A stretch of DNA of 64,000 nucleotides from Verrucomicrobiota bacterium (GTDB lineage: Bacteria > Verrucomicrobiota > Verrucomicrobiia > Opitutales > UBA953): positions 62,001-126,000 of the forward strand of contig VHDL01000007.1 in the NCBI GenBank assembly GCA_016871415.1. The letters are read 5' to 3'. The notes under the pieces are model-generated. The model made no database searches and was not told the DNA's origin. It saw only the letters and a list, made by a program, of their open reading frames with translations. Numbering within the stretch: the first letter of the stretch is position 1; each line of letters opens with the position of its first letter. The translations under genes and the position numbers were made by a program. Positions 1-64,000 of this stretch are shown piece by piece.

Positions 1-110
1 ATACTACTTCTGGTATCTTCTGAAGAGGATATCTTAAGAGATAGAAGGCCCGGAAACGGGCAATGAGGGGTTGCCTCCCGGCCCCATCTGCCCACAAGTC
101 TGTCCTCATC
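1..110. other. AT-rich leader upstream of dnaN
   Basis: The first 60 bases are clearly richer in A and T than the rest of the window. They carry short symmetric motifs: TCTTC-T-GAAGA at about 17-27, GATATC, CTTAAG, and a repeated TATCTT at 14 and 30. From about 62 the sequence becomes GC-rich. I see no DnaA-box cluster. It is probably the dnaN promoter region or the end of an intergenic spacer cut by the window edge. An upstream in-frame ATG at 63 would add 16 residues to dnaN that do not look like a beta-clamp N-terminus. Confidence 0.3.
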
Positions 111-1238
111 ATGAAGTTTAAGGTCAACCGCAACCACTTCTTCAACGGCTTGGCCAGCGTGACCAACGTGGTCGGTAGCCGCGCGACGATGCCAATCCTC
201 CAGAACGTCCTTATCGAGGCCGAAGGCGACATCGTGACGTTGACGACGACCAATCTCGATCTGGCAATTTGCTGCCGCATCAAGGCATCTGTCTCAACCC
301 CCGGCCGCATCACACTCCCGGTGAAGAGATTGGTCCCGATTACCCGTGCCCTTTCCAGCGCTGAAACGGTGGTCGAGCTCACCGGAAAGGAACGCGTGAA
401 GATTACTTCGGGCAATTCTGTCTTCCAGGTCGCCGGTCTCCCTGCCGATCAGTTCCCACCTGTCTCAAATTTCAGCGGCCAGTCCGAGATCACGTTGAAC
501 CAGGACGATCTCGGAGACATGCTGCGCAAAGTCAGCTACGCCCAGTCTTCTGATGAAAACCGCTACATCCTCAACGGCGTCTTCTTCGAATTCAGCGAAG
601 GCAAGTTGACCGTGGTGGCGACCGACGGCCGGCGACTCGCGAAGTGCGAACGTGCCCTGCCCGGTGCTGACAAGCCCCTCGCCTTGATCATTCCCGCCCG
701 GACCATCGTCGAACTCGTCCGGCTGCTCAAGTCGGGCGGCACGGCCCGGGTCTCCCACAATGAACGTCAGGTGGGCTTCACCATCGAAGTGCCCAAGAAC
801 GACGAAGGCCTCGTGGACCGAATCCAGCTCGTGTCCAAGGTCGTCGAAGGCAACTATCCCAATTACCGTCAGGTCATCCCCAAGGAGGCCGGTTCGAAGG
901 TGCGCCTTGAGCGCGAGAAGATTTTGGAAAGCGTGAACCGCGCCGCCCTGATGACCGACGACCGCAACAACACGGTCCGTCTTTCCGTCTCCAAGAAGTC
1001 CCAGAATCTCGAAGTGTCCGCCAAGTCGGAGAGCGGCGAGGCGCATGAGCCGATCGCCGTCAAGTACGAGGGGCCGGACGTGAACATCGCGTTCAATCCT
1101 ACCTACGTGATCGAGCCGCTGAAGGCGCTGACCGAGGACGAGATCGACTTTGAGTTCAAGGATGACATGTCCCCGGGTGTGATCCGCGGCCTCAAGGGTG
1201 ACTTCCTTTGCGTCGTGATGCCGCAGCGAATCTCCTGA
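111..1238 (+). CDS. dnaN: DNA polymerase III subunit beta (sliding clamp)
   Basis: The 375-residue product is the ring-shaped processivity clamp that holds the replicative polymerase on DNA. The start at 111 gives MKFKVNRNHFFNGL, which is where clamp proteins begin; the upstream ATG at 63 adds an unlikely 16 residues. The segment with RATMPILQNVLIEA, the central NGVFFEF-VVATDGRRLA block and the C-terminal VVMPQRIS match the three clamp domains, and the last of these is close to the usual VMPMR ending. Its base composition is less GC-rich than the genes that follow. It stands alone: the next gene is convergent and ends 6 bp away. The identity is secure. Confidence 0.97.
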   Translation: MKFKVNRNHFFNGLASVTNVVGSRATMPILQNVLIEAEGDIVTLTTTNLDLAICCRIKASVSTPGRITLPVKRLVPITRALSSAETVVELTGKERVKITSGNSVFQVAGLPADQFPPVSNFSGQSEITLNQDDLGDMLRKVSYAQSSDENRYILNGVFFEFSEGKLTVVATDGRRLAKCERALPGADKPLALIIPARTIVELVRLLKSGGTARVSHNERQVGFTIEVPKNDEGLVDRIQLVSKVVEGNYPNYRQVIPKEAGSKVRLEREKILESVNRAALMTDDRNNTVRLSVSKKSQNLEVSAKSESGEAHEPIAVKYEGPDVNIAFNPTYVIEPLKALTEDEIDFEFKDDMSPGVIRGLKGDFLCVVMPQRIS

Positions 1239-1244
1239 AGGGCC

Positions 1245-1889
1245 TCAGAGTCCGGGGTCCGAACAGTCCTGCAGCGAGGCGATGCGCGTCAAGATGCGGC
1301 GTGATGCCTCCAAGAAGCGTTTGGGGTGCTCCCGTCCGGGATCGTAGTCCGTAGCCGGCATCGGCCGACCGAACTGCACGCGGATGCGCGCGGCGCCGGC
1401 CGGCACCACCTCGCCTCTCGGAAGCACGTCACGCGCGCCCCGGATGTGGATGGGCACGACGGGGGCGCCCGACTTGCAGGCGAGCAGCCCCACGCCCGCC
1501 TCCGCCTCGCCGATGCGTCCGTCCGCGCTGCGCGTACCTTCCGGAAAGATGAGCAGCCCGTGGCCGGCGCCCAGGGCCGCCAGCGCCGCGCGAATCGCCC
1601 CGATGTCGGCGTTCTCGCGGTCGATTGGGATGGCGTTGCAGGCGCGGATCAGCGCGCCGAAGACCGGATTGTCGAAGAGCGTGCGCCGGGCCACGAAGGC
1701 GATCTCCCGGGGGAGGCATGAGCCGATCAGGGGCGGGTCGAGCATGCTCTGGTGGTTGGAGGCTAGCAGGCAGGCTCCGTCCGGCACGTTCTCCCAACCT
1801 TCCACTTCCAACGCCGCAAAGACCTCCATGGCTGAGCGGCAGCCGTGGTAGACCAGGCGGTAGGCCAGGTTCTGCGAAGCGAGGATCAT
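1245..1889 (-). CDS. plsC: 1-acyl-sn-glycerol-3-phosphate acyltransferase
   Basis: The 214-residue product is a PlsC-type acyltransferase that makes phosphatidic acid from lysophosphatidic acid at the inner membrane. The catalytic HX4D motif reads NHQSMLD, and the substrate-binding motif is FPEGTRS, followed by PVVPIHIRG. The start at 1889 is chosen because it gives MILASQNLAYRLVYHG and forms an ATGA overlap with the stop of the aroA-cmk gene; the longer open frame only adds low-complexity Arg/Gly residues. It is the last gene of the tyrA / aroA-cmk / plsC minus-strand operon. Placing plsC after cmk is a common arrangement in bacteria. Confidence 0.9.
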   Translation of the reverse strand: MILASQNLAYRLVYHGCRSAMEVFAALEVEGWENVPDGACLLASNHQSMLDPPLIGSCLPREIAFVARRTLFDNPVFGALIRACNAIPIDRENADIGAIRAALAALGAGHGLLIFPEGTRSADGRIGEAEAGVGLLACKSGAPVVPIHIRGARDVLPRGEVVPAGAARIRVQFGRPMPATDYDPGREHPKRFLEASRRILTRIASLQDCSDPGL

Positions 1890-3904
1890 CGCCCCGCCGC
1901 GGCCGCGACGAACGCGGCTACCCGGTCGACCACCGCTTCCAATCCGAGCTCTGTGTTGTCGATGCGCACCGCGCCCGGCGTGCACACCATCGGGGAGACC
2001 GCGCGGGTGGAGTCCATCCGGTCGCGGTGGCCGATTGGGTCCTGCATCCCTTCCGCGGCGCGGCGCCGCTCCCTAGCCGCGGCGTCCGCTTCCAGGAAGA
2101 CGCGGACTTCGGCGTCGGGCATGACCACCGAACCGATATCCCGGCCCTCCATCACCAGTCCTGCGAAGCCACCGGCGCGCGCAGCCTCTGCCTGCGCTCG
2201 CTGGTGTCCTAGGAGGAAGGCGCGCACCGCGGGATGAGCGGCCACGGAAGAGACGGCGGCGTTGACCTCCGGCGTCCTCAGTTCGGAGTCGGAAGGCGTC
2301 ACGCCGTCGATGGCCAGCCGGGCCGCGAGGCCTGTGACGGACGATGAGGCGCGCAGCCCCGAGAGCGTGCGCGCGATGCCGGCGTCGTCGTCGGCCCGGG
2401 CGCCGCGTTTCAGCAGGGCGAGCGTGAGGGTGCGGTAGTGGGCTCCGGTGTCGACGTGCAGCAGTCCGAGGCGCGCGGCCAAGGCGCGGCTCGTGCTCGA
2501 CTTACCGGAGGCCGCACCGCCGTCCACCGCCACCCGCACGAACCTGCCCCGCAGGGCGTCGAGCGCGGAGAAGAAGTCGGGAAAGGTCTTCCCCGTGCAG
2601 GCCGGGTCCTCGATCTCGATCCAGGGACGCCCGTCGCCGAAGAGGTCGTGGCATCCCAGCATGCCGAAGCTCATCGCCATGCGGTGGTCCTCGTAGGTCC
2701 GGATCCGCACGGGACCGGCGGAGGCCACCCGACGCATCGCTTCACGGTCAGGATGGACCGTGAGCTCGGACAGGCATGCGTCGTCCCTAAGAGCGGAGGA
2801 GGCCGGAGTGACCTTCAGGCCGATGCGCTCGAGCTCCGTGGCCATCGCCAGGACGCGGTCTGTCTCCTGCTTGCGCGTGTGTCCGATGCCGCGGATGCGG
2901 ACCGCACCGTCCGCGAGCGCAGCCACCGTCGCCAACGTCAGGAAGGTGTCGGAGAAGGCGTTTAAATCGAAGTCTCCGGACGCGACTTTCGTCCAGCTTT
3001 CCACGACCACGCCGGGCCCGTCGGTCCGGATGCGGGCGCCGCAACGTTCGGCCACCCGAGCGAAAGCCGTGTCTCCCTGCAGTCCCCCTTCGGCGTAGCC
3101 GCCGATGCGCACGCAGGAGCCCGGCGGCGTCACGGCCGGCAGGCCGATGAAGTAGCTGGCGGCCGTCGCATCCGGCTCCACCGCGTACTCCTTCGCCGCT
3201 GCGTAAGGGCCCGGTGCCGGGCATGACCAGGCGCCGTCCGCCGCGTGGGTCAGCGGCCGGCCGAACTGCGCGCACATCCGCATGGTCATCTCCACGAAGG
3301 GTTCGGACACTGTCTCGCCGCGCATGCGCACCGAGGAGCCGGGCGACAAAGGCAGAGCCATCAGCAGGGCGGAGAGGAGTTGGGAGGAGGCGGAGGCGTC
3401 AACCTCAAGGGCCCCGAGTCTGCCGCTGGTCTCAAGCGTGAAGGGGAAGCCGGTCGCCGGGCCGCCGTCGGGAGCGGTCGCCCGGCAGCCCGCGCCGCGC
3501 AGCGCCTCGAGCAGGCCGGCCATGGGACGCGCGCGCATGGCCTCGTCGCCGTCCAGTTCGTAACGGCCGCCGGGAGAGAGCGCCAGGAAGGCCGTCAGGA
3601 AGCGTGCGGCGGTGCCGGCGTTGCCGACGTGAATGCTCGCCGTTCGTGCGGGGATCTTTCCTCCGAGACCGCGCACGCGGATCGTCCGGATCCTCTTGTC
3701 ATCGGACACCTCGAATCCGAGCGACCGCAGAGCCGCGATCAGGATGAGCGTGTCACGGCTGAACAGCGCATCGGTGAGCAGCGTCTCGCCGTCCGCGAGC
3801 GCGGCGATTACCAGCGCGCGGTTCGTCACGCTCTTTGAGCCCGGCACGCGGGCCACGCCCCTCGCGGGCAGGAGGAATGGACGGATGACCAGAGGGTCGC
3901 TCAT
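1886..3904 (-). CDS. aroA-cmk: Fused 3-phosphoshikimate 1-carboxyvinyltransferase / cytidylate kinase
   Basis: This single 672-residue frame carries two enzymes. Residues about 1-450 are EPSP synthase of the shikimate pathway: PGSKSVTNRAL near the N-terminus, GNAGTAARFLTA, and TYEDHRMAMSFGM. Residues about 455-672 are CMP kinase: P-loop GGAASGKSS, VDTGAHYRTLT, VMEGRDIGSVV and the substrate-binding DRMDSTRAVSP. Both halves look complete, with no frameshift between them. The start ATG overlaps the tyrA stop by 4 bp, and the stop overlaps the plsC start by 4 bp, so all three genes should be translationally coupled. Such fusions are known in some bacterial lineages; whether this one is split after translation cannot be seen. 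Confidence 0.95.
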   Translation of the reverse strand: MSDPLVIRPFLLPARGVARVPGSKSVTNRALVIAALADGETLLTDALFSRDTLILIAALRSLGFEVSDDKRIRTIRVRGLGGKIPARTASIHVGNAGTAARFLTAFLALSPGGRYELDGDEAMRARPMAGLLEALRGAGCRATAPDGGPATGFPFTLETSGRLGALEVDASASSQLLSALLMALPLSPGSSVRMRGETVSEPFVEMTMRMCAQFGRPLTHAADGAWSCPAPGPYAAAKEYAVEPDATAASYFIGLPAVTPPGSCVRIGGYAEGGLQGDTAFARVAERCGARIRTDGPGVVVESWTKVASGDFDLNAFSDTFLTLATVAALADGAVRIRGIGHTRKQETDRVLAMATELERIGLKVTPASSALRDDACLSELTVHPDREAMRRVASAGPVRIRTYEDHRMAMSFGMLGCHDLFGDGRPWIEIEDPACTGKTFPDFFSALDALRGRFVRVAVDGGAASGKSSTSRALAARLGLLHVDTGAHYRTLTLALLKRGARADDDAGIARTLSGLRASSSVTGLAARLAIDGVTPSDSELRTPEVNAAVSSVAAHPAVRAFLLGHQRAQAEAARAGGFAGLVMEGRDIGSVVMPDAEVRVFLEADAAARERRRAAEGMQDPIGHRDRMDSTRAVSPMVCTPGAVRIDNTELGLEAVVDRVAAFVAAAAGR

Positions 3905-4758
3905 GCGGGGCGGTCGAGCGACTGGCGGATGCGGCGGGCCTCGGAAAGAATCCGGCGCACCGCGTCGGCATCGCGCCGTTCCAAGGCCGTGCGCAGGGCG
4001 GTCAAACGGGACTCGAGGACCGCGAGGCCGGCGGCCACGCGCCCGGCGTTGTCGAGCAGGATGCCCACCCAGAGGTGCTCCTCTCCCGCGGCGATGCGGG
4101 TCGCGTCACGCAGGCCGGAGCCCGCGGCCTCGGCCCGGAATCCCGGGGTGTCGGCCACCGCGAGCATCAGTGCCGCGGCGGCGGCGTGCGGTAGGTGGCT
4201 CACGGCCGCGACCACCGCGTCATGGGATTCCGGATCCGTCTCCACGGTCACACAGCCGAGGCTGCGCCAGAAAGCGTGCACCCGTTCCACCGCGCCGCGG
4301 CCTTCGGTCCCGGCCGGCGTGACGTAGCAGGTTCGGCGTTCGAACAGGGACGCGTCCGCGTGCCTGGCGCCCGCCTTCTCGGAGCCGGCCATCGGATGCG
4401 CGCCGACGAACTTCACCGTGTTGGGCAGCGCGGCGCCGGCCGCCGCCACCACCGCGGCCTTCACGCTTCCCGCGTCCGTCACGAGGCACCCCGGACGCAG
4501 ATGGGGCGCGAGGGCGCGGAAGGTTGCGGCGGCCGCGTCCACCGGTGTCGCCACCACCACGAGGTCGGCGTCCTGCACGCACTCCGCCTCCGTCGCGCAG
4601 ACTTCGCCCGCGCCGTACCCGCGTAGCGTCTCGCGCGCGGCCTCGGAGCGGGACCAGGAGCGGAACTCGGCGGCCAGCCGGCGACGGTGCGCGGCCAGCA
4701 GCACCGAACCGCCGATGAGTCCGGCGCCGACCACGGCGATTCTCTGGAAATGGGCCAT
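3901..4758 (-). CDS. tyrA: Prephenate/arogenate dehydrogenase
   Basis: This 285-residue NAD(P)-dependent enzyme of tyrosine synthesis has an N-terminal Rossmann motif, VVGAGLIGGSV, and the family blocks VVATPVDA, VTDAGSVKA, FVGAHPMAGSEKAG and VAAVSHLPH. The start at 4758 (MAHFQRIAVVG) places the dinucleotide-binding motif where the family has it; an ATG at 4794 would add 12 residues. It is the first gene of the minus-strand operon with aroA-cmk and plsC, transcribed away from the unknown gene at 4836 across a short divergent spacer. There is no C-terminal ACT domain. The cofactor and the prephenate/arogenate preference cannot be told. Confidence 0.93.
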   Translation of the reverse strand: MAHFQRIAVVGAGLIGGSVLLAAHRRRLAAEFRSWSRSEAARETLRGYGAGEVCATEAECVQDADLVVVATPVDAAAATFRALAPHLRPGCLVTDAGSVKAAVVAAAGAALPNTVKFVGAHPMAGSEKAGARHADASLFERRTCYVTPAGTEGRGAVERVHAFWRSLGCVTVETDPESHDAVVAAVSHLPHAAAAALMLAVADTPGFRAEAAGSGLRDATRIAAGEEHLWVGILLDNAGRVAAGLAVLESRLTALRTALERRDADAVRRILSEARRIRQSLDRPA

Positions 4759-4835
4759 CTGCGGGATTGAACGCCCTTCATTGATGGACAACATTGAACG
4801 GCTGATAAAGCAAACAAACCGCGGCCCACGACGAC

Positions 4836-6485
4836 ATGACCCCAGGCCAAGATCCCGTTCCGCCGTCCGCGCCGTCCCGCCCCGAGCGGCGCAGCCGCGG
4901 CGAAGGCTGGTGGTCCCTCCACGGGGAACGGCTCCGTACGGGCTTCATCCTCCTGACGCTGCTCGCCCTGGCCTTCACGGTCGCCTGGCTGATGACCGCG
5001 GGAAAAAGGGCCACCCGGCGCGGAGCGGACGAGCTCCCGCCCGAGGCCGTCGCCGGCCTGCTGGAGAAGTCCAGACGGCTGGAGAGGGAGTTCGAAGAGG
5101 CCCGCGTGCGGCGCGCGGTGCCGACGGAGGAGGACGTCGCCCTGCTCGCCGGCGCTCTGGAGGCTCAGGAGGAGTATGTCAGTGCGCGTCGGGCGGTGGG
5201 CGCCGACACCTTCCGGACCGAACAGCTGCGCCGTAAGCTGCACCTGCTGCACGCCGACCGGCTCCGCGGGCTGGCCGACCGGGCGGAGGAAAGCGCGCGT
5301 CAGGTGATGCGTTCCGACCCGGCCGCCGCGTTCAAGGCCGTTGCCGCCGCGCTCGCCGCGGAGGAGGAGATCTCGGAACGCTGGCATTTCTCCGGACTGG
5401 CGGATCCCGGCCGGATCGCGCGCCTCCGCACGCGTCTCCGCACGCTTGAGGCCGAGCCGCTGGCGAAGCGGGGACGCGTGCTCGAGGCCGAGGGCAGGGC
5501 GCTGCTCGCCGCCAAGGGCTCCCATGAGGCCGCCGCCGAAAAGTTCTCCGCCGCCCTCGCGCAGGAGCAGGAGCTGGAGGAGCGTTATCGGGACGTGCGC
5601 ACGCCCGAATACGGCCGCGTGGCCGCGCTTAGGGTCCTGCGGGAGACCGCGCTCGGCCGCCCTCTCGCCGTGGCCGCGGAGGAGGCTGCCGAAGAGGCCC
5701 GCCGGGCCGAAAGACTTGGCGACTGGCCCGCGGCCGCCCGCGCCTGGGAGCTCTCCGGGCTGCGCCTTGAAACCCTCCGTTCCGAAAGGCCGCAGAGCGC
5801 GGACGCCGACGCAACGCGGCGCGCCGAAGTCGCAAGGCGGGCTTACGCCGCCCGCCATCACGACCGCATCCGTATGGTGCGCGACGGCCTTGCCGCCGTT
5901 CGGACTTCGCTCCGGGATTCCAAGGCCGACGACGCCCTGCGGGCGGCCGAGGCGCTCACCGCCGAGATGTCCCGGCTCGCCGAGGCGGGTACCGGCCTCT
6001 TCGCCCCGGACGATCCCGAAAGGCAGGAGCTCGAATTCCTGCTGGCCCGCCGCGTCCAGCTAGAGCCTGTCCACCGCCTGCTCTCGGAGTCCTTGCGCGA
6101 TCTGCCCGGAGCCCGCGGGCGGAGGATGCTCGTCAATGAAGTCCCGCAGGAGCTTCACCTTGCGGTCACCGGAGAGAATCCCAGCGCCCGTCGGACTGCG
6201 GGGTCGCCCGTCGATTCCGTCACCTACGGCGAGGCTGAATCTGCCTGCCAACGACTCGGCTGGCTGCTGGGTCGTCGGGTGCGTCTCGCCGGAGCCGACG
6301 ATTATGCGGCCGCCGCCGGCGATCCGGGCTTCCATGGGACCAAGGACGGACTGGACGAATGGGCGACGCCTTCCGGGCCCGTCCTCGCGGACCGCTTTCC
6401 CGTGTTGGGCGGCGCTGCGCCGCACGACGCCCACCGGAGTGAGCGCGCCCGCACCCGCGGATACCGCATCGTGGTTGAACAATAA
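4836..6485 (+). CDS. Membrane-anchored coiled-coil protein with a degenerate FGE-sulfatase-like C-terminus
   Basis: I do not recognise this 549-residue protein as a named family. It has a polar N-terminus, one membrane segment at about residues 33-53 (TGFILLTLLALAFTVAWL), then a long Ala/Glu/Arg-rich helical region suited to coiled coils. The last 110 or so residues (GEAESACQRLGWLLGRRVRL, GLDEWATPSGPVL, RTRGYRIVVE) follow the order of motifs in formylglycine-generating-enzyme-like domains (YCKWLG-KRLPTEAEWE, WEW, GFRVV), but are short and worn. It likely sits in the inner membrane with its bulk in the periplasm. The nucleotide-sugar dehydratase starts 17 bp downstream, so the two may be co-transcribed. 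The FGE-like relation is inference. Confidence 0.6.
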   Translation: MTPGQDPVPPSAPSRPERRSRGEGWWSLHGERLRTGFILLTLLALAFTVAWLMTAGKRATRRGADELPPEAVAGLLEKSRRLEREFEEARVRRAVPTEEDVALLAGALEAQEEYVSARRAVGADTFRTEQLRRKLHLLHADRLRGLADRAEESARQVMRSDPAAAFKAVAAALAAEEEISERWHFSGLADPGRIARLRTRLRTLEAEPLAKRGRVLEAEGRALLAAKGSHEAAAEKFSAALAQEQELEERYRDVRTPEYGRVAALRVLRETALGRPLAVAAEEAAEEARRAERLGDWPAAARAWELSGLRLETLRSERPQSADADATRRAEVARRAYAARHHDRIRMVRDGLAAVRTSLRDSKADDALRAAEALTAEMSRLAEAGTGLFAPDDPERQELEFLLARRVQLEPVHRLLSESLRDLPGARGRRMLVNEVPQELHLAVTGENPSARRTAGSPVDSVTYGEAESACQRLGWLLGRRVRLAGADDYAAAAGDPGFHGTKDGLDEWATPSGPVLADRFPVLGGAAPHDAHRSERARTRGYRIVVEQ

Positions 6486-6502
6486 TACGGTCGCGTCAGA
6501 GT

Positions 6503-8419
6503 GTGAGCACCCCGATGTTCCCGCGACCCGTCACACGGCTCCAGCGTGCGGCCTTCTTCACCGCACTCTATGGCGCGCTCGCCTTTCTGTCGCTGTTTTT
6601 CGCCTATGAGTTCCGTTTCTCCGGCGCCGCCGAGCTCCAAGGAGGCGACCGTCGCGTCGAGGAGGCCTTCCTGCAGGGACAGCGTCCGTACGCGCTGCTC
6701 TGGATGGGCCTGCTGAAGGTCGCCCTGCTCGGCTTCGTCGGACAGTTCAGCGGCGTCTTCTACTACTTCCGCCTCTACGACGCCCTGCGCATGTGCGGGG
6801 CGCTTTTCGCCGCCTCCGCGGTCGCTTTGGCTCTGCCCGCCGTTGCCGGTTCCGTCACGCCCGAGTCCGTCTGGTCGCTCCCCCGCGGCGTGGTGCTGAT
6901 CGACTTCAATCTTTCTTTGGTCCTCTTCGTGGGCTTCCGCGTGGCCATCCGTTCCCTGCGGGAGCGTTTCTGGAGCAAGGAGACGGCCCGGGTCGGTGCC
7001 TTCGAGCGCATCGCCATCATCGGAGCCGGCCGCGCCGGCGAGCAGCTCGTCGCCGATCTCCTGGCCCGTCGCGGCCACGGACTCGAGCCGGTCTGCTTCC
7101 TCGACGACGACGCCTCCAAGCACGGATTGCTCATCCATGGCGTCCGTGTGCTGGGCGGCTCGGAGCTCGTCCCCGTCCTCGCCGAGCGGCATGGCGTGAC
7201 CGAGGTCATCCTGGCCCTGCCCAGTACCAGCGCCCGCCGCATGCGTGAGATCAGCGGCGCCGCCTACTCCGCCGGCCTGCGGGTACTCGTCGTCCCTTCG
7301 CTGGCCGAACTGGCCGGCGGACGCGTGCGCGCCACCGACCTCCGCCCAGTCTCCGTCGAGGATCTTCTCGGCCGCGTGCCCGCCCAACTCGATGACGTCG
7401 CCATCGCCGCCATGGTCTCCGGGCGCACCGTGCTCGTGACCGGCGCCGGCGGCAGCATCGGACTGGAGATCGCGCGCCAGGCCGCCGCCCGCGGCCCCGC
7501 GCGGCTCGTGCTCGTTGACCGCTGTGAGGCGCTTCTCTTCCAGGCTGAGCAGGAGCTGCTCGCCGGCCCGGGCGCCACGGCCGTCACGGTCGAGGTGGCC
7601 GACGTCACCGACGAGCCGCGCATGCGCGCCCTGTTCGAGCGGCACCGTCCCGCGCTCGTCTTCCACGCCGCGGCCCACAAGCACGTGCCGATGATGGAAT
7701 CGCAGCCCGGGGAGGCCCTCCGCAACAACGTCCTCGGCACTGCGGTGGTCGCCGGTCTGGCCTCCGAGCACGGCGTGGACCGGTTCGTCCTCATCTCCTC
7801 CGACAAGGCCATCCGCCCGACCAACGCCATGGGCGCGAGCAAGCGGCTGGCGGAGCGCGTCGTGCAGGCGGCCCAGGGTCGGCCCGGCAACCGCACGCGA
7901 TTCGCCGCGGTGCGCTTCGGTAACGTCCTCGGTTCCTCGGGCTCCGTCATCCCGATCTTCCGCCGCCAGATTGCCGCCGGGGGCCCGGTAACCGTGACCC
8001 ATCCGGAGGTGCGTCGTTTTTTCATGACCATCCCGGAGGCGGTAGGACTCGTCCTCCAGAGCGCGGTGCTCTCCGAGGGCGGTGACATCCTCGTGCTCGA
8101 GATGGGCGAGCCGCTCCGCATCCTCGACGTCGCCCGTCAGCTCATCGAGCTCAGCGGCTTTCGCCCCGATGAGGACATCGAAATCCGTATCACCGGCCTG
8201 CGCCCCGGCGAGAAGCTCGTTGAGGAGATGCGGCACGCCGGCGAGGAGCATCGTCCCACCGCCCACCCCCGGGTGACGCGCCTCGTCTCCGCCCCGCCGC
8301 CGTACGCAGGCCTGGAAGACCTGCTGGGGAGGGTGCGCGCCCTAGTCGGAGCGGGTCCCGAAGCGTGCAAGCGGGGCGTAAGGGAGCTCGTACCTGAATA
8401 CGAGCCCCGGCTCGGCTGA
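6503..8419 (+). CDS. WbpM/CapD-type membrane nucleotide-sugar 4,6-dehydratase
   Basis: This 638-residue enzyme of polysaccharide precursor synthesis probably acts on UDP-GlcNAc. The N-terminal third has about four membrane helices. A first nucleotide-binding motif GAGRAGEQ is near residue 173, and the catalytic short-chain-dehydrogenase-like domain starts at [13 protein letters not shown] near residue 311. The active site reads [17 protein letters not shown], the Ser-Met-Lys form of large WbpM-like dehydratases, with Met replacing the usual Tyr. The [10 protein letters not shown] block near the C-terminus also fits the family. The start is uncertain: GTG at 6503 or ATG at 6515. It is the only polysaccharide gene in this part of the window and may supply the 48-64 kb locus. 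Confidence 0.88.
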
Positions 8420-8472
8420 GACGCTCTCGCTTCGGGCTTCACTCCGGACGCCCGAACCGCACGCTGGCGGAC

Positions 8473-8994
8473 ATGGCAAGCAAGAGGAGCGCAAAGCCCG
8501 CGGTCGGGATCATCATGGGGTCACAGTCCGACTGGGAGACGATGGCGCACGCCGCCGATACGCTCAAGGCGCTCGGCGTGCCTTTCGAGGCCGAGGTCGT
8601 GAGCGCCCATCGCACGCCCTTGAAGCTCAAGGACTATGCCCTCGCCGCCCGTGGACGCGGCCTTAAGGTCATCATCGCTGGAGCTGGCGGCGCCGCCCAT
8701 CTCCCCGGCATGGCCGCCGCCATGACCTCCCTGCCCGTCATGGGCGTGCCCGTCCAGTCGAAGGCCCTCGACGGCATCGACTCCCTGCTGTCCATCGTGC
8801 AGATGCCCGCGGGCATCCCCGTGCACACCTTCGCGATTGGCCGCGCCGGTGCGATCAACGCCGCGCTGGCCGCGGCGGCCGTACTCGCCTTGTCCGAACC
8901 GACGCTCGCGGCCCGGCTCGACCGTTACCGCGTGCGGCAGACCAAGGCCGTGCTCGACAACCCGGTTCCCGGCCGGAAGGGCCGCCGTCGCTGA
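8473..8994 (+). CDS. purE: N5-carboxyaminoimidazole ribonucleotide mutase
   Basis: This 173-residue class I PurE converts N5-CAIR to CAIR in purine synthesis. The signature [12 protein letters not shown] lies near the N-terminus, followed by EVVSAHRTP with the catalytic His, [14 protein letters not shown] and the C-terminal block [16 protein letters not shown]. The length fits class I. purK starts 2 bp after its stop, as expected for the two-enzyme route that uses ATP and bicarbonate. Confidence 0.97.
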
Positions 8995-8996
8995 GC

Positions 8997-10130
8997 ATGG
9001 AGGCTCCGCTGCTTCCCGGAGGCGTCATCGGCATCCTCGGCGGAGGACAGCTGGGTCGTATGTCCGCCCTGGCCGCGCGCCGCATGGGCTACCGCGTGCG
9101 CACCTTCGACCCGTCGCCCGCCGCCTGCGCCGCCGCGGTCGCGGATGAGCACGTGGACGCCGATTGGAACGACCACGAGGCGCTTGCGCGTTTCGCCGCC
9201 GGCTGCGGCCGCGTCACGCTCGAATTCGAGAACATCCCGCCTGCGACCGTCGCGTTCATCGCGAAGTCCGTGCCCTGCCATCCCTCCGCCTCCGTCCTTG
9301 CCATCTGTCAGAACCGTCGGCGCGAGAAGGAGTTCCTGCGTGACTCCGGCATCCCCTGCGCCGACTTCACCGTCGTTGCCTCGCTTGCCGAGCTGCGAGG
9401 CGCGGTCGTCAAGGTCGGCTTCCCGTGCGTGCTCAAGACCGCCGACTTCGGCTATGACGGCAAGGGGCAGGTCAAGCTGCCCGACGCCGGCGCGGACCTC
9501 GCGGCCGCTTGGGCGACGATCGGCGGCGGCCTCGGCGTGCTGGAGGCCTGGGTGCCCTTCCAGATGGAGATCTCCGTGCTCGTCGCGCGCACCGTCGACG
9601 GCCGCGCCGCCGTTTACGATCCGGCCGAGAACGTGCACCGCAACCACATCCTGCACCTCTCCCTGTCGCCCGCCCGCGTCCCGGAGGCGACCGCTGCGGA
9701 GGCGTGCGCCCTCGCCTTGCGCATCGCGGAAAAGATCGGCCTGGTCGGCCTGCTTGCCGTGGAGATGTTCGTGAAGGATGGCCGCATCGTGGTCAATGAG
9801 CTCGCCCCGCGTCCGCACAACAGCGGTCACCAGACCTTCGATGCGCATGAGACGTCGCAGTTCGAGCAGCACGTCCGCGCCGTGTGCGGCCTGCCGCTCG
9901 GCGGCACGAGGCCCCTCGCGCCCTCGGCGATGGTCAACCTGCTGGGCGACCTCTGGCGTGACGGGCGCGAGCCCGACTGGACGCGGGTCCTCGCGGATCC
10001 TTCCGCTAAGCTGCATCTCTACGACAAGGGCAGGGCCGCGCGCGGCCGCAAGATGGGACACGTCACCGTCACCGCGCCCACTGTCGAGGAGGCCGCTCGT
10101 CGGGCCGAGGCGATCCACGCCGCGCTCTGA
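8997..10130 (+). CDS. purK: 5-(carboxyamino)imidazole ribonucleotide synthase
   Basis: This 377-residue ATP-grasp enzyme makes N5-CAIR from AIR, ATP and bicarbonate. The N-terminal GGVIGILGGGQLGRMSA is the family signature; the ATP-grasp core includes VLKTADFGYDGKGQ, and EMFVKDGRIVVNELAPRPHNSGH gives the metal- and phosphate-binding end of the domain. It is paired with purE, whose product uses the unstable intermediate. The stop codon directly abuts the stop of the convergent membrane-protein gene, so the junction reads TGATCA. Confidence 0.97.
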   Translation: MEAPLLPGGVIGILGGGQLGRMSALAARRMGYRVRTFDPSPAACAAAVADEHVDADWNDHEALARFAAGCGRVTLEFENIPPATVAFIAKSVPCHPSASVLAICQNRRREKEFLRDSGIPCADFTVVASLAELRGAVVKVGFPCVLKTADFGYDGKGQVKLPDAGADLAAAWATIGGGLGVLEAWVPFQMEISVLVARTVDGRAAVYDPAENVHRNHILHLSLSPARVPEATAAEACALALRIAEKIGLVGLLAVEMFVKDGRIVVNELAPRPHNSGHQTFDAHETSQFEQHVRAVCGLPLGGTRPLAPSAMVNLLGDLWRDGREPDWTRVLADPSAKLHLYDKGRAARGRKMGHVTVTAPTVEEAARRAEAIHAAL

Positions 10131-10556
10131 TCAGTCGAGCAGCTCCGGCCGCCGCGTGAAGAGCCGCAGCGGGATTTGCCCCAGGCCAAGGAAGAGCATA
10201 ATCGCCTGCGCGACCGGCATGCGTGCCTTCGCGCCCTTTGCCGCCGCCAGGTAGTTCTTGGCCATCACTTCCGAAATCATCGCTGCCGCGAACAGCAGGG
10301 ACAGCAGGCAGGTTAGCACGAACGCCGTTCGCCAAAGCCGTTCTGAGGCCGCTTTCTCGGCGGGCCAGAGCAGCACGGCGCCGTAGACGACGAACAGCCA
10401 GCCTTCCGCCGCGACGGCGCCCGGATGCGTGACCTCTGCCGGATTCCACCGTGGCATGATGCCGAGCAGCTCATTAGCGCCCAGCGCGACCGTGGCGACG
10501 CCGCAGAGGAGGGTGATGAGGCGCCAGAGGCGCGGGGCTTGCGGGTGGGCGGGCAT
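10131..10556 (-). CDS. Small membrane protein of unknown function
   Basis: The 141-residue protein has three or four hydrophobic segments (LITLLCGVATVALGANELLG, GWLFVVYGAVLLW, AFVLTCLLSLLFAAAMI and a weaker QAIMLFLGLGQIPL), so it is an integral membrane protein. The start at 10556 gives MPAHPQAPRLWRL; the open frame continues upstream but only with Arg/Gly-rich sequence that overlaps prmA. It follows prmA by 8 bp in the purN-prmA minus-strand run. I see no motif that suggests a function. Confidence 0.65.
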   Translation of the reverse strand: MPAHPQAPRLWRLITLLCGVATVALGANELLGIMPRWNPAEVTHPGAVAAEGWLFVVYGAVLLWPAEKAASERLWRTAFVLTCLLSLLFAAAMISEVMAKNYLAAAKGAKARMPVAQAIMLFLGLGQIPLRLFTRRPELLD

Positions 10557-10564
10557 CGGAGGTT

Positions 10565-11452
10565 TCAGAGAGGTCGGAAGAGGGCCACGTCGCTCCACTC
10601 GCCCTGCACCCGTCCGTCCGATCGGACGGCGGGCCCCCAGGCCCCCCGGCATTTGGCCTCGAAGTGCGCGCGCACCTGGTCCTGCTCCTTGGTGAGGATG
10701 CCGCTCAGCACGAGCACCCCGCCTGGAGCGACGGAGGCGACGAGGTCGTCGGCGTAGATGCAGAGCACGTCGCTGATGATGTTGGCGAGCACCACCTCGG
10801 CCGTGCCCGTGAGCCGGAATCCTTCCTCGAGGCCCGCGTGATGGAATGCGGCGGCCGATTCCGGCAGCCCGTTCTCCTCCCGGTTGGCAACGCTGACCCG
10901 CACGGATTCCGGGTCGCGGTCAAAACCTGCGACGCGGCCGCAGCCCAGCCGCGCGGCGGAGAGCGCGAGGATGCCCGAGCCGCAGCCCGCGTCGGTCACC
11001 GAGACCTCGGCGGGATTCCTCCCGTCCAGATGGTCAAGCATGCGGATTGCGCACAGGCGTGTGGTCGGATGGTCGCCGGTGCCGAAGGCCAGGCCGGCGT
11101 CGAACCAGATCACGGCCGCGTCCGGCGGCGTCGGATGCGTGGCGCGCATCCAGGACGGCACCCAGTGCAGGCGGCCGTGTGACCAGGGACGCAGGTGCTC
11201 CTTGTAGGCCTCCTTCCAGTCCTTGTCCTCCAGCGTCGTCCGTTCAAAGGACTCCGGCAGCTTCTTGAAGGCTTTGCGGAGGTCCGACCACGCCGTCTCA
11301 GCCTCGGCATCGGTCTCGAAGTAGCCCATGACGTAGTGCGGCTTGCCCGTCCCTTCATTGAAGAGCATCCAGCTTGAGCGGGTCAGCTCGCAGAAGTGGT
11401 CCTCCAGCGGCTGCACCAGGTCGGCGTGGATCTCGCGGCGCAGCTCGATCAT
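10565..11452 (-). CDS. prmA: Ribosomal protein L11 methyltransferase
   Basis: This 295-residue SAM-dependent enzyme methylates ribosomal protein L11. The characteristic GLAFGTGDHPTTRLC is followed by SAM-binding motif DAGCGSGILALSAARLG and the catalytic-loop block VLANIISDVL. The N-terminal 100 residues form the substrate-recognition domain and are more diverged, as is usual. The ATG overlaps the purN stop by 4 bp (ATGA), so the two are probably coupled although functionally unrelated. The C-terminus is intact. Confidence 0.93.
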   Translation of the reverse strand: MIELRREIHADLVQPLEDHFCELTRSSWMLFNEGTGKPHYVMGYFETDAEAETAWSDLRKAFKKLPESFERTTLEDKDWKEAYKEHLRPWSHGRLHWVPSWMRATHPTPPDAAVIWFDAGLAFGTGDHPTTRLCAIRMLDHLDGRNPAEVSVTDAGCGSGILALSAARLGCGRVAGFDRDPESVRVSVANREENGLPESAAAFHHAGLEEGFRLTGTAEVVLANIISDVLCIYADDLVASVAPGGVLVLSGILTKEQDQVRAHFEAKCRGAWGPAVRSDGRVQGEWSDVALFRPL

Positions 11453-12033
11453 CGGAAGGGCGGGCGTTCGGCCAGTTCGGCGATCACCTTGGGCAGCAGC
11501 GCGTGCTCCGCCGCATGAATCTTCGCTGCGAAGGATTCCTGGGTGTCATCGGGCTCGCGGCGCACGCGGGACTGGCCGAGGTGCGCGCCGCCGTCGACCG
11601 CGGCGTTGACCCAGTGCACCGTGCAGCCGCTTTCAGGCGCACCGGCGCGCCAGGCCTGTCCGATGCCGTCGAGACCGGGGAAGGCCGGGAGCAGGCTCGG
11701 GTGAAGGTTGATCATGCGGCCGGCGAAGGCCTCCAGCAGGGGCGCCTTCACCACCCGCATGAACCCCGCCAGCACCACGAGGTCGACGCCCGCGTCGCGG
11801 AGGGCCGAGGCCCAGGCCGCCTCGCGTTCCGGGGAGAACTTCGTCCGGAAAGGTCCGGGGTCGAGGTACGTCGCCGGCACTCCGAAGCGGGGTCCGAGGG
11901 CCAGCATCGGGGCGGTCGGCACGTCGCACCAGACGCCGGCCGCCGTGGCGCGGCCCAGCCGTCCTTCGGCCTGGGCGCGCAGGACCGCTTCGGCGTTGGA
12001 GCCGCGGCCTGATCCGAGCAGGGCGACGCGCAT
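11449..12033 (-). CDS. purN: Phosphoribosylglycinamide formyltransferase
   Basis: This 194-residue enzyme transfers a formyl group from 10-formyl-THF to GAR in purine synthesis. The N-terminus MRVALLGSGRGSNAEA binds the phosphoribosyl group, VVLAGFMRVV and INLHPSLLPAFPG carry the catalytic Asn-His pair, and GCTVHWVNAAVDGG holds the catalytic Asp. The start at 12033 is set by this conserved N-terminus; the frame stays open upstream for hundreds of codons as an artefact of high GC. It is the first gene of the purN-prmA-membrane protein run, divergent from the muramidase gene. Confidence 0.95.
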   Translation of the reverse strand: MRVALLGSGRGSNAEAVLRAQAEGRLGRATAAGVWCDVPTAPMLALGPRFGVPATYLDPGPFRTKFSPEREAAWASALRDAGVDLVVLAGFMRVVKAPLLEAFAGRMINLHPSLLPAFPGLDGIGQAWRAGAPESGCTVHWVNAAVDGGAHLGQSRVRREPDDTQESFAAKIHAAEHALLPKVIAELAERPPFR

Positions 12034-12141
12034 GCGGGCAACTTGTGCCGGGCGGCTCCGCCTGCAAACGGAAACCGAGGAAGACGCGGAACAGATTTGA
12101 ACCTCGGCGACGGGGCGTGAAGATGACCCTGCCCCGCGTCC
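12034..12141. promoter_or_regulatory. Divergent spacer between purN and the NamZ-like gene
   Basis: This 108-bp spacer separates two genes transcribed away from each other, so it must hold both promoters if both genes have their own. It contains an A-rich stretch (GGAAACCGAGGAAGACGCGG, about 12069-12088). I cannot assign -35 and -10 boxes with confidence and see no clear operator or riboswitch. Confidence 0.35.
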
Positions 12142-13395
12142 ATGGACCGACGAGACTTCATCCGCGCCTCCGCCCTCTGCGCTTCCGCCGGCGCGCTCGG
12201 CGCCGCGCCCGCCGCGGGCGCCCCCGTCCGACTGGGCGTCGACGTCCTCGCCGACTCCGGCTTCGCCATGCTGCAGGGGAGGCGGGTCGGCCTCGTCACG
12301 CACCGCGCCGGCGTCAACGGCGCCGGCCGCCGCACGGCCGACGTGCTCGCCCGCGCGCCCGGGGTGAGGCTGCTCAAACTCTTCGGTCCCGAGCACGGTA
12401 TCGACGGCGCGGCCAAGGCCGACGCCAAGGTGAAGGACATGCGCGACGCGCGCACGGGTCTCCCGGTGTTCTCCCTCTACGGCGCCACCCGCAAGCCGAC
12501 GCCCGCCATGCTCGAGGGACTCGACGACATCGTCATCGACTTCCAGGACGTCGGCGTCCGCTCCTACACCTACGTCAGCTGCATGCGCCTTGTCATCGAG
12601 GCCTGCTTCGCAATGCCGAAGCCCGTGCGCGTGATCGTGCTCGACCGGCCCAACCCGATCGGAGGCGAGAAGGTCGACGGGCCCTTCCTCGACCGGACGT
12701 GGCGCAGCTATGTCGGCGCCTATGAGACCCCCTACGTGCACGGCCTCACCATCGGCGAGCTCGCCCGGTGGGCCGTCGCCACCCCCGAAGTGCTCGACGT
12801 TTCCGAGGACGTGCGCCGCCGCGGACGTCTGGAGGTCGTCCCGATGACCGGCTGGCGGCGCGCCATGCCCTGGATCTCGACCGGCCTGAACTGGACGCCC
12901 ACCTCGCCGATGGTCCCCACGCCCCAGGCCGCGCTCGGCTACGCCATGGTCGGCCTCGGCTGCCAGATCGGCGGCTTCAAGCACACCTTCGGCGACCAGA
13001 TGCATTTCCGGTTCATCAGCCATCAGGGCCGGCGTGCCGATGAGATTGTGAACGCCCTGGGCATGGCCGTGCCCGGACTCGTCGTGCAGCCTCGCGTCAT
13101 GGGCGACGGCACGCAGGGCGCCTACCTGGCCGTCGGTGACTGGCAGAAGTTCCGGCCCGTCAGAATCTCATCCTTCATGCTTCGGCAGACCTGCGCGTGG
13201 CTTTCGACCGGCCTCTTCGCCAAGCACACGCGCAACGACCGCGACCTCTTCATCAAGCACTTCGGCAGCGAGGCCTTCTACGAGGATCTGCGCGTCCGCG
13301 GCGCCGCGGTCGACCTCGCCCGGTGGTTCTCCCGGTGGGACGCGCAGGCGGAGTCCTTCCGGACCCGCACCGCGCCCTTCTGCATCTACGCCTGA
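12142..13395 (+). CDS. NamZ-type exo-beta-N-acetylmuramidase (DUF1343), Tat-exported
   Basis: The 417-residue protein belongs to the DUF1343 family, whose characterised member NamZ removes terminal N-acetylmuramic acid from peptidoglycan fragments. The N-terminus MDRRDFIRASALCAS has the twin-arginine pattern with an Ala-rich stretch and likely cleavage near residue 27. Family blocks are VTHRAGVN, LFGPEHGIDG, IDFQDVGVRSYTYV, VLDRPNPIGG and PYVHGLTIGELA. Export places it in the periplasm or outside, consistent with cell-wall turnover. Its stop codon abuts the purF stop (TGATCA). Confidence 0.88.
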   Translation: MDRRDFIRASALCASAGALGAAPAAGAPVRLGVDVLADSGFAMLQGRRVGLVTHRAGVNGAGRRTADVLARAPGVRLLKLFGPEHGIDGAAKADAKVKDMRDARTGLPVFSLYGATRKPTPAMLEGLDDIVIDFQDVGVRSYTYVSCMRLVIEACFAMPKPVRVIVLDRPNPIGGEKVDGPFLDRTWRSYVGAYETPYVHGLTIGELARWAVATPEVLDVSEDVRRRGRLEVVPMTGWRRAMPWISTGLNWTPTSPMVPTPQAALGYAMVGLGCQIGGFKHTFGDQMHFRFISHQGRRADEIVNALGMAVPGLVVQPRVMGDGTQGAYLAVGDWQKFRPVRISSFMLRQTCAWLSTGLFAKHTRNDRDLFIKHFGSEAFYEDLRVRGAAVDLARWFSRWDAQAESFRTRTAPFCIYA

Positions 13396-15309
13396 TCAGT
13401 AGGAGCGCCCCTCGCGGCGCTCCCAATAGTTGATGTAGGCGCGGTTGACCACGCCGAGGCCGCCTGGCGTCGGGTAGTCGCCTGTGAAGTACCAGTCGCC
13501 GCGGCTCGTTGGGCAGGCCTTGTGCAGCGCCTCCACCTTCTGGAAGACCAAGATCAGCTCACCCTTCCAGCCCGACTTGGCCGGGAAGACCAGCTCCGCC
13601 GCCTTGGTCGCCACCTCCTCCTCCGTGAATGCGTCGTAGATCCGCCGCACGTGGTTGCGCATCTCGCCGGTCTGGCGTTCGGCCTGCGCCACGCAGTCCT
13701 CGTAGACTTCGCGCAGCAGGTCGTGCTTGCCGCGGTCCTTGCACAGCGCGACTGCGGCCTGGAAGGCCAGGAACTTGCCCATCTCCGACATGTCGATGCC
13801 GTAGCAGTCGGGGTAGCGGATCTGCGGCGCCGTCGAGGCGATGACGATGCGGCGCGGGCTGGGTCGGGCGAGGATACGCAGGATCGACTGCCGGAGCGTC
13901 GTCCCGCGCACGATGGAGTCGTCCACGCAGACCAGCGTGTCGCCCTCCTTCACCGCGCCGTAGGAGATGTCGTAGACGTGCGACGCCATCTGCAGCCGGT
14001 TCTTCTCCTGCGAGATGAACGTGCGCAGCTTCACGTCCTTGTGGGCGACCTTCTCGCCCCGGGGCCAGCCGCCGAGCACCACCCGGTCGATGAGCTTTTC
14101 GTCCAGCGTACCGTCCTTGAGCGCGCGGCGCAGCGTCTCGCCCACGCTGGCCCGGCGCCGCCGGCGCAGCTCGTCCATTAGCCCGTACCAGGCCACCTCG
14201 GCCGTGTTGGGGATGTAGGAGTAGACCGCCCGGTCGTAATCTTCGCCTACGCGGGCCAGGATGTCGTCGGCCAGCGCCGCGCCCAGCGCCTTGCGCTCCG
14301 CATAGATCTCCGGGTCGTTGCCGCGCGAGAAGTAGATGCGCTCGAACGAGCAGTGCCGCTTCTCCCGCGGGGTCTGCACCTGTTCGACCTTCGCGGAGCC
14401 GTCGGCCTTGATGATGAGGGCGTGGCCCGGAGGCAGCTCCTGCACCTCCTCCTGCGAGGAGCCGACGATGGTCATCAGCGCGACCCGCTCCGAGGCGACC
14501 GCGACGAGGTCGTCGGTCCGTACGAACCAGCAGGGGCGGATGCCCGACGGGTCGCGCAGGACAAAGCTGTCGCCGTTGCCGATCAGCCCCGCGATGGCGT
14601 AGCCGCCGTCCCAGTGGCGGGCGGCGCGGCGGAGCACCGCACCCACGTCGAGGTGGAGCGAGATCTTCTCCTGCACCGCCATGCCCTCGAACCCCTCCTC
14701 GCGGAAGGCGCGGAAGAGGCGGTCGTGCTCCTCATCGAGCCAGAATCCGATCTCCTCGAGGATCGACTGTGTGTCTGTCGAGTAGATCACGTGCGCCCCG
14801 CGGTCGGTCAGCGAGGTGTTGAGCTCGGAGGTGTTGGTGAGGTTGAAGTTGCCGGCGACGAGCAGGTTACGGGTGGGCCAGATGGACTTGCGCGCGTAGG
14901 GGTGGCAGGAGATGGAGTCGAAGCTGCCCGAGGTGCCGTAGCGCAGGTGGCCCAGCAGCACCTCGCCGCCGAAGTCGAAGTGGCGCTTCACCGTCTCCGG
15001 GAACTCGGGCACGATGACCGCCTCCCGCAGCTTGTCGGAGTAGGACTTGATCTGCCGGGTGAAGATCTGGGTCAGCCCCTGGGCGCCAATCTCGCGGTCG
15101 CGGAAGAGGAACGCCTCGCCGTTCTCGGCCCCGATCTTGACGCAGCCGATGCCCGCGCCGTCCTGGCCGCGATTGTGCTGCTTCTCCATGAGCAGGAAGA
15201 GCTGGTTGAATCCGTGGAGCGGCGTCCCGTGCTTCTCCTGATACCACTTGAGGTCCTTCGTCAGCCGCACCAGGGCGATGCCGCATTCGTGCCGGAGGGA
15301 GTCGCTCAT
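13396..15309 (-). CDS. purF: Amidophosphoribosyltransferase, long form
   Basis: This 637-residue enzyme makes phosphoribosylamine from PRPP and glutamine, the first step of purine synthesis. The glutaminase Cys is in HECGIALV at residue 9, with HNRGQDGAGIG and GHLRYGTSG in the amidotransferase half; the PRPP loop reads VCVDDSIVRGTTLRQSI, followed by DCYGIDMSEMGKFLAFQ. It is longer than the 470-520 residues of E. coli or Bacillus PurF and matches the approximately 630-residue form of Bacteroidota and relatives, with an N-terminal insertion (TKDLKWYQEKHGTPLHGFNQ) and an extended C-terminus. It is the last gene of a minus-strand run starting at 17930. Confidence 0.95.
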   Translation of the reverse strand: MSDSLRHECGIALVRLTKDLKWYQEKHGTPLHGFNQLFLLMEKQHNRGQDGAGIGCVKIGAENGEAFLFRDREIGAQGLTQIFTRQIKSYSDKLREAVIVPEFPETVKRHFDFGGEVLLGHLRYGTSGSFDSISCHPYARKSIWPTRNLLVAGNFNLTNTSELNTSLTDRGAHVIYSTDTQSILEEIGFWLDEEHDRLFRAFREEGFEGMAVQEKISLHLDVGAVLRRAARHWDGGYAIAGLIGNGDSFVLRDPSGIRPCWFVRTDDLVAVASERVALMTIVGSSQEEVQELPPGHALIIKADGSAKVEQVQTPREKRHCSFERIYFSRGNDPEIYAERKALGAALADDILARVGEDYDRAVYSYIPNTAEVAWYGLMDELRRRRRASVGETLRRALKDGTLDEKLIDRVVLGGWPRGEKVAHKDVKLRTFISQEKNRLQMASHVYDISYGAVKEGDTLVCVDDSIVRGTTLRQSILRILARPSPRRIVIASTAPQIRYPDCYGIDMSEMGKFLAFQAAVALCKDRGKHDLLREVYEDCVAQAERQTGEMRNHVRRIYDAFTEEEVATKAAELVFPAKSGWKGELILVFQKVEALHKACPTSRGDWYFTGDYPTPGGLGVVNRAYINYWERREGRSY

Positions 15310-15358
15310 CTAGGCCGGAAAGGATGCCCGCCCGGCGCGCGTCCTGTCCAGCGCTTAG

Positions 15359-16414
15359 TCAGCCTGCGCGCAGGATCCGGTCCAGCCGGGCCAGGCTTTC
15401 GCCGATGAGGCCCGCCATGTCGGCGTGCTGCCGGAAGGCCGCGTCCTGGTGGTGCTCGGCGAGCCCTTCTGCCAGCTCCTTCGCCTTATCCGGGGTGGAG
15501 AGGGGGGTGGTGCGCATCGCCGCCAGCAGGTCGCGCACCCGGTCGGGCGCCGCCAACAGGCGCCGGTGGATGAGCGACTGCTCCTCCCGGCGGTACTGGA
15601 GCGCGGAGGCGGCGTTGATGTGCTGGGCGCAGAGCTGGACGAAGGGCCGGTTCTCCTTGAAGGAGCCCGGGAGGTAGAAGCGGAGGCGTCCGTCGTAGGA
15701 CTGCTGGTCGAAATCCATCGCGCGCACGCGGATCGACGTCGCGTCGAAGTCCGGCGTCACCGCCACGACGAAGTTGTAGGCGCGCATGTCGCCGAGCAGG
15801 CGGACGACGCAGCGTTCCTCGAACTTGATGAGCTCCTTGGCGAGGCGGACCGGGTGGTGGCCGTCGGCGTGCAGCCATTTCTCGGCGAAGATGTCGCCCG
15901 GTATGCCGGTGACGTGCTCCTCGACGAGCGTCTCGCCCCAGGTGAGGTAGAGCATGCGGTTAGGCGAGAGCAGGTGCTCGAGCTCCAGCCCGCAGACGCG
16001 CGAGGCGTCGCCGACCTTCACGTAGAAGTAGTCGTGGTTCTCATTGTAGGCGTTGACGATGCGGACGCGGAAGGGCTGGGAGTTGCCGAAGGAGCAGAAG
16101 TCCACGCGGTCGACGTACACGTGGCTGAACACACTCATGCCGCCCTCGCCCCGCAGCAGGGCGTAGGTCTCGAGCAGTCCGCGCGAGAGGTGCTCCATCT
16201 CCTCCGGCGGATACGCCACGGTCTCCCAGAGCGTGTCCTTACCGCGTTCGAGGAGGGGCGTCGCGGCGGTGAAGCCGCGCAGTTGGGCGTAGCTCACGGG
16301 CAGGGGCACCTCGCGCCCTTCGCGGGAAAGGTAGGAGCGTAGCTCCTCGCCCACGGGGTAGGTCGGCTTGCGGTTGGTCCGCTTGAATTCAAACTCGGCG
16401 CCGGCGGCGTCCAT
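15359..16414 (-). CDS. Orphan protein with kinase-like (HipA/PI3K-like) active-site pattern
   Basis: I do not recognise this 351-residue protein as a named family. It has no signal peptide or membrane helix. Several segments fit the order of a protein-kinase-like fold: a beta-3-like YFYVKVGDASR (K133), an acidic helix GLELEHLL (E144/E146), a hinge-like region near E165, a catalytic-loop pattern GDMRAYN with D209 and N214 four residues apart, and a metal-binding-like MDFD at 234-236. The spacing from N214 to D234 resembles HipA more than eukaryotic-type kinases. It sits 4 bp after the Nudix gene and 49 bp before purF, so it is probably in one operon with both. Function is unknown; the fold is inference. 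Confidence 0.6.
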   Translation of the reverse strand: MDAAGAEFEFKRTNRKPTYPVGEELRSYLSREGREVPLPVSYAQLRGFTAATPLLERGKDTLWETVAYPPEEMEHLSRGLLETYALLRGEGGMSVFSHVYVDRVDFCSFGNSQPFRVRIVNAYNENHDYFYVKVGDASRVCGLELEHLLSPNRMLYLTWGETLVEEHVTGIPGDIFAEKWLHADGHHPVRLAKELIKFEERCVVRLLGDMRAYNFVVAVTPDFDATSIRVRAMDFDQQSYDGRLRFYLPGSFKENRPFVQLCAQHINAASALQYRREEQSLIHRRLLAAPDRVRDLLAAMRTTPLSTPDKAKELAEGLAEHHQDAAFRQHADMAGLIGESLARLDRILRAG

Positions 16415-16418
16415 CCGT

Positions 16419-16934
16419 TTAGGTCCGGGGCGGCCTGGCGTGCGTCTCCTCGACGGTCATGACCAGCGGGCCGTCGGGATGGCACTCCGCGCGGTAGGCG
16501 ATGAAGCCGCCGCGGTGGCGGTCGTACACCGGCCAGATGAGCGTGCGGTCGCTGTCAGGTACCTCGAGACCGTCGACCTCGGCTCGGGTGAAGAGGCCGA
16601 AGGAACCCTCGGCGATGTCCGGCGGCAGCCCGGTCAGCGGCTTCCGGCACTCGAAGAGGAACATGAGCCAGTGCGACTGACCCTCGTAGCCGCGTTCGGT
16701 GATCATGCCGAAAAGGTGGAGGTCTTCCGTGCCGATGTGCAGGCCGGTCTCCTCGGCCGTCTCGCGTACGGCGCACTCGAAGGGCGACTCGCCGGCCGCG
16801 GTCTCGACCTTGCCGCCCACGGGGCTCCAGCGTCCCAGGTTGGGCGCCTTGTTGCGGCGCATCATCAGCAGCCTTCCGGAGGCGTCGCGCAGGAAGATCA
16901 GGGAGCTGAGCTTGAAGGGCAGGGCGGGGCTCAT
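16419..16934 (-). CDS. Nudix hydrolase
   Basis: This 171-residue protein should hydrolyse a nucleoside-diphosphate-linked substrate. The Nudix helix is clear as RETAEETGL with the upstream Glu and GGK (residues about 40-65), but the loop between GGK and the first Glu is two residues longer than the canonical GX5E spacing. An N-terminal strand FKLSSLIFLRDASGRLLMMRR fits the fold. It lies 3 bp after the aldo/keto reductase and 4 bp before the kinase-like gene. The substrate cannot be predicted. Confidence 0.87.
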   Translation of the reverse strand: MSPALPFKLSSLIFLRDASGRLLMMRRNKAPNLGRWSPVGGKVETAAGESPFECAVRETAEETGLHIGTEDLHLFGMITERGYEGQSHWLMFLFECRKPLTGLPPDIAEGSFGLFTRAEVDGLEVPDSDRTLIWPVYDRHRGGFIAYRAECHPDGPLVMTVEETHARPPRT

Positions 16935-16937
16935 GGC

Positions 16938-17930
16938 TCAGGTGGCGAGGATCGCGTCGATGCGGCGCAGCTCCTCCGACGTGAAGGGCGCGGAAGAGGC
17001 GGCCGCAACGCACTGCTCGAGCTGCGCGACTTTGCTGGCGCCGATGATGGCGCTGGTCACGCGCCGGTCACGGAGGACCCAGGCGACGGCCATGGAGGCG
17101 AGGGGCTGGCCGCGTTCCTCGGCAATCACCGCGAGGGCGCGCACCTTGCCGAGCCGCGCGTCGTCGACCTGCTCCGGACGAAGGTAGCCGTGCGCCTTGC
17201 CTGCGCGGGCGTCGGCCGGGATGCCGCGGAGGTAACGGTCGGTGAGCATGCCTTGGGCGAGGGGGGAGAAGACCGCGCAGCCGAGGCCTTCTTTTTCCAC
17301 GACGTCGAGCAGGCCTGACTCGGGCGTGCGTTCGAAGAGGCTGTACTTCGGCTGATGCAGCACGCATGGCGTGCCGAGCTCGCGCAGGATGGCGCAGGCG
17401 CGACGGGTGTCCTCGGGGCCGTAGTTCGAAACGCCGGCGTAGAGCGCGCGCCCGGAGCGCACGGCGTGGGCGACCGCGCCCAGGGTCTCCTCCATCGGCG
17501 TGTTCGGGTCGCGTCGGTGGCTATAGAAGACGTCGACATACGGCAGCCCCATCCGCTTTAGCGACTGGTCGAGGGAGGACAGCAGGTACTTGCGCGAGCC
17601 GAAGTCGCCGTGCGGCCCGGGCCACATGGTGTAGCCGGCCTTGGTGGAGACGATGATCTCGTCGCGGTAGGCGCCGAGGTCCTCCCGCAGCATCCGTCCG
17701 AAGTTCTCCTCGGCGCTGCCCGGGACGGGCCCGTAGTTGTTCGCGAGGTCGAAGTGGGTGACGCCCAGGTCGAAGGCGCGCAGGGCGATGGCCCGCGCAT
17801 TGCCGTAGTCGTCGACGCTCCCGAAGTTGTGCCAGAGGCCCAGGGCCACGCGCGGCAGGTGCAGGCCGGAACGGCCGCAGCGCGCCTGGAAGGCCGGATG
17901 GGCATAACGCTCGGGACGGGCTTCGTGCAT
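16938..17930 (-). CDS. gpr: L-glyceraldehyde 3-phosphate reductase-like aldo/keto reductase
   Basis: This 330-residue aldo/keto reductase closely follows E. coli YghZ/Gpr along most of its length: LPRVALGLWHNFG, HFDLANNYGPVPGSAEENF, STKAGYTMWPGPHG, GSRKYLLSSLDQSLKRMG and FYSHRRDPNTPMEET. The catalytic tetrad Asp-Tyr-Lys-His is present in the D-NNYG, STK and YSHR segments. YghZ detoxifies L-glyceraldehyde 3-phosphate and methylglyoxal; the same role is likely here. It is the first gene of the minus-strand run ending in purF, and is divergent from the Fpg-family gene. Confidence 0.9.
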   Translation of the reverse strand: MHEARPERYAHPAFQARCGRSGLHLPRVALGLWHNFGSVDDYGNARAIALRAFDLGVTHFDLANNYGPVPGSAEENFGRMLREDLGAYRDEIIVSTKAGYTMWPGPHGDFGSRKYLLSSLDQSLKRMGLPYVDVFYSHRRDPNTPMEETLGAVAHAVRSGRALYAGVSNYGPEDTRRACAILRELGTPCVLHQPKYSLFERTPESGLLDVVEKEGLGCAVFSPLAQGMLTDRYLRGIPADARAGKAHGYLRPEQVDDARLGKVRALAVIAEERGQPLASMAVAWVLRDRRVTSAIIGASKVAQLEQCVAAASSAPFTSEELRRIDAILAT

Positions 17931-18024
17931 GCGTCCTCAGGAGTGAAGCCTCGTCGGCGGTGATGACCAGCGAGAAAGGGCGCGGACCCTTGCCAACCGA
18001 CGCCTCATCCGTCCAGTGAGCGGC

Positions 18025-18837
18025 ATGCCCGAGCTGGCCGAGGTGGAGTATTTCCGGAAGCGCTGGGACCCCGGCCTGGGCCGCAGGGTCACGGAGGTCC
18101 GTCTCCCCCGCGCGACCCGCCCGACGCGCGGGCTCACGGCGGCGAAGCTCCACGCGGCCCTGGAGGGACGGCGGCTCCGCGCTTCGTTCGCCGCCGCCAA
18201 GCAGATGGCCTTCCGGTTCGAAGGCGGAATCTGGCTCGGCATCCATCTGGGCATGACGGGCCGCACGGAGTGCGTCGGCGCCGAAGGCACGCCGCCCCAT
18301 GAGGCGCTCTCGTTGCTCATGTCGGGCGGCCGACGGCTGGTGTTCGCCGATCCGCGTCAGTTCGGCCGCGTCCGGCTCTGGATGGGTCCGGGCGAGCCGG
18401 ACTGGTGGAGCGCGATCGCGCCGGCCGTCCTGTCCGACGCGTTCACCGAGGAGGCGGTGGCGGAATTTCTCCGGCGCCGCGCGCGCTCACCGATCAAGGC
18501 GGTGCTGCTCATGCAGGAGCGCTTCCCCGGCGTGGGCAACTGGATGGCCGACGAGGTCCTCTGGCGCGCAGGCTTCCATCCGCGCGCCAAGGCGGGCGCC
18601 TTCGGCCCGGTCTCCGTCCGCCGCCTCCATGCGACGCTGCGCGAGGTCTGCGCCGATGCGCTGCGCGTGATCGGCAAGGACTGGTCGGATCCGCCCGACG
18701 GCTGGCTCTTCAACCACCGCTGGGAGGACGGCGGCGTCTGTCCTCGCACCCGCGCCCCGCTGCGCCGGGCGGAGGTCGGCGGCCGCACGGCGTGTTGGTC
18801 GCCGGCCCGGCAGCGTCTCGGCGCCGAACGCCGTTGA
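18025..18837 (+). CDS. mutM: Fpg/Nei-family DNA glycosylase with degenerate (zincless) finger
   Basis: This 270-residue base-excision repair enzyme must start at ATG 18025, because the catalytic Pro has to be residue 2 (MPELAEVEYF); a GTG at 18016 would bury it. The catalytic Glu3, the AAKQMAF lysine, HLGMTG, and the helix-two-turn-helix block PGVGNWMADEVLWRAG are present. The C-terminal zinc finger is not intact: of the four Cys, only C239 remains, and the others are T242, S259 and R262. The GGR arginine (R254) is kept, so the finger shape may survive without zinc as in NEIL1. It may be specialised towards a different lesion. Followed 31 bp later by rsmD. Confidence 0.88.
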   Translation: MPELAEVEYFRKRWDPGLGRRVTEVRLPRATRPTRGLTAAKLHAALEGRRLRASFAAAKQMAFRFEGGIWLGIHLGMTGRTECVGAEGTPPHEALSLLMSGGRRLVFADPRQFGRVRLWMGPGEPDWWSAIAPAVLSDAFTEEAVAEFLRRRARSPIKAVLLMQERFPGVGNWMADEVLWRAGFHPRAKAGAFGPVSVRRLHATLREVCADALRVIGKDWSDPPDGWLFNHRWEDGGVCPRTRAPLRRAEVGGRTACWSPARQRLGAERR

Positions 18838-18868
18838 CCGAAGGAAGTCGGCGGGCGAAAGTGCGCGC

Positions 18869-19420
18869 ATGCGCGTCACCGGCGGCCGAGCCCGCGGCAT
18901 CCAGCTCCGCGTGCCGGCCAAGGGCGGCGTGCGGCCGGCCACCGACTATATCCGTGAGGCGGTGTTCAGCTCGCTCGCCGCATCCGTCCCCGACGCGGAC
19001 GTGCTGGACCTCTTCGCCGGCACGGGCGCCTACGCCCTGGAGGCGCTGAGCCGCGGCGCGGCCCGGGCGACCTGCGTCGACCTGCGCGCCGGTTCCGAGA
19101 TCGCCGCCAACGCCGCCGCGGTCGCCAAGTCGATGGGGCTCGCGTCGCTGCCGCTCACGGTCGAGACGGGCGATGCGCTCCGCTCACGTGCGTCAGGCCA
19201 CGACCTTGTCTTCGCCGATCCGCCCTGGGACCTCTGGGAGACGCGCGGCGCGGAGGTCTCGGCCGCGGCCTGCGCCGCGGCGGGTGAAGGCGCGCACGTC
19301 CGCGTGGTGCTCGAGGCGCCGGGCGGACAGGCCGTCCCCGTCCCCGAGGGCTGGCGCCTGCGCAAGCTCATCGGCAAGGGCCGCGGGCAGCCCTCGGCGC
19401 ACGTGCTCTCCCGCGCCTGA
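18869..19420 (+). CDS. rsmD: 16S rRNA (guanine(966)-N(2))-methyltransferase
   Basis: This 183-residue SAM-dependent methyltransferase has the RsmD N-terminus MRVTGGRARGIQLRVP, VRPATDYIREAVFSSL, the SAM motif DLFAGTGAYALEALSRGA and the catalytic DPPW (VFADPPWDLWE). It modifies G966 of 16S rRNA during 30S assembly. Its stop abuts the rsmE stop exactly (TGATCA), so two 16S rRNA methyltransferase genes converge here. Confidence 0.93.
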   Translation: MRVTGGRARGIQLRVPAKGGVRPATDYIREAVFSSLAASVPDADVLDLFAGTGAYALEALSRGAARATCVDLRAGSEIAANAAAVAKSMGLASLPLTVETGDALRSRASGHDLVFADPPWDLWETRGAEVSAAACAAAGEGAHVRVVLEAPGGQAVPVPEGWRLRKLIGKGRGQPSAHVLSRA

Positions 19421-20158
19421 TCAGCCGTCGAGCGGACGGTGCGCGCGCCATGCGCCGAGCGCCGACAGCATCAGCGCGCCGCCGACGAGCGCCGCGGCCT
19501 CGACGCGCAGCACGCGGTCGCCGAGGTGCAGCAGGGTGAAGCCGGCCGCGCGCAGCGCCCTGCGTTCGCCGTCCGACCATCCGCGCTCCGGCCCCACCGC
19601 GAGCACGGCCGCTCCGGCGTCACGCGTCTCCGCCGTGAGGGGGCCCTCGGCCTCATAGGGATCCAGCGCGACGCGCAGTCCGCCTTCGGGCAGTCCTGAG
19701 AGCGCCTCCGCGAGCGAAGCGTGCACGCCGACCGCGGGCACCAGCGCCGAGCAAGCCTGCTCGGCTCCCTTGCGCGCGTGCTCGCGCCATTCCCCGTCGC
19801 GCCAGAGCGAGCTGCCCGCGTACGCGGGGTCGCCTTTGTCCGGCGTGAAGAAGCGGATCTCGCCGACGCCGAGGCTCGCCAGGTCGTGCAGCACCTTGCG
19901 CGCCGTCTGCGGCCGCGGCAGCCCGACCAGCGCCGTGAGCGGCAGACGCCGCTGCGGCTCCTTTTCCCATGCGACCGAGAAGCGCAGCGCCGTTCCGCAT
20001 TCCTTCACCTGCGCGATTCCGCGGAGACCGTTCTCGACCCCCACGTGGAACGTGCCGCCGGGTCGCAGCCCGACCGTCGTGAGGAGGTGGGCGGCCCGCG
20101 GGTCCTCGGCGGGGATGCCCGTGGCGACTTCGTCCTCGGTGATCAGCACCAGGTTCAC
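19421..20158 (-). CDS. rsmE: 16S rRNA (uracil(1498)-N(3))-methyltransferase
   Basis: This 245-residue SPOUT-family enzyme starts at a GTG. The knot region is recognisable by VGLPRPQTARKVLHDLASLGV, LAVGPERGWSDGERRAL and LGDRVLRVEAAALVGG, which correspond to the family GPEGGF and LGxRILRxETA motifs. The N-terminal PUA-like part is present. It methylates U1498 of 16S rRNA. It is divergent from pdxH and converges on rsmD with no spacer. Confidence 0.92.
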   Translation of the reverse strand: MNLVLITEDEVATGIPAEDPRAAHLLTTVGLRPGGTFHVGVENGLRGIAQVKECGTALRFSVAWEKEPQRRLPLTALVGLPRPQTARKVLHDLASLGVGEIRFFTPDKGDPAYAGSSLWRDGEWREHARKGAEQACSALVPAVGVHASLAEALSGLPEGGLRVALDPYEAEGPLTAETRDAGAAVLAVGPERGWSDGERRALRAAGFTLLHLGDRVLRVEAAALVGGALMLSALGAWRAHRPLDG

Positions 20159-20250
20159 TGCGTCAGAGTGCTCCCGTCGTCGGCACTGGCGAGAGGGAAG
20201 GGCGGCCCGGACTTGCCTGCCGGCCCCGGCCCGATAGGTTTGGCGGCCTG

Positions 20251-20886
20251 ATGGACCTCTCGGAACTGCGCAAAGAATATGCGGATCACGGTCTGGACCG
20301 CCACGAGCTGCAGGCCGACCCCCTCGAGCAGTTCCGTCACTGGTTCGCCCAGGCGAAGACCGCGGGCATCGTCGAGCCCAACGCGATGGTCCTATCTACG
20401 ACCGATGCCCAGGGGTGTCCGTCATCCCGCACCGTCCTTCTCAAGGCGGCCGATCCTGACGGATTCTGCTTTTTCACGAATTACGGTAGCCGCAAGGGCG
20501 CCCATCTCGCCAAAGACGCCCGGGCCACCCTCCTGTTCCCTTGGTTTTCCCTGGAGCGACAGATTCACATAACTGGCTCTGTGACAAAGACTTCGGAGGA
20601 AGAGTCCATCGCTTATTTCGCCCGAAGGCCCTACGGCAGCCAGCTCGGCGCTTTGGTCTCCGAGCAGAGTCAGGTCATTCCCGATCGCCAATACTTGGAG
20701 ACCCGTCTGGCGGCGCTGCGAGCCCAGCATCCCGAAGGCAAAGTGCCCAAGCCGGCGAACTGGGGAGGGTATAGGCTCAAGCCTGATAGCTTTGAGTTTT
20801 GGCAGGGTCGTACCAATCGACTGCACGACCGCTTCCTCTATGTCAGGAAGGCGGCCGGCTGGGAGATAACCCGATTGGCGCCCTGA
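20251..20886 (+). CDS. pdxH: Pyridoxamine/pyridoxine 5'-phosphate oxidase
   Basis: This 211-residue FMN enzyme makes pyridoxal 5'-phosphate. The blocks [48 protein letters not shown] and the C-terminal [23 protein letters not shown] are characteristic, and the length is standard. Codons are less GC-biased than in the ATP synthase genes that follow. There is no partner gene beside it; the PLP made here would serve the aminotransferases elsewhere in the window. Confidence 0.95.
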   Translation: [211 protein letters not shown]

Positions 20887-21004
20887 GGTCACCTGATAAG
20901 CATATCTAATGAAGGGTGGGGCGGCGGGCTTACTCCCCCCGACCATTCTGGCGAGGTGTTGACCAGTGGTGGGGCAGGTTGTTCACCAGAACCCTGCATC
21001 ACCG
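20887..21004 (+). promoter_or_regulatory. Leader of the ATP synthase operon
   Basis: The spacer between pdxH and atpB must carry the operon promoter unless transcription reads through from pdxH. It contains an AT-rich patch AAGCATATCTAATG at about 20898-20911, where TATCTA could act as a -10, and a TTGACC at 20959-20964 that resembles a -35 but has no good -10 behind it. No Shine-Dalgarno sequence precedes the atpB ATG at 21005. Promoter assignment is weak. Confidence 0.3.
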
Positions 21005-21856
21005 ATGCCTTTCCTGTCACAAGTCCTCTCCGCGGCCCCCTCCGGCCTCCTCGCCGCCTCCGAGGGCGTGAAGCCGAACGCCACCGACCTCTTCCAAATC
21101 GGGGGTTACTGGATCTCCAACTCCATCCTCACGACCTGGATCGTCGCCGCCCTCATCATCCTCGCCGTCCGCATCGCGGTCGGCACGCCCAAGCTCATCC
21201 CGGGCAAGGGGCAGGCCGTCGTGGAAGGTCTGGCGCAGGGACTGCGCGACGCCCTCGAGCCCATCGTCGGCAAGCAGATGATCGGCCGCGTCTTCCCGCT
21301 GCTCTGCGGCTTCTTCGTGTTCATCCTCCTCATGAACTGGAGCGGACTCCTCCCCGGAGTCGGCACCCTGAAGTTCATGCACGAGGGCCACTGGGAGGAC
21401 GCCATCCGCCCCGCGAACTCCGACCTCAACACCACCCTCGCCCTCTCCGTCGTCTCCTTCGCCGCGTGGACCTACTTCGTGCTGCGCTACGCCGGACTCA
21501 AGGTCCTCGTCTTCGACCTCTTCGGCAACAAGGCCGACAAGAAGGAGATTGGCCTGCCCATGTGGCTGATGCTCAGCTTCATCTTCCTCGGCGTCGGCGG
21601 CATCGAGGTCGTCTCCATCCTCTTCCGCCTCATCTCCCTTTCGTTCCGTCTCTACGGCAACGTCTTCGGCGGCGAGAACCTCATCCACTCCCTCGGCGGA
21701 CTCATGCCCTACGTGATTCCCGCCGTCGCCGGTCTGCTCGAAGTGCTGGTCGGCCTCATCCAGGCCTTCGTCTTCACGCTCCTCTCCGCCGTCTACATCG
21801 GCCTCATCTGCAACCACGAGGGCGGACATCACGAGGAGGAGGGCCACGCCCACTGA
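21005..21856 (+). CDS. atpB: ATP synthase F0 subunit a
   Basis: This 283-residue membrane subunit forms the proton path against the c-ring. Membrane helices are visible at IVAALIILAVRIAV, FPLLCGFFVFILLMNW, WLMLSFIFLGVGGIEVV and the C-terminal VGLIQAFVFTLLSAVYIGLI. The essential stator arginine lies in SLSFRLYGNVFGGENL. ATG 21005 (MPFLSQVL) is preferred over a GTG at 20966 that adds 13 residues. The C-terminal tail is His/Glu-rich. It is the first gene of the operon; no atpI is visible upstream. Confidence 0.95.
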   Translation: MPFLSQVLSAAPSGLLAASEGVKPNATDLFQIGGYWISNSILTTWIVAALIILAVRIAVGTPKLIPGKGQAVVEGLAQGLRDALEPIVGKQMIGRVFPLLCGFFVFILLMNWSGLLPGVGTLKFMHEGHWEDAIRPANSDLNTTLALSVVSFAAWTYFVLRYAGLKVLVFDLFGNKADKKEIGLPMWLMLSFIFLGVGGIEVVSILFRLISLSFRLYGNVFGGENLIHSLGGLMPYVIPAVAGLLEVLVGLIQAFVFTLLSAVYIGLICNHEGGHHEEEGHAH

Positions 21857-21927
21857 ACTTTCGCGGCGCGTGACCTGCCGGGACTTCCCCGGGCGGCGCG
21901 CCGAGGACCAAACCAAAAACAAACAAC

Positions 21928-22131
21928 ATGATTATCGCTCAAATCACCGGTTCCCTTCCCGCCGCCGCCGGCTGCCTCGCCGCCGCCATCGGCGTGGGTC
22001 TCGTCGGCGCCAAGGCCGTCGAGTCCGTGGGTCGCAACCCCGAGGCCTCGGGCAAGATCCTCGTCCAGTCCATCCTGGGCATGGCTCTCGCCGAAGCCGT
22101 CGCGTTCTACGCGATCTTCCTCGCGAAGTGA
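21928..22131 (+). CDS. atpE: ATP synthase F0 subunit c
   Basis: This 67-residue proteolipid hairpin has a glycine/alanine-rich first helix, the polar loop SVGRNPEA and a second helix with the ion-carrying Glu56 in MALAEAVAFYA. Sodium-type c subunits have a Gln in helix 1 and Ser/Thr after the Glu; here there is no such Gln and Ala follows the Glu, so the ring should carry protons. The start is preceded by an A-rich leader (AACCAAAAACAAACAAC, 21911-21927) rather than a Shine-Dalgarno sequence, which may support the high expression needed for a c-ring. Confidence 0.96.
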   Translation: MIIAQITGSLPAAAGCLAAAIGVGLVGAKAVESVGRNPEASGKILVQSILGMALAEAVAFYAIFLAK

Positions 22132-22203
22132 CCGGAATCGCGGCGTGGCCCCGCAAGGGGCCCGCCGCCCCCCTTTCCCAGCGCTGAAATCTTCCCGATC
22201 TCC

Positions 22204-22773
22204 ATGACGACCTTCTCCCTCCTCGCCGCCGCCGATGCCGCCGCCGCCAAGTCCGGCAATCCGGTGGACGACATCATCCGGCTCTTCGGCAGCTTCGGCG
22301 TCGACTGGCACCACCTCCTGCCGCAGCTGGTGAACTTCGCCCTGCTGGTCTTCGTCCTCTACCGCTACGCCATCCGTCCCGCCCTCGGCCAGATGGAGGA
22401 GCGCAACCGCCTCATCGCCCAGGGACTCGCCGACGCCAAGGCCGCCGAGCAGCGCCTCGCCGACGCCCAGAAGGCGGCCGACGCCAAGCTCAACGCCGCC
22501 GCCGACGAATCCGCCCGCGTGCTCGCCGAGGCGCGCGCCTCCGCCGCCAAGACCGTCGAGGCCGCCAAGTCCGAAGCCGCCGCCGCCGCCGCCGAAGTCC
22601 TCCGCAAGGGACAGGCCGCGCTCGAGGCCGATCGCGCCCGCATGCTCAACGAAGTGCGCGGGGAACTCGCCCGTCTCGTCGTCGACGCCTCCGGTAAGGT
22701 CCTCGGCCAGACCCTGGACGACGCCCAGCGCGCCCGCCTCAACGAGGCCGCCGCCAAGGAGCTCGCCCGCTGA
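22204..22773 (+). CDS. atpF: ATP synthase F0 subunit b
   Basis: This 189-residue peripheral-stalk subunit has one N-terminal membrane helix at about residues 40-56 (LVNFALLVFVLYRYAI), followed by a continuous Ala/Glu/Lys-rich helix that forms the stalk dimer. The stretch before the membrane helix is longer than in E. coli (about 38 residues, starting MTTFSLLAAADAAAAKSG), which could include an uncleaved or cleaved leader. It lies between atpE and atpH in the usual order. Confidence 0.94.
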   Translation: MTTFSLLAAADAAAAKSGNPVDDIIRLFGSFGVDWHHLLPQLVNFALLVFVLYRYAIRPALGQMEERNRLIAQGLADAKAAEQRLADAQKAADAKLNAAADESARVLAEARASAAKTVEAAKSEAAAAAAEVLRKGQAALEADRARMLNEVRGELARLVVDASGKVLGQTLDDAQRARLNEAAAKELAR

Positions 22774-22778
22774 GCGCC

Positions 22779-23174
22779 ATGTCCGCGTCCGTCCGAGCCG
22801 AAGCCAGGCGACTCCTCGCGCTCTCCCTCGAGGGAGGCGCCGTCTCGTCCGACCGCGTCGCCGCGATGCTCGCGGCGCTGACCGGCTCGCGCCCCGCCCA
22901 CACCCTCCGCCCGCTGCTGCGCGCCTACCTCGCCGCCGTGCGCCGCGAGCTCGCCCGGAGCGAGGCCACCATCGAGCACGCCGGACCCCTCTCCCCGGAG
23001 CAGGCCGCCGCCGTGGCCGCCCACTTCAGCCGCGCCCTCGGCCGCCCCGTGCGTCCCGTCGCGCGCCGCAATGACTCCCTCCTCGCCGGCTTCCGCGTGC
23101 GCGTGGGCGACGACGTGACCGACCTCACCGCCTCCGCGCGCCTCCGCGCGCTCGAGCGATCCCTCTCCGCCTGA
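22779..23174 (+). CDS. atpH: ATP synthase F1 subunit delta, short form
   Basis: The 131-residue protein sits in the atpH position and ends with the delta-type block [28 protein letters not shown]. It is about 45-50 residues shorter than typical delta subunits (about 175-180). The missing part falls in the N-terminal domain that binds the alpha subunit, although some helical sequence ([25 protein letters not shown]) remains. There is no frameshift or upstream in-frame start that would restore it. It should connect the b stalk to F1. Confidence 0.88.
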
Positions 23175-23202
23175 ACCAACCCCTTCGAATTACCAACATA
23201 AC

Positions 23203-24729
23203 ATGAGCAACGCGATCGAACAGATCCAGAAAGCCATCGCCGGCCTCGACGCCCGCGCCGGCAAGTCCAACGTCGGCACCATCGTCTCCCTCGCGGACGG
23301 CGTCGCCGCCATCGACGGCCTTTCCGGCGTGATGATGAACGAGATGGTCGAGTTCCCCGGAGGCCTGCAGGGCGTCGCCCTCAACCTGGCCGAGGACACC
23401 GTCGGCTGCGTCGTCATGGGCGACATCTCCAAGCTCAAGGAAGGCATGGAGGCCAAGACCACCGGCCGCCTCCTCTCCGTCCCCGTCGGCAAGGGTCTGC
23501 TCGGACGCGTCGTCGACGCGCTCGGCAATCCCGTGGACGGCAAGGGCCCCCTCCAGTCCACGGAGCGCTACCCCGTCGAGAAGATCGCCCCGGGCATCAT
23601 GCCCCGCAAGTCCGTCGACCAGCCGATGCAGACCGGCATCATGGCCATCGACGCCATGATCCCGATCGGCCGCGGCCAGCGCGAGCTCATCATCGGCGAC
23701 CGCGCGACCGGCAAGACCACCATCGCGATCGACACCATCATCAACCAGGCCAACGCCAACCGCGTCGGCCTCGCCTCAGGCGACAAGAACTTCCGCCCCG
23801 TCTACTCGATCTACGTCGCCGTCGGTGCCAAGAACTCCTCCATCGCCCGCACCATCGGCACCCTGGAGCGCGCCGGCGCCCTCGAGTTCTGCGTGGTCGT
23901 CGCCGCCCCCGCCGCGGACAACGCCGCCAACCAGGTCTTCGCGCCCTTCTCGGGCACGGCCATCGGCGAGTGGTTCATGGAGAACGGTCATGACGCCCTC
24001 ATCGTCTACGACGACCTCTCCAAGCACGCCGCCGCCTACCGCCAGATCTCCCTGATCCTGAAGCGCCCCTCCGGCCGCGAAGCCTACCCGGGCGACGTGT
24101 TCTACCTCCACTCCCGCCTCCTCGAGCGCTCCGCGCGCCTCGCCGGCAAGGGCTCGCTCACCGCGCTGCCCATCATCGAGACGCAGGCCGGCGACGTGTC
24201 CGCCTACATCCCGACCAACGTCATCTCGATCACCGACGGCCAGGTCTTCCTCCAGACCGACCTCTTCAACCAGGGCATCCGACCCGCCGTCTCGGTCGGC
24301 CTCTCCGTCTCTCGCGTCGGTTCCGCCGCGCAGATCAAGGCCTTCAAGCAGGTCGCCGGCAAGGTGAAGGGCGAGCTCGCCCAGTACCGCGAGCTGGCCG
24401 CCTTCGCGCAGTTCGGCTCCGACCTCGATGCGCAGACCAAGGGCGTCCTCGACAAGGGAGACCGCTTCGTCGAGCTCTTCAAGCAGCCCCCGAACGCGCC
24501 CAAGTCCGCCGAGATCCAGGTCGCGCTCATCTGGGCCATGCAGAACGGCTTCTTCTCCGACGTCGCCGTGAAGTCCGTCCAGGCCGCCGCCGCCGGACTG
24601 CAGACGCATCTCGAGTCCGCCAAGCCCGCCTCCCTCGCCCGCATCCGCGTCGGCGAGAAGATCGACGACGCGATGGCCGCCGAGCTGAAGTCCGCCTGCG
24701 ACGTCTGGAAGCGCTCCTTCAAGGCCTGA
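23203..24729 (+). CDS. atpA: ATP synthase F1 subunit alpha
   Basis: This 508-residue non-catalytic nucleotide-binding subunit has P-loop GDRATGKT, the N-terminal block [34 protein letters not shown] and [20 protein letters not shown]. Length and domain order are standard. The leader AATTACCAACATAACATG again lacks a Shine-Dalgarno sequence. Together with beta it forms the catalytic hexamer. Confidence 0.98.
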
Positions 24730-24752
24730 TCCCTCCCCGCTGAACGCACGCC

Positions 24753-27091
<2,339 letters not shown>

Positions 27092-27095
27092 ACGC

Positions 27096-27530
27096 ATGCC
27101 GCTCATGGTCGAGATCGTCACGCCTGACCGGCGCGCCTTCCAGGGCGAGGCCGCGCTCGTGAACCTGCCCACTTCCATGGGCGGCATCGGCGTCCTGCCC
27201 GGACACCAGCCGATCACCACGCTCATCGCTGCCGGGGAGGTCGTGCTCACGCAGGCCGACGGCAAGGTGGTCCGTCTCGCGGTCGACAAGGGCTTCGCCC
27301 GCGTCCTCGCCGACAAGGTCTCGGTCGTCACCGAGGCCGCCATCGACGAGGCCAAGATCGACCTCAAGGCGATTGAGACGGCCGAGGAGCGCGCCCGCGC
27401 CGCGGTCGCCGCCGCCCGCGGCCAGAAGCACATCGATTCCGCCGAGCTCGCCAAGATGGAGCAGATCCTGCGGTTCGCCGCGGTGCAGCGCCTCATCAAG
27501 GGACGCTCCTCGCCGGGCCTGACGGACTGA
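27096..27530 (+). CDS. atpC: ATP synthase F1 subunit epsilon
   Basis: This 144-residue subunit begins MPLMVEIVTPDRRAFQGEA and has the beta-sandwich signature GGIGVLPGHQPITTLIAAGEV, followed by a C-terminal two-helix part rich in Ala and Glu (AIETAEERARAAVAAA). It links the rotor to the c-ring and can inhibit hydrolysis through the C-terminal helices, which are kept here. It is the last gene of the operon. No clear hairpin-plus-T-run terminator follows in 27531-27622. Confidence 0.94.
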   Translation: MPLMVEIVTPDRRAFQGEAALVNLPTSMGGIGVLPGHQPITTLIAAGEVVLTQADGKVVRLAVDKGFARVLADKVSVVTEAAIDEAKIDLKAIETAEERARAAVAAARGQKHIDSAELAKMEQILRFAAVQRLIKGRSSPGLTD

Positions 27531-27622
27531 CCAGCCGTTTCTCGGTGCCCGTCCGCCGTTAATCGGCCTACGCGCGCCAAGCGGAACTTGCCCCTCCTCC
27601 CGCGCGGGGCATCTTCTGCCGT

Positions 27623-28441
27623 GTGATTAGATCTGCGGTCACGGTCTCTCTCGTCGCCCAGGCCCGGGGCGGACCGTTCGTCTACTGGGACGGACTGGAG
27701 GCCGCCGCCGCGTCCGCCGCCCGCCACGGGTTCGATGCGCTCGAGGTCTTCGCGCCTTCCGCCGCCTCGGTCGACCGTCCGGCGCTGCGGGCCTTGCTCG
27801 AGCGCCACGGACTCGCGGCCGCGGCCTTCGGCACCGGCGGCGGCTGGATCGTCCACAGGTGGCACCTGACGCACGCCGACGCCTCCGTCCGCAAGGAGGC
27901 CCGGGAGTTCATCCGCGCGGTCATCGACCTGGGCGGGGAATTCAAGGCGCCCGCCATCATCGGCTCGATGCAGGGCAAGGCCGAGGGCGAGGTCTCCCGC
28001 GACCGGGCCCTGGACTGGCTGGCGGAAGCCCTCGCGGACCTCGGCGCCCACGCCTCGCGCCACGGCGTGCCGCTCCTCTACGAGCCGCTCAACCGCTACG
28101 AGACCAACCTGCTCAACCGCCAGCTCGACGCCGCGCGGTTCTTGGATTCCCGCGGCATCGCCAACGTGAGGCTGCTCTGCGACCTCTTCCACATGAACAT
28201 CGAGGAAGCCTCGCTTGCCGGAACGCTCCGCGCCTGCGGCCGCCACGTAGGCCATGTCCATTTCGCCGACAGCGACCGCCGGGCGGTCGGCTTCGGCCAC
28301 ACCGATGTCGCGCCGGTCGTCGCCGCGCTGCGCGAGATCGCTTACGAAGGCTATCTTTCCGCCGAGGTCCTGCCCCTGCCCGACTCCGAGGTCGCCTCCG
28401 CCCGGACGATGCAGTCCTTCCGCGCCCATCTGCCCCGCTAA
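27623..28441 (+). CDS. Sugar isomerase/epimerase, TIM-barrel family
   Basis: This 272-residue AP-endonuclease-2-like TIM barrel starts at a GTG. Metal-ligand positions fit the family: Glu in YEPLNRYETN, Asp and His in LLCDLFHMN, His in HVHFADSDR and Glu in LSAEVLPL. Members include hydroxypyruvate isomerase, ketose 3-epimerases and inositol enzymes. Here it heads a five-gene run with a fucose mutarotase-like gene, so it probably acts on a 6-deoxy sugar or its breakdown product. fucU-like starts 4 bp after its stop. Confidence 0.82.
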   Translation: MIRSAVTVSLVAQARGGPFVYWDGLEAAAASAARHGFDALEVFAPSAASVDRPALRALLERHGLAAAAFGTGGGWIVHRWHLTHADASVRKEAREFIRAVIDLGGEFKAPAIIGSMQGKAEGEVSRDRALDWLAEALADLGAHASRHGVPLLYEPLNRYETNLLNRQLDAARFLDSRGIANVRLLCDLFHMNIEEASLAGTLRACGRHVGHVHFADSDRRAVGFGHTDVAPVVAALREIAYEGYLSAEVLPLPDSEVASARTMQSFRAHLPR

Positions 28442-28445
28442 GACC

Positions 28446-28892
28446 ATGCTCAAGCACCAGCTCATCCACCCCAAGATCTCCGAGGTGCTCGCCCGCGCCG
28501 GACACCACTCGGTCATCCTCATCGCCGACGGCAACTACCCCGCCTGGACCAAGCGCGGACCCAACGCCGAGCTGGTCTCACTCAACCTCTCGCCGGGCAT
28601 CCCGACCGTCGCGCAGGTGCTGCGCGCGGTGCTCAGCGCCGTGCCCGTCGACGCGGTCAACACGATGGGCATCCCCGCCGACGACGCCTACGCGCAGAAG
28701 GGCGAGCCGCCCGTCTGGACTGATTTCCGCAAGGAGATCGCAGCCGCCGGACTCAAGCTGGTGCTGCAGCCAGTCCTAAAGTGGGACTTCTACAAGGCCG
28801 TCGAATCCCCCGATCACATCCTAACCGTCCAGACGGGCGACCAGGCCCTCTGGGGCAACGTCCTCCTCACCGTCGGCTGCCGCACCGGCTGA
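28446..28892 (+). CDS. RbsD/FucU-family sugar mutarotase
   Basis: This 148-residue protein resembles L-fucose mutarotase (FucU) and D-ribose pyranase (RbsD): HPKISEVLARAGHHSVILIADGNYP has the conserved His and Asp-Gly-Asn-Tyr-Pro region, and PVDAVNTMG follows. Such enzymes speed the exchange of sugar anomers or ring forms before catabolism. ATG 28446 is preferred over earlier in-frame codons that overlap the TIM-barrel gene. Neighbours support L-fucose over ribose as the substrate, since no ribokinase or ribose transporter is visible. Confidence 0.82.
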   Translation: MLKHQLIHPKISEVLARAGHHSVILIADGNYPAWTKRGPNAELVSLNLSPGIPTVAQVLRAVLSAVPVDAVNTMGIPADDAYAQKGEPPVWTDFRKEIAAAGLKLVLQPVLKWDFYKAVESPDHILTVQTGDQALWGNVLLTVGCRTG

Positions 28893-28900
28893 ATTTTTTC

Positions 28901-29833
28901 ATGAAGACCCGCCTCCTCGGCCAGACCGGCATCCGCCTTCCCGTCCTCAGCTTCGGCGCCTCGTCGCTCGGGCAGGAGTTCCGCAGCGTGGCGCTCGACG
29001 ACGCCCTCAAGTCAGTCCAGGTCGCGCTCGACTGCGGCCTCACTTACATCGACACCGCGCCCTTCTACGGACGCGGGATGTCGGAGGTCCTGCTCGGCAT
29101 CGCGCTCCGCGGCGTCCCCCGCGACCGCTACGTGCTCAGCACCAAGGTCGGCCGCTACGACATCGGCCACTTCGACTTCAGCGCGAAGCGCGTCGCGGAG
29201 AGCATCGACGTCTCGTTGCACCGTCTCGGCACCGACCACATCGACATCGCGCTCTGCCACGACATCGAGTTCGTGCCGATGCAGCAGATCGTCGACGAGA
29301 CCATCCCCGCGCTGCGCAAGGCGAAGCAGGCCGGCAAGATCCGCGCTCTCGGCTTCAGCGGCTACCCCCAGAAGATCTTCCGCTTCATCTGCGACCAGGC
29401 CGACGTCGACTGCGTCCTCAGCTATAACCAGTACACGCTGCAGAACACCCGCTTCACCGACGAGACCGTGCCCTACCTCAAGGCCAAGGGCGTGGGCGTC
29501 ATGAACGCCGGTCCGTTCAGCGCCCGCCTGCTCACCAACGCCCCGCTGCCCGCCTGGCTCAAGGAGCCCGAGGACGTGAAGGCCGCGGCCCGCAAGGCCG
29601 CCGCCCACTGCGCCGCCAAGGGGGTCGACATCGCCAAGCTCGCGCTGCAGTTCTGCCTGCAGAACGAGGACATCACGACGACCGTCTCCGGCAGCGCCAA
29701 CCCCGCCAACATCCGCAACTGGGCCAAATGGGCCGAGGAGCCGATCGACCGCGAGCTGCTCGCCGAGGTCCGGGCGATCTTCGCGCCGGTGCGCAACGTC
29801 GGCCACCTCGAGGGGCTGAAGGAGAACAACTGA
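28901..29833 (+). CDS. Aldo/keto reductase, L-galactose/L-fucose dehydrogenase-like
   Basis: This 310-residue aldo/keto reductase has the catalytic Asp and Tyr in YIDTAPFYGRG, Lys in LSTKVGRYD and His in LCHDIEFV. Its pattern, LPVLSFGASSLGQEF and the HDIEF block, is like L-galactose dehydrogenases, which oxidise the sugar C1 to a lactone. With a mutarotase before it and a lactonase-like gene after it, L-fucose (6-deoxy-L-galactose) oxidation is the most natural role. It starts 8 bp after the mutarotase stop with no Shine-Dalgarno sequence (GAATTTTTTC leader). Confidence 0.82.
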   Translation: MKTRLLGQTGIRLPVLSFGASSLGQEFRSVALDDALKSVQVALDCGLTYIDTAPFYGRGMSEVLLGIALRGVPRDRYVLSTKVGRYDIGHFDFSAKRVAESIDVSLHRLGTDHIDIALCHDIEFVPMQQIVDETIPALRKAKQAGKIRALGFSGYPQKIFRFICDQADVDCVLSYNQYTLQNTRFTDETVPYLKAKGVGVMNAGPFSARLLTNAPLPAWLKEPEDVKAAARKAAAHCAAKGVDIAKLALQFCLQNEDITTTVSGSANPANIRNWAKWAEEPIDRELLAEVRAIFAPVRNVGHLEGLKENN

Positions 29834-29837
29834 GCCC

Positions 29838-30866
29838 ATGAAGGCCGTCGTCCTCGAGCGTCCGCAGGAGTTCCGGTTCTTCGACGCTCCCGAGCCGCCC
29901 GCGCCCGGTCCGGGCGAGGCCGTCGTGCGCGTGCATCGCGTCGGCATCTGCGGCACGGACTACGGCGGCTACCTGGGCAAGATGCCCTTCTACTCCTACC
30001 CCTGCGTCCCCGGTCATGAACTGGGTGTCGAGGTGCTCTCGGTCGGGGCTGGCGTGACGAACGTGAAGCCGGGCGACCGCTGCTCGGTCGAGCCCTACAT
30101 TAACTGCCAGAGGTGCTACAGCTGCCGACGCGGCTTCACCAACTGCTGCGAGAAGCACCAGACGCTCGGCGTGATGTGCGACGGCGGCATGGCCGAGCGC
30201 TTCCTCCTGCCGGCCCGCAAGCTGCACGTCTCGACGAAACTCACCTACGACCAGCTGGCTCTCGTGGAGACGCTCGCCATCGGCTGCCACGCCGTCGACC
30301 GCGCCGCTCCGAAGGCCGGGGAGACGGTCCTCGTCATCGGGGCCGGGCCCATCGGGCTCTCCGCCGTCGAGTTCGTTAAGGTCTCTGGCGCGCGCTGCGT
30401 GGTCATGGACATGAACGCTGACCGTCTGAAGTTCTGCACGGAAGTGATGAAGGTCGACGGGGTCGTGCTCGCCAAGGGCGACGGCTCGGAGCTCGCCGCA
30501 CTCGAGGCGCTCACGGACGGCCGCCTGGCCGACGTGGTTATCGACGCCACGGGCAGCAGCCGTTCGATGACGGGGTGCTTCGCTTACGCGGCCTTCGCGG
30601 CCCGCGTGGTCTACGTGGGCATCACGCAGCAGGACCTGGTCTTCCCCCATGCGCCGCACCTGCACCGCCGTGAGCTGACGATCCTCGCCAGCCGTAACGC
30701 GCTCTCGAAGGACTTCGTCCGCATCATCCGCCTCATCGAGGAGGGCGTCATCGACACACGGCCCTGGATCACGCACCACGCCAAGTTCGACGATCTCATC
30801 ACGGCCTTCCCGGGCTGGCTGAAGCCGGAGTCGGGCGTGATCAAGGCGATCGTGGACCTGACCTGA
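29838..30866 (+). CDS. Zinc-dependent alcohol dehydrogenase
   Basis: This 342-residue medium-chain dehydrogenase has the catalytic zinc ligands in ICGTDYGGY and VPGHELGVE, a structural zinc cluster in CQRCYSCRRGFTNCC, and the NAD motif VLVIGAGPIGLSAVEF. It is of the sorbitol/threonine/galactitol dehydrogenase type. In this cassette it could oxidise a later intermediate such as 2-keto-3-deoxy-L-fuconate, but the substrate is not shown by sequence. It starts 4 bp after the aldo/keto reductase. Confidence 0.85.
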   Translation: MKAVVLERPQEFRFFDAPEPPAPGPGEAVVRVHRVGICGTDYGGYLGKMPFYSYPCVPGHELGVEVLSVGAGVTNVKPGDRCSVEPYINCQRCYSCRRGFTNCCEKHQTLGVMCDGGMAERFLLPARKLHVSTKLTYDQLALVETLAIGCHAVDRAAPKAGETVLVIGAGPIGLSAVEFVKVSGARCVVMDMNADRLKFCTEVMKVDGVVLAKGDGSELAALEALTDGRLADVVIDATGSSRSMTGCFAYAAFAARVVYVGITQQDLVFPHAPHLHRRELTILASRNALSKDFVRIIRLIEEGVIDTRPWITHHAKFDDLITAFPGWLKPESGVIKAIVDLT

Positions 30867-30870
30867 CGGC

Positions 30871-31713
30871 ATGCGTCTCGACGCCCACCAGCACTTCTGG
30901 TCGTACGACGCGGCGCAATACCCGTGGATCCCGCCGGGCTCGCCGCTGCACCGCAGCTGGCTCCCCGACGATCTCGCCGTGTTGCAGAAGCCGCTCGGCT
31001 TCGACGGCTCCATCGCCGTGCAGGCGCGCCAGGTCGTCGGCGAATCTGACTGGTTGCTCTCCCTCGCGGACCATCACGCGAACGTGAAGGGCGTCGTCGG
31101 TTGGGTCGACCTGCGCTCCGATCGCGTCGAGGCCGACCTCGCCCGCCTCGCCGCTCACCCGAAGTTCGTCGGCGTCCGTCACGTCGTCCAGGAAGAGCCG
31201 GACGTGGACTTCATGCTCGGGAAGGATTTCCAGCGCGGCATCTCGAAGCTCCACGCCCGCGGACTGACGTACGATATCCTGATCTACCCGAAGCAGCTCG
31301 AGGCCGCAATCCGGCTCGCGGAGAACTTCCCGCTCCAGCCCTTCGTCCTCGATCACATCGCGAAGCCCCACATCAAGGACGGAACCATCGAACCCTGGAG
31401 GTCACAGCTCCGGCAGCTGGCGAAGCTCCCCAACGTCCACTGCAAGGTCTCGGGCATGCTCACGGAGGCCGACCACAAGGCGTGGCAGGCCGCGCAGTTC
31501 CGTCCGTATCTCGATACCGTCTTCGAGGCTTTCGGTCCGTCCCGCCTGATGTACGGCTCCGACTGGCCGGTCTGCCTCTTCGCCGGCAGCTACGAGCAGG
31601 CGTTCCGGCTCGTCGATGACCATGCCCGCGGACTGACCGACGCCGAGCGTGCCGGCCTCTTCGGCGGCAACTGCGCGCGGTTCTATCTGACGGGTGAGCG
31701 TTGCCGGTCCTAG
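30871..31713 (+). CDS. Amidohydrolase, L-fucono-1,5-lactonase-like
   Basis: This 280-residue TIM-barrel hydrolase belongs to the amidohydrolase-2 family. The metal-binding HxH is in RLDAHQHFWSY; FVLDHIAKPHIK, HCKVSGM and LMYGSDWPVC follow. The family includes L-rhamnono- and L-fucono-lactonases, which open the lactone made by sugar C1 dehydrogenases. Its place at the end of the cassette fits hydrolysis of L-fuconolactone. No fuconate dehydratase is present in the window, so the pathway would be completed elsewhere. Confidence 0.83.
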   Translation: MRLDAHQHFWSYDAAQYPWIPPGSPLHRSWLPDDLAVLQKPLGFDGSIAVQARQVVGESDWLLSLADHHANVKGVVGWVDLRSDRVEADLARLAAHPKFVGVRHVVQEEPDVDFMLGKDFQRGISKLHARGLTYDILIYPKQLEAAIRLAENFPLQPFVLDHIAKPHIKDGTIEPWRSQLRQLAKLPNVHCKVSGMLTEADHKAWQAAQFRPYLDTVFEAFGPSRLMYGSDWPVCLFAGSYEQAFRLVDDHARGLTDAERAGLFGGNCARFYLTGERCRS

Positions 31714-31790
31714 GGTAGCCCTTTCACGCGCGGCGACGACACGAGGCTGAGCCCTTTCGTTTACTGCGGTTGATCATCCCCTAGGGAGCG

Positions 31791-33068
31791 TCAGCGCAGT
31801 CCGGCCATCCTGACGGGGGTGAAGATCCACCCTTTGGCCTCCATGTCCACGCCGGGTACGCGGGGGTGGCCGTTCGCGATTTCGGTCGGCAAGGTGCCGG
31901 TGGAGAAGCGCAGCAGCTTCATGCCTTCGCCCTTACCGTTCGTCCCGCGCGGCTCGATGCAGAGGAACGCGTAGAACGCTCCCCCGGGAGTCTCGCCGAG
32001 CACGATGTCGATAGGTATTTCCTGCCCGGCGGTGATTTCGATCCACGGCCCGCAGCGCATCGGGCGGCCGAGCGTCGAGGGGTGCGTCTCGTCGCACTGC
32101 TGCCCCTTGAACTGCGGGTAGACGTTGTTCTTGACGATCGGGTGCTCGAAACCGGAATCCAAGGCGACCTTCCCGTTGAAGCGGATGACCATCCAGTCGT
32201 CGCCCGAACCGACGAAGCGGAACTGTCCGGAGCGAGGCACCTTGACCATGCCGCGGTAGTGCGCGATCCAGCGCGAGGGTTTCACCTTCCCCTCGACGCC
32301 GTAGGCCTTGGGCGCCTCGGTGGCGAGGCAAGGCGGGATGAAGATCTGTTGGGCGTAGAGCGTGTGCGGGGACCTGAATCGGTCGTTGAGCGCGGTGGGA
32401 TTGAAATTATTATCGATTAGGAATTCTTTGACTTCCTTCCGGTAGGCGGCGATGGGCTTTTGGTTGACCGGGTCACGGTGGTCTTTCGTCATCACCCCCA
32501 TCGCGCTCGTTGGTTTGCCCGCCCGGTCCTGCTTGATATCGTAAAGGGTTCCGGAAATGCCAGCATTGAGGCCCGTCCCGCGGGCCCCGAACATCGAGAC
32601 GAAGTTGCGGCCGCCGCGTCCGGCGCCCATGCCGGCGCCGATGCCGCCGCCCGCACCGCCGCCGAAGCCCTTTGAGCCGGAGCTGGAGAGGAGCCCGCCC
32701 GTGAGGGGGCTCATGGGGGTTGGCGGCAGGGCCGCGATGGCCAGGGGGTTGGTCGCGCTCTTGGAGGTGATGCGGGTGGGTGACTTCGTCATCGCCTTCA
32801 CGTTGCGCGGCTTGGTCTTCTGCCGGTCCTTGGTGTTGCGCTCGCCGCCGTTGCCCCCGCCCGCGCCGGTGGCGAAGGAGTCGGGGTCGCGCTTGGCCGC
32901 CGTGGTGACCGTCGCCACGACCCAGAAGGCTGCGAGCAGGATGAGCAGCAGGTGCACCGCGAGCGACACGGTCAGGCCCTCGCCGCCGATCCGGCGCCAG
33001 AACCCCTTGCGCGCCCGGGCGGTCAGCACCGGCGGCTCCTCCTGGGTCTTGTCTTGGGGCTCTGACAT
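31791..33068 (-). CDS. Single-pass membrane protein with Gly-rich linker and PA14-like domain
   Basis: This 425-residue protein has a cytoplasmic N-terminus, one membrane helix at about residues 33-55 (VSLAVHLLLILLAAFWVV), a charged and Gly/Ser-rich linker (residues about 65-165, including GGGAGGGIGAGMGAGRGG) and a C-terminal domain opening with GTLYDIKQDRAGKPT and containing FRFVGSGDDWMVIRFNG, which is like the PA14 fold. PA14 domains often bind carbohydrates. This layout, TonB-like N-terminus plus PA14, recurs in Planctomycetota/Verrucomicrobiota genomes, but I know no assigned function. It stands alone between the fucose cassette and a divergent unknown gene. Confidence 0.65.
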   Translation of the reverse strand: MSEPQDKTQEEPPVLTARARKGFWRRIGGEGLTVSLAVHLLLILLAAFWVVATVTTAAKRDPDSFATGAGGGNGGERNTKDRQKTKPRNVKAMTKSPTRITSKSATNPLAIAALPPTPMSPLTGGLLSSSGSKGFGGGAGGGIGAGMGAGRGGRNFVSMFGARGTGLNAGISGTLYDIKQDRAGKPTSAMGVMTKDHRDPVNQKPIAAYRKEVKEFLIDNNFNPTALNDRFRSPHTLYAQQIFIPPCLATEAPKAYGVEGKVKPSRWIAHYRGMVKVPRSGQFRFVGSGDDWMVIRFNGKVALDSGFEHPIVKNNVYPQFKGQQCDETHPSTLGRPMRCGPWIEITAGQEIPIDIVLGETPGGAFYAFLCIEPRGTNGKGEGMKLLRFSTGTLPTEIANGHPRVPGVDMEAKGWIFTPVRMAGLR

Positions 33069-33112
33069 GGGAAAGGTTACTTAATATTTTATGGAGTGGT
33101 TCTCAACCCCAA
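33069..33112. promoter_or_regulatory. AT-rich divergent promoter region
   Basis: This short spacer between two divergent genes contains TTACTTAATATTTTATGG (33077-33094), an AT-rich stretch in a very GC-rich context. TAATAT at 33082-33087 could be a -10 for the rightward gene, and the reverse strand offers TATTAA. No operator is clear. Confidence 0.4.
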
Positions 33113-34279
33113 ATGCCGCCCATGAAGGTGAAGGTCCCGGCTTCACCTCCGGCCCCAAAAGGTGAAGATGGTGGAATGGCCCTCCAGCGTGAAGATGTCC
33201 GAATGGGCGGGGCGTCCGCCGCCGACAGGGGCGAACTGCAGGCCGGGCTGGCCCGTCGGCTGGCCGTTCGGGACGGGTCCTTCGCGGCGGCCCGCGACCT
33301 ACGCCGCTGGGTGCGTGACCAAGGCGGCGCCGCCCCGGCCTCGCTTCGCCGAGCCGCCCTGGTCTCCTGGGTGCTCCCCCCCCTGGGCGTGAGCCTTGCC
33401 CGTGCAGCGGCGGGTGATCTGGCCGTCGAGACATTCTCTCCGCCCGACCTCGGGTCCGACGTCGGTGCGACCAGCGCGGTCGTGATCACGCCCTCGGCTG
33501 ACCAGGCGCTCGCCGCCGTCTGCGCAGCCTCGCTTCCTGCGGCGCAGGTGACTTTCGTCGGCGACGTCCGGCCGACCTGCGAGCTCGCCGACGCCCTCGC
33601 ATCAAGGGCGCCTCATCGCTGCAGCGATCTCCCTTCCTTGGCGTCCCTCGAGCCCGCAGTTGAACGGGCGTCATTCCATGGACTCGACGGGCGCGCGCTG
33701 CAGGAGGCGGCGAAGACGTTCGACTCCGTCCCGCGGCTCGACCTCAACGCGCCGCCTTCCGCCGATCTGCCGCCGCCGGCGACGCCCGCTTGCGGCGAAT
33801 GGACCGAGGCCGGCCTCCGTGCCGCGGTCGCCGCGATTGAGACGCCGGAACCGATGGCCACCCCGGGCCTCTTCGTGCGCAATCCGCGACGTTTCGCCTA
33901 CGGCCGGGGGCGCTCCTACTTTCGTCTCTCCGCCGGCGCCGATCCGGCCGAGTGCGTCCGCGTCCTCGACGCGCTCGTGGCGATGCGGCATGTCTGGATT
34001 GTGAGCGTCGATCCGTCCCATGATCTCCGTCTGATCGAGCGCGTCGCCCGCGACGCCGCCTTCTGCGAGGAGCAGACGGAGGACGTCTTTGCCGAATTCG
34101 TGACGGACGGCGACCGTGTGCGCGTAATTGGGAAGTCCATGACGGAGCCGCCACCCGACGCATGCTTCATCACCGGACCTCTCTCGGACTCACCGGAAGC
34201 GGAGATTCGCCATCATTATCATCGTCAGCTCCTGCGGGTCGGCCTGCCTTCGGTCATTCCTCCCGATCGGCTCGCCTAG
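33113..34279 (+). CDS. Hypothetical protein
   Basis: I do not recognise this 388-residue product. Codon third positions are strongly G/C from about 33200 onward, supporting a real gene, but the first 25-30 codons are less biased; ATGs at 33176 or 33203 may be the true start. It has no membrane helix, a hydrophobic Ala-rich half (ALVSWVLPPLGVSLARAAAG, VVITPSADQALAAVCAA) and a C-terminal half with LFVRNPRRFAYGRGRSYFRL and FITGPLSDSPEAEIRHHYH. It is followed by slyX-like and other genes in the same direction. Confidence 0.5.
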   Translation: MPPMKVKVPASPPAPKGEDGGMALQREDVRMGGASAADRGELQAGLARRLAVRDGSFAAARDLRRWVRDQGGAAPASLRRAALVSWVLPPLGVSLARAAAGDLAVETFSPPDLGSDVGATSAVVITPSADQALAAVCAASLPAAQVTFVGDVRPTCELADALASRAPHRCSDLPSLASLEPAVERASFHGLDGRALQEAAKTFDSVPRLDLNAPPSADLPPPATPACGEWTEAGLRAAVAAIETPEPMATPGLFVRNPRRFAYGRGRSYFRLSAGADPAECVRVLDALVAMRHVWIVSVDPSHDLRLIERVARDAAFCEEQTEDVFAEFVTDGDRVRVIGKSMTEPPPDACFITGPLSDSPEAEIRHHYHRQLLRVGLPSVIPPDRLA

Positions 34280-34316
34280 GGTTGCGTCCCGGGCCGTCCG
34301 TCCGCAGTCTCGGCGC

Positions 34317-34514
34317 ATGGACCTGAAGCCGCTTGAGGAGAAGATTGCCTTCCTGCAGCGGCACGTCGAGCAGCAGGACCGCGCCATGCTCGAGCTCACG
34401 CGCGAGGTCACCCGCATTTCCGAACGTCTCGCCCGCGCCGAGGCGCGTCTCAAGCAGCAGGCCGGCGGCGAGGATTCCGGACCGCCCGCCGATGAGCGCC
34501 CGCCGCACTGGTGA
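34317..34514 (+). CDS. slyX: SlyX-like coiled-coil protein
   Basis: The 65-residue product is a single predicted coiled coil with heptad spacing, EEKIAFLQRHVEQQDRAMLE, then VTRISERLARAEARL and a short acidic/proline tail ending PPHW. Both the length and the PPHW-like ending match SlyX. The function of SlyX is not established. It lies 37 bp after the hypothetical gene and 39 bp before the membrane-protein gene. Confidence 0.8.
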   Translation: MDLKPLEEKIAFLQRHVEQQDRAMLELTREVTRISERLARAEARLKQQAGGEDSGPPADERPPHW

Positions 34515-34553
34515 GGGCTTGCCTCAACCTTTCCACCCGAGAAACATACCACC

Positions 34554-35009
34554 ATGCAACGCATCCTCGCCCAAGCCGCAGAAGTGAGCACCGAAGTCAC
34601 CGACCCCCTCAGCTTCTGGGAATACGGCATCTACTTCGTCGTCGCCATCGTCATCACCGTGCTCGTCGGCCGCACCCTCTTCCGCAACGGCCGCACTTTT
34701 CTCGTCGACGCCTTCCACGACCGCGAGGAGATGGCCGACTCGGTGAACCACCTGCTCATCGTCGGCTCCTACCTGGTGAACTGCGGATTCATGCTGCTCT
34801 TCCTCGCCACCGGATTGCGGCCAGAGCGCCCTCTCGTGGTGGCTGAGCACCTCAGCTGGAAGATTGGCATCGTGGTCGTCGTGCTCGGCGTGATGCACAT
34901 GCTCAACCTCCTCATCCTGAACGGACTCCGTTCGGGCGGCATGAAGTCCGCGCCTCTGCCCGCCCCCCCCGCGTCACTGAACGGGCCCGGGCGATGTGCG
35001 GTCGGGTGA
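34554..35009 (+). CDS. Three-helix membrane protein of unknown function
   Basis: The 151-residue protein has three membrane helices: GIYFVVAIVITVLVGRTLF, LLIVGSYLVNCGFMLLFLA and IGIVVVVLGVMHMLNLLIL. Between them is the block FLVDAFHDREEMADSVNHLL, which looks conserved in an unnamed membrane family; I cannot name it. The last 16 bp overlap the start of the SRAP gene in another frame, and the C-terminal tail (APLPAPPASLNGPG) is low-complexity. The leader GAGAAACATACCACC is A-rich with no Shine-Dalgarno sequence. Confidence 0.65.
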   Translation: MQRILAQAAEVSTEVTDPLSFWEYGIYFVVAIVITVLVGRTLFRNGRTFLVDAFHDREEMADSVNHLLIVGSYLVNCGFMLLFLATGLRPERPLVVAEHLSWKIGIVVVVLGVMHMLNLLILNGLRSGGMKSAPLPAPPASLNGPGRCAVG

Positions 35010-35689
35010 CCCAGTTCGGCCGCTGGGCGGAGATCGTCCGGGAGCTCGGCGTCGAGGCCCCCGTGGCCGCGCCGCGCTACAACGTCACGCCTGGCACGCC
35101 GGTGGTGACGGTGCGGGCTGAGGACGGCGTGACCTTGGCGGAGTCCGTTCTCTGGGGCTTCCGACCGCGTCGAGCCGTGGGCGGACGGGATGAGGGCCAC
35201 GCCAACGCCCGGGCTGAAAGCGCCTACGACAAGCCGACCTTCCGTGAGTCCGCCGGGCTGCGCCGTTGCCTCGTGCCCGTCGACGGCTACTATGAATGGA
35301 GCGTCGAAGGACGTGCGCGCATCCCCCACTACTTCCGCGCTGCCGACGGCGGACCGCTCGCCCTCGCCGGACTCTGGTCGGTCACGGAGGGCGCTTCGCC
35401 CCGCCTCACGTTCTGCGTCGTGACCGTCGCTCCCAATCGTGAGGCCGCCGCGGTCCACTCGCGGATGCCGGTGCTGCTCATGGGCGCGGCCCGGCGCGCC
35501 TGGCTTTCCGGGCGGCCGTTCTCGCCGGATGACTTTGCCGCCCTGGCCCGCACCGCGCCCGACGGATCCCTCGCCGTGCATCGCGTCGGCCCCGAGGTCG
35601 GCCGGGCCGCCGCCGAGGGACCGGGGCTCATCAGCCCGCTCGGCCGGGCCGCCGGTCAGTCCGACTTCCTTTCTGATTTGCTAGGGTGA
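34994..35689 (+). CDS. SRAP-family abasic-site processing protein (HMCES/YedK)
   Basis: This 231-residue protein forms a covalent thiazolidine link to abasic sites in single-stranded DNA, shielding them during replication. All active-site residues are in place: Cys2 (MCGRVTQFG), Asn71 in HANARAESA, Glu101 in DGYYEW and His155 in VHSRMPV. The start must be 34994 because the catalytic Cys has to follow the initiator Met. It overlaps the preceding membrane-protein gene by 16 bp. In many bacteria this gene is SOS-linked, but I see no LexA box here. Confidence 0.93.
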   Translation: MCGRVTQFGRWAEIVRELGVEAPVAAPRYNVTPGTPVVTVRAEDGVTLAESVLWGFRPRRAVGGRDEGHANARAESAYDKPTFRESAGLRRCLVPVDGYYEWSVEGRARIPHYFRAADGGPLALAGLWSVTEGASPRLTFCVVTVAPNREAAAVHSRMPVLLMGAARRAWLSGRPFSPDDFAALARTAPDGSLAVHRVGPEVGRAAAEGPGLISPLGRAAGQSDFLSDLLG

Positions 35690-35716
35690 GCGCGTTTGGC
35701 TGAGTCTCCGTTCCCG

Positions 35717-36118
35717 ATGTCAGGCCCGCTGCACGCACCCAAGACCGTCTCCAAGCCCTGGGGGCGCGAGATCTGGTTCGCCGATCAGCCCGCCTACGCC
35801 GGTAAGGTGCTTGAGGTGAAGGCCGGCAAGCGGCTTAGCCTGCAGTATCACGAACGCAAGACCGAGACCCTCTACCTGCTCTCGGGCCGCGTGCGCCTCA
35901 CCTTCCGTCCGCCCTCCGGTTCCGCCGCGCCCGCGGCGGGCGACGTCGGGCCGGCGGACGAGCACGTCTGGACCCCGGGCCAGTCCGTCCACATCCCCGT
36001 CCGCACCATCCACCGCTTCGAGGCGCTGGAGGACAGCGTGCTCATCGAAGTCTCCACGCCCGACCTCACCGACGTTGTGCGTCTTCAGGACGACTTCTCG
36101 CGGCCCGCCGGCGACTGA
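35717..36118 (+). CDS. Cupin, mannose-6-phosphate isomerase type II-like
   Basis: This 133-residue cupin resembles the C-terminal phosphomannose isomerase domain of ManC-type proteins: KPWGREIWFA, LEVKAGKRLSLQYHERKTETLYLLSG with metal-binding His, and VHIPVRTIHRFEAL. It could interconvert fructose-6-P and mannose-6-P, the source of GDP-mannose for the gmd-fcl pathway at 52-54 kb. ATG 35717 is preferred; a TTG at 35696 would add seven residues. A ROK kinase follows by 14 bp. Confidence 0.8.
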   Translation: MSGPLHAPKTVSKPWGREIWFADQPAYAGKVLEVKAGKRLSLQYHERKTETLYLLSGRVRLTFRPPSGSAAPAAGDVGPADEHVWTPGQSVHIPVRTIHRFEALEDSVLIEVSTPDLTDVVRLQDDFSRPAGD

Positions 36119-36132
36119 CCTTATCCATCATC

Positions 36133-37101
36133 ATGCGCAAAGTACTGGCTTTCGACCTCGGCGGCACGAAGTTCGCCTTCGGCGTCGTCAATGAGGACGG
36201 CAGCCTGCTCGGCTCCGGCCGGGTGGAGACCTTCGCTGACAAGGGCCCCGCCCAGGCCTGCGAACGCGTCGCTGAAGCCGCCCACCGCCTCCTCGCCGAG
36301 CTCGGGCTCCGCCCCGTCGACTTCGTGGCCATCGGCATCGCCTCGCCCGGCCCGCTCGACATGGCTCGCGGCTGCGTCGACGGTTCGCCTAACCTCCCCG
36401 GCTGGACCGGCTTCTCCATCACCGAGTTCCTTAGCAATTCCTTCGGTGGCTTGCCCGCCCGCATCGACAACGACTGCAACGCTGCAGCGCTCGGCGAATA
36501 CCGCTTCGGCGCCGGCAAGGGCAGGAAGAACGTCGTCTACATCACCGTGTCCACCGGTATCGGCGGCGGCGCGGTCATCGATGGCCGCCTGATGCGCGGC
36601 GCCAACGGTAATGCGGCCGAACTCGGCCATATCCCGCTCACAATGGACGGCCCGAGCTGCGGCTGCGGCAACCCGGGCTGCTGGGAAGTCTACGCCTCCG
36701 GCACCGCCATCGCGCGACGCACCCGCGAAGCTCTCGCGGCCGGTCGGCCGTCGTCCATCCTCAAGTTCGCCGGCTCGCTCGACCAGGTCACGACCCATCA
36801 CCTCTTCCAGGCGATGGCGGAGGGCGATGCGCTCGCCAATGAGATTTGGGCGGAGTCCATCAATTACCTCGGACGCGGCCTCGGCGCGGTGATTAACATC
36901 TTCAATCCGGACGTGATCGTCGTCGGCGGCGGCGTCACCGCGGCCGGCGACGCGCTTTTCGTCCCGATGCGTAAGAGCGCGGCCCAGTACGCCTTTCCGC
37001 GCCTGTCGGCGGTCTGCTCCATCGTCCCCGCCGGTCTCGGCGGCGAAGTCGGCGTCGTTGGTGCGGCCGCTTGCGCGCTGGAGGGTGCTCAGGAGAAATG
37101 A
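36133..37101 (+). CDS. ROK-family sugar kinase (glucokinase-like)
   Basis: This 322-residue kinase has the phosphate motif AFDLGGTKFAFGVV, ARIDNDCNAAALGEY with the catalytic Asp, ITVSTGIGGGAVIDG and the ROK signature ELGHIPLTMDG-CGCGNPGCWEVYASG with its zinc-binding Cys residues. Glucose or mannose is the likely substrate; the neighbouring phosphomannose isomerase-like cupin makes mannose plausible. The stop overlaps the start of the beta-helix gene (ATGA), preceded by AGGAG, one of the few Shine-Dalgarno-like sequences in the window. Confidence 0.9.
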   Translation: MRKVLAFDLGGTKFAFGVVNEDGSLLGSGRVETFADKGPAQACERVAEAAHRLLAELGLRPVDFVAIGIASPGPLDMARGCVDGSPNLPGWTGFSITEFLSNSFGGLPARIDNDCNAAALGEYRFGAGKGRKNVVYITVSTGIGGGAVIDGRLMRGANGNAAELGHIPLTMDGPSCGCGNPGCWEVYASGTAIARRTREALAAGRPSSILKFAGSLDQVTTHHLFQAMAEGDALANEIWAESINYLGRGLGAVINIFNPDVIVVGGGVTAAGDALFVPMRKSAAQYAFPRLSAVCSIVPAGLGGEVGVVGAAACALEGAQEK

Positions 37102-38507
37102 TGTTCGTCGGCCTCGCCAGCTCGCTACTGATCGCGGCGATACCGCCGGGTCTCGGCGCGTATGCCGAGGCCGGCTATGATTTCGGCGGCGAGCTGCCGA
37201 AGGCGCTCGCGCCGGCCGCCTCGGTCACGGACTTCGGCGCCAAGCCGAACGACAAGGTCGACGACACCGACGCGTTCGAGAAGGCGCTGCGCAAAGGAGG
37301 GGTCATCGCCGTTCCGGAGGGCGAATTCCTCCTTTCCCGCCGGCTCCATGCACGCAAGCCCGGCACGGTGCTGCTGGGGTCTGGTTCGGCCAAGACCTGC
37401 CTGCGTTTCACCCAATCGCTCGAGCAGCTCGATCCGACACCGACCAAGAACGCCGGCGGAATGGCGACGACCCAGTGGTCCTGGATCGGCGGTCTGCTGA
37501 CTTTCCATGGCGCCAGCAAGAACGGACCCACGCAGGCAGTCTTACCGGCCAAGCGCGGGGATGTGAGCCTGACTTTGGCCAAGGCCGGCCGTCTCAAGGC
37601 CGGCCAGGAGGTCGTCCTCTTCTTGAACGGTGGCGGGGACCGTCTGGTCCGCCACCTCTATGCGGGCGAACCGGGCAAGACCTCCAATCTGAAGCCCCCG
37701 GCGCGCGTCAAGCTGGCCGCCCGGATCGCCGCCGTCGACGGGCGCATCGTGACCTTGAGCGCGCCCTTGCTCGTCGACCTGCCGGAGGAATTCGCGCCGA
37801 CCATCGCCCCCGCGGGCGCGCGGGACGACTATGGCCTGCGCGGGATAGGCTTCGTGACGGATGCCAAGGCCTACAAGGGCCATTTCAAGGAGGATGGTTG
37901 GAATCCGCTGGAGTTCCATGACGTCCATCATGGGTGGATGGAAGACCTTACTTTCACTGGCGTGGACAGTGGGCCCTTCGTCTCCGGTTCGCATGTCACC
38001 CTCCGTCGGATCATGTGCGGAGCCGGCCGGCCGGCCGGCCCCGGTGGTTTCATCGGCCACCACGGCGTCAGCTTGAAAGGCCAGGCTCATCGCCTGGAGG
38101 AGTTCGAGTTCAAGGCCCGGTTCTATCACGACGTGACCTTCTGCGATTGGTCGAGCGGCAATGTCGTCCGCGCTGGCTCTGGCGTCGACCTCACGCTGGA
38201 TTTTCACAAGCGCGGACCGTTCGCCAACCTCGTCACCAGTGTCGTGTCCGCAGACGGCGCCAATTTCTTCACCTGTGGCGGCGGCGAGGGCCTCGGCCGA
38301 TCCGCCGGGGCGTGGAACATTTTCTGGAATCTGAAGGGACGCAAGGGCATCGACTTTCCGGCGGCGGATTTCTGCCCTGTGGCGACCACTTTCGTCGGCG
38401 TCCAGATGAAGGCCCCGCGCGGTTCGCCCATCAAGGTCCAGTCTTTGAAGGTGGGTGACCCCGCCGATTTGTGGCTGGCGCTGCGCGCCAAGCCGCCCGG
38501 CAAGTGA
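37098..38507 (+). CDS. Secreted right-handed beta-helix (pectate-lyase-like) protein
   Basis: The 469-residue protein begins with a signal peptide (MMFVGLASSLLIAAIPPGLGAYA), then VTDFGAKPNDKVDDTDAFEKAL, the opening typical of pectate-lyase-superfamily beta-helix proteins, and repeated short strands such as LEFHDVHHGWMEDLTF, VTLRRIMC and RLEEFEFKARFYHDVTF. Such proteins cleave or bind polysaccharides outside the cytoplasm. The exact enzyme class is not clear. It is coupled to the ROK kinase by an ATGA overlap and to the GT2 by TGATG. Confidence 0.78.
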   Translation: MMFVGLASSLLIAAIPPGLGAYAEAGYDFGGELPKALAPAASVTDFGAKPNDKVDDTDAFEKALRKGGVIAVPEGEFLLSRRLHARKPGTVLLGSGSAKTCLRFTQSLEQLDPTPTKNAGGMATTQWSWIGGLLTFHGASKNGPTQAVLPAKRGDVSLTLAKAGRLKAGQEVVLFLNGGGDRLVRHLYAGEPGKTSNLKPPARVKLAARIAAVDGRIVTLSAPLLVDLPEEFAPTIAPAGARDDYGLRGIGFVTDAKAYKGHFKEDGWNPLEFHDVHHGWMEDLTFTGVDSGPFVSGSHVTLRRIMCGAGRPAGPGGFIGHHGVSLKGQAHRLEEFEFKARFYHDVTFCDWSSGNVVRAGSGVDLTLDFHKRGPFANLVTSVVSADGANFFTCGGGEGLGRSAGAWNIFWNLKGRKGIDFPAADFCPVATTFVGVQMKAPRGSPIKVQSLKVGDPADLWLALRAKPPGK

Positions 38508-39235
38508 TGCGCGTGTCGGTCGTCCTTCCGGCTTTCAACGAAGCGAAGCTCCTTCCGGCCGCCCTGGCGGCGGTGAAGGCGGCGGCGGCGGCGTTCGCGG
38601 CCCGTGGTTGGGAGTGGGAATGCGTGGTCTGTGATAACAACTCGACCGACGCCACGGCGGCGGTCGCCCGCGCGGCGGGCGCAACGGTGGTCTTCGAGCC
38701 GGTCAACCAGATTGGCCGAGCCCGTGACGCGGGGGCGCGTGTCGCGCGCGGCGAATGGCTCGTCTTTATTGACGCGGATTCGACGCCTTCGGCGGAGCTC
38801 TTTGCCGCGATCGCCGACCGCATCGCTGAAGGCCGCGCGCTCGGGGGCGGGAGCACGGTCGAGCTTGAGCCGGGCACGCCGCGCTTCGCGCGCATGGTCT
38901 GCGGGCTCTGGAATCTCTGGAGCCGCCTGGCGGGCTGGGCCGCGGGATCCTGCGTCTGGGTCGAGGCCGCCGCGTTCCGCGAGGCCGGCGGATTCGGCAC
39001 GGAGCATTACGCCGGCGAGGAGGTCTTTCTAAGTCGTCGGCTCCAGGCCGTCGCCCGGCACCGCGGCCTGCGGTTCGAGATCCTCTCCGCCCATCCGCTC
39101 CTAACCTCCTCGCGCAAGGTGAGGCTGTACACCGTGGGCGAGGCCCTCCGGTTCTTCTTCCGTATGGCGTTCTCCTTCGGCCGCGCCTCGCGGCGCGCCG
39201 ACGTTTGCCACCTGTGGTATGACGGAAGGCGCTGA
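38507..39235 (+). CDS. Family 2 glycosyltransferase
   Basis: This 242-residue GT-A enzyme has VVLPAFNEAKLLPAAL, CVVCDNNSTDATAAVARAAG, the metal-binding DADST (the DXD equivalent) and GTEHYAGEEVFLSRRL with the catalytic-region acidic pair. There are no clear membrane helices, so it acts at the cytoplasmic face. The start at 38507 overlaps the previous stop by one base (TGATG). It ends the plus-strand run from 33 kb, converging on the transglutaminase-like gene. Confidence 0.87.
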   Translation: MRVSVVLPAFNEAKLLPAALAAVKAAAAAFAARGWEWECVVCDNNSTDATAAVARAAGATVVFEPVNQIGRARDAGARVARGEWLVFIDADSTPSAELFAAIADRIAEGRALGGGSTVELEPGTPRFARMVCGLWNLWSRLAGWAAGSCVWVEAAAFREAGGFGTEHYAGEEVFLSRRLQAVARHRGLRFEILSAHPLLTSSRKVRLYTVGEALRFFFRMAFSFGRASRRADVCHLWYDGRR

Positions 39236-39240
39236 GCCCT

Positions 39241-39903
39241 TCAGAGCCGCCGCCGCTTCCAGGCCGGGATCGGGAACGACGTGAGCCGGTCCGACGCGAC
39301 CTCGACTGGGTCGCGCGGCCGCAGCGCGCGCGCCTGACGCTCGTCCACGATCGCGTAGTGGCGCGCCGCCGTGATATGGTCCGCCACCTCCCAGCAGTTC
39401 TCCGGGCCGTTCACCCACTTCTCCGGCGGCAGCCGGCGAAGGTCGAACGGCGCGGAGTAGCTCCGGAGCGTCTTGCGCGACCCCTTCGCGTATTCGTGGA
39501 AGTACGACATCGCAAGCTCGCGCACGCTCCGGTAGACTGGATCCCGCCAGCGGAGGCAGACGTAGTTTGTCTTGGAGACCGCGCCCCAGCGTCCACCCAC
39601 GCGGAACGGCGCGATCACGTGGTCCATGTCCCGGTGTGCGTTGAAGTCCAGCAGCAGCGGCGGGTGCCCCTGCAGCCAGAGCGCGAACGCGGCAATCATC
39701 GCGCCCTCGATGCAGTGGGCGCAGTCCGCCTCGAGCGCCCTGAGCACCGGCCTAGCCGTGTCGCCCTGCGGCTCGAAGTTCTGGGGCATCCGGCAGAGAA
39801 AGTCTTGCACCGCGCGGGGCGTCCGTAAGCGCGCCAGCGTGCGGGCGTGCGGGCGGGGGAGCCCCCGGCGTTCCGCCAGTCGGATGCGGGCCGCGAGGTC
39901 CAT
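39241..39903 (-). CDS. Transglutaminase-like protein of unknown function
   Basis: The 220-residue protein keeps a plausible Cys-His-Asp arrangement: DCAHCIEGAMIAAFALW, then LLLDFNAHRDMDHVIAPFRVGGRWGAVSK, followed by RDPVYRSVRELAMSYFHEY. This pattern occurs in an uncharacterised family related to transglutaminase/cysteine-peptidase folds. No signal peptide is visible. ATG 39903 (MDLAARIRL) is preferred to an upstream frame rich in Arg. It stands alone on the minus strand. The fold assignment is inference. Confidence 0.6.
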   Translation of the reverse strand: MDLAARIRLAERRGLPRPHARTLARLRTPRAVQDFLCRMPQNFEPQGDTARPVLRALEADCAHCIEGAMIAAFALWLQGHPPLLLDFNAHRDMDHVIAPFRVGGRWGAVSKTNYVCLRWRDPVYRSVRELAMSYFHEYAKGSRKTLRSYSAPFDLRRLPPEKWVNGPENCWEVADHITAARHYAIVDERQARALRPRDPVEVASDRLTSFPIPAWKRRRL

Positions 39904-39985
39904 GGCGCAGGATGATCGCGCCCGACGGTGCCGACAAGCGGCTTTCGGATTGGATTCCCGCCTCACGGCACGCTAGGTTCCGTCC

Positions 39986-40195
39986 ATGCCACCCTTCGAC
40001 TTCGTCTGCGCTGACTACGGCAAGGCCAGCGAGGTGCTCGTCCGCGCCGATGAGTGTCCCGTCTGTCCCGACTGCGGCTCCGCCCGTCTCGAGAAGCAGC
40101 TTCCCGTGGTCGCGGTGAAGGGCCTGAAATCCGACCACGTGCACACGAATGCCTGCGGCTGCGGCAAGCCCCGGAGCGGCGGCGGCGCCGGCTGA
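39986..40195 (+). CDS. FmdB-like zinc-ribbon protein, degenerate first knuckle
   Basis: This 69-residue protein resembles short FmdB-type zinc ribbons: MPPFDFVCADYGKASEVLV, then CPVCPDCGSARLEKQLP. The second knuckle is complete (CPDCGS), but the first reads CADY instead of CxxC. Additional Cys residues in NACGCGKP may substitute. It ends 1 bp before the site-2 protease start, so it is likely co-transcribed. Role unknown. Confidence 0.65.
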   Translation: MPPFDFVCADYGKASEVLVRADECPVCPDCGSARLEKQLPVVAVKGLKSDHVHTNACGCGKPRSGGGAG

Positions 40196-40196
40196 G

Positions 40197-40844
40197 ATGG
40201 ATCCGGCCCTTTTCGAGCACCTTAGGCAGGGCGTCCTCAGCCTTATCTTAATCATCGTTTCGATTGGGCTTCATGAGTTCGGTCACGCCTGGGTCGCTGA
40301 CCTCCGCGGCGACCCGCTTCCGCGCGCCCAGGGTCGGGTGTCCCTGAATCCCTTCGTGCACGCCGACCCAATCGGCACAATCCTGATTCCCGCCGTCATG
40401 ATCTTCCTCAGCCCCGGCGTCGGCCTCATTGGCTGGGGCAAGCCCGTCCAAGTGGCGCTGCTCAACCCGAGGACCCGTCGGGCGGACGACCTGCTCATCA
40501 CCCTAGCCGGGCCGGGCATGAATCTGCTCCTCTGTCTGGTCATCGCCCTCATCGGCGGCCTCGGCGGCTTCGCCCAGGGCTCCACCAAGGACTTCCTGGA
40601 GCGGGGCCTCCTCCTCAACGCCGGCCTGATCGCCTTCAACCTCATCCCCATCCCGCCGCTCGACGGCTCCCGTGTGGCTCTGCGCCTCGGGCTCTTCTCT
40701 GAGCAGGCCTTCATGACCCTCGCCCGCTGGGGCTTCATCATCCTGCTGGTGCTCGTCAACCTGCCGCCGTTCCGCATGCTGCTCTGGACGGCCCTGCAGT
40801 TCATCGCCACCCCTTGGTACGTCCTCTGGGACTCGCTGCTCTGA
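40197..40844 (+). CDS. M50-family site-2 protease (membrane zinc metalloprotease)
   Basis: This 215-residue intramembrane protease has the zinc motif HEFGH at residues 26-30, the family block RVSLNPFVHADPIGT and the third-helix motif FNLIPIPPLDGSRV with the Asp ligand. About five or six membrane helices are visible. It is the short form without PDZ or CBS domains. Substrates are unknown. Next to it is a RodZ-like membrane protein, which is not a known partner. Confidence 0.9.
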   Translation: MDPALFEHLRQGVLSLILIIVSIGLHEFGHAWVADLRGDPLPRAQGRVSLNPFVHADPIGTILIPAVMIFLSPGVGLIGWGKPVQVALLNPRTRRADDLLITLAGPGMNLLLCLVIALIGGLGGFAQGSTKDFLERGLLLNAGLIAFNLIPIPPLDGSRVALRLGLFSEQAFMTLARWGFIILLVLVNLPPFRMLLWTALQFIATPWYVLWDSLL

Positions 40845-40893
40845 CGGCCACCGGAGGCTTGCCAATCCGGTCGCGCCGCACGAATCTGACACC

Positions 40894-41289
40894 ATGCAGA
40901 CCCTCGGCGAAAGACTTCAAGAGGCCCGGCAGCGCCTGGGCGTCACGCTCCGTGAGGCCGCCGAGTTCACCAAGATCCGCACGGACTACCTGCAGGCCAT
41001 GGAAGCCGGGCAGTTCGAGTCCATCCCGCTCGCCGACGTCTACAAGCGCGGCTTCGTGAAGCTTTACGCCAAGTATCTCCGTCTCGACGAGGAGAAGGCC
41101 GCCGCCGACTTCAACGCCCACCATTCGCTCAAAGCCTCCCGCCGTCCGCTCGACGCCGGCGTGGAAGAAGCCGACGGCGAAGGGTTCGCCCTGCCGGTCG
41201 GACCTGCCGCCATCGACCGCGACAAGCTCGTCTACTCGATCCTAGCCGTGGGCCTCGTCGCGCTGCTGCTCTGGGCTCTCTTCGGCTGA
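40894..41289 (+). CDS. RodZ-like helix-turn-helix membrane protein, short
   Basis: The 131-residue protein has an N-terminal HTH_25-type domain, LGERLQEARQRLGVTLREAA and YLQAMEAGQFESIPLADVYKRGFVKLYAKYL, a linker, and a single membrane helix at the very C-terminus (LVYSILAVGLVALLLWALFG). RodZ links MreB to the membrane, but full-length RodZ has a periplasmic domain that is missing here. It may be a short RodZ homologue. Confidence 0.8.
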   Translation: MQTLGERLQEARQRLGVTLREAAEFTKIRTDYLQAMEAGQFESIPLADVYKRGFVKLYAKYLRLDEEKAAADFNAHHSLKASRRPLDAGVEEADGEGFALPVGPAAIDRDKLVYSILAVGLVALLLWALFG

Positions 41290-41333
41290 GGCGGGGCGGT
41301 TGACCTCCGGCCGTCCGCGGTTAAGTTGGCTCC

Positions 41334-41954
41334 GTGTCCATCCGTCCCGAATACAGGATTCTCGTCCTCAACCGTCTCTGGCAGCCAGTCAACATCGTCG
41401 GCGTGCTCCGCGCGATGAACCTGCTGTTCCGCGGCCGGGCGAGCGCGGTTCACGCCGAGGGCGACGGGCCCCACCAGGTCTTTCCGGCCGAGGAGTGGCT
41501 GCGGCACTCGTTGCAGCATCCGCCGGCCCCAGCCGACGGTGTGAGGTCCGCCTGCCTGCTCATCCGGGTGCCCCGCGTGCTGCTGCTCGGGCTCTACGAC
41601 CGCGTGCCCCGCCGCGAGATCCGCTTCAGCCGCCGCAACGTCTACCTGCGCGACGACCACGCCTGCCAGTACTGCGGACGCAAATTTCGCGAGGAGGAGC
41701 TCAACCTCGACCACGTCGTGCCCCGGGACGTCGGCGGCAAGACGAGCTGGGACAATATCGTCACGGCCTGCGTGCGCTGCAACTCGCGCAAGGCCAACCG
41801 CCTGCCTGAGCAGGCCGGCATGACCCTGCGCCGGGCGCCCGCCAAGCCGCGCTGGCGGCTCGTCACGGCCTCGGCGCTCTCCGAGGAGGAGCTCGCCGCC
41901 TGGCGGAGTTTTCTCGAGGTCACGCCTGCGGGGCAGCTCCCCTGGCGCAACTGA
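41334..41954 (+). CDS. HNH endonuclease family protein
   Basis: This 206-residue protein starts at GTG and has an N-terminal part typical of its HNH family (ILVLNRLWQPVNIVGVLRAM) and an HNH domain with zinc Cys pairs: CQYCGRKF, LNLDHVVPRDVGG, WDNIVTACVRCNSRKANR. It is of the stand-alone HNH type found in many bacteria, with no methylase or restriction partner nearby. The role is unknown. It is convergent with the tRNA-Gly genes. Confidence 0.87.
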   Translation: MSIRPEYRILVLNRLWQPVNIVGVLRAMNLLFRGRASAVHAEGDGPHQVFPAEEWLRHSLQHPPAPADGVRSACLLIRVPRVLLLGLYDRVPRREIRFSRRNVYLRDDHACQYCGRKFREEELNLDHVVPRDVGGKTSWDNIVTACVRCNSRKANRLPEQAGMTLRRAPAKPRWRLVTASALSEEELAAWRSFLEVTPAGQLPWRN

Positions 41955-41962
41955 CGGCTGGC

Positions 41963-42036
41963 TGGTGCGGGTAACCAGATTCGAACTGGTGTCACCACTT
42001 TGGAAGAGTGGGGTCCTGCCACTGAACGATACCCGC
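41963..42036 (-). tRNA. tRNA-Gly(UCC)
   Basis: On the minus strand a full cloverleaf forms: acceptor GCGGGTA/TACCCGC, D arm GTTC/GGAC, anticodon stem CCACT/AGTGG with loop CTTCCAA (anticodon UCC), and T arm ACCAG/CTGGT with loop TTCGAAT. CCA is encoded (41963-41965). The discriminator base is A73. It is closely similar to the tRNA-Gly(CCC) 57 bp away. Confidence 0.95.
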
Positions 42037-42092
42037 GCGGCCGGGAGGTGACTATCCATGCCCGGCGGGTCTGGTCAAGCCTGCGTCCCGGG

Positions 42093-42163
42093 AGCGGGCA
42101 ACCGGATTCGAACCGGTGTCTCCACTATGGGAAAGTGGGGTCCTGCCACTGAACGATGCCCGC
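42093..42163 (-). tRNA. tRNA-Gly(CCC)
   Basis: On the minus strand: acceptor GCGGGCA/TGCCCGC, D arm identical to the neighbouring tRNA-Gly(UCC), anticodon stem CCACT/AGTGG with loop TTCCCAT (anticodon CCC), and T arm ACCGG/CCGGT with loop TTCGAAT. No CCA is encoded (the sequence after the discriminator reads CCC), and the discriminator is U73. Paired differences from the other copy (TA to CA acceptor ends, A-T to G-C in the T stem) are compensatory. Confidence 0.95.
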
Positions 42164-42265
42164 ATCTCCCAGAACGTCTTCATTCTGGCCCGGCTCCCGC
42201 GGGCGGTCAAGCGATGCGCGGCCCTTTGCGCTTCCCCGCCCGTGCGCTTCGGGCATCTTCCCCTC

Positions 42266-43447
42266 ATGGCCTCCAGACTCTCCGACGTCGCGCGCCCCCG
42301 CGACGTGCTCATGATGGCGACGCCCGCGCACAACGCCGAACTGCGCTGGTTCACCGGCTTCCGCGCCTCCGACCCATTCCCGGCCTTCTCCGCCCGCGGC
42401 CGCAAGGTCGGCCTGCTTCCACTGCTCGAGGTGGGCCGCGCCCGCGCCGAGTCCGACCTGGATGAGGTCGTCGACCTCTCCGCGCTCATCGCCGACCTGC
42501 GCCGTACCAATCCCTCCGCGGGCGTGCCCGACGCGATCGTCTTCGCCGCCCTCGCCCGCGGGGTGAAGCGTTTCACGGTGCCTTCCGACTTTCCGACGGG
42601 GCTCTTCCTGCGCCTCCGCGATCTCGGGCTCGACCTCGTGCCGCTCGGCGCGCAGGTCACCGAACGCGGCGCGCCCGAGCTCTTCCCCGCCCGTTGGATC
42701 AAGTCCCGCGCCGAGGTCGCTGGCATCCGCGCCGGCAACCGTGCGGCCTGTGCTGGCTTCACCGCGGTCGAACGCGTGCTCGCCGAGGCCGCCGTCGGCC
42801 CGCGCGACGCGCTCCGCTGGCGCGGTAAGGCCGTCACCGCCGAGCTGCTCAAGGAGGAGGCGCAGGTCGCCATCCTCCGCGCGGGCGCGCTCTGCGACAT
42901 CGGGCTGATCATCGCCCCCGGCGACCAGGCCGTGGACTGTCACTGCTCAGGCTTCGGTCCGGTCAGGGCTGGTCAGCTCATCGTCTGCGACATCTATCCC
43001 CGTGACACGGAGTCGGGTCAGTACGGCGACATGACGCGCACCTACCTCAAGGGCCGCGCCTCGGCGAAGCAGCGGCGCATGGTCGAGGCGGTCCTGTCCG
43101 CGCAGCGTCTGGCCCTCCGCCGGCTGCGTCCTGGGGTCAAGGGCAGCGCGGTGCACGAGGCCGTCATCGCTTACTTCGAGTCCCTCCGCTACCGCACGGG
43201 TCTGGTCAAGGGAACCTACGTGGGCTTCTTCCACGGCCTCGGCCACGGCCTCGGCTTCGACATCCACGAGCTTCCCGCGCTTTCTCGTCGCTGGCCCCAT
43301 CCGCTCAAGCCAGGCCACGCGGTCACCGTGGAGCCCGGGCTGTATTATCCCGGAATCGGCGGCTGCCGTTTCGAGGACGTCGCCCTCATCACCCGTTCCG
43401 GTATCGAGATGCTCTCGGAGCATCCGTATGCCTGGGAGATCCCCTGA
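42266..43447 (+). CDS. M24-family metallopeptidase (Xaa-Pro aminopeptidase-like)
   Basis: This 393-residue protein has the pita-bread fold with all five metal ligands visible: Asp in IVCDIYPRD, Asp in YGDMTRTYL, His in FFHGLGHGLGF, Glu in VTVEPGLYY and Glu in CRFEDVAL. The N-terminal creatinase-like half (residues 1-150) is present. ATG 42266 (MASRLSD) is chosen since the open frame continues upstream through the tRNA-Gly gene. It likely cleaves N-terminal residues before proline. The following small gene starts 2 bp after. Confidence 0.88.
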   Translation: MASRLSDVARPRDVLMMATPAHNAELRWFTGFRASDPFPAFSARGRKVGLLPLLEVGRARAESDLDEVVDLSALIADLRRTNPSAGVPDAIVFAALARGVKRFTVPSDFPTGLFLRLRDLGLDLVPLGAQVTERGAPELFPARWIKSRAEVAGIRAGNRAACAGFTAVERVLAEAAVGPRDALRWRGKAVTAELLKEEAQVAILRAGALCDIGLIIAPGDQAVDCHCSGFGPVRAGQLIVCDIYPRDTESGQYGDMTRTYLKGRASAKQRRMVEAVLSAQRLALRRLRPGVKGSAVHEAVIAYFESLRYRTGLVKGTYVGFFHGLGHGLGFDIHELPALSRRWPHPLKPGHAVTVEPGLYYPGIGGCRFEDVALITRSGIEMLSEHPYAWEIP

Positions 43448-43449
43448 GC

Positions 43450-43746
43450 ATGCCGACGCGTCGCGGCAGGGCGGGCGCTCACACCACGGTCATCGAGGCC
43501 GCGGTACCGGTGGTTCGCTTGCTCGAGGCGCAAGGCCGCGTCTCCCGTGGGATGATCGAGGCCGGAATCGGGGCTCGCGGCCGCTCGGTTAAGGTGCGGC
43601 CGCTGCCGGGAGGCCTGCGCGTCACGGTGGTCTCGAAGGGCTCGCGCCAGGAGCTGCACGTCTACGGCATCACCCCGGCGCAGGCCCGCGCTACGCTCAC
43701 CGCGGCCGCTCTGCCCGGCTACGTCATCAACTTCTCCGATGTCTGA
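43450..43746 (+). CDS. Small conserved-looking protein, unknown
   Basis: This 98-residue protein begins MPTRRGRAGAHTTVIEAAV and contains VKVRPLPGGLRVTVVSKGSRQELHVYG. It resembles, in my reading, the DUF2103 type of putative metal-binding protein, but I am not certain. It lies between the M24 peptidase (2 bp) and pabB (8 bp overlap), which suggests one operon. No function can be given. Confidence 0.6.
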   Translation: MPTRRGRAGAHTTVIEAAVPVVRLLEAQGRVSRGMIEAGIGARGRSVKVRPLPGGLRVTVVSKGSRQELHVYGITPAQARATLTAAALPGYVINFSDV

Positions 43747-45208
43747 ACATGCCGAGCCGGCGGAAGAGCTCCCGCCCGACGGCGACGCGCCCTACGGGGC
43801 GCGATTCGCGGGCCGGAAGCGGCCTCACGCCTGGTCGCCCCTGCTCGTCGGTCGATTTCACGCGGTGCTCGAGAGCGGCCCCACGGGCCGTCTCACGGTC
43901 GTCGTTCCCGAGGTGCGCGCGGTCCGGCGGCTCGCCGCTGACGGCTCGGCGGACGTACTGGACGACGGCCGGTGGATGCAGCTGCCCGGTCGCGGCGCGG
44001 CCGCCTTCCTCGCCGCCCTGCGTTCCGACTTCCCGCCGGCTCCGCAAGGCTGGCCCCGCTTCCGCACGGGTTGGATCCTCGCGCTCGGCTATGAGCTCGG
44101 CTGCGATTTCGAACCGGTGCGCCCGGCGCCGGACGACCTCGGACTCCCCCGCGCGGTCCTGTTCGAGGCTGCGGACACGCTGACTTTCGACGCCCGGACG
44201 GGCGATCTCTTCGTCGTCTTGCGGCCCCGGGGCGACCTGGAGCGCATGCGTTCCGAGGATCTGACTGACCTGCGCGCCCGCGCCGCCGCGCTCGTCGCCC
44301 GCTGGGATGCGGCCTGCGAGGCGCCTCCGCCCGTGCTACGGCCCGCGGGCGATCCCGCGCCGGTCCTCGCCGAGTCGCTCGGCGCCGATGCCTTCGCCCG
44401 AGCTGCCCGGCGCGCGCAGGAGCTCATCGCCGCCGGTGACACCTACCAGGTGAATCTCTCCACGCGCCTCGAGCTTCCCGCCGCGGCGGATCCCCTCCTC
44501 GCCTACGAGGCCGTGCGCGCCACGAATCCCTCGCCCTACATGTCCTTCCTGCGCGGGCCGGAATTCACCCTCGTTTGCGGATCCCCCGAGCTCCTTGTCG
44601 AGGCCGCGGACGGGGTCATCACGTCGCGTCCCATCGCCGGAACCCGACCCCGCACCGGCCTGGCCGACGAGGACGCCGCCTTCGCGCGCGAGCTCGCCGC
44701 CGATTCCAAGGAGCGGGCCGAGCACCTCATGCTCGTCGACCTACTGCGCAACGACGTGGGCCGCGTGGCGGCCCCGGGTACGGTGCGCGTGCCCGAGTTC
44801 ATGGCCGTTGAACGCTATTCGCACGTCATGCACCTCGTGTCGCAGGTCGAGGGCGCGCTGCCTTCGCTCCGCCCCGCGCCTTCCGCCGTCATCCGCGCGC
44901 TCTTCCCCGGCGGCACGGTCACGGGCGCGCCCAAGGTGCGCACGATGCAGGTCATCGCGGAGCTGGAGCCGGTAGCCCGCGGCTTCTACACTGGCTCCGT
45001 CGGCTGGGCCGACGACTCCGGCGCCCTCTGCCTCAACATCGTAATCCGCACCCTCGTCCAAACGCGGCCGTTCCACGGCCCGCCGCGCTGCTTCGTGCAG
45101 GCCGGTGCGGGCGTGGTCGCCGACTCCGTGCCCGGGCGCGAGCACGAGGAGTCGCTCCGCAAGGCGCTCGCCCTCCGCGTGGCCCTGGCCCGCGCGCTCC
45201 CCGCATGA
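43739..45208 (+). CDS. pabB: Chorismate-utilising aminodeoxychorismate/anthranilate synthase component I
   Basis: This 489-residue enzyme has the chorismate-binding core: AGDTYQVNLSTRLE, NPSPYMSFLRG, SRPIAGTRPRTG, ERAEHLMLVDLLRNDVGRV, FPGGTVTGAPKVRTMQ and CFVQAGAGVVADSVPGREHEE. The PIAGT motif has Ala where E. coli PabB has the catalytic Lys, as in TrpE and in many other PabBs, so the motif does not settle the reaction. The following class IV aminotransferase gene (4-bp overlap) supports p-aminobenzoate synthesis for folate. No glutaminase subunit is adjacent. Confidence 0.88.
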   Translation: MSEHAEPAEELPPDGDAPYGARFAGRKRPHAWSPLLVGRFHAVLESGPTGRLTVVVPEVRAVRRLAADGSADVLDDGRWMQLPGRGAAAFLAALRSDFPPAPQGWPRFRTGWILALGYELGCDFEPVRPAPDDLGLPRAVLFEAADTLTFDARTGDLFVVLRPRGDLERMRSEDLTDLRARAAALVARWDAACEAPPPVLRPAGDPAPVLAESLGADAFARAARRAQELIAAGDTYQVNLSTRLELPAAADPLLAYEAVRATNPSPYMSFLRGPEFTLVCGSPELLVEAADGVITSRPIAGTRPRTGLADEDAAFARELAADSKERAEHLMLVDLLRNDVGRVAAPGTVRVPEFMAVERYSHVMHLVSQVEGALPSLRPAPSAVIRALFPGGTVTGAPKVRTMQVIAELEPVARGFYTGSVGWADDSGALCLNIVIRTLVQTRPFHGPPRCFVQAGAGVVADSVPGREHEESLRKALALRVALARALPA

Positions 45209-46008
45209 GCTGCGTGTGGCGAGACGGAGTCCTCGTCGACGGCGATCCGTCGCCCGGCTCCTTCCCGTTCGGCGCGGCCTTCTTCGAGACCGTCGCGCTC
45301 CGCGACGGCTCCGTCGAATGCCTCGACGACCATCTCGCCCGGCTGCGTGGCGGCCTGGAGCTTGCCGGCCTGCCGGCCGGCCCGCTGGCCTCCGGCGACC
45401 TCGTGGTCTGGCGCTCCGCGGTCGGCGCGCTCGGCGGCCGCGACGGCGTGCTGCGGCTCGTTGTCGGCCGGGACTTTGAGGAGCTCGGCCTGCGCGCGCT
45501 GTTGCCCTCGCCGCCCGTCTTCCGCCTGCGTTCATTGCGCACCGTCCGTGACGCACCCGAATGGCTTCCGCGTCCGAAGTCCGCGCCCTGGGCCAACTCC
45601 CTCGCCGCCTCGGTCGAGCTCCGTTCGCACGGCGTCGGCGCCGGCGTCGAGGGCGTGCAGTTCGATGCGCGCGGACACGTCAGCGAGGGCTCGCGTTCCA
45701 GCCTCGCCTGGCTGGAGGACGGCGCGCTGCACGTGCCCGCCGTATCGACCGGCCGCCTGCCCGGCACTGCTCTCGCCCAGCTCGTCCGTTGCGCCGGCCT
45801 TCCCGTGGTCGAGGCCGAGTCAGCCGTCCCGGTTCGCGCCGAGGCCGTACTCGTACTCCGTTCGACCCTGCCCGGTGGCGGCGCGGGCGTCGACGCCTGG
45901 GACGACGCCGAAGGGCGCAGGATCTGGAGCGGCGATCCGGCGGCGGCGCACTCAACGCTCGGCCTTCTCGCCGCGCACCGCGCTCAGCGCGCACTCAGGC
46001 TGGCGTAG
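45205..46008 (+). CDS. pabC: Class IV aminotransferase, 4-amino-4-deoxychorismate lyase-like
   Basis: This 267-residue PLP-fold protein is coupled to pabB by an ATGA overlap and is the expected PabC partner, releasing pyruvate from aminodeoxychorismate to give p-aminobenzoate. The Lys that binds PLP is probably in PKSAPWANSLAAS, aligned with the KSLN-type motif. The EGSRSSLAWLEDG and LPGTALAQL blocks are diverged from EGSxSN and LPGITR. Weak motif conservation leaves some doubt about activity. Its end overlaps a convergent gene by 25 bp. Confidence 0.75.
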   Translation: MSCVWRDGVLVDGDPSPGSFPFGAAFFETVALRDGSVECLDDHLARLRGGLELAGLPAGPLASGDLVVWRSAVGALGGRDGVLRLVVGRDFEELGLRALLPSPPVFRLRSLRTVRDAPEWLPRPKSAPWANSLAASVELRSHGVGAGVEGVQFDARGHVSEGSRSSLAWLEDGALHVPAVSTGRLPGTALAQLVRCAGLPVVEAESAVPVRAEAVLVLRSTLPGGGAGVDAWDDAEGRRIWSGDPAAAHSTLGLLAAHRAQRALRLA

Positions 46009-46361
46009 AGCGGCAGCGCCGTCGCGAGCACCAGCAGCGCAAGGAATGCGACCGAGGTCGCCGCCGAGAAGCACGTCGTGGCGAGTAACGTGCCGAGGCG
46101 GAGCTCGGCCGCGTCCTGCCGGCGGTGCGCTCGCACCGCGAACCAGGTGGCCAGCGCCGCGAGCAGCGCGTGCACCGTGAGCACGGCCGTGAAGTGGTTG
46201 AAGTAGAGGGCGGTGAGCGGGGGCAGGCGGCCTGGCTCGCCGGTGACCGCCGCGACCAGCACCGGCTGGGCGCGGAAGGCGACCGCGCCCGCGGCCGCGG
46301 GCAGGGCGGCGGTGAGGAAGACGGCGAGCGCCGACACCGCCTGGATTTCTCGGGGCTGCAT
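45984..46361 (-). CDS. Small membrane protein of unknown function
   Basis: This 125-residue protein has three or four hydrophobic segments: AVSALAVFLTAALPAAAGAVAF, LTALYFNHFTAVLTVHALLAALATWF and SAATSVAFLALLVLATALPLY. ATG 46361 (MQPREIQ) is preferred over earlier Arg-rich codons. Its 3' end overlaps the pabC-like gene on the other strand by 25 bp. No family is recognised. Confidence 0.6.
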   Translation of the reverse strand: MQPREIQAVSALAVFLTAALPAAAGAVAFRAQPVLVAAVTGEPGRLPPLTALYFNHFTAVLTVHALLAALATWFAVRAHRRQDAAELRLGTLLATTCFSAATSVAFLALLVLATALPLYASLSAR

Positions 46362-46447
46362 GCGCGTATCCTCTCGGTGCGCTCGCCGCCGGTCAACGCA
46401 GGGATTCGCCCTCGCCAAGCGGCCCGCGTGTTCCTAATCCTCCGTCG

Positions 46448-47533
46448 ATGGATTCTTGGACGCTCTGGCCCGCCTTCGCGCTTCTGAACGGTCTCGCCGC
46501 CGCCTTCTCGCTCGTCGGCGGCGTCGTCTCCGCCCTCACCCACGCCGAGCTGGAGGACCTGCGCACCCGCGACGCCAAGGCGGCCGTCGCCCTCGATCGG
46601 GCCCGTTCCGACCACGGCAACACCCTCGCGGCCTTCGACCTGCTGGTCGTTGCGTTCGTCGGACTCAGCGCCCTGCTGGGGGGCTGCCTCATCGGCGGCA
46701 CGTTCCTGCCCCGCCTCGGCGACGGCTGGGTCCCGGCCCTGCTGACAGTGCTCGGCGCGGCCGCGGTCTCGCTCTTCCTTGCTTGGCTCGCGGTCATGCT
46801 TCCCCGCAAGGTCGGCATGCACTTCAGGCGCGACCTCGCTCCGCGCGTCGCCCCCTTCCTCTCCGTGGCCCGTGCGGCGGCCCGACTGCTCCGTCGCCTT
46901 GGCCGGTTGCACGACTCGCTCGCTCCGGCCGAGGAGCCCGGCGTTGACCGCGGCGACGTCGAGATTGGCAGCCTGGCGCGCGCCGCCGCCCGCGAAGGGC
47001 GCATCACCCAGGCCGAGAGCAACCTCGTCGCCCACGCCCTGCGCCTCGACGACATCCCGGTCTCTCAGGTGCTCACGCCACGCTCCGTGGTCACCTCGCT
47101 CGAGGCCGGACTGACCGTCACCGACGTGCTCCGCATGCATCCCAATGTCCCGCACGGACGCCTGCCCGTCTGGGAAGGCGGCGCCGACCGCATCGTCGGC
47201 GTCGTCCGCCGTCGCGACCTGCTCAAGGCCGCGGGCGAGGGCCGGCAGGACGCACGCGTGCGCGACCTCATGGGCAAGGCCCATTTTGTGCCCGAGACCG
47301 CGACGCTCTCCGACGCCCTCAACGACCTCGTCCGCGCCCACCAGCACCTCGCCGTGGTCGTCGACGAGTTCGGCGCCTTCTCCGGCGTCATCACGCTCGA
47401 GGATGTGTTCGAGTCGCTACTCGGCGTGGAGATTTACGAGAAGGATGACCCACATCCCGACATGCGTGAGCTCGCGCGCCAGCGCGGCCACCGCGTCCTG
47501 CGTCGCAAGGACGGCCCCGAGGCGCCCCGTTAG
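46448..47533 (+). CDS. CNNM/hemolysin-C-like CBS-domain transporter
   Basis: The 361-residue protein has an N-terminal DUF21/CNNM membrane region with about three helices (AFALLNGLAAAFSLVGGVV, LLVVAFVGLSALLGG, LLTVLGAAAVSLFLAWLAV) and a CBS pair with ITQAESNLVAHALRLDDIPVSQVLTPRSVV and VVVDEFGAFSGVITLEDVFESLLG. Such proteins are thought to export magnesium or cobalt. The C-terminal CorC_HlyC domain is absent; it ends soon after the CBS pair. The lgt gene starts 2 bp after its stop. Confidence 0.85.
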   Translation: MDSWTLWPAFALLNGLAAAFSLVGGVVSALTHAELEDLRTRDAKAAVALDRARSDHGNTLAAFDLLVVAFVGLSALLGGCLIGGTFLPRLGDGWVPALLTVLGAAAVSLFLAWLAVMLPRKVGMHFRRDLAPRVAPFLSVARAAARLLRRLGRLHDSLAPAEEPGVDRGDVEIGSLARAAAREGRITQAESNLVAHALRLDDIPVSQVLTPRSVVTSLEAGLTVTDVLRMHPNVPHGRLPVWEGGADRIVGVVRRRDLLKAAGEGRQDARVRDLMGKAHFVPETATLSDALNDLVRAHQHLAVVVDEFGAFSGVITLEDVFESLLGVEIYEKDDPHPDMRELARQRGHRVLRRKDGPEAPR

Positions 47534-47535
47534 GC

Positions 47536-48333
47536 ATGACCGCCGCGCTCGCCTTCTGGGTGCACGACCTCGACCCGGTCGCCTTCCGCTTCCCCGAGGG
47601 CTGGCCGCTGGGCGGCATCCATTGGTATGGAATGGCCTACGCGGCCGGCTTCCTGCTCGCCGCCTGGCTCTTCGGCCGCTGGCGCCGGGCCGGCGTCGCG
47701 CCGTTGCGCGACGGCGCCGACGAATCCGCGCTCATGACGGCCCTCATCGTCGGCGTGTTGGGCGGCGGGCGGCTCGGCCACGTCTTGCTCTATGCGCGGG
47801 AGGCGTTCGCGGCCGACCCGCTGATGGTCTTCCGCGTCTGGCAGGGCGGCATGGCCAGTCACGGAGGCTTCCTCGGCGTCACGCTCGCCTGCCTCTGGTT
47901 CGCGCGCACGCGACGGGCGTCCTTCCTCGCCGTCGGTGACCTCGTCTGCGCGGCCACACCCGCCGGCATCCTCTTCGGCCGCCTGGCGAACTTCGTCAAC
48001 GCCGAGCTGGTCGGCCGTCCCACTGGCGTGCCGTGGGCGGTCGTCTTCCCGCGGGAAGGGCCGGAGCCCCGGCATCCTTCGCAGCTCTACGAGGCTTTCG
48101 GCGAGGGCCTGCTGCCCCTTCTCTGGATGGTCTGGCGTTACCCGCAGCGCCTGCCACCCGGTCGCACCGCGGGCGAGTTCCTCCTCCTTTACTCGGCGGC
48201 CCGTATCGTCTGTGAGGCGTTCCGCGCGCCCGAGGACGGACATCTCCTCGGCCTCACCGCGGGGCAGTTCTGGACGCTCCCGCTCGCGGCCGCGGGCGTC
48301 TTCCTCGTGCTGCGTTCGCGCCGCCCGGAATGA
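47536..48333 (+). CDS. lgt: Prolipoprotein diacylglyceryl transferase
   Basis: This 265-residue inner-membrane enzyme attaches diacylglycerol to lipobox Cys. Key segments are GGMASHGGFLG with the catalytic His, FGRLANFVNAELVGRPT (the Lgt signature) and RHPSQLYEAFGEG. About seven membrane helices are visible, and the length is normal. It is coupled with the CNNM-like gene. The N-terminal GGIHWYGMAYAAGF fits the family. Confidence 0.95.
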   Translation: MTAALAFWVHDLDPVAFRFPEGWPLGGIHWYGMAYAAGFLLAAWLFGRWRRAGVAPLRDGADESALMTALIVGVLGGGRLGHVLLYAREAFAADPLMVFRVWQGGMASHGGFLGVTLACLWFARTRRASFLAVGDLVCAATPAGILFGRLANFVNAELVGRPTGVPWAVVFPREGPEPRHPSQLYEAFGEGLLPLLWMVWRYPQRLPPGRTAGEFLLLYSAARIVCEAFRAPEDGHLLGLTAGQFWTLPLAAAGVFLVLRSRRPE

Positions 48334-48373
48334 TGTTGCCCGTCTCGGGCTGCGGTGGGAGAAGCGTCCTTGG

Positions 48374-49534
48374 ATGATCACGGTCCCGCTCCTCGACCTC
48401 GGCCCGCAGAACCGCGCCCTCGCGCCGGCGCTCGAGCAGGCCTTCCGCGAGGTCGTCGCCTCCAACCAGTTCATCATGGGGCCGCGCCTCGAGGCCTTCG
48501 AGAAGGACTGCGCGGCCTTCCTCGGCGTGAAGCACGCGCTCGGTGTCTCCTCCGGCACCGACGCGCTGCTGCTCGCCCTCATGGCGCTCGACGTGGGCGA
48601 GGGCGACGAGGTCCTCATCCCGTCGTTTACGTTCTTCGCCACCGCCGGCTCGGTCTCCCGCCTCGGCGCCACCCCGGTCTGGGTCGATGTCGATCCGCAT
48701 CGCTTCAACATCGACCTGGAGGACGCCGCCCGGAAGGTCGGTCCGCGCACGCGCGCGATCATGCCGGTGCATCTCTTCGGCCAGTCGCTCGACCTCGGCG
48801 CCCTCCGCGCCTTCGCCGTCGCCCACGGGATCCGCGTGATCGAGGACGCGGCCCAGTCGATGGGCGCGCGCTGGGAAGGGAGCGCGACGATGTCGGTCGG
48901 CGACTTCGGTGCCACGAGCTTCTTCCCCTCCAAGAACCTCGGAGGCATGGGCGACTCCGGCCTCGTCACGACGCAGGACGACGCCCTCGCCGAACGCGCG
49001 CGCGTCCTGCGCGTGCACGGCATGCAGCCCAAGTACTACCACCGCGAGGTCGGGGCCAACTTCCGCATGGACCCGCTGCAGGCGGCGATGCTGCACGTGA
49101 AGCTGCCGTACCTGCCGGAGTACAACTGCGCCCGCGCTGGCAACGCGCGCTTCTACCGCGAGTCCCTGGTCGGCGTGCCCTGGGTCGCCGAGAACCGCCC
49201 CGGGGCCGACGACGGCGCGAAGGTCCTCCTGCCCGTCGACTTCTCCGGCCAGGGCATCTGGAACCAGTTCACGCTCCGCGTCCCGGGAGGCCGCCGCGAC
49301 GAACTCAAGGCCTTCCTCACGGCGCGGAAGATTGGCTGCGAGATCTACTACCCGGTCCCGCTCCATCGCCAGGAATGCTTCCGTGGCGTGGGCCGCGGGG
49401 CTGAGACCTGCGCGGCCTCGGAGCGCCTCGCCGCCGAGGTCCTCAGCGTCCCGGTCTTTCCGGAGCTGACGGCGGAACAGCGCCAGTGGGTCGCCGATTC
49501 GCTCGCCGACTTCGCCGCTGGCCGTCCGGCCTGA
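48374..49534 (+). CDS. DegT/DnrJ/EryC1-family sugar aminotransferase
   Basis: This 386-residue PLP enzyme has GVSSGTDALLLALMAL, IPSFTFFATAGSV, PVHLFGQSLD, VIEDAAQSMGA and the PLP lysine in FFPSKNLGGMGDSG. It most resembles the WbpE/WlbC type that aminates C3 of UDP-sugars, but the position cannot be fixed from sequence. Its product would feed the polysaccharide locus to the right, and the WbpM-type dehydratase at 6.5 kb could supply a 4-keto substrate. ATG 48374 (MITVPLLDLG) is clear. Confidence 0.9.
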   Translation: MITVPLLDLGPQNRALAPALEQAFREVVASNQFIMGPRLEAFEKDCAAFLGVKHALGVSSGTDALLLALMALDVGEGDEVLIPSFTFFATAGSVSRLGATPVWVDVDPHRFNIDLEDAARKVGPRTRAIMPVHLFGQSLDLGALRAFAVAHGIRVIEDAAQSMGARWEGSATMSVGDFGATSFFPSKNLGGMGDSGLVTTQDDALAERARVLRVHGMQPKYYHREVGANFRMDPLQAAMLHVKLPYLPEYNCARAGNARFYRESLVGVPWVAENRPGADDGAKVLLPVDFSGQGIWNQFTLRVPGGRRDELKAFLTARKIGCEIYYPVPLHRQECFRGVGRGAETCAASERLAAEVLSVPVFPELTAEQRQWVADSLADFAAGRPA

Positions 49535-49538
49535 CGCT

Positions 49539-49883
49539 TCAGAAGAAGCGGATGCCCTTCACCTTCATCTGCGCGTGCTGCTCGTCTGAGCAGGCCGCGT
49601 CGGTGGGGGCCGTGGGCGCGACGTCGTTCGGCTTCACCAGCCCGTTGGCGAGCAGGTATTGCTCGACCTCGGCGCCGGAGACGTCGGGGAGCAGCACCCC
49701 GTCGATCTCGACGCACGGCGAGAGCCGCTGTCCGGAACGCTCGACCATCTCGGCGTAGTTGGCGGGGTTGCCGATGATGTCTATGTCCTCGTAGGCGAGA
49801 CCGTACTTCTGCATGATTGCCCTGACGCCGTTGCTCCAGCCGCAGCTGGGCTTGAGGTAGCACTTGATTTTCATCGTTTCCAT
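49539..49883 (-). CDS. Glutaredoxin-like protein, CGWS active site
   Basis: This 114-residue thioredoxin-fold protein has CYLKPSCGWSNGVRA in place of the CPYC motif, so one Cys of the pair is Ser (monothiol type), and a cis-Pro in LSPCVEIDG. A C-terminal extension of about 40 residues ends with AACSDEQHAQMKVKGIRFF. The start is uncertain: ATG 49883 or 49874 (MKIKCYLK), or a TTG at 49910 overlapping the regulator gene. It follows the OmpR-type regulator and may be co-transcribed with it. Confidence 0.75.
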   Translation of the reverse strand: METMKIKCYLKPSCGWSNGVRAIMQKYGLAYEDIDIIGNPANYAEMVERSGQRLSPCVEIDGVLLPDVSGAEVEQYLLANGLVKPNDVAPTAPTDAACSDEQHAQMKVKGIRFF

Positions 49884-49906
49884 AATGTGCGGACTTCCGA
49901 CCGGAA

Positions 49907-50683
49907 TCAAGCCGGGCGGCGCGGTCTCCGATCCTCGGCCGGCCCTTTGGGCGCCTCTTCGGCCGGCTCATACCAGTAGCCGATGCCATGGATTGTGCGC
50001 AGGCACTCCAGCCCCCGGTCCAGCCGGCCGAAGGCCGTCCGCAGCTTCGCCACGTACTGGTCCAGCGAGCGGCTGCGCACGTCGGCATGCACCCCCCACA
50101 CCGCGTGGATTAGGCCGTGGCGGCTGACAATCACGCCTGGATTGGCGTGCAGGTGGCAGAGGATGCCGATCTCTTTGCGTCCGACCTTGGAGGAGCGGCC
50201 CGCCGCCGTGATCTCGAGGCGTTCGGGATGCACCTCGACGCCGTTGAAGCGGAACACGCCGGTCGCCAGGGCGGCGTTGCTGGTGAGACGGTTGTCGCCC
50301 GAGGTCTCGGTGCGGCGCAGCACGGCGCGCATGCGGGCCGCCAGCTCCTCCGCTTCATGGGGCAGGCAGACGTAGTCGTCGGCTCCGGCGTTGAGCGCCC
50401 GCGCGATGTTGGCCGAGCCCCTAGCACCGGAGATCATGATGACGGCCGGCCCCACGGAGCTGCGCCGGAGGCGCGCGAGCACCTCGAATCCGCCCACGTC
50501 CTGCAGGAACGGCTCCATCAGGACGAGGTGCACGTGGTGCTCCTCCAGGAAGCGTAGTGCAGTGGCTCCCTTGTGGAAGGTCTGGTGTGAGAACCCGGCT
50601 TCGTCCATCTGCCCCGCCAGCTCCGCGCAGAGGGCCCGGTCATCGGCGACGATGGCCACGAGGGGCTTCTGCTTGGCTCTCAC
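49907..50683 (-). CDS. OmpR-family regulator with Asp-less pseudo-receiver
   Basis: This 258-residue protein starts at GTG. The receiver (residues 8-122) keeps D14-D15 and S85, but the phospho-acceptor position reads LVLMEP, with Glu57 for Asp, and the switch Lys is replaced by Leu107 in DDYVCLPHE. The C-terminal winged helix is complete: RLEITAAGRSSKVGRKE, VSRHGLIHAVWG, RSLDQYVAKLRTAFGR and IHGIGYWYEP. Asp-to-Glu can mimic the phosphorylated state, so it probably acts without a sensor kinase; none is nearby. A TTTACA inverted repeat lies just upstream. Confidence 0.87.
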   Translation of the reverse strand: MRAKQKPLVAIVADDRALCAELAGQMDEAGFSHQTFHKGATALRFLEEHHVHLVLMEPFLQDVGGFEVLARLRRSSVGPAVIMISGARGSANIARALNAGADDYVCLPHEAEELAARMRAVLRRTETSGDNRLTSNAALATGVFRFNGVEVHPERLEITAAGRSSKVGRKEIGILCHLHANPGVIVSRHGLIHAVWGVHADVRSRSLDQYVAKLRTAFGRLDRGLECLRTIHGIGYWYEPAEEAPKGPAEDRRPRRPA

Positions 50684-50724
50684 AGAAATGGGGGGTTGGG
50701 CCGTCCGGGCTGGGACGAGGGGTG

Positions 50725-50740
50725 TTTACACATCTGTAAA
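50725..50740. promoter_or_regulatory. Inverted repeat TTTACA-N4-TGTAAA (possible operator)
   Basis: A perfect 6-bp inverted repeat with a 4-bp spacer (TTTACACATCTGTAAA) lies in the divergent spacer, 41 bp from the GTG of the OmpR-type regulator and 45 bp before the small membrane-protein gene. It is AT-rich in a GC-rich setting and is the only such symmetric site I noticed nearby. TTTACA could also serve as a -35. Autoregulation by the neighbouring regulator is inference; OmpR-type proteins more often bind direct repeats. Confidence 0.45.
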
Positions 50741-50785
50741 AACGCACCGTGTTGCCAAGAGCGTATTCACCCCAATCATGCGGGC

Positions 50786-50956
50786 ATGAAGGGTCCCGAC
50801 GCGCCCAAGCCCACCTCGAGGTTCAAGTTCCTGCTGTTCCTGCTGATCTTCATCGGCACCGCGGCCTGGGGCGGCTACGTTCTGGCCAAATACGCTCACC
50901 TGCGGGGCCCCCGCCCGACCAACCCGATCGAGGACCGGAGCCTCTTCGGGCGTTGA
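50786..50956 (+). CDS. Small single-pass membrane protein
   Basis: This 56-residue protein has a basic N-terminus and one membrane helix, FLLFLLIFIGTAAWGGYVLA (about residues 15-34), then a short polar tail ending DRSLFGR. It is divergent from the regulator gene. An open frame exists upstream to 50696 but includes the inverted repeat, so ATG 50786 is more plausible. No family recognised. Confidence 0.55.
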   Translation: MKGPDAPKPTSRFKFLLFLLIFIGTAAWGGYVLAKYAHLRGPRPTNPIEDRSLFGR

Positions 50957-50996
50957 CCCCTAAAAACTTGACCCGAGGGCAGGGGCTTATTTCTCT
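50953..50996 (+). promoter_or_regulatory. Candidate tRNA-Glu promoter with repeated TTGACC
   Basis: TTGACCC occurs at 50953-50959 and again at 50968-50974, 15 bp apart; the second is 45 bp upstream of the tRNA-Glu 5' end. An AT-rich stretch CTTATTTCTC follows at 50986-50995 but is not a good -10 (spacing is short for the best match). The first copy overlaps the stop codon of the small membrane-protein gene. It is a weak candidate. Confidence 0.3.
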
Positions 50997-51012
50997 TCCG
51001 CTTCCGCCGACC

Positions 51013-51090
51013 GCCCCCTTCGTCTAGCCCGGTCCAGGACACCTCGTTTTCACTGAGGTAACTGGGGTTCGAATCCCCAAGGGGGCGCCA
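51013..51090 (+). tRNA. tRNA-Glu(UUC)
   Basis: A full cloverleaf: acceptor GCCCCCT/AGGGGGC, D arm GTCT/GGAC, anticodon stem CCTCG/TGAGG (with a G-U pair) and loop TTTTCAC (anticodon UUC), T arm TGGGG/CCCCA with loop TTCGAAT. The discriminator is G73 and CCA is encoded (51088-51090). No integrase or duplicated 3' end suggests an attachment site here. The A run at 51164-51172 follows about 75 bp downstream. Confidence 0.96.
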
Positions 51091-51212
51091 GGCGAAAAGC
51101 TTTCCCACCCGACTCAGTCCGGCAGGGCAGGGCTGTGGAGGGAAAAAGGGCTTGTCTTGGTTCAAAAAAAACTGAAGTATGGCTGACCCTCGTCCCTCCG
51201 GTACCCTCCCGC

Positions 51213-51731
51213 ATGACGCCCCCTTCTTCCAGGAGCGCCCGTCGCCGTCGCCGTCCCCGCCCGGCCGACCTCAAGCCCCACGAGGCTGAGTTGGCCCAAT
51301 TTTTCGTCAGAATGGCCGGAATCCTCGGGGTGCCAAGGTCGATCGCCGAGATCTACGCCCTCCTTTACGGGTCGTCTCAGCCGCTGGACTTTGACCGCAT
51401 CCAGGCCCGGTTGGGGATGAGCAAAGGCTCGGTCAGCCAAGGGCTCCGTTTTCTTCGCGACCATGGCATGATCCTTTCGGTCCGGGTCGCCGAATCCCGC
51501 CGTGAACGCTGGCAGCCCACCCCGTCGCTCGCGACTTCACTCGTCAATCTGTTGCGTAGCCAGGTCCTGCCCGCCTTGGAGCAGTCGACCCCCTCGCTCC
51601 GCCGCATCCAAGACGCCGCCGCCGCCGAGGGCGCCACGCCCGAGGTCCTCGAACGCCTCGGTCGGCTCAACCGCTGGAACGGCCGCGCCCTCGAGCTCGC
51701 GCCGCTCCTCCTGCCTCCTCCGGAGGCCTGA
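51213..51731 (+). CDS. GbsR/MarR-like winged-helix regulator
   Basis: This 172-residue protein has an Arg-rich N-terminus (SARRRRRPRP) and a winged helix-turn-helix: SIAEIYALLYGSSQPLDFDRI, then LGMSKGSVSQGLRFLRDHGMI. It resembles GbsR-type regulators, which respond to choline/osmolytes in Bacillus, but in other phyla often sit beside polysaccharide or membrane genes. It may control the polysaccharide locus that follows; this is inference. ATG 51213 is chosen; an upstream ATG at 51135 would add 26 residues through the A-rich spacer. Confidence 0.75.
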   Translation: MTPPSSRSARRRRRPRPADLKPHEAELAQFFVRMAGILGVPRSIAEIYALLYGSSQPLDFDRIQARLGMSKGSVSQGLRFLRDHGMILSVRVAESRRERWQPTPSLATSLVNLLRSQVLPALEQSTPSLRRIQDAAAAEGATPEVLERLGRLNRWNGRALELAPLLLPPPEA

Positions 51732-51845
51732 CTCCCGATTTCCGCCGGCCCAGCCGGTGACAGTCCTTCCGCTTCCACGCGTGCCGTCGCACTCCCCGGC
51801 ACGGGCGGCAGCCTGCGCAGTTCTCCCGCGCCGACTTACGAAACC

Positions 51846-52283
51846 ATGAAGATCGCCATCACATCGGGCTATTTCGATCCGCTTCACCGCGGGCATCTCG
51901 AGCTCTTCGCGCTGTCAAGACGGCAGGGCGACGCCCTGTGGGTGATTGTCAACAACGACGCCCAGGCCGCGCTCAAGAAGGGACGAGCCTTCATCGATCA
52001 GGAGACCCGTCTGGCGGTGGTGGCGGCTCTCCGTGACGTGGACCGCGCGGTGCTCGCCGTCGACTCGGACGGCTCCGTCTGCGCCACGCTCGACCTGCTG
52101 CTCGCCGAAGCCGCCCGCCTCGGCCACCGGGCCGTCTTCTGCAAGGGCGGCGACCGTCACGCCGGCAACATCCCGGAGACGGAGGCCCTCCGCCGCCACG
52201 GCGCCGACCTGGTCGACGGCCTCGGCGCCAAGGTCGACAGCAGCTCCCGCATCATCGCGGGCGGTGAAAAGCCTTCCGTCTGA
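51846..52283 (+). CDS. Cytidylyltransferase-like nucleotidyltransferase
   Basis: This 145-residue protein has the HxGH nucleotidyltransferase motif ([14 protein letters not shown]) and [14 protein letters not shown], and resembles glycerol-3-phosphate cytidylyltransferase and the C-terminal half of HldE/RfaE. It likely transfers CMP or AMP to a sugar- or polyol-phosphate. Placed 26 bp before gmd, it is probably the first gene of the surface-polysaccharide locus. The substrate cannot be determined. Confidence 0.8.
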
Positions 52284-52309
52284 CTCCTCCGCCCCTTAGT
52301 TCGCTTTCC

Positions 52310-53371
52310 ATGAAAAGACGCGCTCTCATCACTGGCATCACCGGCCAGGACGGCTCCTACCTCGCAGAGTTCCTGCTCGCCAAGGGCTATGAGATTCATG
52401 GCGTCATGCGCCGATCATCCTCGTTCAACACGGGTCGCATCGAGCACCTTTACATAGAGGATATGGTGAGGGACATCCACACCAAGAAGATTCAGCTTCA
52501 CTACGGCGATCTCGGCGATTCCACCAATCTAATCCGCCTAATCGGAGATGTTCAGCCGGATGAAATCTACAACCTCGGCGCCATGTCCCACGTCAAGGTC
52601 TCCTTTGATGTACCTGAGTATACCGCCGACACCGACGGCATCGGCACCCTGCGGCTGCTGGAGGCGCTCAGGATTCTCAAAGTCGAGAAGAAGGTCCGCG
52701 TCTACCAGGCTTCAACCTCCGAGCTTTATGGTAAGGTTGTCGAAGTCCCTCAGTCGGAGACCACCCCGTTCTACCCGAGGAGCCCCTACGGTGTCGCGAA
52801 AATCTACGCCTACTGGATCACCCGCAACTACCGGGAGGCCTACGGCATGTTCGCTTCAAATGGCATCCTCTTCAACCACGAGTCCGAACGCCGCGGCGAG
52901 ACGTTTGTCACGCGCAAGATATCTCTGGCGGTCGCCAATATTGCGCATGGCCGCCAAGATTGCCTCTATCTGGGCAATCTTTCCGCCCAGCGCGACTGGG
53001 GCTACGCCCCCGACTTCGTTCAGTGCATGTGGCTGATCCTGCAGCATCGGCAGCCGGATGACTTCGTCATCGCCACGGGCAAGATGCACGCCGTCCGCGA
53101 TTTTTGCACGCACGCCTTCCGCCGTGCCGGCATCGAGCTCGATTGGCGAGGCGCGGGAGCTGAGGAGAAGGGCGTCGACCTCAAGACGGGGCGCACCCTT
53201 GTCGCCGTCGACCCACGTTACTTCCGGCCGACTGAAGTGGAGCAGCTGCTGGGTAATCCCGCCAAGGCCGTCCGGGAGCTCGGCTGGAATCCGCAGCAGA
53301 CTTCTTTCGAGCAGTTGGTGCATAAGATGGTCGATCACGACCTGAAGATGGTGGCCCACGCGAATCGCTGA
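52310..53371 (+). CDS. gmd: GDP-mannose 4,6-dehydratase
   Basis: This 353-residue short-chain-dehydrogenase enzyme makes GDP-4-keto-6-deoxymannose. It has [16 protein letters not shown], the hallmark [26 protein letters not shown] and [15 protein letters not shown] with the catalytic Tyr and Lys, and [16 protein letters not shown]. Codons are less GC-biased than in the flanking genes, which may reflect transfer. Its stop overlaps the fcl start by one base (TGATG), the usual pair for GDP-L-fucose synthesis. Confidence 0.97.
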
Positions 53372-54312
53372 TGGACCCGGCTGCGAAGATTTATGTCGCC
53401 GGTCACCGCGGCATGGTCGGCTCGGCCGTCGTCCGGGCGCTGCGCTCCGCAGGCCATGGCTCCCCGCTCACACGCACGTCGGCGGAGCTCGACTTGCGCG
53501 ATGGTGAGGCGACCAAGGCCTTCCTCGTCTCGGAACGGCCTGATGTCGTCGTCATGACGGCCGCGCGCGTCGGCGGCATCAAGGCCAATTCGGACCGGCC
53601 CTATGACTTCCTGCATGACAACCTCGTCATGGCTGCGAACGTGATAGAAGGCGCCCGCCTGTCCGGAGTCCGCAAGCTGCTCTTCCTGGGGTCCAGTTGC
53701 ATTTATCCAAAGTACGCCCCGCAGCCGCTTCGTGAAGACGCCCTGCTTACCGGGCCGCTCGAAAAGACCAATGAAGGCTATGCGCTGGCCAAGATCGCAG
53801 GCATCAAGCTCTGCGAACACACGCGGTCCCAGCATGGCTGCGACTTCGTAAGCGCGATGCCCTGCAATCTTTACGGCCCTGGCGACAACTTTTCGTTGGA
53901 AAATTCGCACGTGCTACCGGCGATGATCCGTAAGATGCACGAAGCGAAGCTGCGAGGAGACCGACATGTCCGTCTTTGGGGCACCGGCGCACCTCTTCGC
54001 GAATTCCTCCATGTCGATGATCTGGCCGAGGCTTGCCTCCTACTCATCGACCGGTACTCCGGGCCAGGTCCGATCAACGTTGGCTCCGGCGAGGAGCTTT
54101 CAATCCGCGAGCTGGCCGGCGTCGTCGCGCAGGCGGTGGGCTTCACCGGCCGCGTGGAGTTCGACCCGTCCATGCCCGACGGCACGCCGCGCAAGCTCAT
54201 GGACGTCTCGCGCATCCGCGCCCTCGGCTGGAGGCATCGCATCCCGCTTGATCGCGGCGTCAGCGAGGCCTACGCCTGGTACCTCGCGTACGCCGCCGAA
54301 GCGCGGCGCTGA
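53371..54312 (+). CDS. fcl: GDP-L-fucose synthase
   Basis: This 313-residue epimerase/reductase turns GDP-4-keto-6-deoxymannose into GDP-L-fucose. It has VAGHRGMVGSAVVRAL, AARVGGIKANSDRPYDFLHDN, FLGSSCIYPKYAPQP with the catalytic Ser, NEGYALAKIAGIKLCE with Tyr and Lys, and PCNLYGPGDNF. Catalytic residues are all present. It follows gmd directly, and a repeat element begins 13 bp after its stop. Confidence 0.97.
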   Translation: MDPAAKIYVAGHRGMVGSAVVRALRSAGHGSPLTRTSAELDLRDGEATKAFLVSERPDVVVMTAARVGGIKANSDRPYDFLHDNLVMAANVIEGARLSGVRKLLFLGSSCIYPKYAPQPLREDALLTGPLEKTNEGYALAKIAGIKLCEHTRSQHGCDFVSAMPCNLYGPGDNFSLENSHVLPAMIRKMHEAKLRGDRHVRLWGTGAPLREFLHVDDLAEACLLLIDRYSGPGPINVGSGEELSIRELAGVVAQAVGFTGRVEFDPSMPDGTPRKLMDVSRIRALGWRHRIPLDRGVSEAYAWYLAYAAEARR

Positions 54313-54325
54313 GCGCAGCTGCTTG

Positions 54326-54555
54326 GTGCAAAAGTATTTTCAGGGGCAGGGGCAGGGGCAGGGACAGGGGCAGAGATGCAACTTCGGCATCTCAATCTGA
54401 GCGAACCATCCTAGGAGCCGGCCGCCCAAATCCGAGATTCGCAATTCAGGATATTTTCCTGTCCCCGCCCCTGTCCCTGCCCCTGTACCTGTCCCTAATC
54501 TAACCTTTGCACTTTTGCACAGGAGCTCCGTTCCGGTTTGCACCTTTGCACTGCC
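54326..54555 (+). repeat. Repeat element, copy 1 (G-tract/C-tract palindromic unit)
   Basis: This element has GTGCAAAAGT at 54326-54335, then five AGGGRC hexamers at 54342-54371 (AGGGGC x3, AGGGAC, AGGGGC), a core of about 85 bp (with AATCTGAGCGAAC and AAATCCGAGAT-CGCAATTC), a complementary C-rich tract at 54459-54496 (GTCCCC, GCCCCT, GTCCCT), and ACTTTTGCAC at 54511-54520, the exact inverse of the left end. A second copy lies at 55386. Relative to it, this copy has 39 extra bases around 54502-54540 and four TTTGCAC heptamers. With the spacer to kdsB it fills 54313-54625; I see no gene in it. The left tract has G-quadruplex potential, and the ends could pair as a long hairpin. Confidence 0.85.
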
Positions 54556-54596
54556 TCCCCACCGCCTCCCCCTGAGCCTTCGCGCCTCCCCCTCGC

Positions 54597-54606
54597 CCAC
54601 GTGCCA
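54597..54606. repeat. CCACGTGCCA direct repeat, left of kdsB
   Basis: This 10-bp sequence lies 20 bp before the kdsB start and is repeated exactly at 55367-55376, 7 bp after the kdsB stop. Together with the larger repeat copies outside them, the two short repeats bracket kdsB. Ten identical bases could be chance, and no target-site logic is proven. Confidence 0.5.
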
Positions 54607-54625
54607 GCTTGTCCCCTGAACTGAA

Positions 54626-55360
54626 ATGCCCTCCGTCACCCTCTGCATCCCCGCGCGTCTCGCCTCGACGCGCCTTCCGCGCAAAGTCCTGCTCGACCTC
54701 GGCGGCAAGCCCGTCGTCCAGCATGTCTGGGAGCGCGCCAAGCAGGCCCGCCAGGCCGACCGCGTCGTGCTGCTGACCGACTCCGAGGAGGTCGCCGGCG
54801 TCGCCCGCGGCTTCGGTGCGGAGGTCATGATGACCGATCCGGCCTGTCCCTCGGGCACGGCCCGCATGGCCAGCGTGATCGACCGTCTGTCCGGCGATTT
54901 CTTCCTCAATGTGCAGGGCGACGAGCCGTTCATCGAGCCCGCGCTGCTCGACGGACTCATCAGCCGCTGGAAGGAGACCGGGTGCCGCCTGGTCACCGCG
55001 GTCTCCCGCATCGCGTCCGCCGAGCGCCTCCTCGCCGCCAGCGTGGTCAAGGTCGTCCGGGCGGAGGACGGCACGGCCCTCTACTTCTCCCGCAGCCCCG
55101 TCCCGCACCTGCGCGGCGTCGATTTGGCGGAATGGACCGCGCGGCGCGATTACTGGGCGCACATCGGCATCTACGGCTACGACCGCGCTACCCTCGCCGC
55201 CTATCCCGGCCTCGGGGCCACCGAGCTCGAGACAGCCGAGTCGCTCGAGCAGCTCCGCTTCCTCGCGCACGGCATGACCTTCCAGACCGTTATCACCGGC
55301 TACCATCCCGTGGCCATCGACACCCCCGCCGACCTCGAGGCCGCGCGGAAGATGGTGTGA
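54626..55360 (+). CDS. kdsB: 3-deoxy-manno-octulosonate cytidylyltransferase
   Basis: This 244-residue enzyme makes CMP-KDO for lipopolysaccharide. IPARLASTRLPRKVLLDLGGKP binds the nucleotide (first 20 residues of that block are the signature), FLNVQGDEPFIEP, and the YWAHIGIYGYDRATL and LETAESLEQLRFL blocks match KdsB. The length is standard. It is framed by the two copies of the intergenic repeat and by short CCACGTGCCA repeats, so the gene and its flanks form a discrete cassette between fcl and kdsD. Confidence 0.96.
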   Translation: MPSVTLCIPARLASTRLPRKVLLDLGGKPVVQHVWERAKQARQADRVVLLTDSEEVAGVARGFGAEVMMTDPACPSGTARMASVIDRLSGDFFLNVQGDEPFIEPALLDGLISRWKETGCRLVTAVSRIASAERLLAASVVKVVRAEDGTALYFSRSPVPHLRGVDLAEWTARRDYWAHIGIYGYDRATLAAYPGLGATELETAESLEQLRFLAHGMTFQTVITGYHPVAIDTPADLEAARKMV

Positions 55361-55366
55361 CGCGTG

Positions 55367-55376
55367 CCACGTGCCA
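55367..55376. repeat. CCACGTGCCA direct repeat, right of kdsB
   Basis: This is the second exact copy of the 10-bp sequence found before kdsB at 54597. It is itself part of a GTGCCAC-GTGCCA tandem (55364-55376). It is followed after 9 bp by the left end of repeat element copy 2. Confidence 0.5.
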
Positions 55377-55385
55377 AGCGCCGCG

Positions 55386-55560
55386 GTGTAAAAGTGTTTT
55401 AAGGGACAGGGGCAGGGACAGGGGCAGGGACAGGCATGCGACTTCAGTATCTGAATCTGAGCGAACTGGACCAGGAACCACTCGCCTAAATCCGAGATGC
55501 GCAATTCGGGATGTTTCCCCGCCCCTGTCCCTGCCCCTAATCTCACCTTTGCACTGCTTC
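55386..55560 (+). repeat. Repeat element, copy 2
   Basis: Same orientation and architecture as the copy at 54326: GTGTAAAAGTGTTTTA at the left end, five hexamers at 55402-55431 (AGGGAC and AGGGGC alternating), a core with AATCTGAGCGAAC and AAATCCGAGATGCGCAATTC, a C-rich tract at 55517-55538 (CCCCGCCCCTGTCCCTGCCC) and TAATCTCACCTTTGCACTGC at the right end. The hexamer order differs from copy 1 and the right end is shorter, so the copies have diverged independently. The element lies between kdsB and kdsD and codes for nothing recognisable. Confidence 0.85.
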
Positions 55561-55605
55561 TAATCAACTCCTCCTCCCCCTTCTAAACCCATACGCTCGC
55601 CCATC

Positions 55606-56580
55606 ATGCCCACCCCCCTCGAATCCGCCCGTGCGCTGCTCGCCGCCGAGGCCGCCGCGCTTTCCGAACTCGCCGCCCGCATCGGCGCGCCCTTTGAGCG
55701 CGCCGTCGAAAGCATCGCCGCCCATCGCGGCAAGGTCGTCGTCTGCGGCGTTGGCAAGTCCGGCCTCATCGGCCAGAAGGTCGCCGCGACGCTCTGCAGC
55801 ACCGGCACGCCCGCCATCTTCCTCCACGCCGCCGACGCGGTCCATGGCGACCTGGGCATCCTGCAGCCCGGCGATCCGGTCATCCTCGTCTCCCGCTCCG
55901 GCACCACCGCCGAGCTGGTGCGCCTCATCCCGGTCCTGCGCGGCTTCGGCTCCCCGCTCATCGCCATCGTCGGCAATCTCTCCTCGCCGCTCGCGGAGCA
56001 GTCCGACGTGGTCCTCGACATCGGCGCCCGCCCCGAGGCCGATCCGCTCGGGCTGGTCCCGACCACCAGCGCGCTGCTGACCCTCGCGCTCGGCGACGCG
56101 CTCGCGGCGGCGCTCATGACGAAGCGCGGCTTCGGTCCGTCCGACTTCGCCCGGTTCCATCCCGCCGGCCAGCTCGGCCGCAACCTCACCCTCACGGTCG
56201 GTGAGGCGCTCCAGCCGCTCGAACGCTGCGCCTGCGCACGCCCGGGCGACTCCCTGCGCGACACGGTCATCGCCATGACGCGCCACCCGCACGGCGCCGC
56301 CTGCGTGCTCGGCGCGGACGGCACGCTCGCCGGCCTGATCACCGACGGCGACCTGCGTCGCGCGCTCGGCCGCGGCGTCGACCTCAACGCCGCCCGCGCG
56401 GGCGACATCATGACGGCCAATCCCATCCGCGCCCACGGCCCGATGTCCCTCGCCGAGGCCGCCCGCCTGATGGAGGACCGCCCCTCGCAGATCTCCGTGC
56501 TGCCCGTGACCGACGCCGCGACGAACCGTTGCCTCGGCCTCATCCGCATCCACGACATCTACCAGGCCGGTCTGGTCTGA
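55606..56580 (+). CDS. kdsD: D-arabinose 5-phosphate isomerase
   Basis: This 324-residue KpsF/GutQ-type enzyme makes arabinose 5-phosphate, the first KDO precursor. An N-terminal SIS domain (VVVCGVGKSGLIGQKVAATLCSTG shown here by VCGVGKSGLIGQK, and VILVSRSGTTAEL) is followed by FHPAGQLGRNL and two CBS domains (residues about 205-324). Neighbouring kdsB supports the KDO role. It starts 45 bp after repeat copy 2 and is followed by the ligase-like gene at 5 bp. Confidence 0.95.
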   Translation: MPTPLESARALLAAEAAALSELAARIGAPFERAVESIAAHRGKVVVCGVGKSGLIGQKVAATLCSTGTPAIFLHAADAVHGDLGILQPGDPVILVSRSGTTAELVRLIPVLRGFGSPLIAIVGNLSSPLAEQSDVVLDIGARPEADPLGLVPTTSALLTLALGDALAAALMTKRGFGPSDFARFHPAGQLGRNLTLTVGEALQPLERCACARPGDSLRDTVIAMTRHPHGAACVLGADGTLAGLITDGDLRRALGRGVDLNAARAGDIMTANPIRAHGPMSLAEAARLMEDRPSQISVLPVTDAATNRCLGLIRIHDIYQAGLV

Positions 56581-56585
56581 CCCGC

Positions 56586-58265
56586 ATGCGCACGAAGTCC
56601 GCCCATCATCGCGATTCCTCGCTCACCCCGCGCGAGCGCGCCGTGCTCGTCGTCGCCGCGGCGGTGCTCGCGCTCGTGCCGTGGTCCTGGGGCGGCTCCG
56701 TGCCTTGGACGGTCTTCGCCGGCTGCGGCTTCTCCCTGGCCGCGCTCCTCGCCGCGGTCGGCACCCTCGGCGGTCAGCGCGTTGCCCTCCTCGTCTGGGG
56801 CGTCCTGCTCGGGACCTCCTTCGCCTTCGTGCCTGCCGACGTTCCCGCGTGGTCGCACGCGTGGCTGGACTGGACCGCCTTCCCGATGTGCGGCCTCGCC
56901 GGCTCCGCCTTCGCCGCCTGGTCCATGCGCGCGGACCTCCGTTCACGCACCTCGGCGGAGTCCTGCGCGGACCTCTGCCAGTTCGTGCCTTTTTGGGCCG
57001 GCCTCGCCTTCGCCGCCTACGTGACCGTGCAGGCCCTCAACCCGTGGGTACGCGTCGATGACGTCGAGGGGTTCTGGAAGGCGCAGGGCCTCGCGTTGCC
57101 CAAGGGTGAGGCGACTCACGTGCTCCGATCCCTCGACCACGTCGCCTGGCTGCCCTCGGGCGTCGAGGCTCCGTTCTCCGGCGGCAACCGCCTCTGGTTC
57201 GGCATGAATGCCTGGCGCGTGCTCGTCACCCTCGCCGGCCCCTGGATGCTCTTCTGCGCGCTGGCGGTCGGCCTGCCGCGCCGTCGCGGCTACGTGACGC
57301 TCGGCTGGATCTCGGTGCTGTCCGCCGTCGTCGTCGGCGCCTTCGGACTCGTCAACCAACTTTCGCGCGGGACTTTGCTGGGCGTGAGTGTCCCTACGGA
57401 CACGACCACATTTGGAACCTTTTTCGCACGCACGCACGCTGCGGTCTACCTCTACTTGCACGTTGCTCTGGCGCTCGCGCTGGGCCTCTGGCATCTCCGC
57501 CGCTTGGCGGAGCACGCCTCGCTCGGCGGCCCCCACCTTCTGGCCGGGTTCGCCGCGCTCACGCTCGCGGCCGTCGCGGCCATGGTCAACAGCATGGGGG
57601 CCGTCGCGGTCATTGCGCTGCTCTTCCTCGTCGTGCTGCCCCTCGCCTGGAAGGTCGGGCTCCGCTCGGCGGGCTTCGACGTGAAGGACGGCGCGTTCTA
57701 CGCCGCCGTCGCATCGCTCTTCGCGGCCCTCGCGCTGCTCTCCGTGGCCGATTTCGGCCAGCTCGAGAAGAAGCTCCACTCCAAGATCGCGGCTTTCAGC
57801 GCGTCCGGCGCCGATGACCGCGCGCCCTACCGCCGGGCCACCTGGGCGATGGCCACCGAAGGCGGGCTCACGGGCCGGGTCTGGTGCGGCTGGGGCGCGG
57901 GCTCCTACCGCTGGATTTCGCCGCCCTACCAGGCGGCGCAGCCGGAGCTGCTCCGTCAGAACGGCTCCATGCGCTACCGGGCCCACTACGCTCACAACGA
58001 CTGGCTGCAGCTGCTGGCCGAGGTCGGCATCCTCGGCTGCCTGCCCGTGCTCGTGGCCCTCGGCTGGCTCTTGCGTCGGTTGCGTCTGGCGTTCGTCCCC
58101 GGCCGTCCCGAGGCGCTCGTGCTCGGCGGCGCGCTCCTCCTCTTCGGTCTGCACGCGTGGTTCGACCTGCTGGTCTGGTTCACGCCGGTCCTCTACGCGC
58201 TCGCGTTGGTCACGTCGGCCCTGCTCGCCTTCCTGGCCCGTTCCTCCTCCGCGCCGGAGGCCTGA
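56586..58265 (+). CDS. O-antigen ligase/polymerase-like membrane protein (Wzy_C)
   Basis: This 559-residue protein has about 10-12 membrane helices and, in the C-terminal half, the Wzy_C-type region with a long periplasmic loop containing APYRRATWAMATEGG, GWGAGSYRWISPPYQ and YRAHYAHNDWLQLLAEVGILG; the His-Asn-Asp-Trp block is typical of O-antigen ligases and polymerases. It either joins O-polysaccharide to lipid A core or polymerises repeat units. ATG 56586 (MRTKSAHHR) follows the kdsD stop by 5 bp. Confidence 0.88.
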   Translation: MRTKSAHHRDSSLTPRERAVLVVAAAVLALVPWSWGGSVPWTVFAGCGFSLAALLAAVGTLGGQRVALLVWGVLLGTSFAFVPADVPAWSHAWLDWTAFPMCGLAGSAFAAWSMRADLRSRTSAESCADLCQFVPFWAGLAFAAYVTVQALNPWVRVDDVEGFWKAQGLALPKGEATHVLRSLDHVAWLPSGVEAPFSGGNRLWFGMNAWRVLVTLAGPWMLFCALAVGLPRRRGYVTLGWISVLSAVVVGAFGLVNQLSRGTLLGVSVPTDTTTFGTFFARTHAAVYLYLHVALALALGLWHLRRLAEHASLGGPHLLAGFAALTLAAVAAMVNSMGAVAVIALLFLVVLPLAWKVGLRSAGFDVKDGAFYAAVASLFAALALLSVADFGQLEKKLHSKIAAFSASGADDRAPYRRATWAMATEGGLTGRVWCGWGAGSYRWISPPYQAAQPELLRQNGSMRYRAHYAHNDWLQLLAEVGILGCLPVLVALGWLLRRLRLAFVPGRPEALVLGGALLLFGLHAWFDLLVWFTPVLYALALVTSALLAFLARSSSAPEA

Positions 58266-58268
58266 CCC

Positions 58269-60296
58269 TTGCTGCAGCTCTTCCAGCGTCTCGACTCGGG
58301 AGTCACCGAGCTCGTCGAGGTGCCCGCTCCGGGTCCCGCGCGCGGTCGCGTGCTCGTGCGCACGACACGCTCGCTGGTCTCGCCCGGGACGGAGCGGATG
58401 CTGGTCGCGTTCGGTCGCGCGGGCTGGATCGGCAAGGCGCTCGCGCAGCCGGAGCGTCTCCGCGCGCTTCTCGCCCGCGCCCGCGCCGAGGGCTTCGGCG
58501 AGGCCTTCGCTGCGGTGCGCCGACGGCTGGCCGAGCCGGTCGCGCTCGGCTACTGTCAGACGGGCGTGGTGCTCGACGGCGGCGGCACGGACTTCACGCC
58601 CGGCGAACGCGTCGTGACCAACGGGCCTCACGCGGGCGTGGTCTCTTCGCCCGTCGCCCTCACCGTCCGGGTGCCGGCCGGGGTCACGGACGAACAGGCG
58701 GCCTTCGCCCCGCTCGCCGCGGTCGCGTTGGAAGGCCTCGCCCTGCTCGCCCCGGCCCCGGGAGACCGGGTGGCGGTCATGGGCCTCGGGTTGGTCGGGC
58801 AGCTGACCGCCCAGCTGCTCCGCGCCATGGGCTGCGTGCCTCTCGGCTTCGATCCTGATTCCTCCGCCCGGGCCCTTGCCCGCCGTCACGGCGTCGAGGT
58901 CTGCGAGGAGGGCGATCCGGTCGCCGCCGTCATGCGCTGGACGGAAGGGAAGGGCGTGGCCGGCGTGATCATCACGGCCAGCACCGCCTCGCACGCCCCC
59001 GTCAACGACGCGGCGCGCATGTGTCGTTTCCGCGGCGCCGTGGTGCTGGTCGGCGTCGTCGGCCTCCGTCTCGACCGCGCCGCGTTCTACGCGAACGAAG
59101 TTTCGTTCCGCGTCTCGAACTCCTATGGGCCCCGCGACCGCACGGGCCCCGGTTCGGCGTCCGACCACTTCGCCCGCGCGCTCGTCTGGATCGCCTCCGG
59201 CGACCTGCAGGTCGGCTCGCTCACCGCGGGCCGCGTGCCTCTCCAGGACGCGCCCGCGCTCTACGCGGACCTCGGCGCCTCGGGCGGGCTCGGCCGGCTG
59301 CTGGTGCATCCGGAGCCGGTGCTCGCGCGCACGGTGCCGCTCGGACCTCCCAAGTCCGCAGGCACGGGCGTCGCCGTCCTCGGCGCCGGCGTCTTCGCCC
59401 GGGCCGCGCTGCTTCCCGCGCTCGCCTCCTGCGGCGAGCCCGTCTCGCTCCGCCATGTCGTCTCCGCGCGCGGCGCCTCGGCCCGCTTCCTCGGCGCGGC
59501 GCATGGCGCGGCCTTCGTCGGGACCGACGTGACCGCGGCGCTCGCCGACCCCGCGGTCACTGCCGTGTTCGTCGCGATGCGCCACGCCGACCACGCGGAG
59601 ACCGCCCTCGCCGCGCTGCGCGCGGGCCGGCACGTGTGGGTCGAGAAGCCGCTGGCGTTGGGCGCCATGGATGTCGACGCGGTCATCGACGAGGCCGCCG
59701 GCCGCGGCCTCACGCTCATGGTCGGCTTCAACCGCCGCTTCGCCCCGCTCGCTGTCCGTCTCCATGAGGCGATCCGTGACGCCGCCGGCCAGAGGCATTT
59801 CCGCATCGACGTCGCCGCCGGCCGGCTGCCCGCAGGTCATTGGGCCCTCGACCGTGCCGAGGGCGGCGGCCGCATCGTCGGCGAAGCCTGCCACTTCGTC
59901 GACCTGCTCCGCTTCCTTGCCGGTGCCCCCGTGAAGTCGTGGTCCGTCGTCTCCCGCGGGCGCGACGGGCAGGACGGCGGCAGGTTCTCCTTCGAGTTCG
60001 CCAATGGCGACCGCGGCATCCTCAACTACCTCACTGATGCTCCGGAGGGCGCCCCCAAGGAGACCGTCCGCGCCGAAGGTCCGGGCTGGAGCGCCGGGAT
60101 TGTCGGCTGGCGGTCGCTGCGTTGTGAGGGCCTGTCCGTTCGTGGCGTCCGGGCCATGCCCTGGACGCGGGCCGACAAGGGCCATGCCGCGGCCGTCGCC
60201 GCCTTCCTCCGCGCCGTCCGCACCGGAGGCCCCGCCCCGATTCCCGCCGAAGAGCTCCGCGAAGTCTCGCGTCTCGCGGTGGCGATGCAGGGCTGA
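58269..60296 (+). CDS. Bi-domain oxidoreductase: MDR-like plus Gfo/Idh/MocA
   Basis: This 675-residue protein joins a zinc-alcohol-dehydrogenase-like domain (residues about 1-350; VAVMGLGLVGQLTAQLL for NAD) that lacks most zinc ligands, to a Gfo/Idh/MocA domain (residues about 360-675; GVAVLGAGVFARAALLPAL, HVWVEKPLAL with catalytic Lys, FNRRFAPL, GGRIVGEACHFVDLLRFL). This fusion is found in polysaccharide clusters together with heparinase-like proteins; its substrate is unknown. It starts at TTG 58269, 3 bp after the previous stop. Confidence 0.87.
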   Translation: MLQLFQRLDSGVTELVEVPAPGPARGRVLVRTTRSLVSPGTERMLVAFGRAGWIGKALAQPERLRALLARARAEGFGEAFAAVRRRLAEPVALGYCQTGVVLDGGGTDFTPGERVVTNGPHAGVVSSPVALTVRVPAGVTDEQAAFAPLAAVALEGLALLAPAPGDRVAVMGLGLVGQLTAQLLRAMGCVPLGFDPDSSARALARRHGVEVCEEGDPVAAVMRWTEGKGVAGVIITASTASHAPVNDAARMCRFRGAVVLVGVVGLRLDRAAFYANEVSFRVSNSYGPRDRTGPGSASDHFARALVWIASGDLQVGSLTAGRVPLQDAPALYADLGASGGLGRLLVHPEPVLARTVPLGPPKSAGTGVAVLGAGVFARAALLPALASCGEPVSLRHVVSARGASARFLGAAHGAAFVGTDVTAALADPAVTAVFVAMRHADHAETALAALRAGRHVWVEKPLALGAMDVDAVIDEAAGRGLTLMVGFNRRFAPLAVRLHEAIRDAAGQRHFRIDVAAGRLPAGHWALDRAEGGGRIVGEACHFVDLLRFLAGAPVKSWSVVSRGRDGQDGGRFSFEFANGDRGILNYLTDAPEGAPKETVRAEGPGWSAGIVGWRSLRCEGLSVRGVRAMPWTRADKGHAAAVAAFLRAVRTGGPAPIPAEELREVSRLAVAMQG

Positions 60297-60314
60297 ACCG
60301 ACCTTTCCATCTTC

Positions 60315-61538
60315 ATGCGCAACGTCTGCGTCCTGGGCCTCGGGTATATCGGCCTGCCCACCGCCTCCGTCCTCGCCACGCGCGGCTGCTCCGTGCTCGG
60401 CGTCGACGTCTCGCCGCAGGTCCTCGCCGTGGTCGGCTCGGGCCGCGCCCACGTCGCCGAGCCCGACCTCGACGTGCTTGTGCGTGCGGCAGTGGGCTCC
60501 GGCAATCTCCGCGTCGCCCCGACGCCCGCCCCGGCGGAGGTCTTCATCATCGCCGTGCCGACGCCGTTCCGCGATGGACCCGGCGGGTCCCGCACCCCCG
60601 ACCTCTCCTTCGTCGAGGCGGCGGCGCGTTCGCTCGCTTCCGTCGTCGCCGACGGCAACCTCGTCATCCTGGAGTCCACCTCCCCCGTCGGCACCACGGA
60701 GAAGGTGCGCGCCTGGGTCGAGGAAGGCCTGGCCGCCGCCGGCCGCCGCGTCTCCGGACTGCTCTACGCCCATTGTCCGGAGCGCGTGCTGCCCGGCCAG
60801 GTGCTCCGCGAGCTGGTGACGAACGACCGCATCTGCGGCGGGCTCACCCCGGAGGCGTCGGCGCGCGCCCGCGACCTCTACGCCGGCTTCTGCACCGCCC
60901 GCATCTTCCTGACCGACGCCCGCACGGCCGAGCTGGCCAAGCTCGCCGAGAACGCCTACCGCGACGTCAACATCGCCTACGCCAACGAGCTCGCGGCGGT
61001 CTGCGAGCGGGTGGGCGTCGACGTCTGGGAGCTCATCGCCCTGGCCAACCGCCATCCGCGTGTGAACATCCTGCGGCCCGGTCCCGGCGTCGGCGGCCAC
61101 TGCGTCGCGGTCGACCCGTGGTTCATCGTCGACGCGGCGCCGGACCGCACCCCGCTGATCCGCGCCGCCCGCGCGGTCAACGACGGCCGCCCCGCCGCGG
61201 TGGCTTCGCGCGTGCTCGAGGGGCTCGCCCCCGGCGCGACGGTCGCCTGCCTCGGCCTCGCCTTCAAGCCGGACGTCGACGACCTCCGCGAGTCTCCCGC
61301 CGTGATCGTGGCCGCGCGTCTCGCTGACGCCGGCTGCCGCGTGCTCGCCGTGGAGCCGCATGCGCGCGAACTGCCCGAAGTCCTCCGCGGGCGCGCCGAG
61401 CTCGTCAAGCTCGAGGACGCGCTCGCCCGGGCCGACGCGTTCGCGCTCCTCGTCGACCACCGTGCGTTCGCCGGCCTGCGTCTCTCTGACCTCCGCGGCC
61501 GGCCGTTCACGGATACGCGCGGGATGGTCCGCTCCTGA
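60315..61538 (+). CDS. wecC: UDP-N-acetyl-D-mannosamine dehydrogenase
   Basis: This 407-residue enzyme oxidises UDP-ManNAc to UDP-ManNAcA. It has VLGLGYIGLPTASVLATRG, AVPTPF, LESTSPVGTTEKV, CPERVLPGQVLREL and the catalytic Cys in GPGVGGHCVAVDPWF, which is the WecC rather than the UDP-glucose dehydrogenase form. With wecB two genes on, it makes the UDP-ManNAcA pair. No gene of its own regulation is visible. ATG 60315 is 18 bp after the bi-domain stop. Confidence 0.94.
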   Translation: MRNVCVLGLGYIGLPTASVLATRGCSVLGVDVSPQVLAVVGSGRAHVAEPDLDVLVRAAVGSGNLRVAPTPAPAEVFIIAVPTPFRDGPGGSRTPDLSFVEAAARSLASVVADGNLVILESTSPVGTTEKVRAWVEEGLAAAGRRVSGLLYAHCPERVLPGQVLRELVTNDRICGGLTPEASARARDLYAGFCTARIFLTDARTAELAKLAENAYRDVNIAYANELAAVCERVGVDVWELIALANRHPRVNILRPGPGVGGHCVAVDPWFIVDAAPDRTPLIRAARAVNDGRPAAVASRVLEGLAPGATVACLGLAFKPDVDDLRESPAVIVAARLADAGCRVLAVEPHARELPEVLRGRAELVKLEDALARADAFALLVDHRAFAGLRLSDLRGRPFTDTRGMVRS

Positions 61539-61546
61539 AGTCCGCC

Positions 61547-63496
61547 GTGCTGGTCGACCTGCTCCGCCATCTCGGTCCCTCGTGGCTTGTCCGTCGGGGG
61601 TGGCACGCCTTCGCCCGCCGATCGGGTCTTCTCGCGCTGCGCATGCCCGCCCGCCCGTGGCCGGCCTGGGGTCCTTCCGGTGCCGAAGGCAACGCCTTCG
61701 TGTGCGAGTGGCTCGCCGCATCGCCCCGCCTGCCCGTATGCCTGCAGCGACGTGAAGCCCTCGCACCGTTGCTTGAGGCGTGGTCTGTCGAGGCGGGCCA
61801 TCCTCTCGCCGCGGAAGCCTCCGCCCTGGCGCACGGCCGGTTCCGGGTCTTCTCCGACCGACTCGTCGACCTCGGCTCGCCGCCCCGCTGGTCGCAGGAC
61901 GTGCTCGACGGCGCCGACCACGCCTCGACGCGCCACGCGTCGCGGCTCGGCGACGCCGGAGCGCATGACGTGAAGGCCGCATGGGAAGTCTCGCGCTTCA
62001 CCTGGTCCGCCACGTTGGTCCGGGCCCGCCTGCTGGATGGCGATGAGCGGCATGCCGAGCTCTTCTGGCGGCTGCTCGAGGACTGGGCTAAGGCCAATCC
62101 CCCGAACGTCGGCCGGCAGTGGATGTGCGCGCAGGAGGCCTCGTTGCGTCTCATCGCGGTCGCTTTCGCCACGCAGGCCTTCCGCGACTCGCCCGCCTCG
62201 ACGCCCCCGCGCCTCCGCCTGGCGGCCCGCCTCGCCGACGTCACCGCGCGGCGGATCCTCGCGGACTTCGACTACGTGCTTTCGCAGTACAATAACCACG
62301 GCCTCTCCGGCGCCGTGGGCCTGCTCACCGCGGGAACCCTCTGGCCCGGCCTGCGTGAAGCCGCCCGCTGGCGACGCCTCGGACTGGAGACCCTTTGCCG
62401 TGAGACCCTATCGCTCGTCGCGCCGGACGGCGGCTTCAGCCAGCATTCCTCCAACTACCACCGCCTGCTACTCCGCCTCCTCAGCTGGGCCGAGGTGATG
62501 GAGCGCGCCGCCGGACGCACCCTACCGCCGCCGGTCCGTCGCCGCGCGCTCGCCGCCACGCGGTTCCTGCGGGCGCTCATGGAGCCGGACGGCACGGCGC
62601 ACCGTTACGGCGCCGACGATGGCGCGGAGCTCCTGCCGCTCTCCGGCTGCCGCTACGAGGACTTCCGTCCCGCGGTCGGCACGGCCCTCGCGCTCTTTGC
62701 GGGCGAACGTCTGCCCGCCGGTCCGTGGGATGAGGACGCACTCCTGCTCGCCGGTCCGTGCCCGCCCCGCGCGCCGTCGCTCGTCCCGTTCGAGGCCGAC
62801 TTCCCCGTGTCCGGCGTCACCGTCCTGCGCAACGCCCGCGGAGCCGCCTCCTTCCGCGCTCCCACGCGCTTCGGCCACCGTCCCTCGCAGGCCGACCAGT
62901 TGCACGTATCAATCCGTTCGGACGGCGAATGGATCACCGATGACGTCGGCAGCGGATCCTATTGCGCCGGCCATCCTCATGGCGCGCTTGCGCACGCCCG
63001 TCATCACTCCTCGCTCACGGTCGACGGCGCGGATCCGATGCGTCGCGTCGGCCGCTTCCTCTGGCTGCCCTGGACGCCGTGCGTGCGGAGCGACGCCGAC
63101 GGTGCCGTCGCCGCGTGGTGGAGCGACCCCTCCGGCTTCCGTTGCGAGCGTCGTCTGGTGCGCCTTCCGCAGGGCTTCGTGGTGATCGACCGCGTGCGTG
63201 GCCCGCGTGATGCCGAGATCGCCCTGCGCTGGCAGGGACGGAGCCGCAAAGGGCTGTCCAGGCTCCGCCTCGTCTGTTCGCTGCCTTCGCAGGAGAGTTG
63301 GGTGACCGGTTCGGAAGGCGACGGGGAAGGGTGGAGGTCCGACCGCTATGGCAGCTTCACCCGTTCCTGGGTGCGTCGGTTGACCGTCCGCGGCCGGGAC
63401 GCGGTCTTCGTCACCGCCGTCGGCTGCGACGTCGAGCTCCTCGAGGACGCGGCGCTCATCGACGGCGTGCGCCATCCCCTGCCTCCCGCCCGATGA
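61547..63496 (+). CDS. Heparinase II/III-family protein without signal peptide
   Basis: This 649-residue protein has an N-terminal alpha/alpha toroid (VGRQWMCAQEASLRLIA, LSQYNNHGLSGAVGLL, GGFSQHSSNYHRLLLRLL) and a C-terminal beta-sandwich of the heparinase II/III type (FGHRPSQADQLHVSI, HARHHSSLTVDG). The Asn, Tyr and His residues expected of such lyases are visible. There is no signal peptide, so it appears cytoplasmic. Such proteins recur in surface-polysaccharide clusters next to the bi-domain oxidoreductase; they may act on the lipid-linked glycan or as scaffolds. It starts at GTG and its stop overlaps wecB (ATGA). Confidence 0.88.
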   Translation: MLVDLLRHLGPSWLVRRGWHAFARRSGLLALRMPARPWPAWGPSGAEGNAFVCEWLAASPRLPVCLQRREALAPLLEAWSVEAGHPLAAEASALAHGRFRVFSDRLVDLGSPPRWSQDVLDGADHASTRHASRLGDAGAHDVKAAWEVSRFTWSATLVRARLLDGDERHAELFWRLLEDWAKANPPNVGRQWMCAQEASLRLIAVAFATQAFRDSPASTPPRLRLAARLADVTARRILADFDYVLSQYNNHGLSGAVGLLTAGTLWPGLREAARWRRLGLETLCRETLSLVAPDGGFSQHSSNYHRLLLRLLSWAEVMERAAGRTLPPPVRRRALAATRFLRALMEPDGTAHRYGADDGAELLPLSGCRYEDFRPAVGTALALFAGERLPAGPWDEDALLLAGPCPPRAPSLVPFEADFPVSGVTVLRNARGAASFRAPTRFGHRPSQADQLHVSIRSDGEWITDDVGSGSYCAGHPHGALAHARHHSSLTVDGADPMRRVGRFLWLPWTPCVRSDADGAVAAWWSDPSGFRCERRLVRLPQGFVVIDRVRGPRDAEIALRWQGRSRKGLSRLRLVCSLPSQESWVTGSEGDGEGWRSDRYGSFTRSWVRRLTVRGRDAVFVTAVGCDVELLEDAALIDGVRHPLPPAR

Positions 63497-64000
63497 GGAT
63501 CGTCGCGCTCATTCTCGGCACCCGTCCCGAAGCGGTGAAGCTGGCGCCCGTCCATGCGGCGCTCGCCGCGTCGAAGCGTCTCCGGCCCCTGCTCGTCTCC
63601 ACCGGTCAGCATCGCGAGATGCTCGCCCAGGCCCTCGGCGCCTTCAGCCTGACCGCCGGCGTCGACCTCGGCCTGATGCGTCCCGGCCAGTCCCTTGCGG
63701 AACTCGCCGCCCGCGTGACCACCGGCGTCGGCGCCTGGCTCGACGAAGCCCGGCCCGACGCCGTGCTCGTCCAGGGAGACACCACCTCCGTGCTCGGCGC
63801 TGCCGTCGCCTGCGCGCATCGCCGCGTCCCCCTCGGCCATGTCGAAGCTGGCCTCCGTACCGGCGACTTCGCCTCGCCCTGGCCCGAGGAGATGAACCGC
63901 CGCGTGACGTCCGTCCTGGCCCGCTGGCATTTCTGCCCCACCGCGGACGCGGCCGCGAACCTGCATCGCGAAGGCATCCCGGCGGATCGCGTGCATGTCA
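63493..64000 (+). CDS. wecB: UDP-N-acetylglucosamine 2-epimerase, partial
   Basis: The first 169 residues of a non-hydrolysing epimerase are present; the gene runs off the right end. IVALILGTRPEAVKLAPVHAAL, STGQHREMLAQAL, LVQGDTTSVLGAAVACA, HVEAGLRTGDFASPWPEEMNRR and FCPTADAAANLHREGI are all family motifs (residues before 21 of each shown only in part). It converts UDP-GlcNAc to UDP-ManNAc, the substrate of wecC two genes upstream. It is coupled to the heparinase-like gene by an ATGA overlap. Confidence 0.95.
   Translation, partial: MRIVALILGTRPEAVKLAPVHAALAASKRLRPLLVSTGQHREMLAQALGAFSLTAGVDLGLMRPGQSLAELAARVTTGVGAWLDEARPDAVLVQGDTTSVLGAAVACAHRRVPLGHVEAGLRTGDFASPWPEEMNRRVTSVLARWHFCPTADAAANLHREGIPADRVHV

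Follow-up and report, generated by a model that had tools for sequence, protein, structure and literature searches.

A composite palindromic intergenic repeat with inherited sites and probable within-genome homogenisation in a polysaccharide operon of a Verrucomicrobiota bacterium

Background

The element described here finds its closest known counterparts among the BOX repeats of streptococci, the BIMEs and GTAG-REPs, and the Correia/NEMIS, ERIC and other MITEs. BOX elements are modular composites in which short middle units, variable in number, lie between end modules; they are predicted to fold into RNA stem-loops and lie in and between the genes of operons (PMC3049150). BIMEs and GTAG-REPs are intergenic and consist of a short, dispersed palindromic unit paired in inverted orientation on either side of a stuffer, and Opitutus terrae has been reported to be rich in GTAG repeats (PMC2817692, PMC3733652). 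Correia/NEMIS, ERIC and other MITEs are about 100-200 bp long, with terminal inverted repeats and a long RNA hairpin, and hairpins of the Correia/NEMIS and ERIC type can be cut by RNase once transcribed (PMC2229807).

Each of these likenesses holds for the present element, and each is incomplete. Unlike those of BOX, its middle units are mutually complementary hexamer arms, its core can be exchanged and core-bearing copies are almost restricted to one operon. Unlike REPs and BIMEs with their RAYT, it ends in GTGCAAA-type units that carry no GTAG (or CGTC) tag, in a genome without a Y1 transposase (PF01797). Unlike with the MITEs, neither a TA target duplication nor a matching IS was seen, and orthologous insertion points and homogenisation within genomes dominate. 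The element appears to work like BOX, BIME and MITE repeats, yet departs from both REPs and MITEs in traits that were tested.

We argue, with a probability of roughly 0.55, that it is a non-autonomous composite palindromic intergenic repeat whose sites are inherited, whose copies are homogenised within each genome and which probably affects RNA processing. It would offer a clear instance from nature of intergenic palindromes that hold their positions across species and whose sequence, arms included, is homogenised genome by genome, and hence a system for asking whether intercistronic hairpins are kept for a purpose or are simply not lost by bacteria. It also carries a warning, in that such repeats break assemblies in this genus and can mimic regulatory elements of polysaccharide genes.

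Architecture and copies of the element

An initial annotation of the window (the whole stretch of 64,000 nucleotides that was analysed) had described two direct copies of a palindromic repeat flanking kdsB, and all the parts it listed, including five AGGGRC hexamers per copy, were found in place (Table 1). Both copies share AATCTGAGCGAAC (at 54394 in copy 1 and 55454 in copy 2), AAATCCGAGAT-CGCAATTC (54428-54447 and 55488-55507), a C-rich arm and a TAATCT-ACCTTTGCAC right end. They are 79% identical over 154 nt in ungapped comparison; copy 1 as a BLAST query recovered copy 2 from the whole 2.21-Mb genome at E=4.7e-36, and the core pattern, at up to three mismatches, matched twice in the window against a shuffle mean of 0.01, a likeness above chance.

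Table 1. Positions in the window of the repeat copies, their parts and the neighbouring genes
Feature	Position	Strand	Basis or remark
gmd, GDP-mannose 4,6-dehydratase	52310..53371	+	Pfam PF16363, E=1.7e-148
fcl-like NAD-dependent epimerase (GDP-fucose synthase position), upstream neighbour of copy 1	53371..54312	+	Pfam PF01370
Copy 1 of palindromic repeat	54326..54512	+	fcl-kdsB gap, same orientation as genes
Copy 1 left inner end, GTGCAAAAGT	54326..54335	+	sequence and alignment
Copy 1 left arm, five AGGGRC hexamers	54342..54371	+	G4 motif on + strand
Copy 1 asymmetric core, AATCTGAGCGAAC ... AAATCCGAGATTCGCAATTC	54394..54447	+	sequence, core pattern, alignment
Copy 1 right arm, C-rich hexamers	54455..54496	+	G4 motif on - strand
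Copy 1 right inner end, ACCTTTGCAC	54503..54512	+	sequence and alignment
Copy 1 outer right end, dispersed ~46-bp TGCAAA unit, TTTGCACTTTTGCAC-N16-TTTGCACCTTTGCAC	54506..54551	+	
kdsB, CMP-Kdo cytidylyltransferase, between copies 1 and 2	54626..55360	+	Pfam PF02348, E=4.5e-47
Copy 2 of palindromic repeat	55386..55554	+	kdsB-kdsD gap, same orientation as genes
Copy 2 left arm, five AGGGRC hexamers	55402..55431	+	
Copy 2 core	55454..55507	+	
Copy 2 right arm	55515..55538	+	
kdsD, SIS + CBS arabinose-5-phosphate isomerase type, 3' of copy 2	55606..56580	+	Pfam PF01380 + PF00571
Wzy/O-antigen-ligase-like gene	56604..58265	+	Pfam PF04932; start codon uncertain

Some of the earlier statements need amending. 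The G-quadruplex potential ascribed to one arm is real as far as motifs go, but both strands carry them, because each arm has G-runs on one strand. Likewise, GTGCAAAAGT and ACCTTTGCAC, taken for the ends of the element, are present but are inner ends only, since the element of relatives is longer outwards by one TGCAAA unit per side and there reads, in full, GGTGCAAAAGTGCAAATCGG-CCTGCGG-CCTGTGCAAAG, GTGCAAAAGTATTTC, hexamers, core, hexamers, ACCTTTGCAC and TTTTGCACAGGAGCTCCGCTCCGATTTGCACCTTTGCAC. The outer right unit survives at copy 1, and as this ~46-bp end unit is itself dispersed at more than 10 other places in the genome, the element is composite. The arms of copy 1 form terminal inverted repeats of the MITE kind (51 nt, 78% complementary), and, as in BOX, end modules enclose a variable number of short tandem units, arm length differing between aligned copies by whole hexamers and the ends remaining constant. 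The core is asymmetric, about 80 nt long and strand-specific in model matches (see below), and different, 'B', cores stand within the same frame in three relatives (G042, G026, G012).

Copy counts for this genome derive from searches and from sequence stretches that were read. A search for further copies yielded a third complete one on contig C7 (126650-126813), 650 bases beyond the end of the window and 90% identical to copy 2 across their length, which brings the genome to at least three. The core is present three times, always on C7, in a single orientation and within one locus of ~10 kb. At a fourth site (C7:129054-129242) a TGCAAA-type left end, a C-rich right arm and the right end are retained around a different core, a GTAG-type (GTAG-REP-like) palindrome recognised by eye, one of the true GTAG-type palindromes also present in this genome; GGGGTA hexamers can pass for the tag, and automatic 'GTAG-REP' core labels are unreliable at such places.

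Distribution and genomic context

Full relatives were found by BLAST in two genomes (G033, G034) and weaker ones in two others (G042, G026), all of the same genus. A covariance model built from 14 copies and run over 55 genomes of the genus returned 19 strong copies of 90 to 198 bits in seven of the 55 species, with far lower scores on the opposite strand. The family is counted from this upper score tier only; matches below about 82 bits are mainly opposite-strand matches of the same copies together with generic hexamer-armed palindromes, a type present in 41 of the 55 genomes. The hexamer pattern alone gave scattered matches across unrelated phyla in a contig scan of genomes, and viral contigs, plasmids and phages held no core-like or whole-element match of substance, the one plasmid match being a hexamer run alone.

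Surface-polysaccharide-type genes border 16 of the 19 strong copies. Fifteen of these lie in a collinear operon of the order gmd-fcl-kdsB-kdsD-wzy-...-SDR, which farther along encodes, by Pfam, a UDP-sugar dehydrogenase, a heparinase-like protein, a WecB-type epimerase and a glycosyltransferase; the other (G034e) sits among sugar-transferase-type genes on another contig. Three strong copies on short contigs or outside the operon count against our preferred reading: G026c and G044a, at contig ends 5' of a peptidase-like gene, and G026b, likewise at a contig end, with a polymerase gene nearby. Wherever the upstream gene is known and directly adjoins the element, the two are co-directional (16 of 16 cases), and the orientation of the element follows that of transcription at at least eight distinct sites, a pattern that points to copying with orientation preserved or, alternatively, to an effect at the RNA level.

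Occupancy of the gaps differs between species. The kdsD-wzy gap is without the element here and occupied in G034, and the nearly complete G041, which has no member of the family, shows the same gene order with 5-12 bp between fcl and kdsB and between kdsB and kdsD, gaps in which many other relatives hold unrelated palindromes. Because carrier species are scattered over the kdsB/kdsD/fcl tree, both gain and loss are likely, and the compact state of G041 could be a loss rather than the ancestral state.

Probable homogenisation and hexamer dialects

Insertion junctions align between species at fcl-kdsB, kdsB-kdsD and wecB-GT. Within one genome, copies from different gaps reach 90-94% identity (copies 2 and 3 here, G034a/b, G033a/c and G033b/d), against 63-85% for those from the same gap in different species. 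Left and right arms share a dialect that depends on the genome, GGGRCA here and GGGGTA in the relatives: (GGGRCA)4 has 81 matches here against 0-10 in genus members, and (GGGGTA)3GGGG, at up to one mismatch, has one here against up to 37 in the others. Left arms of this genome pair with its own right arms at -62 kcal/mol and with those of other genomes at -50, and the own pairing ranks first among 680 relabelings. Matching copy by copy was considered and rejected: the right arms of sister copies in the same genome pair equally well, so the arms are matched at the level of the genome. Taken together, shared insertion points, within-genome likeness and genome dialect point to old sites and, inside the locus, to copying or gene conversion that still continues.

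Under the preferred reading, two dispersed TGCAAA units would serve as inverted ends, hexamer arrays as complementary arms and the ~80-nt asymmetric stretch as the core of a repeat whose ancestral copies stood between genes of a Kdo / GDP-fucose / O-polysaccharide operon that is otherwise compact, their sites being inherited between species. Orientation-keeping recombination or gene conversion, a step deduced from the comparison of copies, would homogenise the copies between gaps and replace their cores, and the arms would drift jointly towards the hexamer dialect of each genome. The joint change of both arms within a genome, and the many different palindromes that occupy the same gaps, would also be expected of a mutational by-product without function, in which palindromes arise and are corrected in tolerant gaps, by slippage of G-rich words and by template switching at hairpins. 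Such an origin has perhaps a fair-sized minority of the probability, but the shared core and the exact junctions between species require common descent and copying beyond what slippage provides.

Mobility

The proposal that the repeat is a non-autonomous mobile element stands in part, for presence and absence between species fits it. An active MITE (a non-autonomous transposon served by a transposase in trans and preferring intergenic DNA) would further explain the inverted ends, the construction from dispersed units and the same gaps being occupied or empty depending on species. We nevertheless consider it unlikely. Inspection of copies 1-3 and of 11 related copies revealed no flanking direct repeat of the kind left by target-site duplication; insertion points are orthologous instead of scattered; in this genome the core keeps to its one ~10-kb locus; and orientation does not vary over the eight or more sites mentioned above. 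Nor was a transposase with matching ends seen: a search for PF01797 found no Y1 transposase in this genome, which is 99.5% complete (24 of the 55 genus members have the domain above cut-off), and the TGCAAA-unit loci that were read showed no autonomous partner, with contigs breaking at repeats and PF01797 as the transposase searched for.

RNA folding and possible function

The long RNA hairpin predicted by the initial annotation is borne out by folding, at -102.6 kcal/mol for copy 1 (z -9.5, shuffle mean near -61) and -81.2 kcal/mol for copy 2 (z -6.2, shuffle mean near -54). Fold z lies below -2 in 17 of the 19 strong copies; the arms of G034d and of G012a do not match each other and these copies fold weakly, so conservation of a perfect hairpin is not strict. 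Transcription probably carries the element into the operon mRNA, as the genes are closely spaced and co-directional and the compact spacing in G041 makes co-transcription likely, and it would there fold into a hairpin of -70 to -100 kcal/mol. A role for this intercistronic hairpin at the RNA level is plausible. By analogy with NEMIS and ERIC (PMC2229807) and with BOX (PMC3049150), the hairpin would most likely lead to cutting or stabilisation of the message; acting as an RNase processing site or exonuclease barrier, it could uncouple the levels of neighbouring genes.

Orientation with transcription, a strand-specific core, strong predicted folds and near-limitation to one functional locus are also what a cis-acting RNA regulator of the operon (an attenuator, antiterminator or processing signal, selected in several gaps) would display. 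Such a regulator seems doubtful to us. Covariation in the core is negligible (of 26 pairs in the alignment fold, four have two-sided changes, all in the arms), and a scan of 53300-56700 found neither terminator-like sites (short GC hairpin and U run) nor promoter-like sites. For the transcription attenuator suggested at first, an influence on mRNA processing is an equally plausible alternative. Exact matches to the ops/JUMPstart core GGCGGTAG were absent from the 300 nt around each of the 19 copies. Most relatives, moreover, have other hairpin types instead of the element in the same gaps, so the specific sequence is not required. The element is absent from the catalogue of known families in so far as no Rfam family exceeded its gathering threshold, tRNAs being the only matches in the window and unrelated miRNA hairpins the best sub-threshold ones for the element; the hexamer strings, searched for in the text of a literature collection, led to no account of the element.

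A bolder variant, to which we likewise attach little weight, holds the TGCAAA frames to be fixed and their interiors exchanged (this core, the 'B' core, GTAG-REP dimers); a dedicated copying mechanism would rewrite both arms to the genome dialect, and every gap would keep a long intercistronic hairpin whatever its sequence. The suggestion that the repeat is a recombination site shuffling or deleting polysaccharide genes is very improbable, for despite direct copies around kdsB alike enough to recombine and copying seen between gaps, deletion between them would lose kdsB, and the gene order from gmd to GT is preserved in this genome, G033, the contigs of G034/G026/G042, and G041; collinearity holds for five species, carriers and non-carriers alike.

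Further observations

Some features of this and related genomes touch on the materials of which the repeat is made. The dispersed ~46-bp unit has the form TTTGCACYTTTGCAC-(short palindrome)-TTTGCACYTTTGCAC, and the palindrome in its middle can be exchanged. GTAG-type palindromes occur in this genome although the Y1 transposase is absent, and their mobiliser may have been lost. In other species the fcl-kdsB and kdsB-kdsD gaps hold at least three further palindromic families, of the CAGGTCTCGGC..., GGTAGGGACGTGATTGCC... and GGTGGCAGG/CCGGAAACCGG types.

In 376 kb of this genome, the idea that every intergenic gap is a hairpin was rejected, pairing of gap ends being only slightly above that of swapped gaps and few gaps strong. 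On the coding strand, DNA just 5' of genes is rich in C (GC skew -0.16 over 127 leaders in 376 kb) and DNA after stops is without such skew (-0.01, 89 trailers). Arrays of GGGRCA/TGYCCC hexamers, near-absent from most genus members, were read here in about 35 intergenic clusters (for example C8:1-253 and C34:1105-1448); several sit at contig ends, so the arrays probably break the assembly of this genome. Where both arrays occur at one locus, the G-rich one is 5' and the C-rich one 3', whichever the strand, in 14 of 14 loci, three of which are copies of this element.
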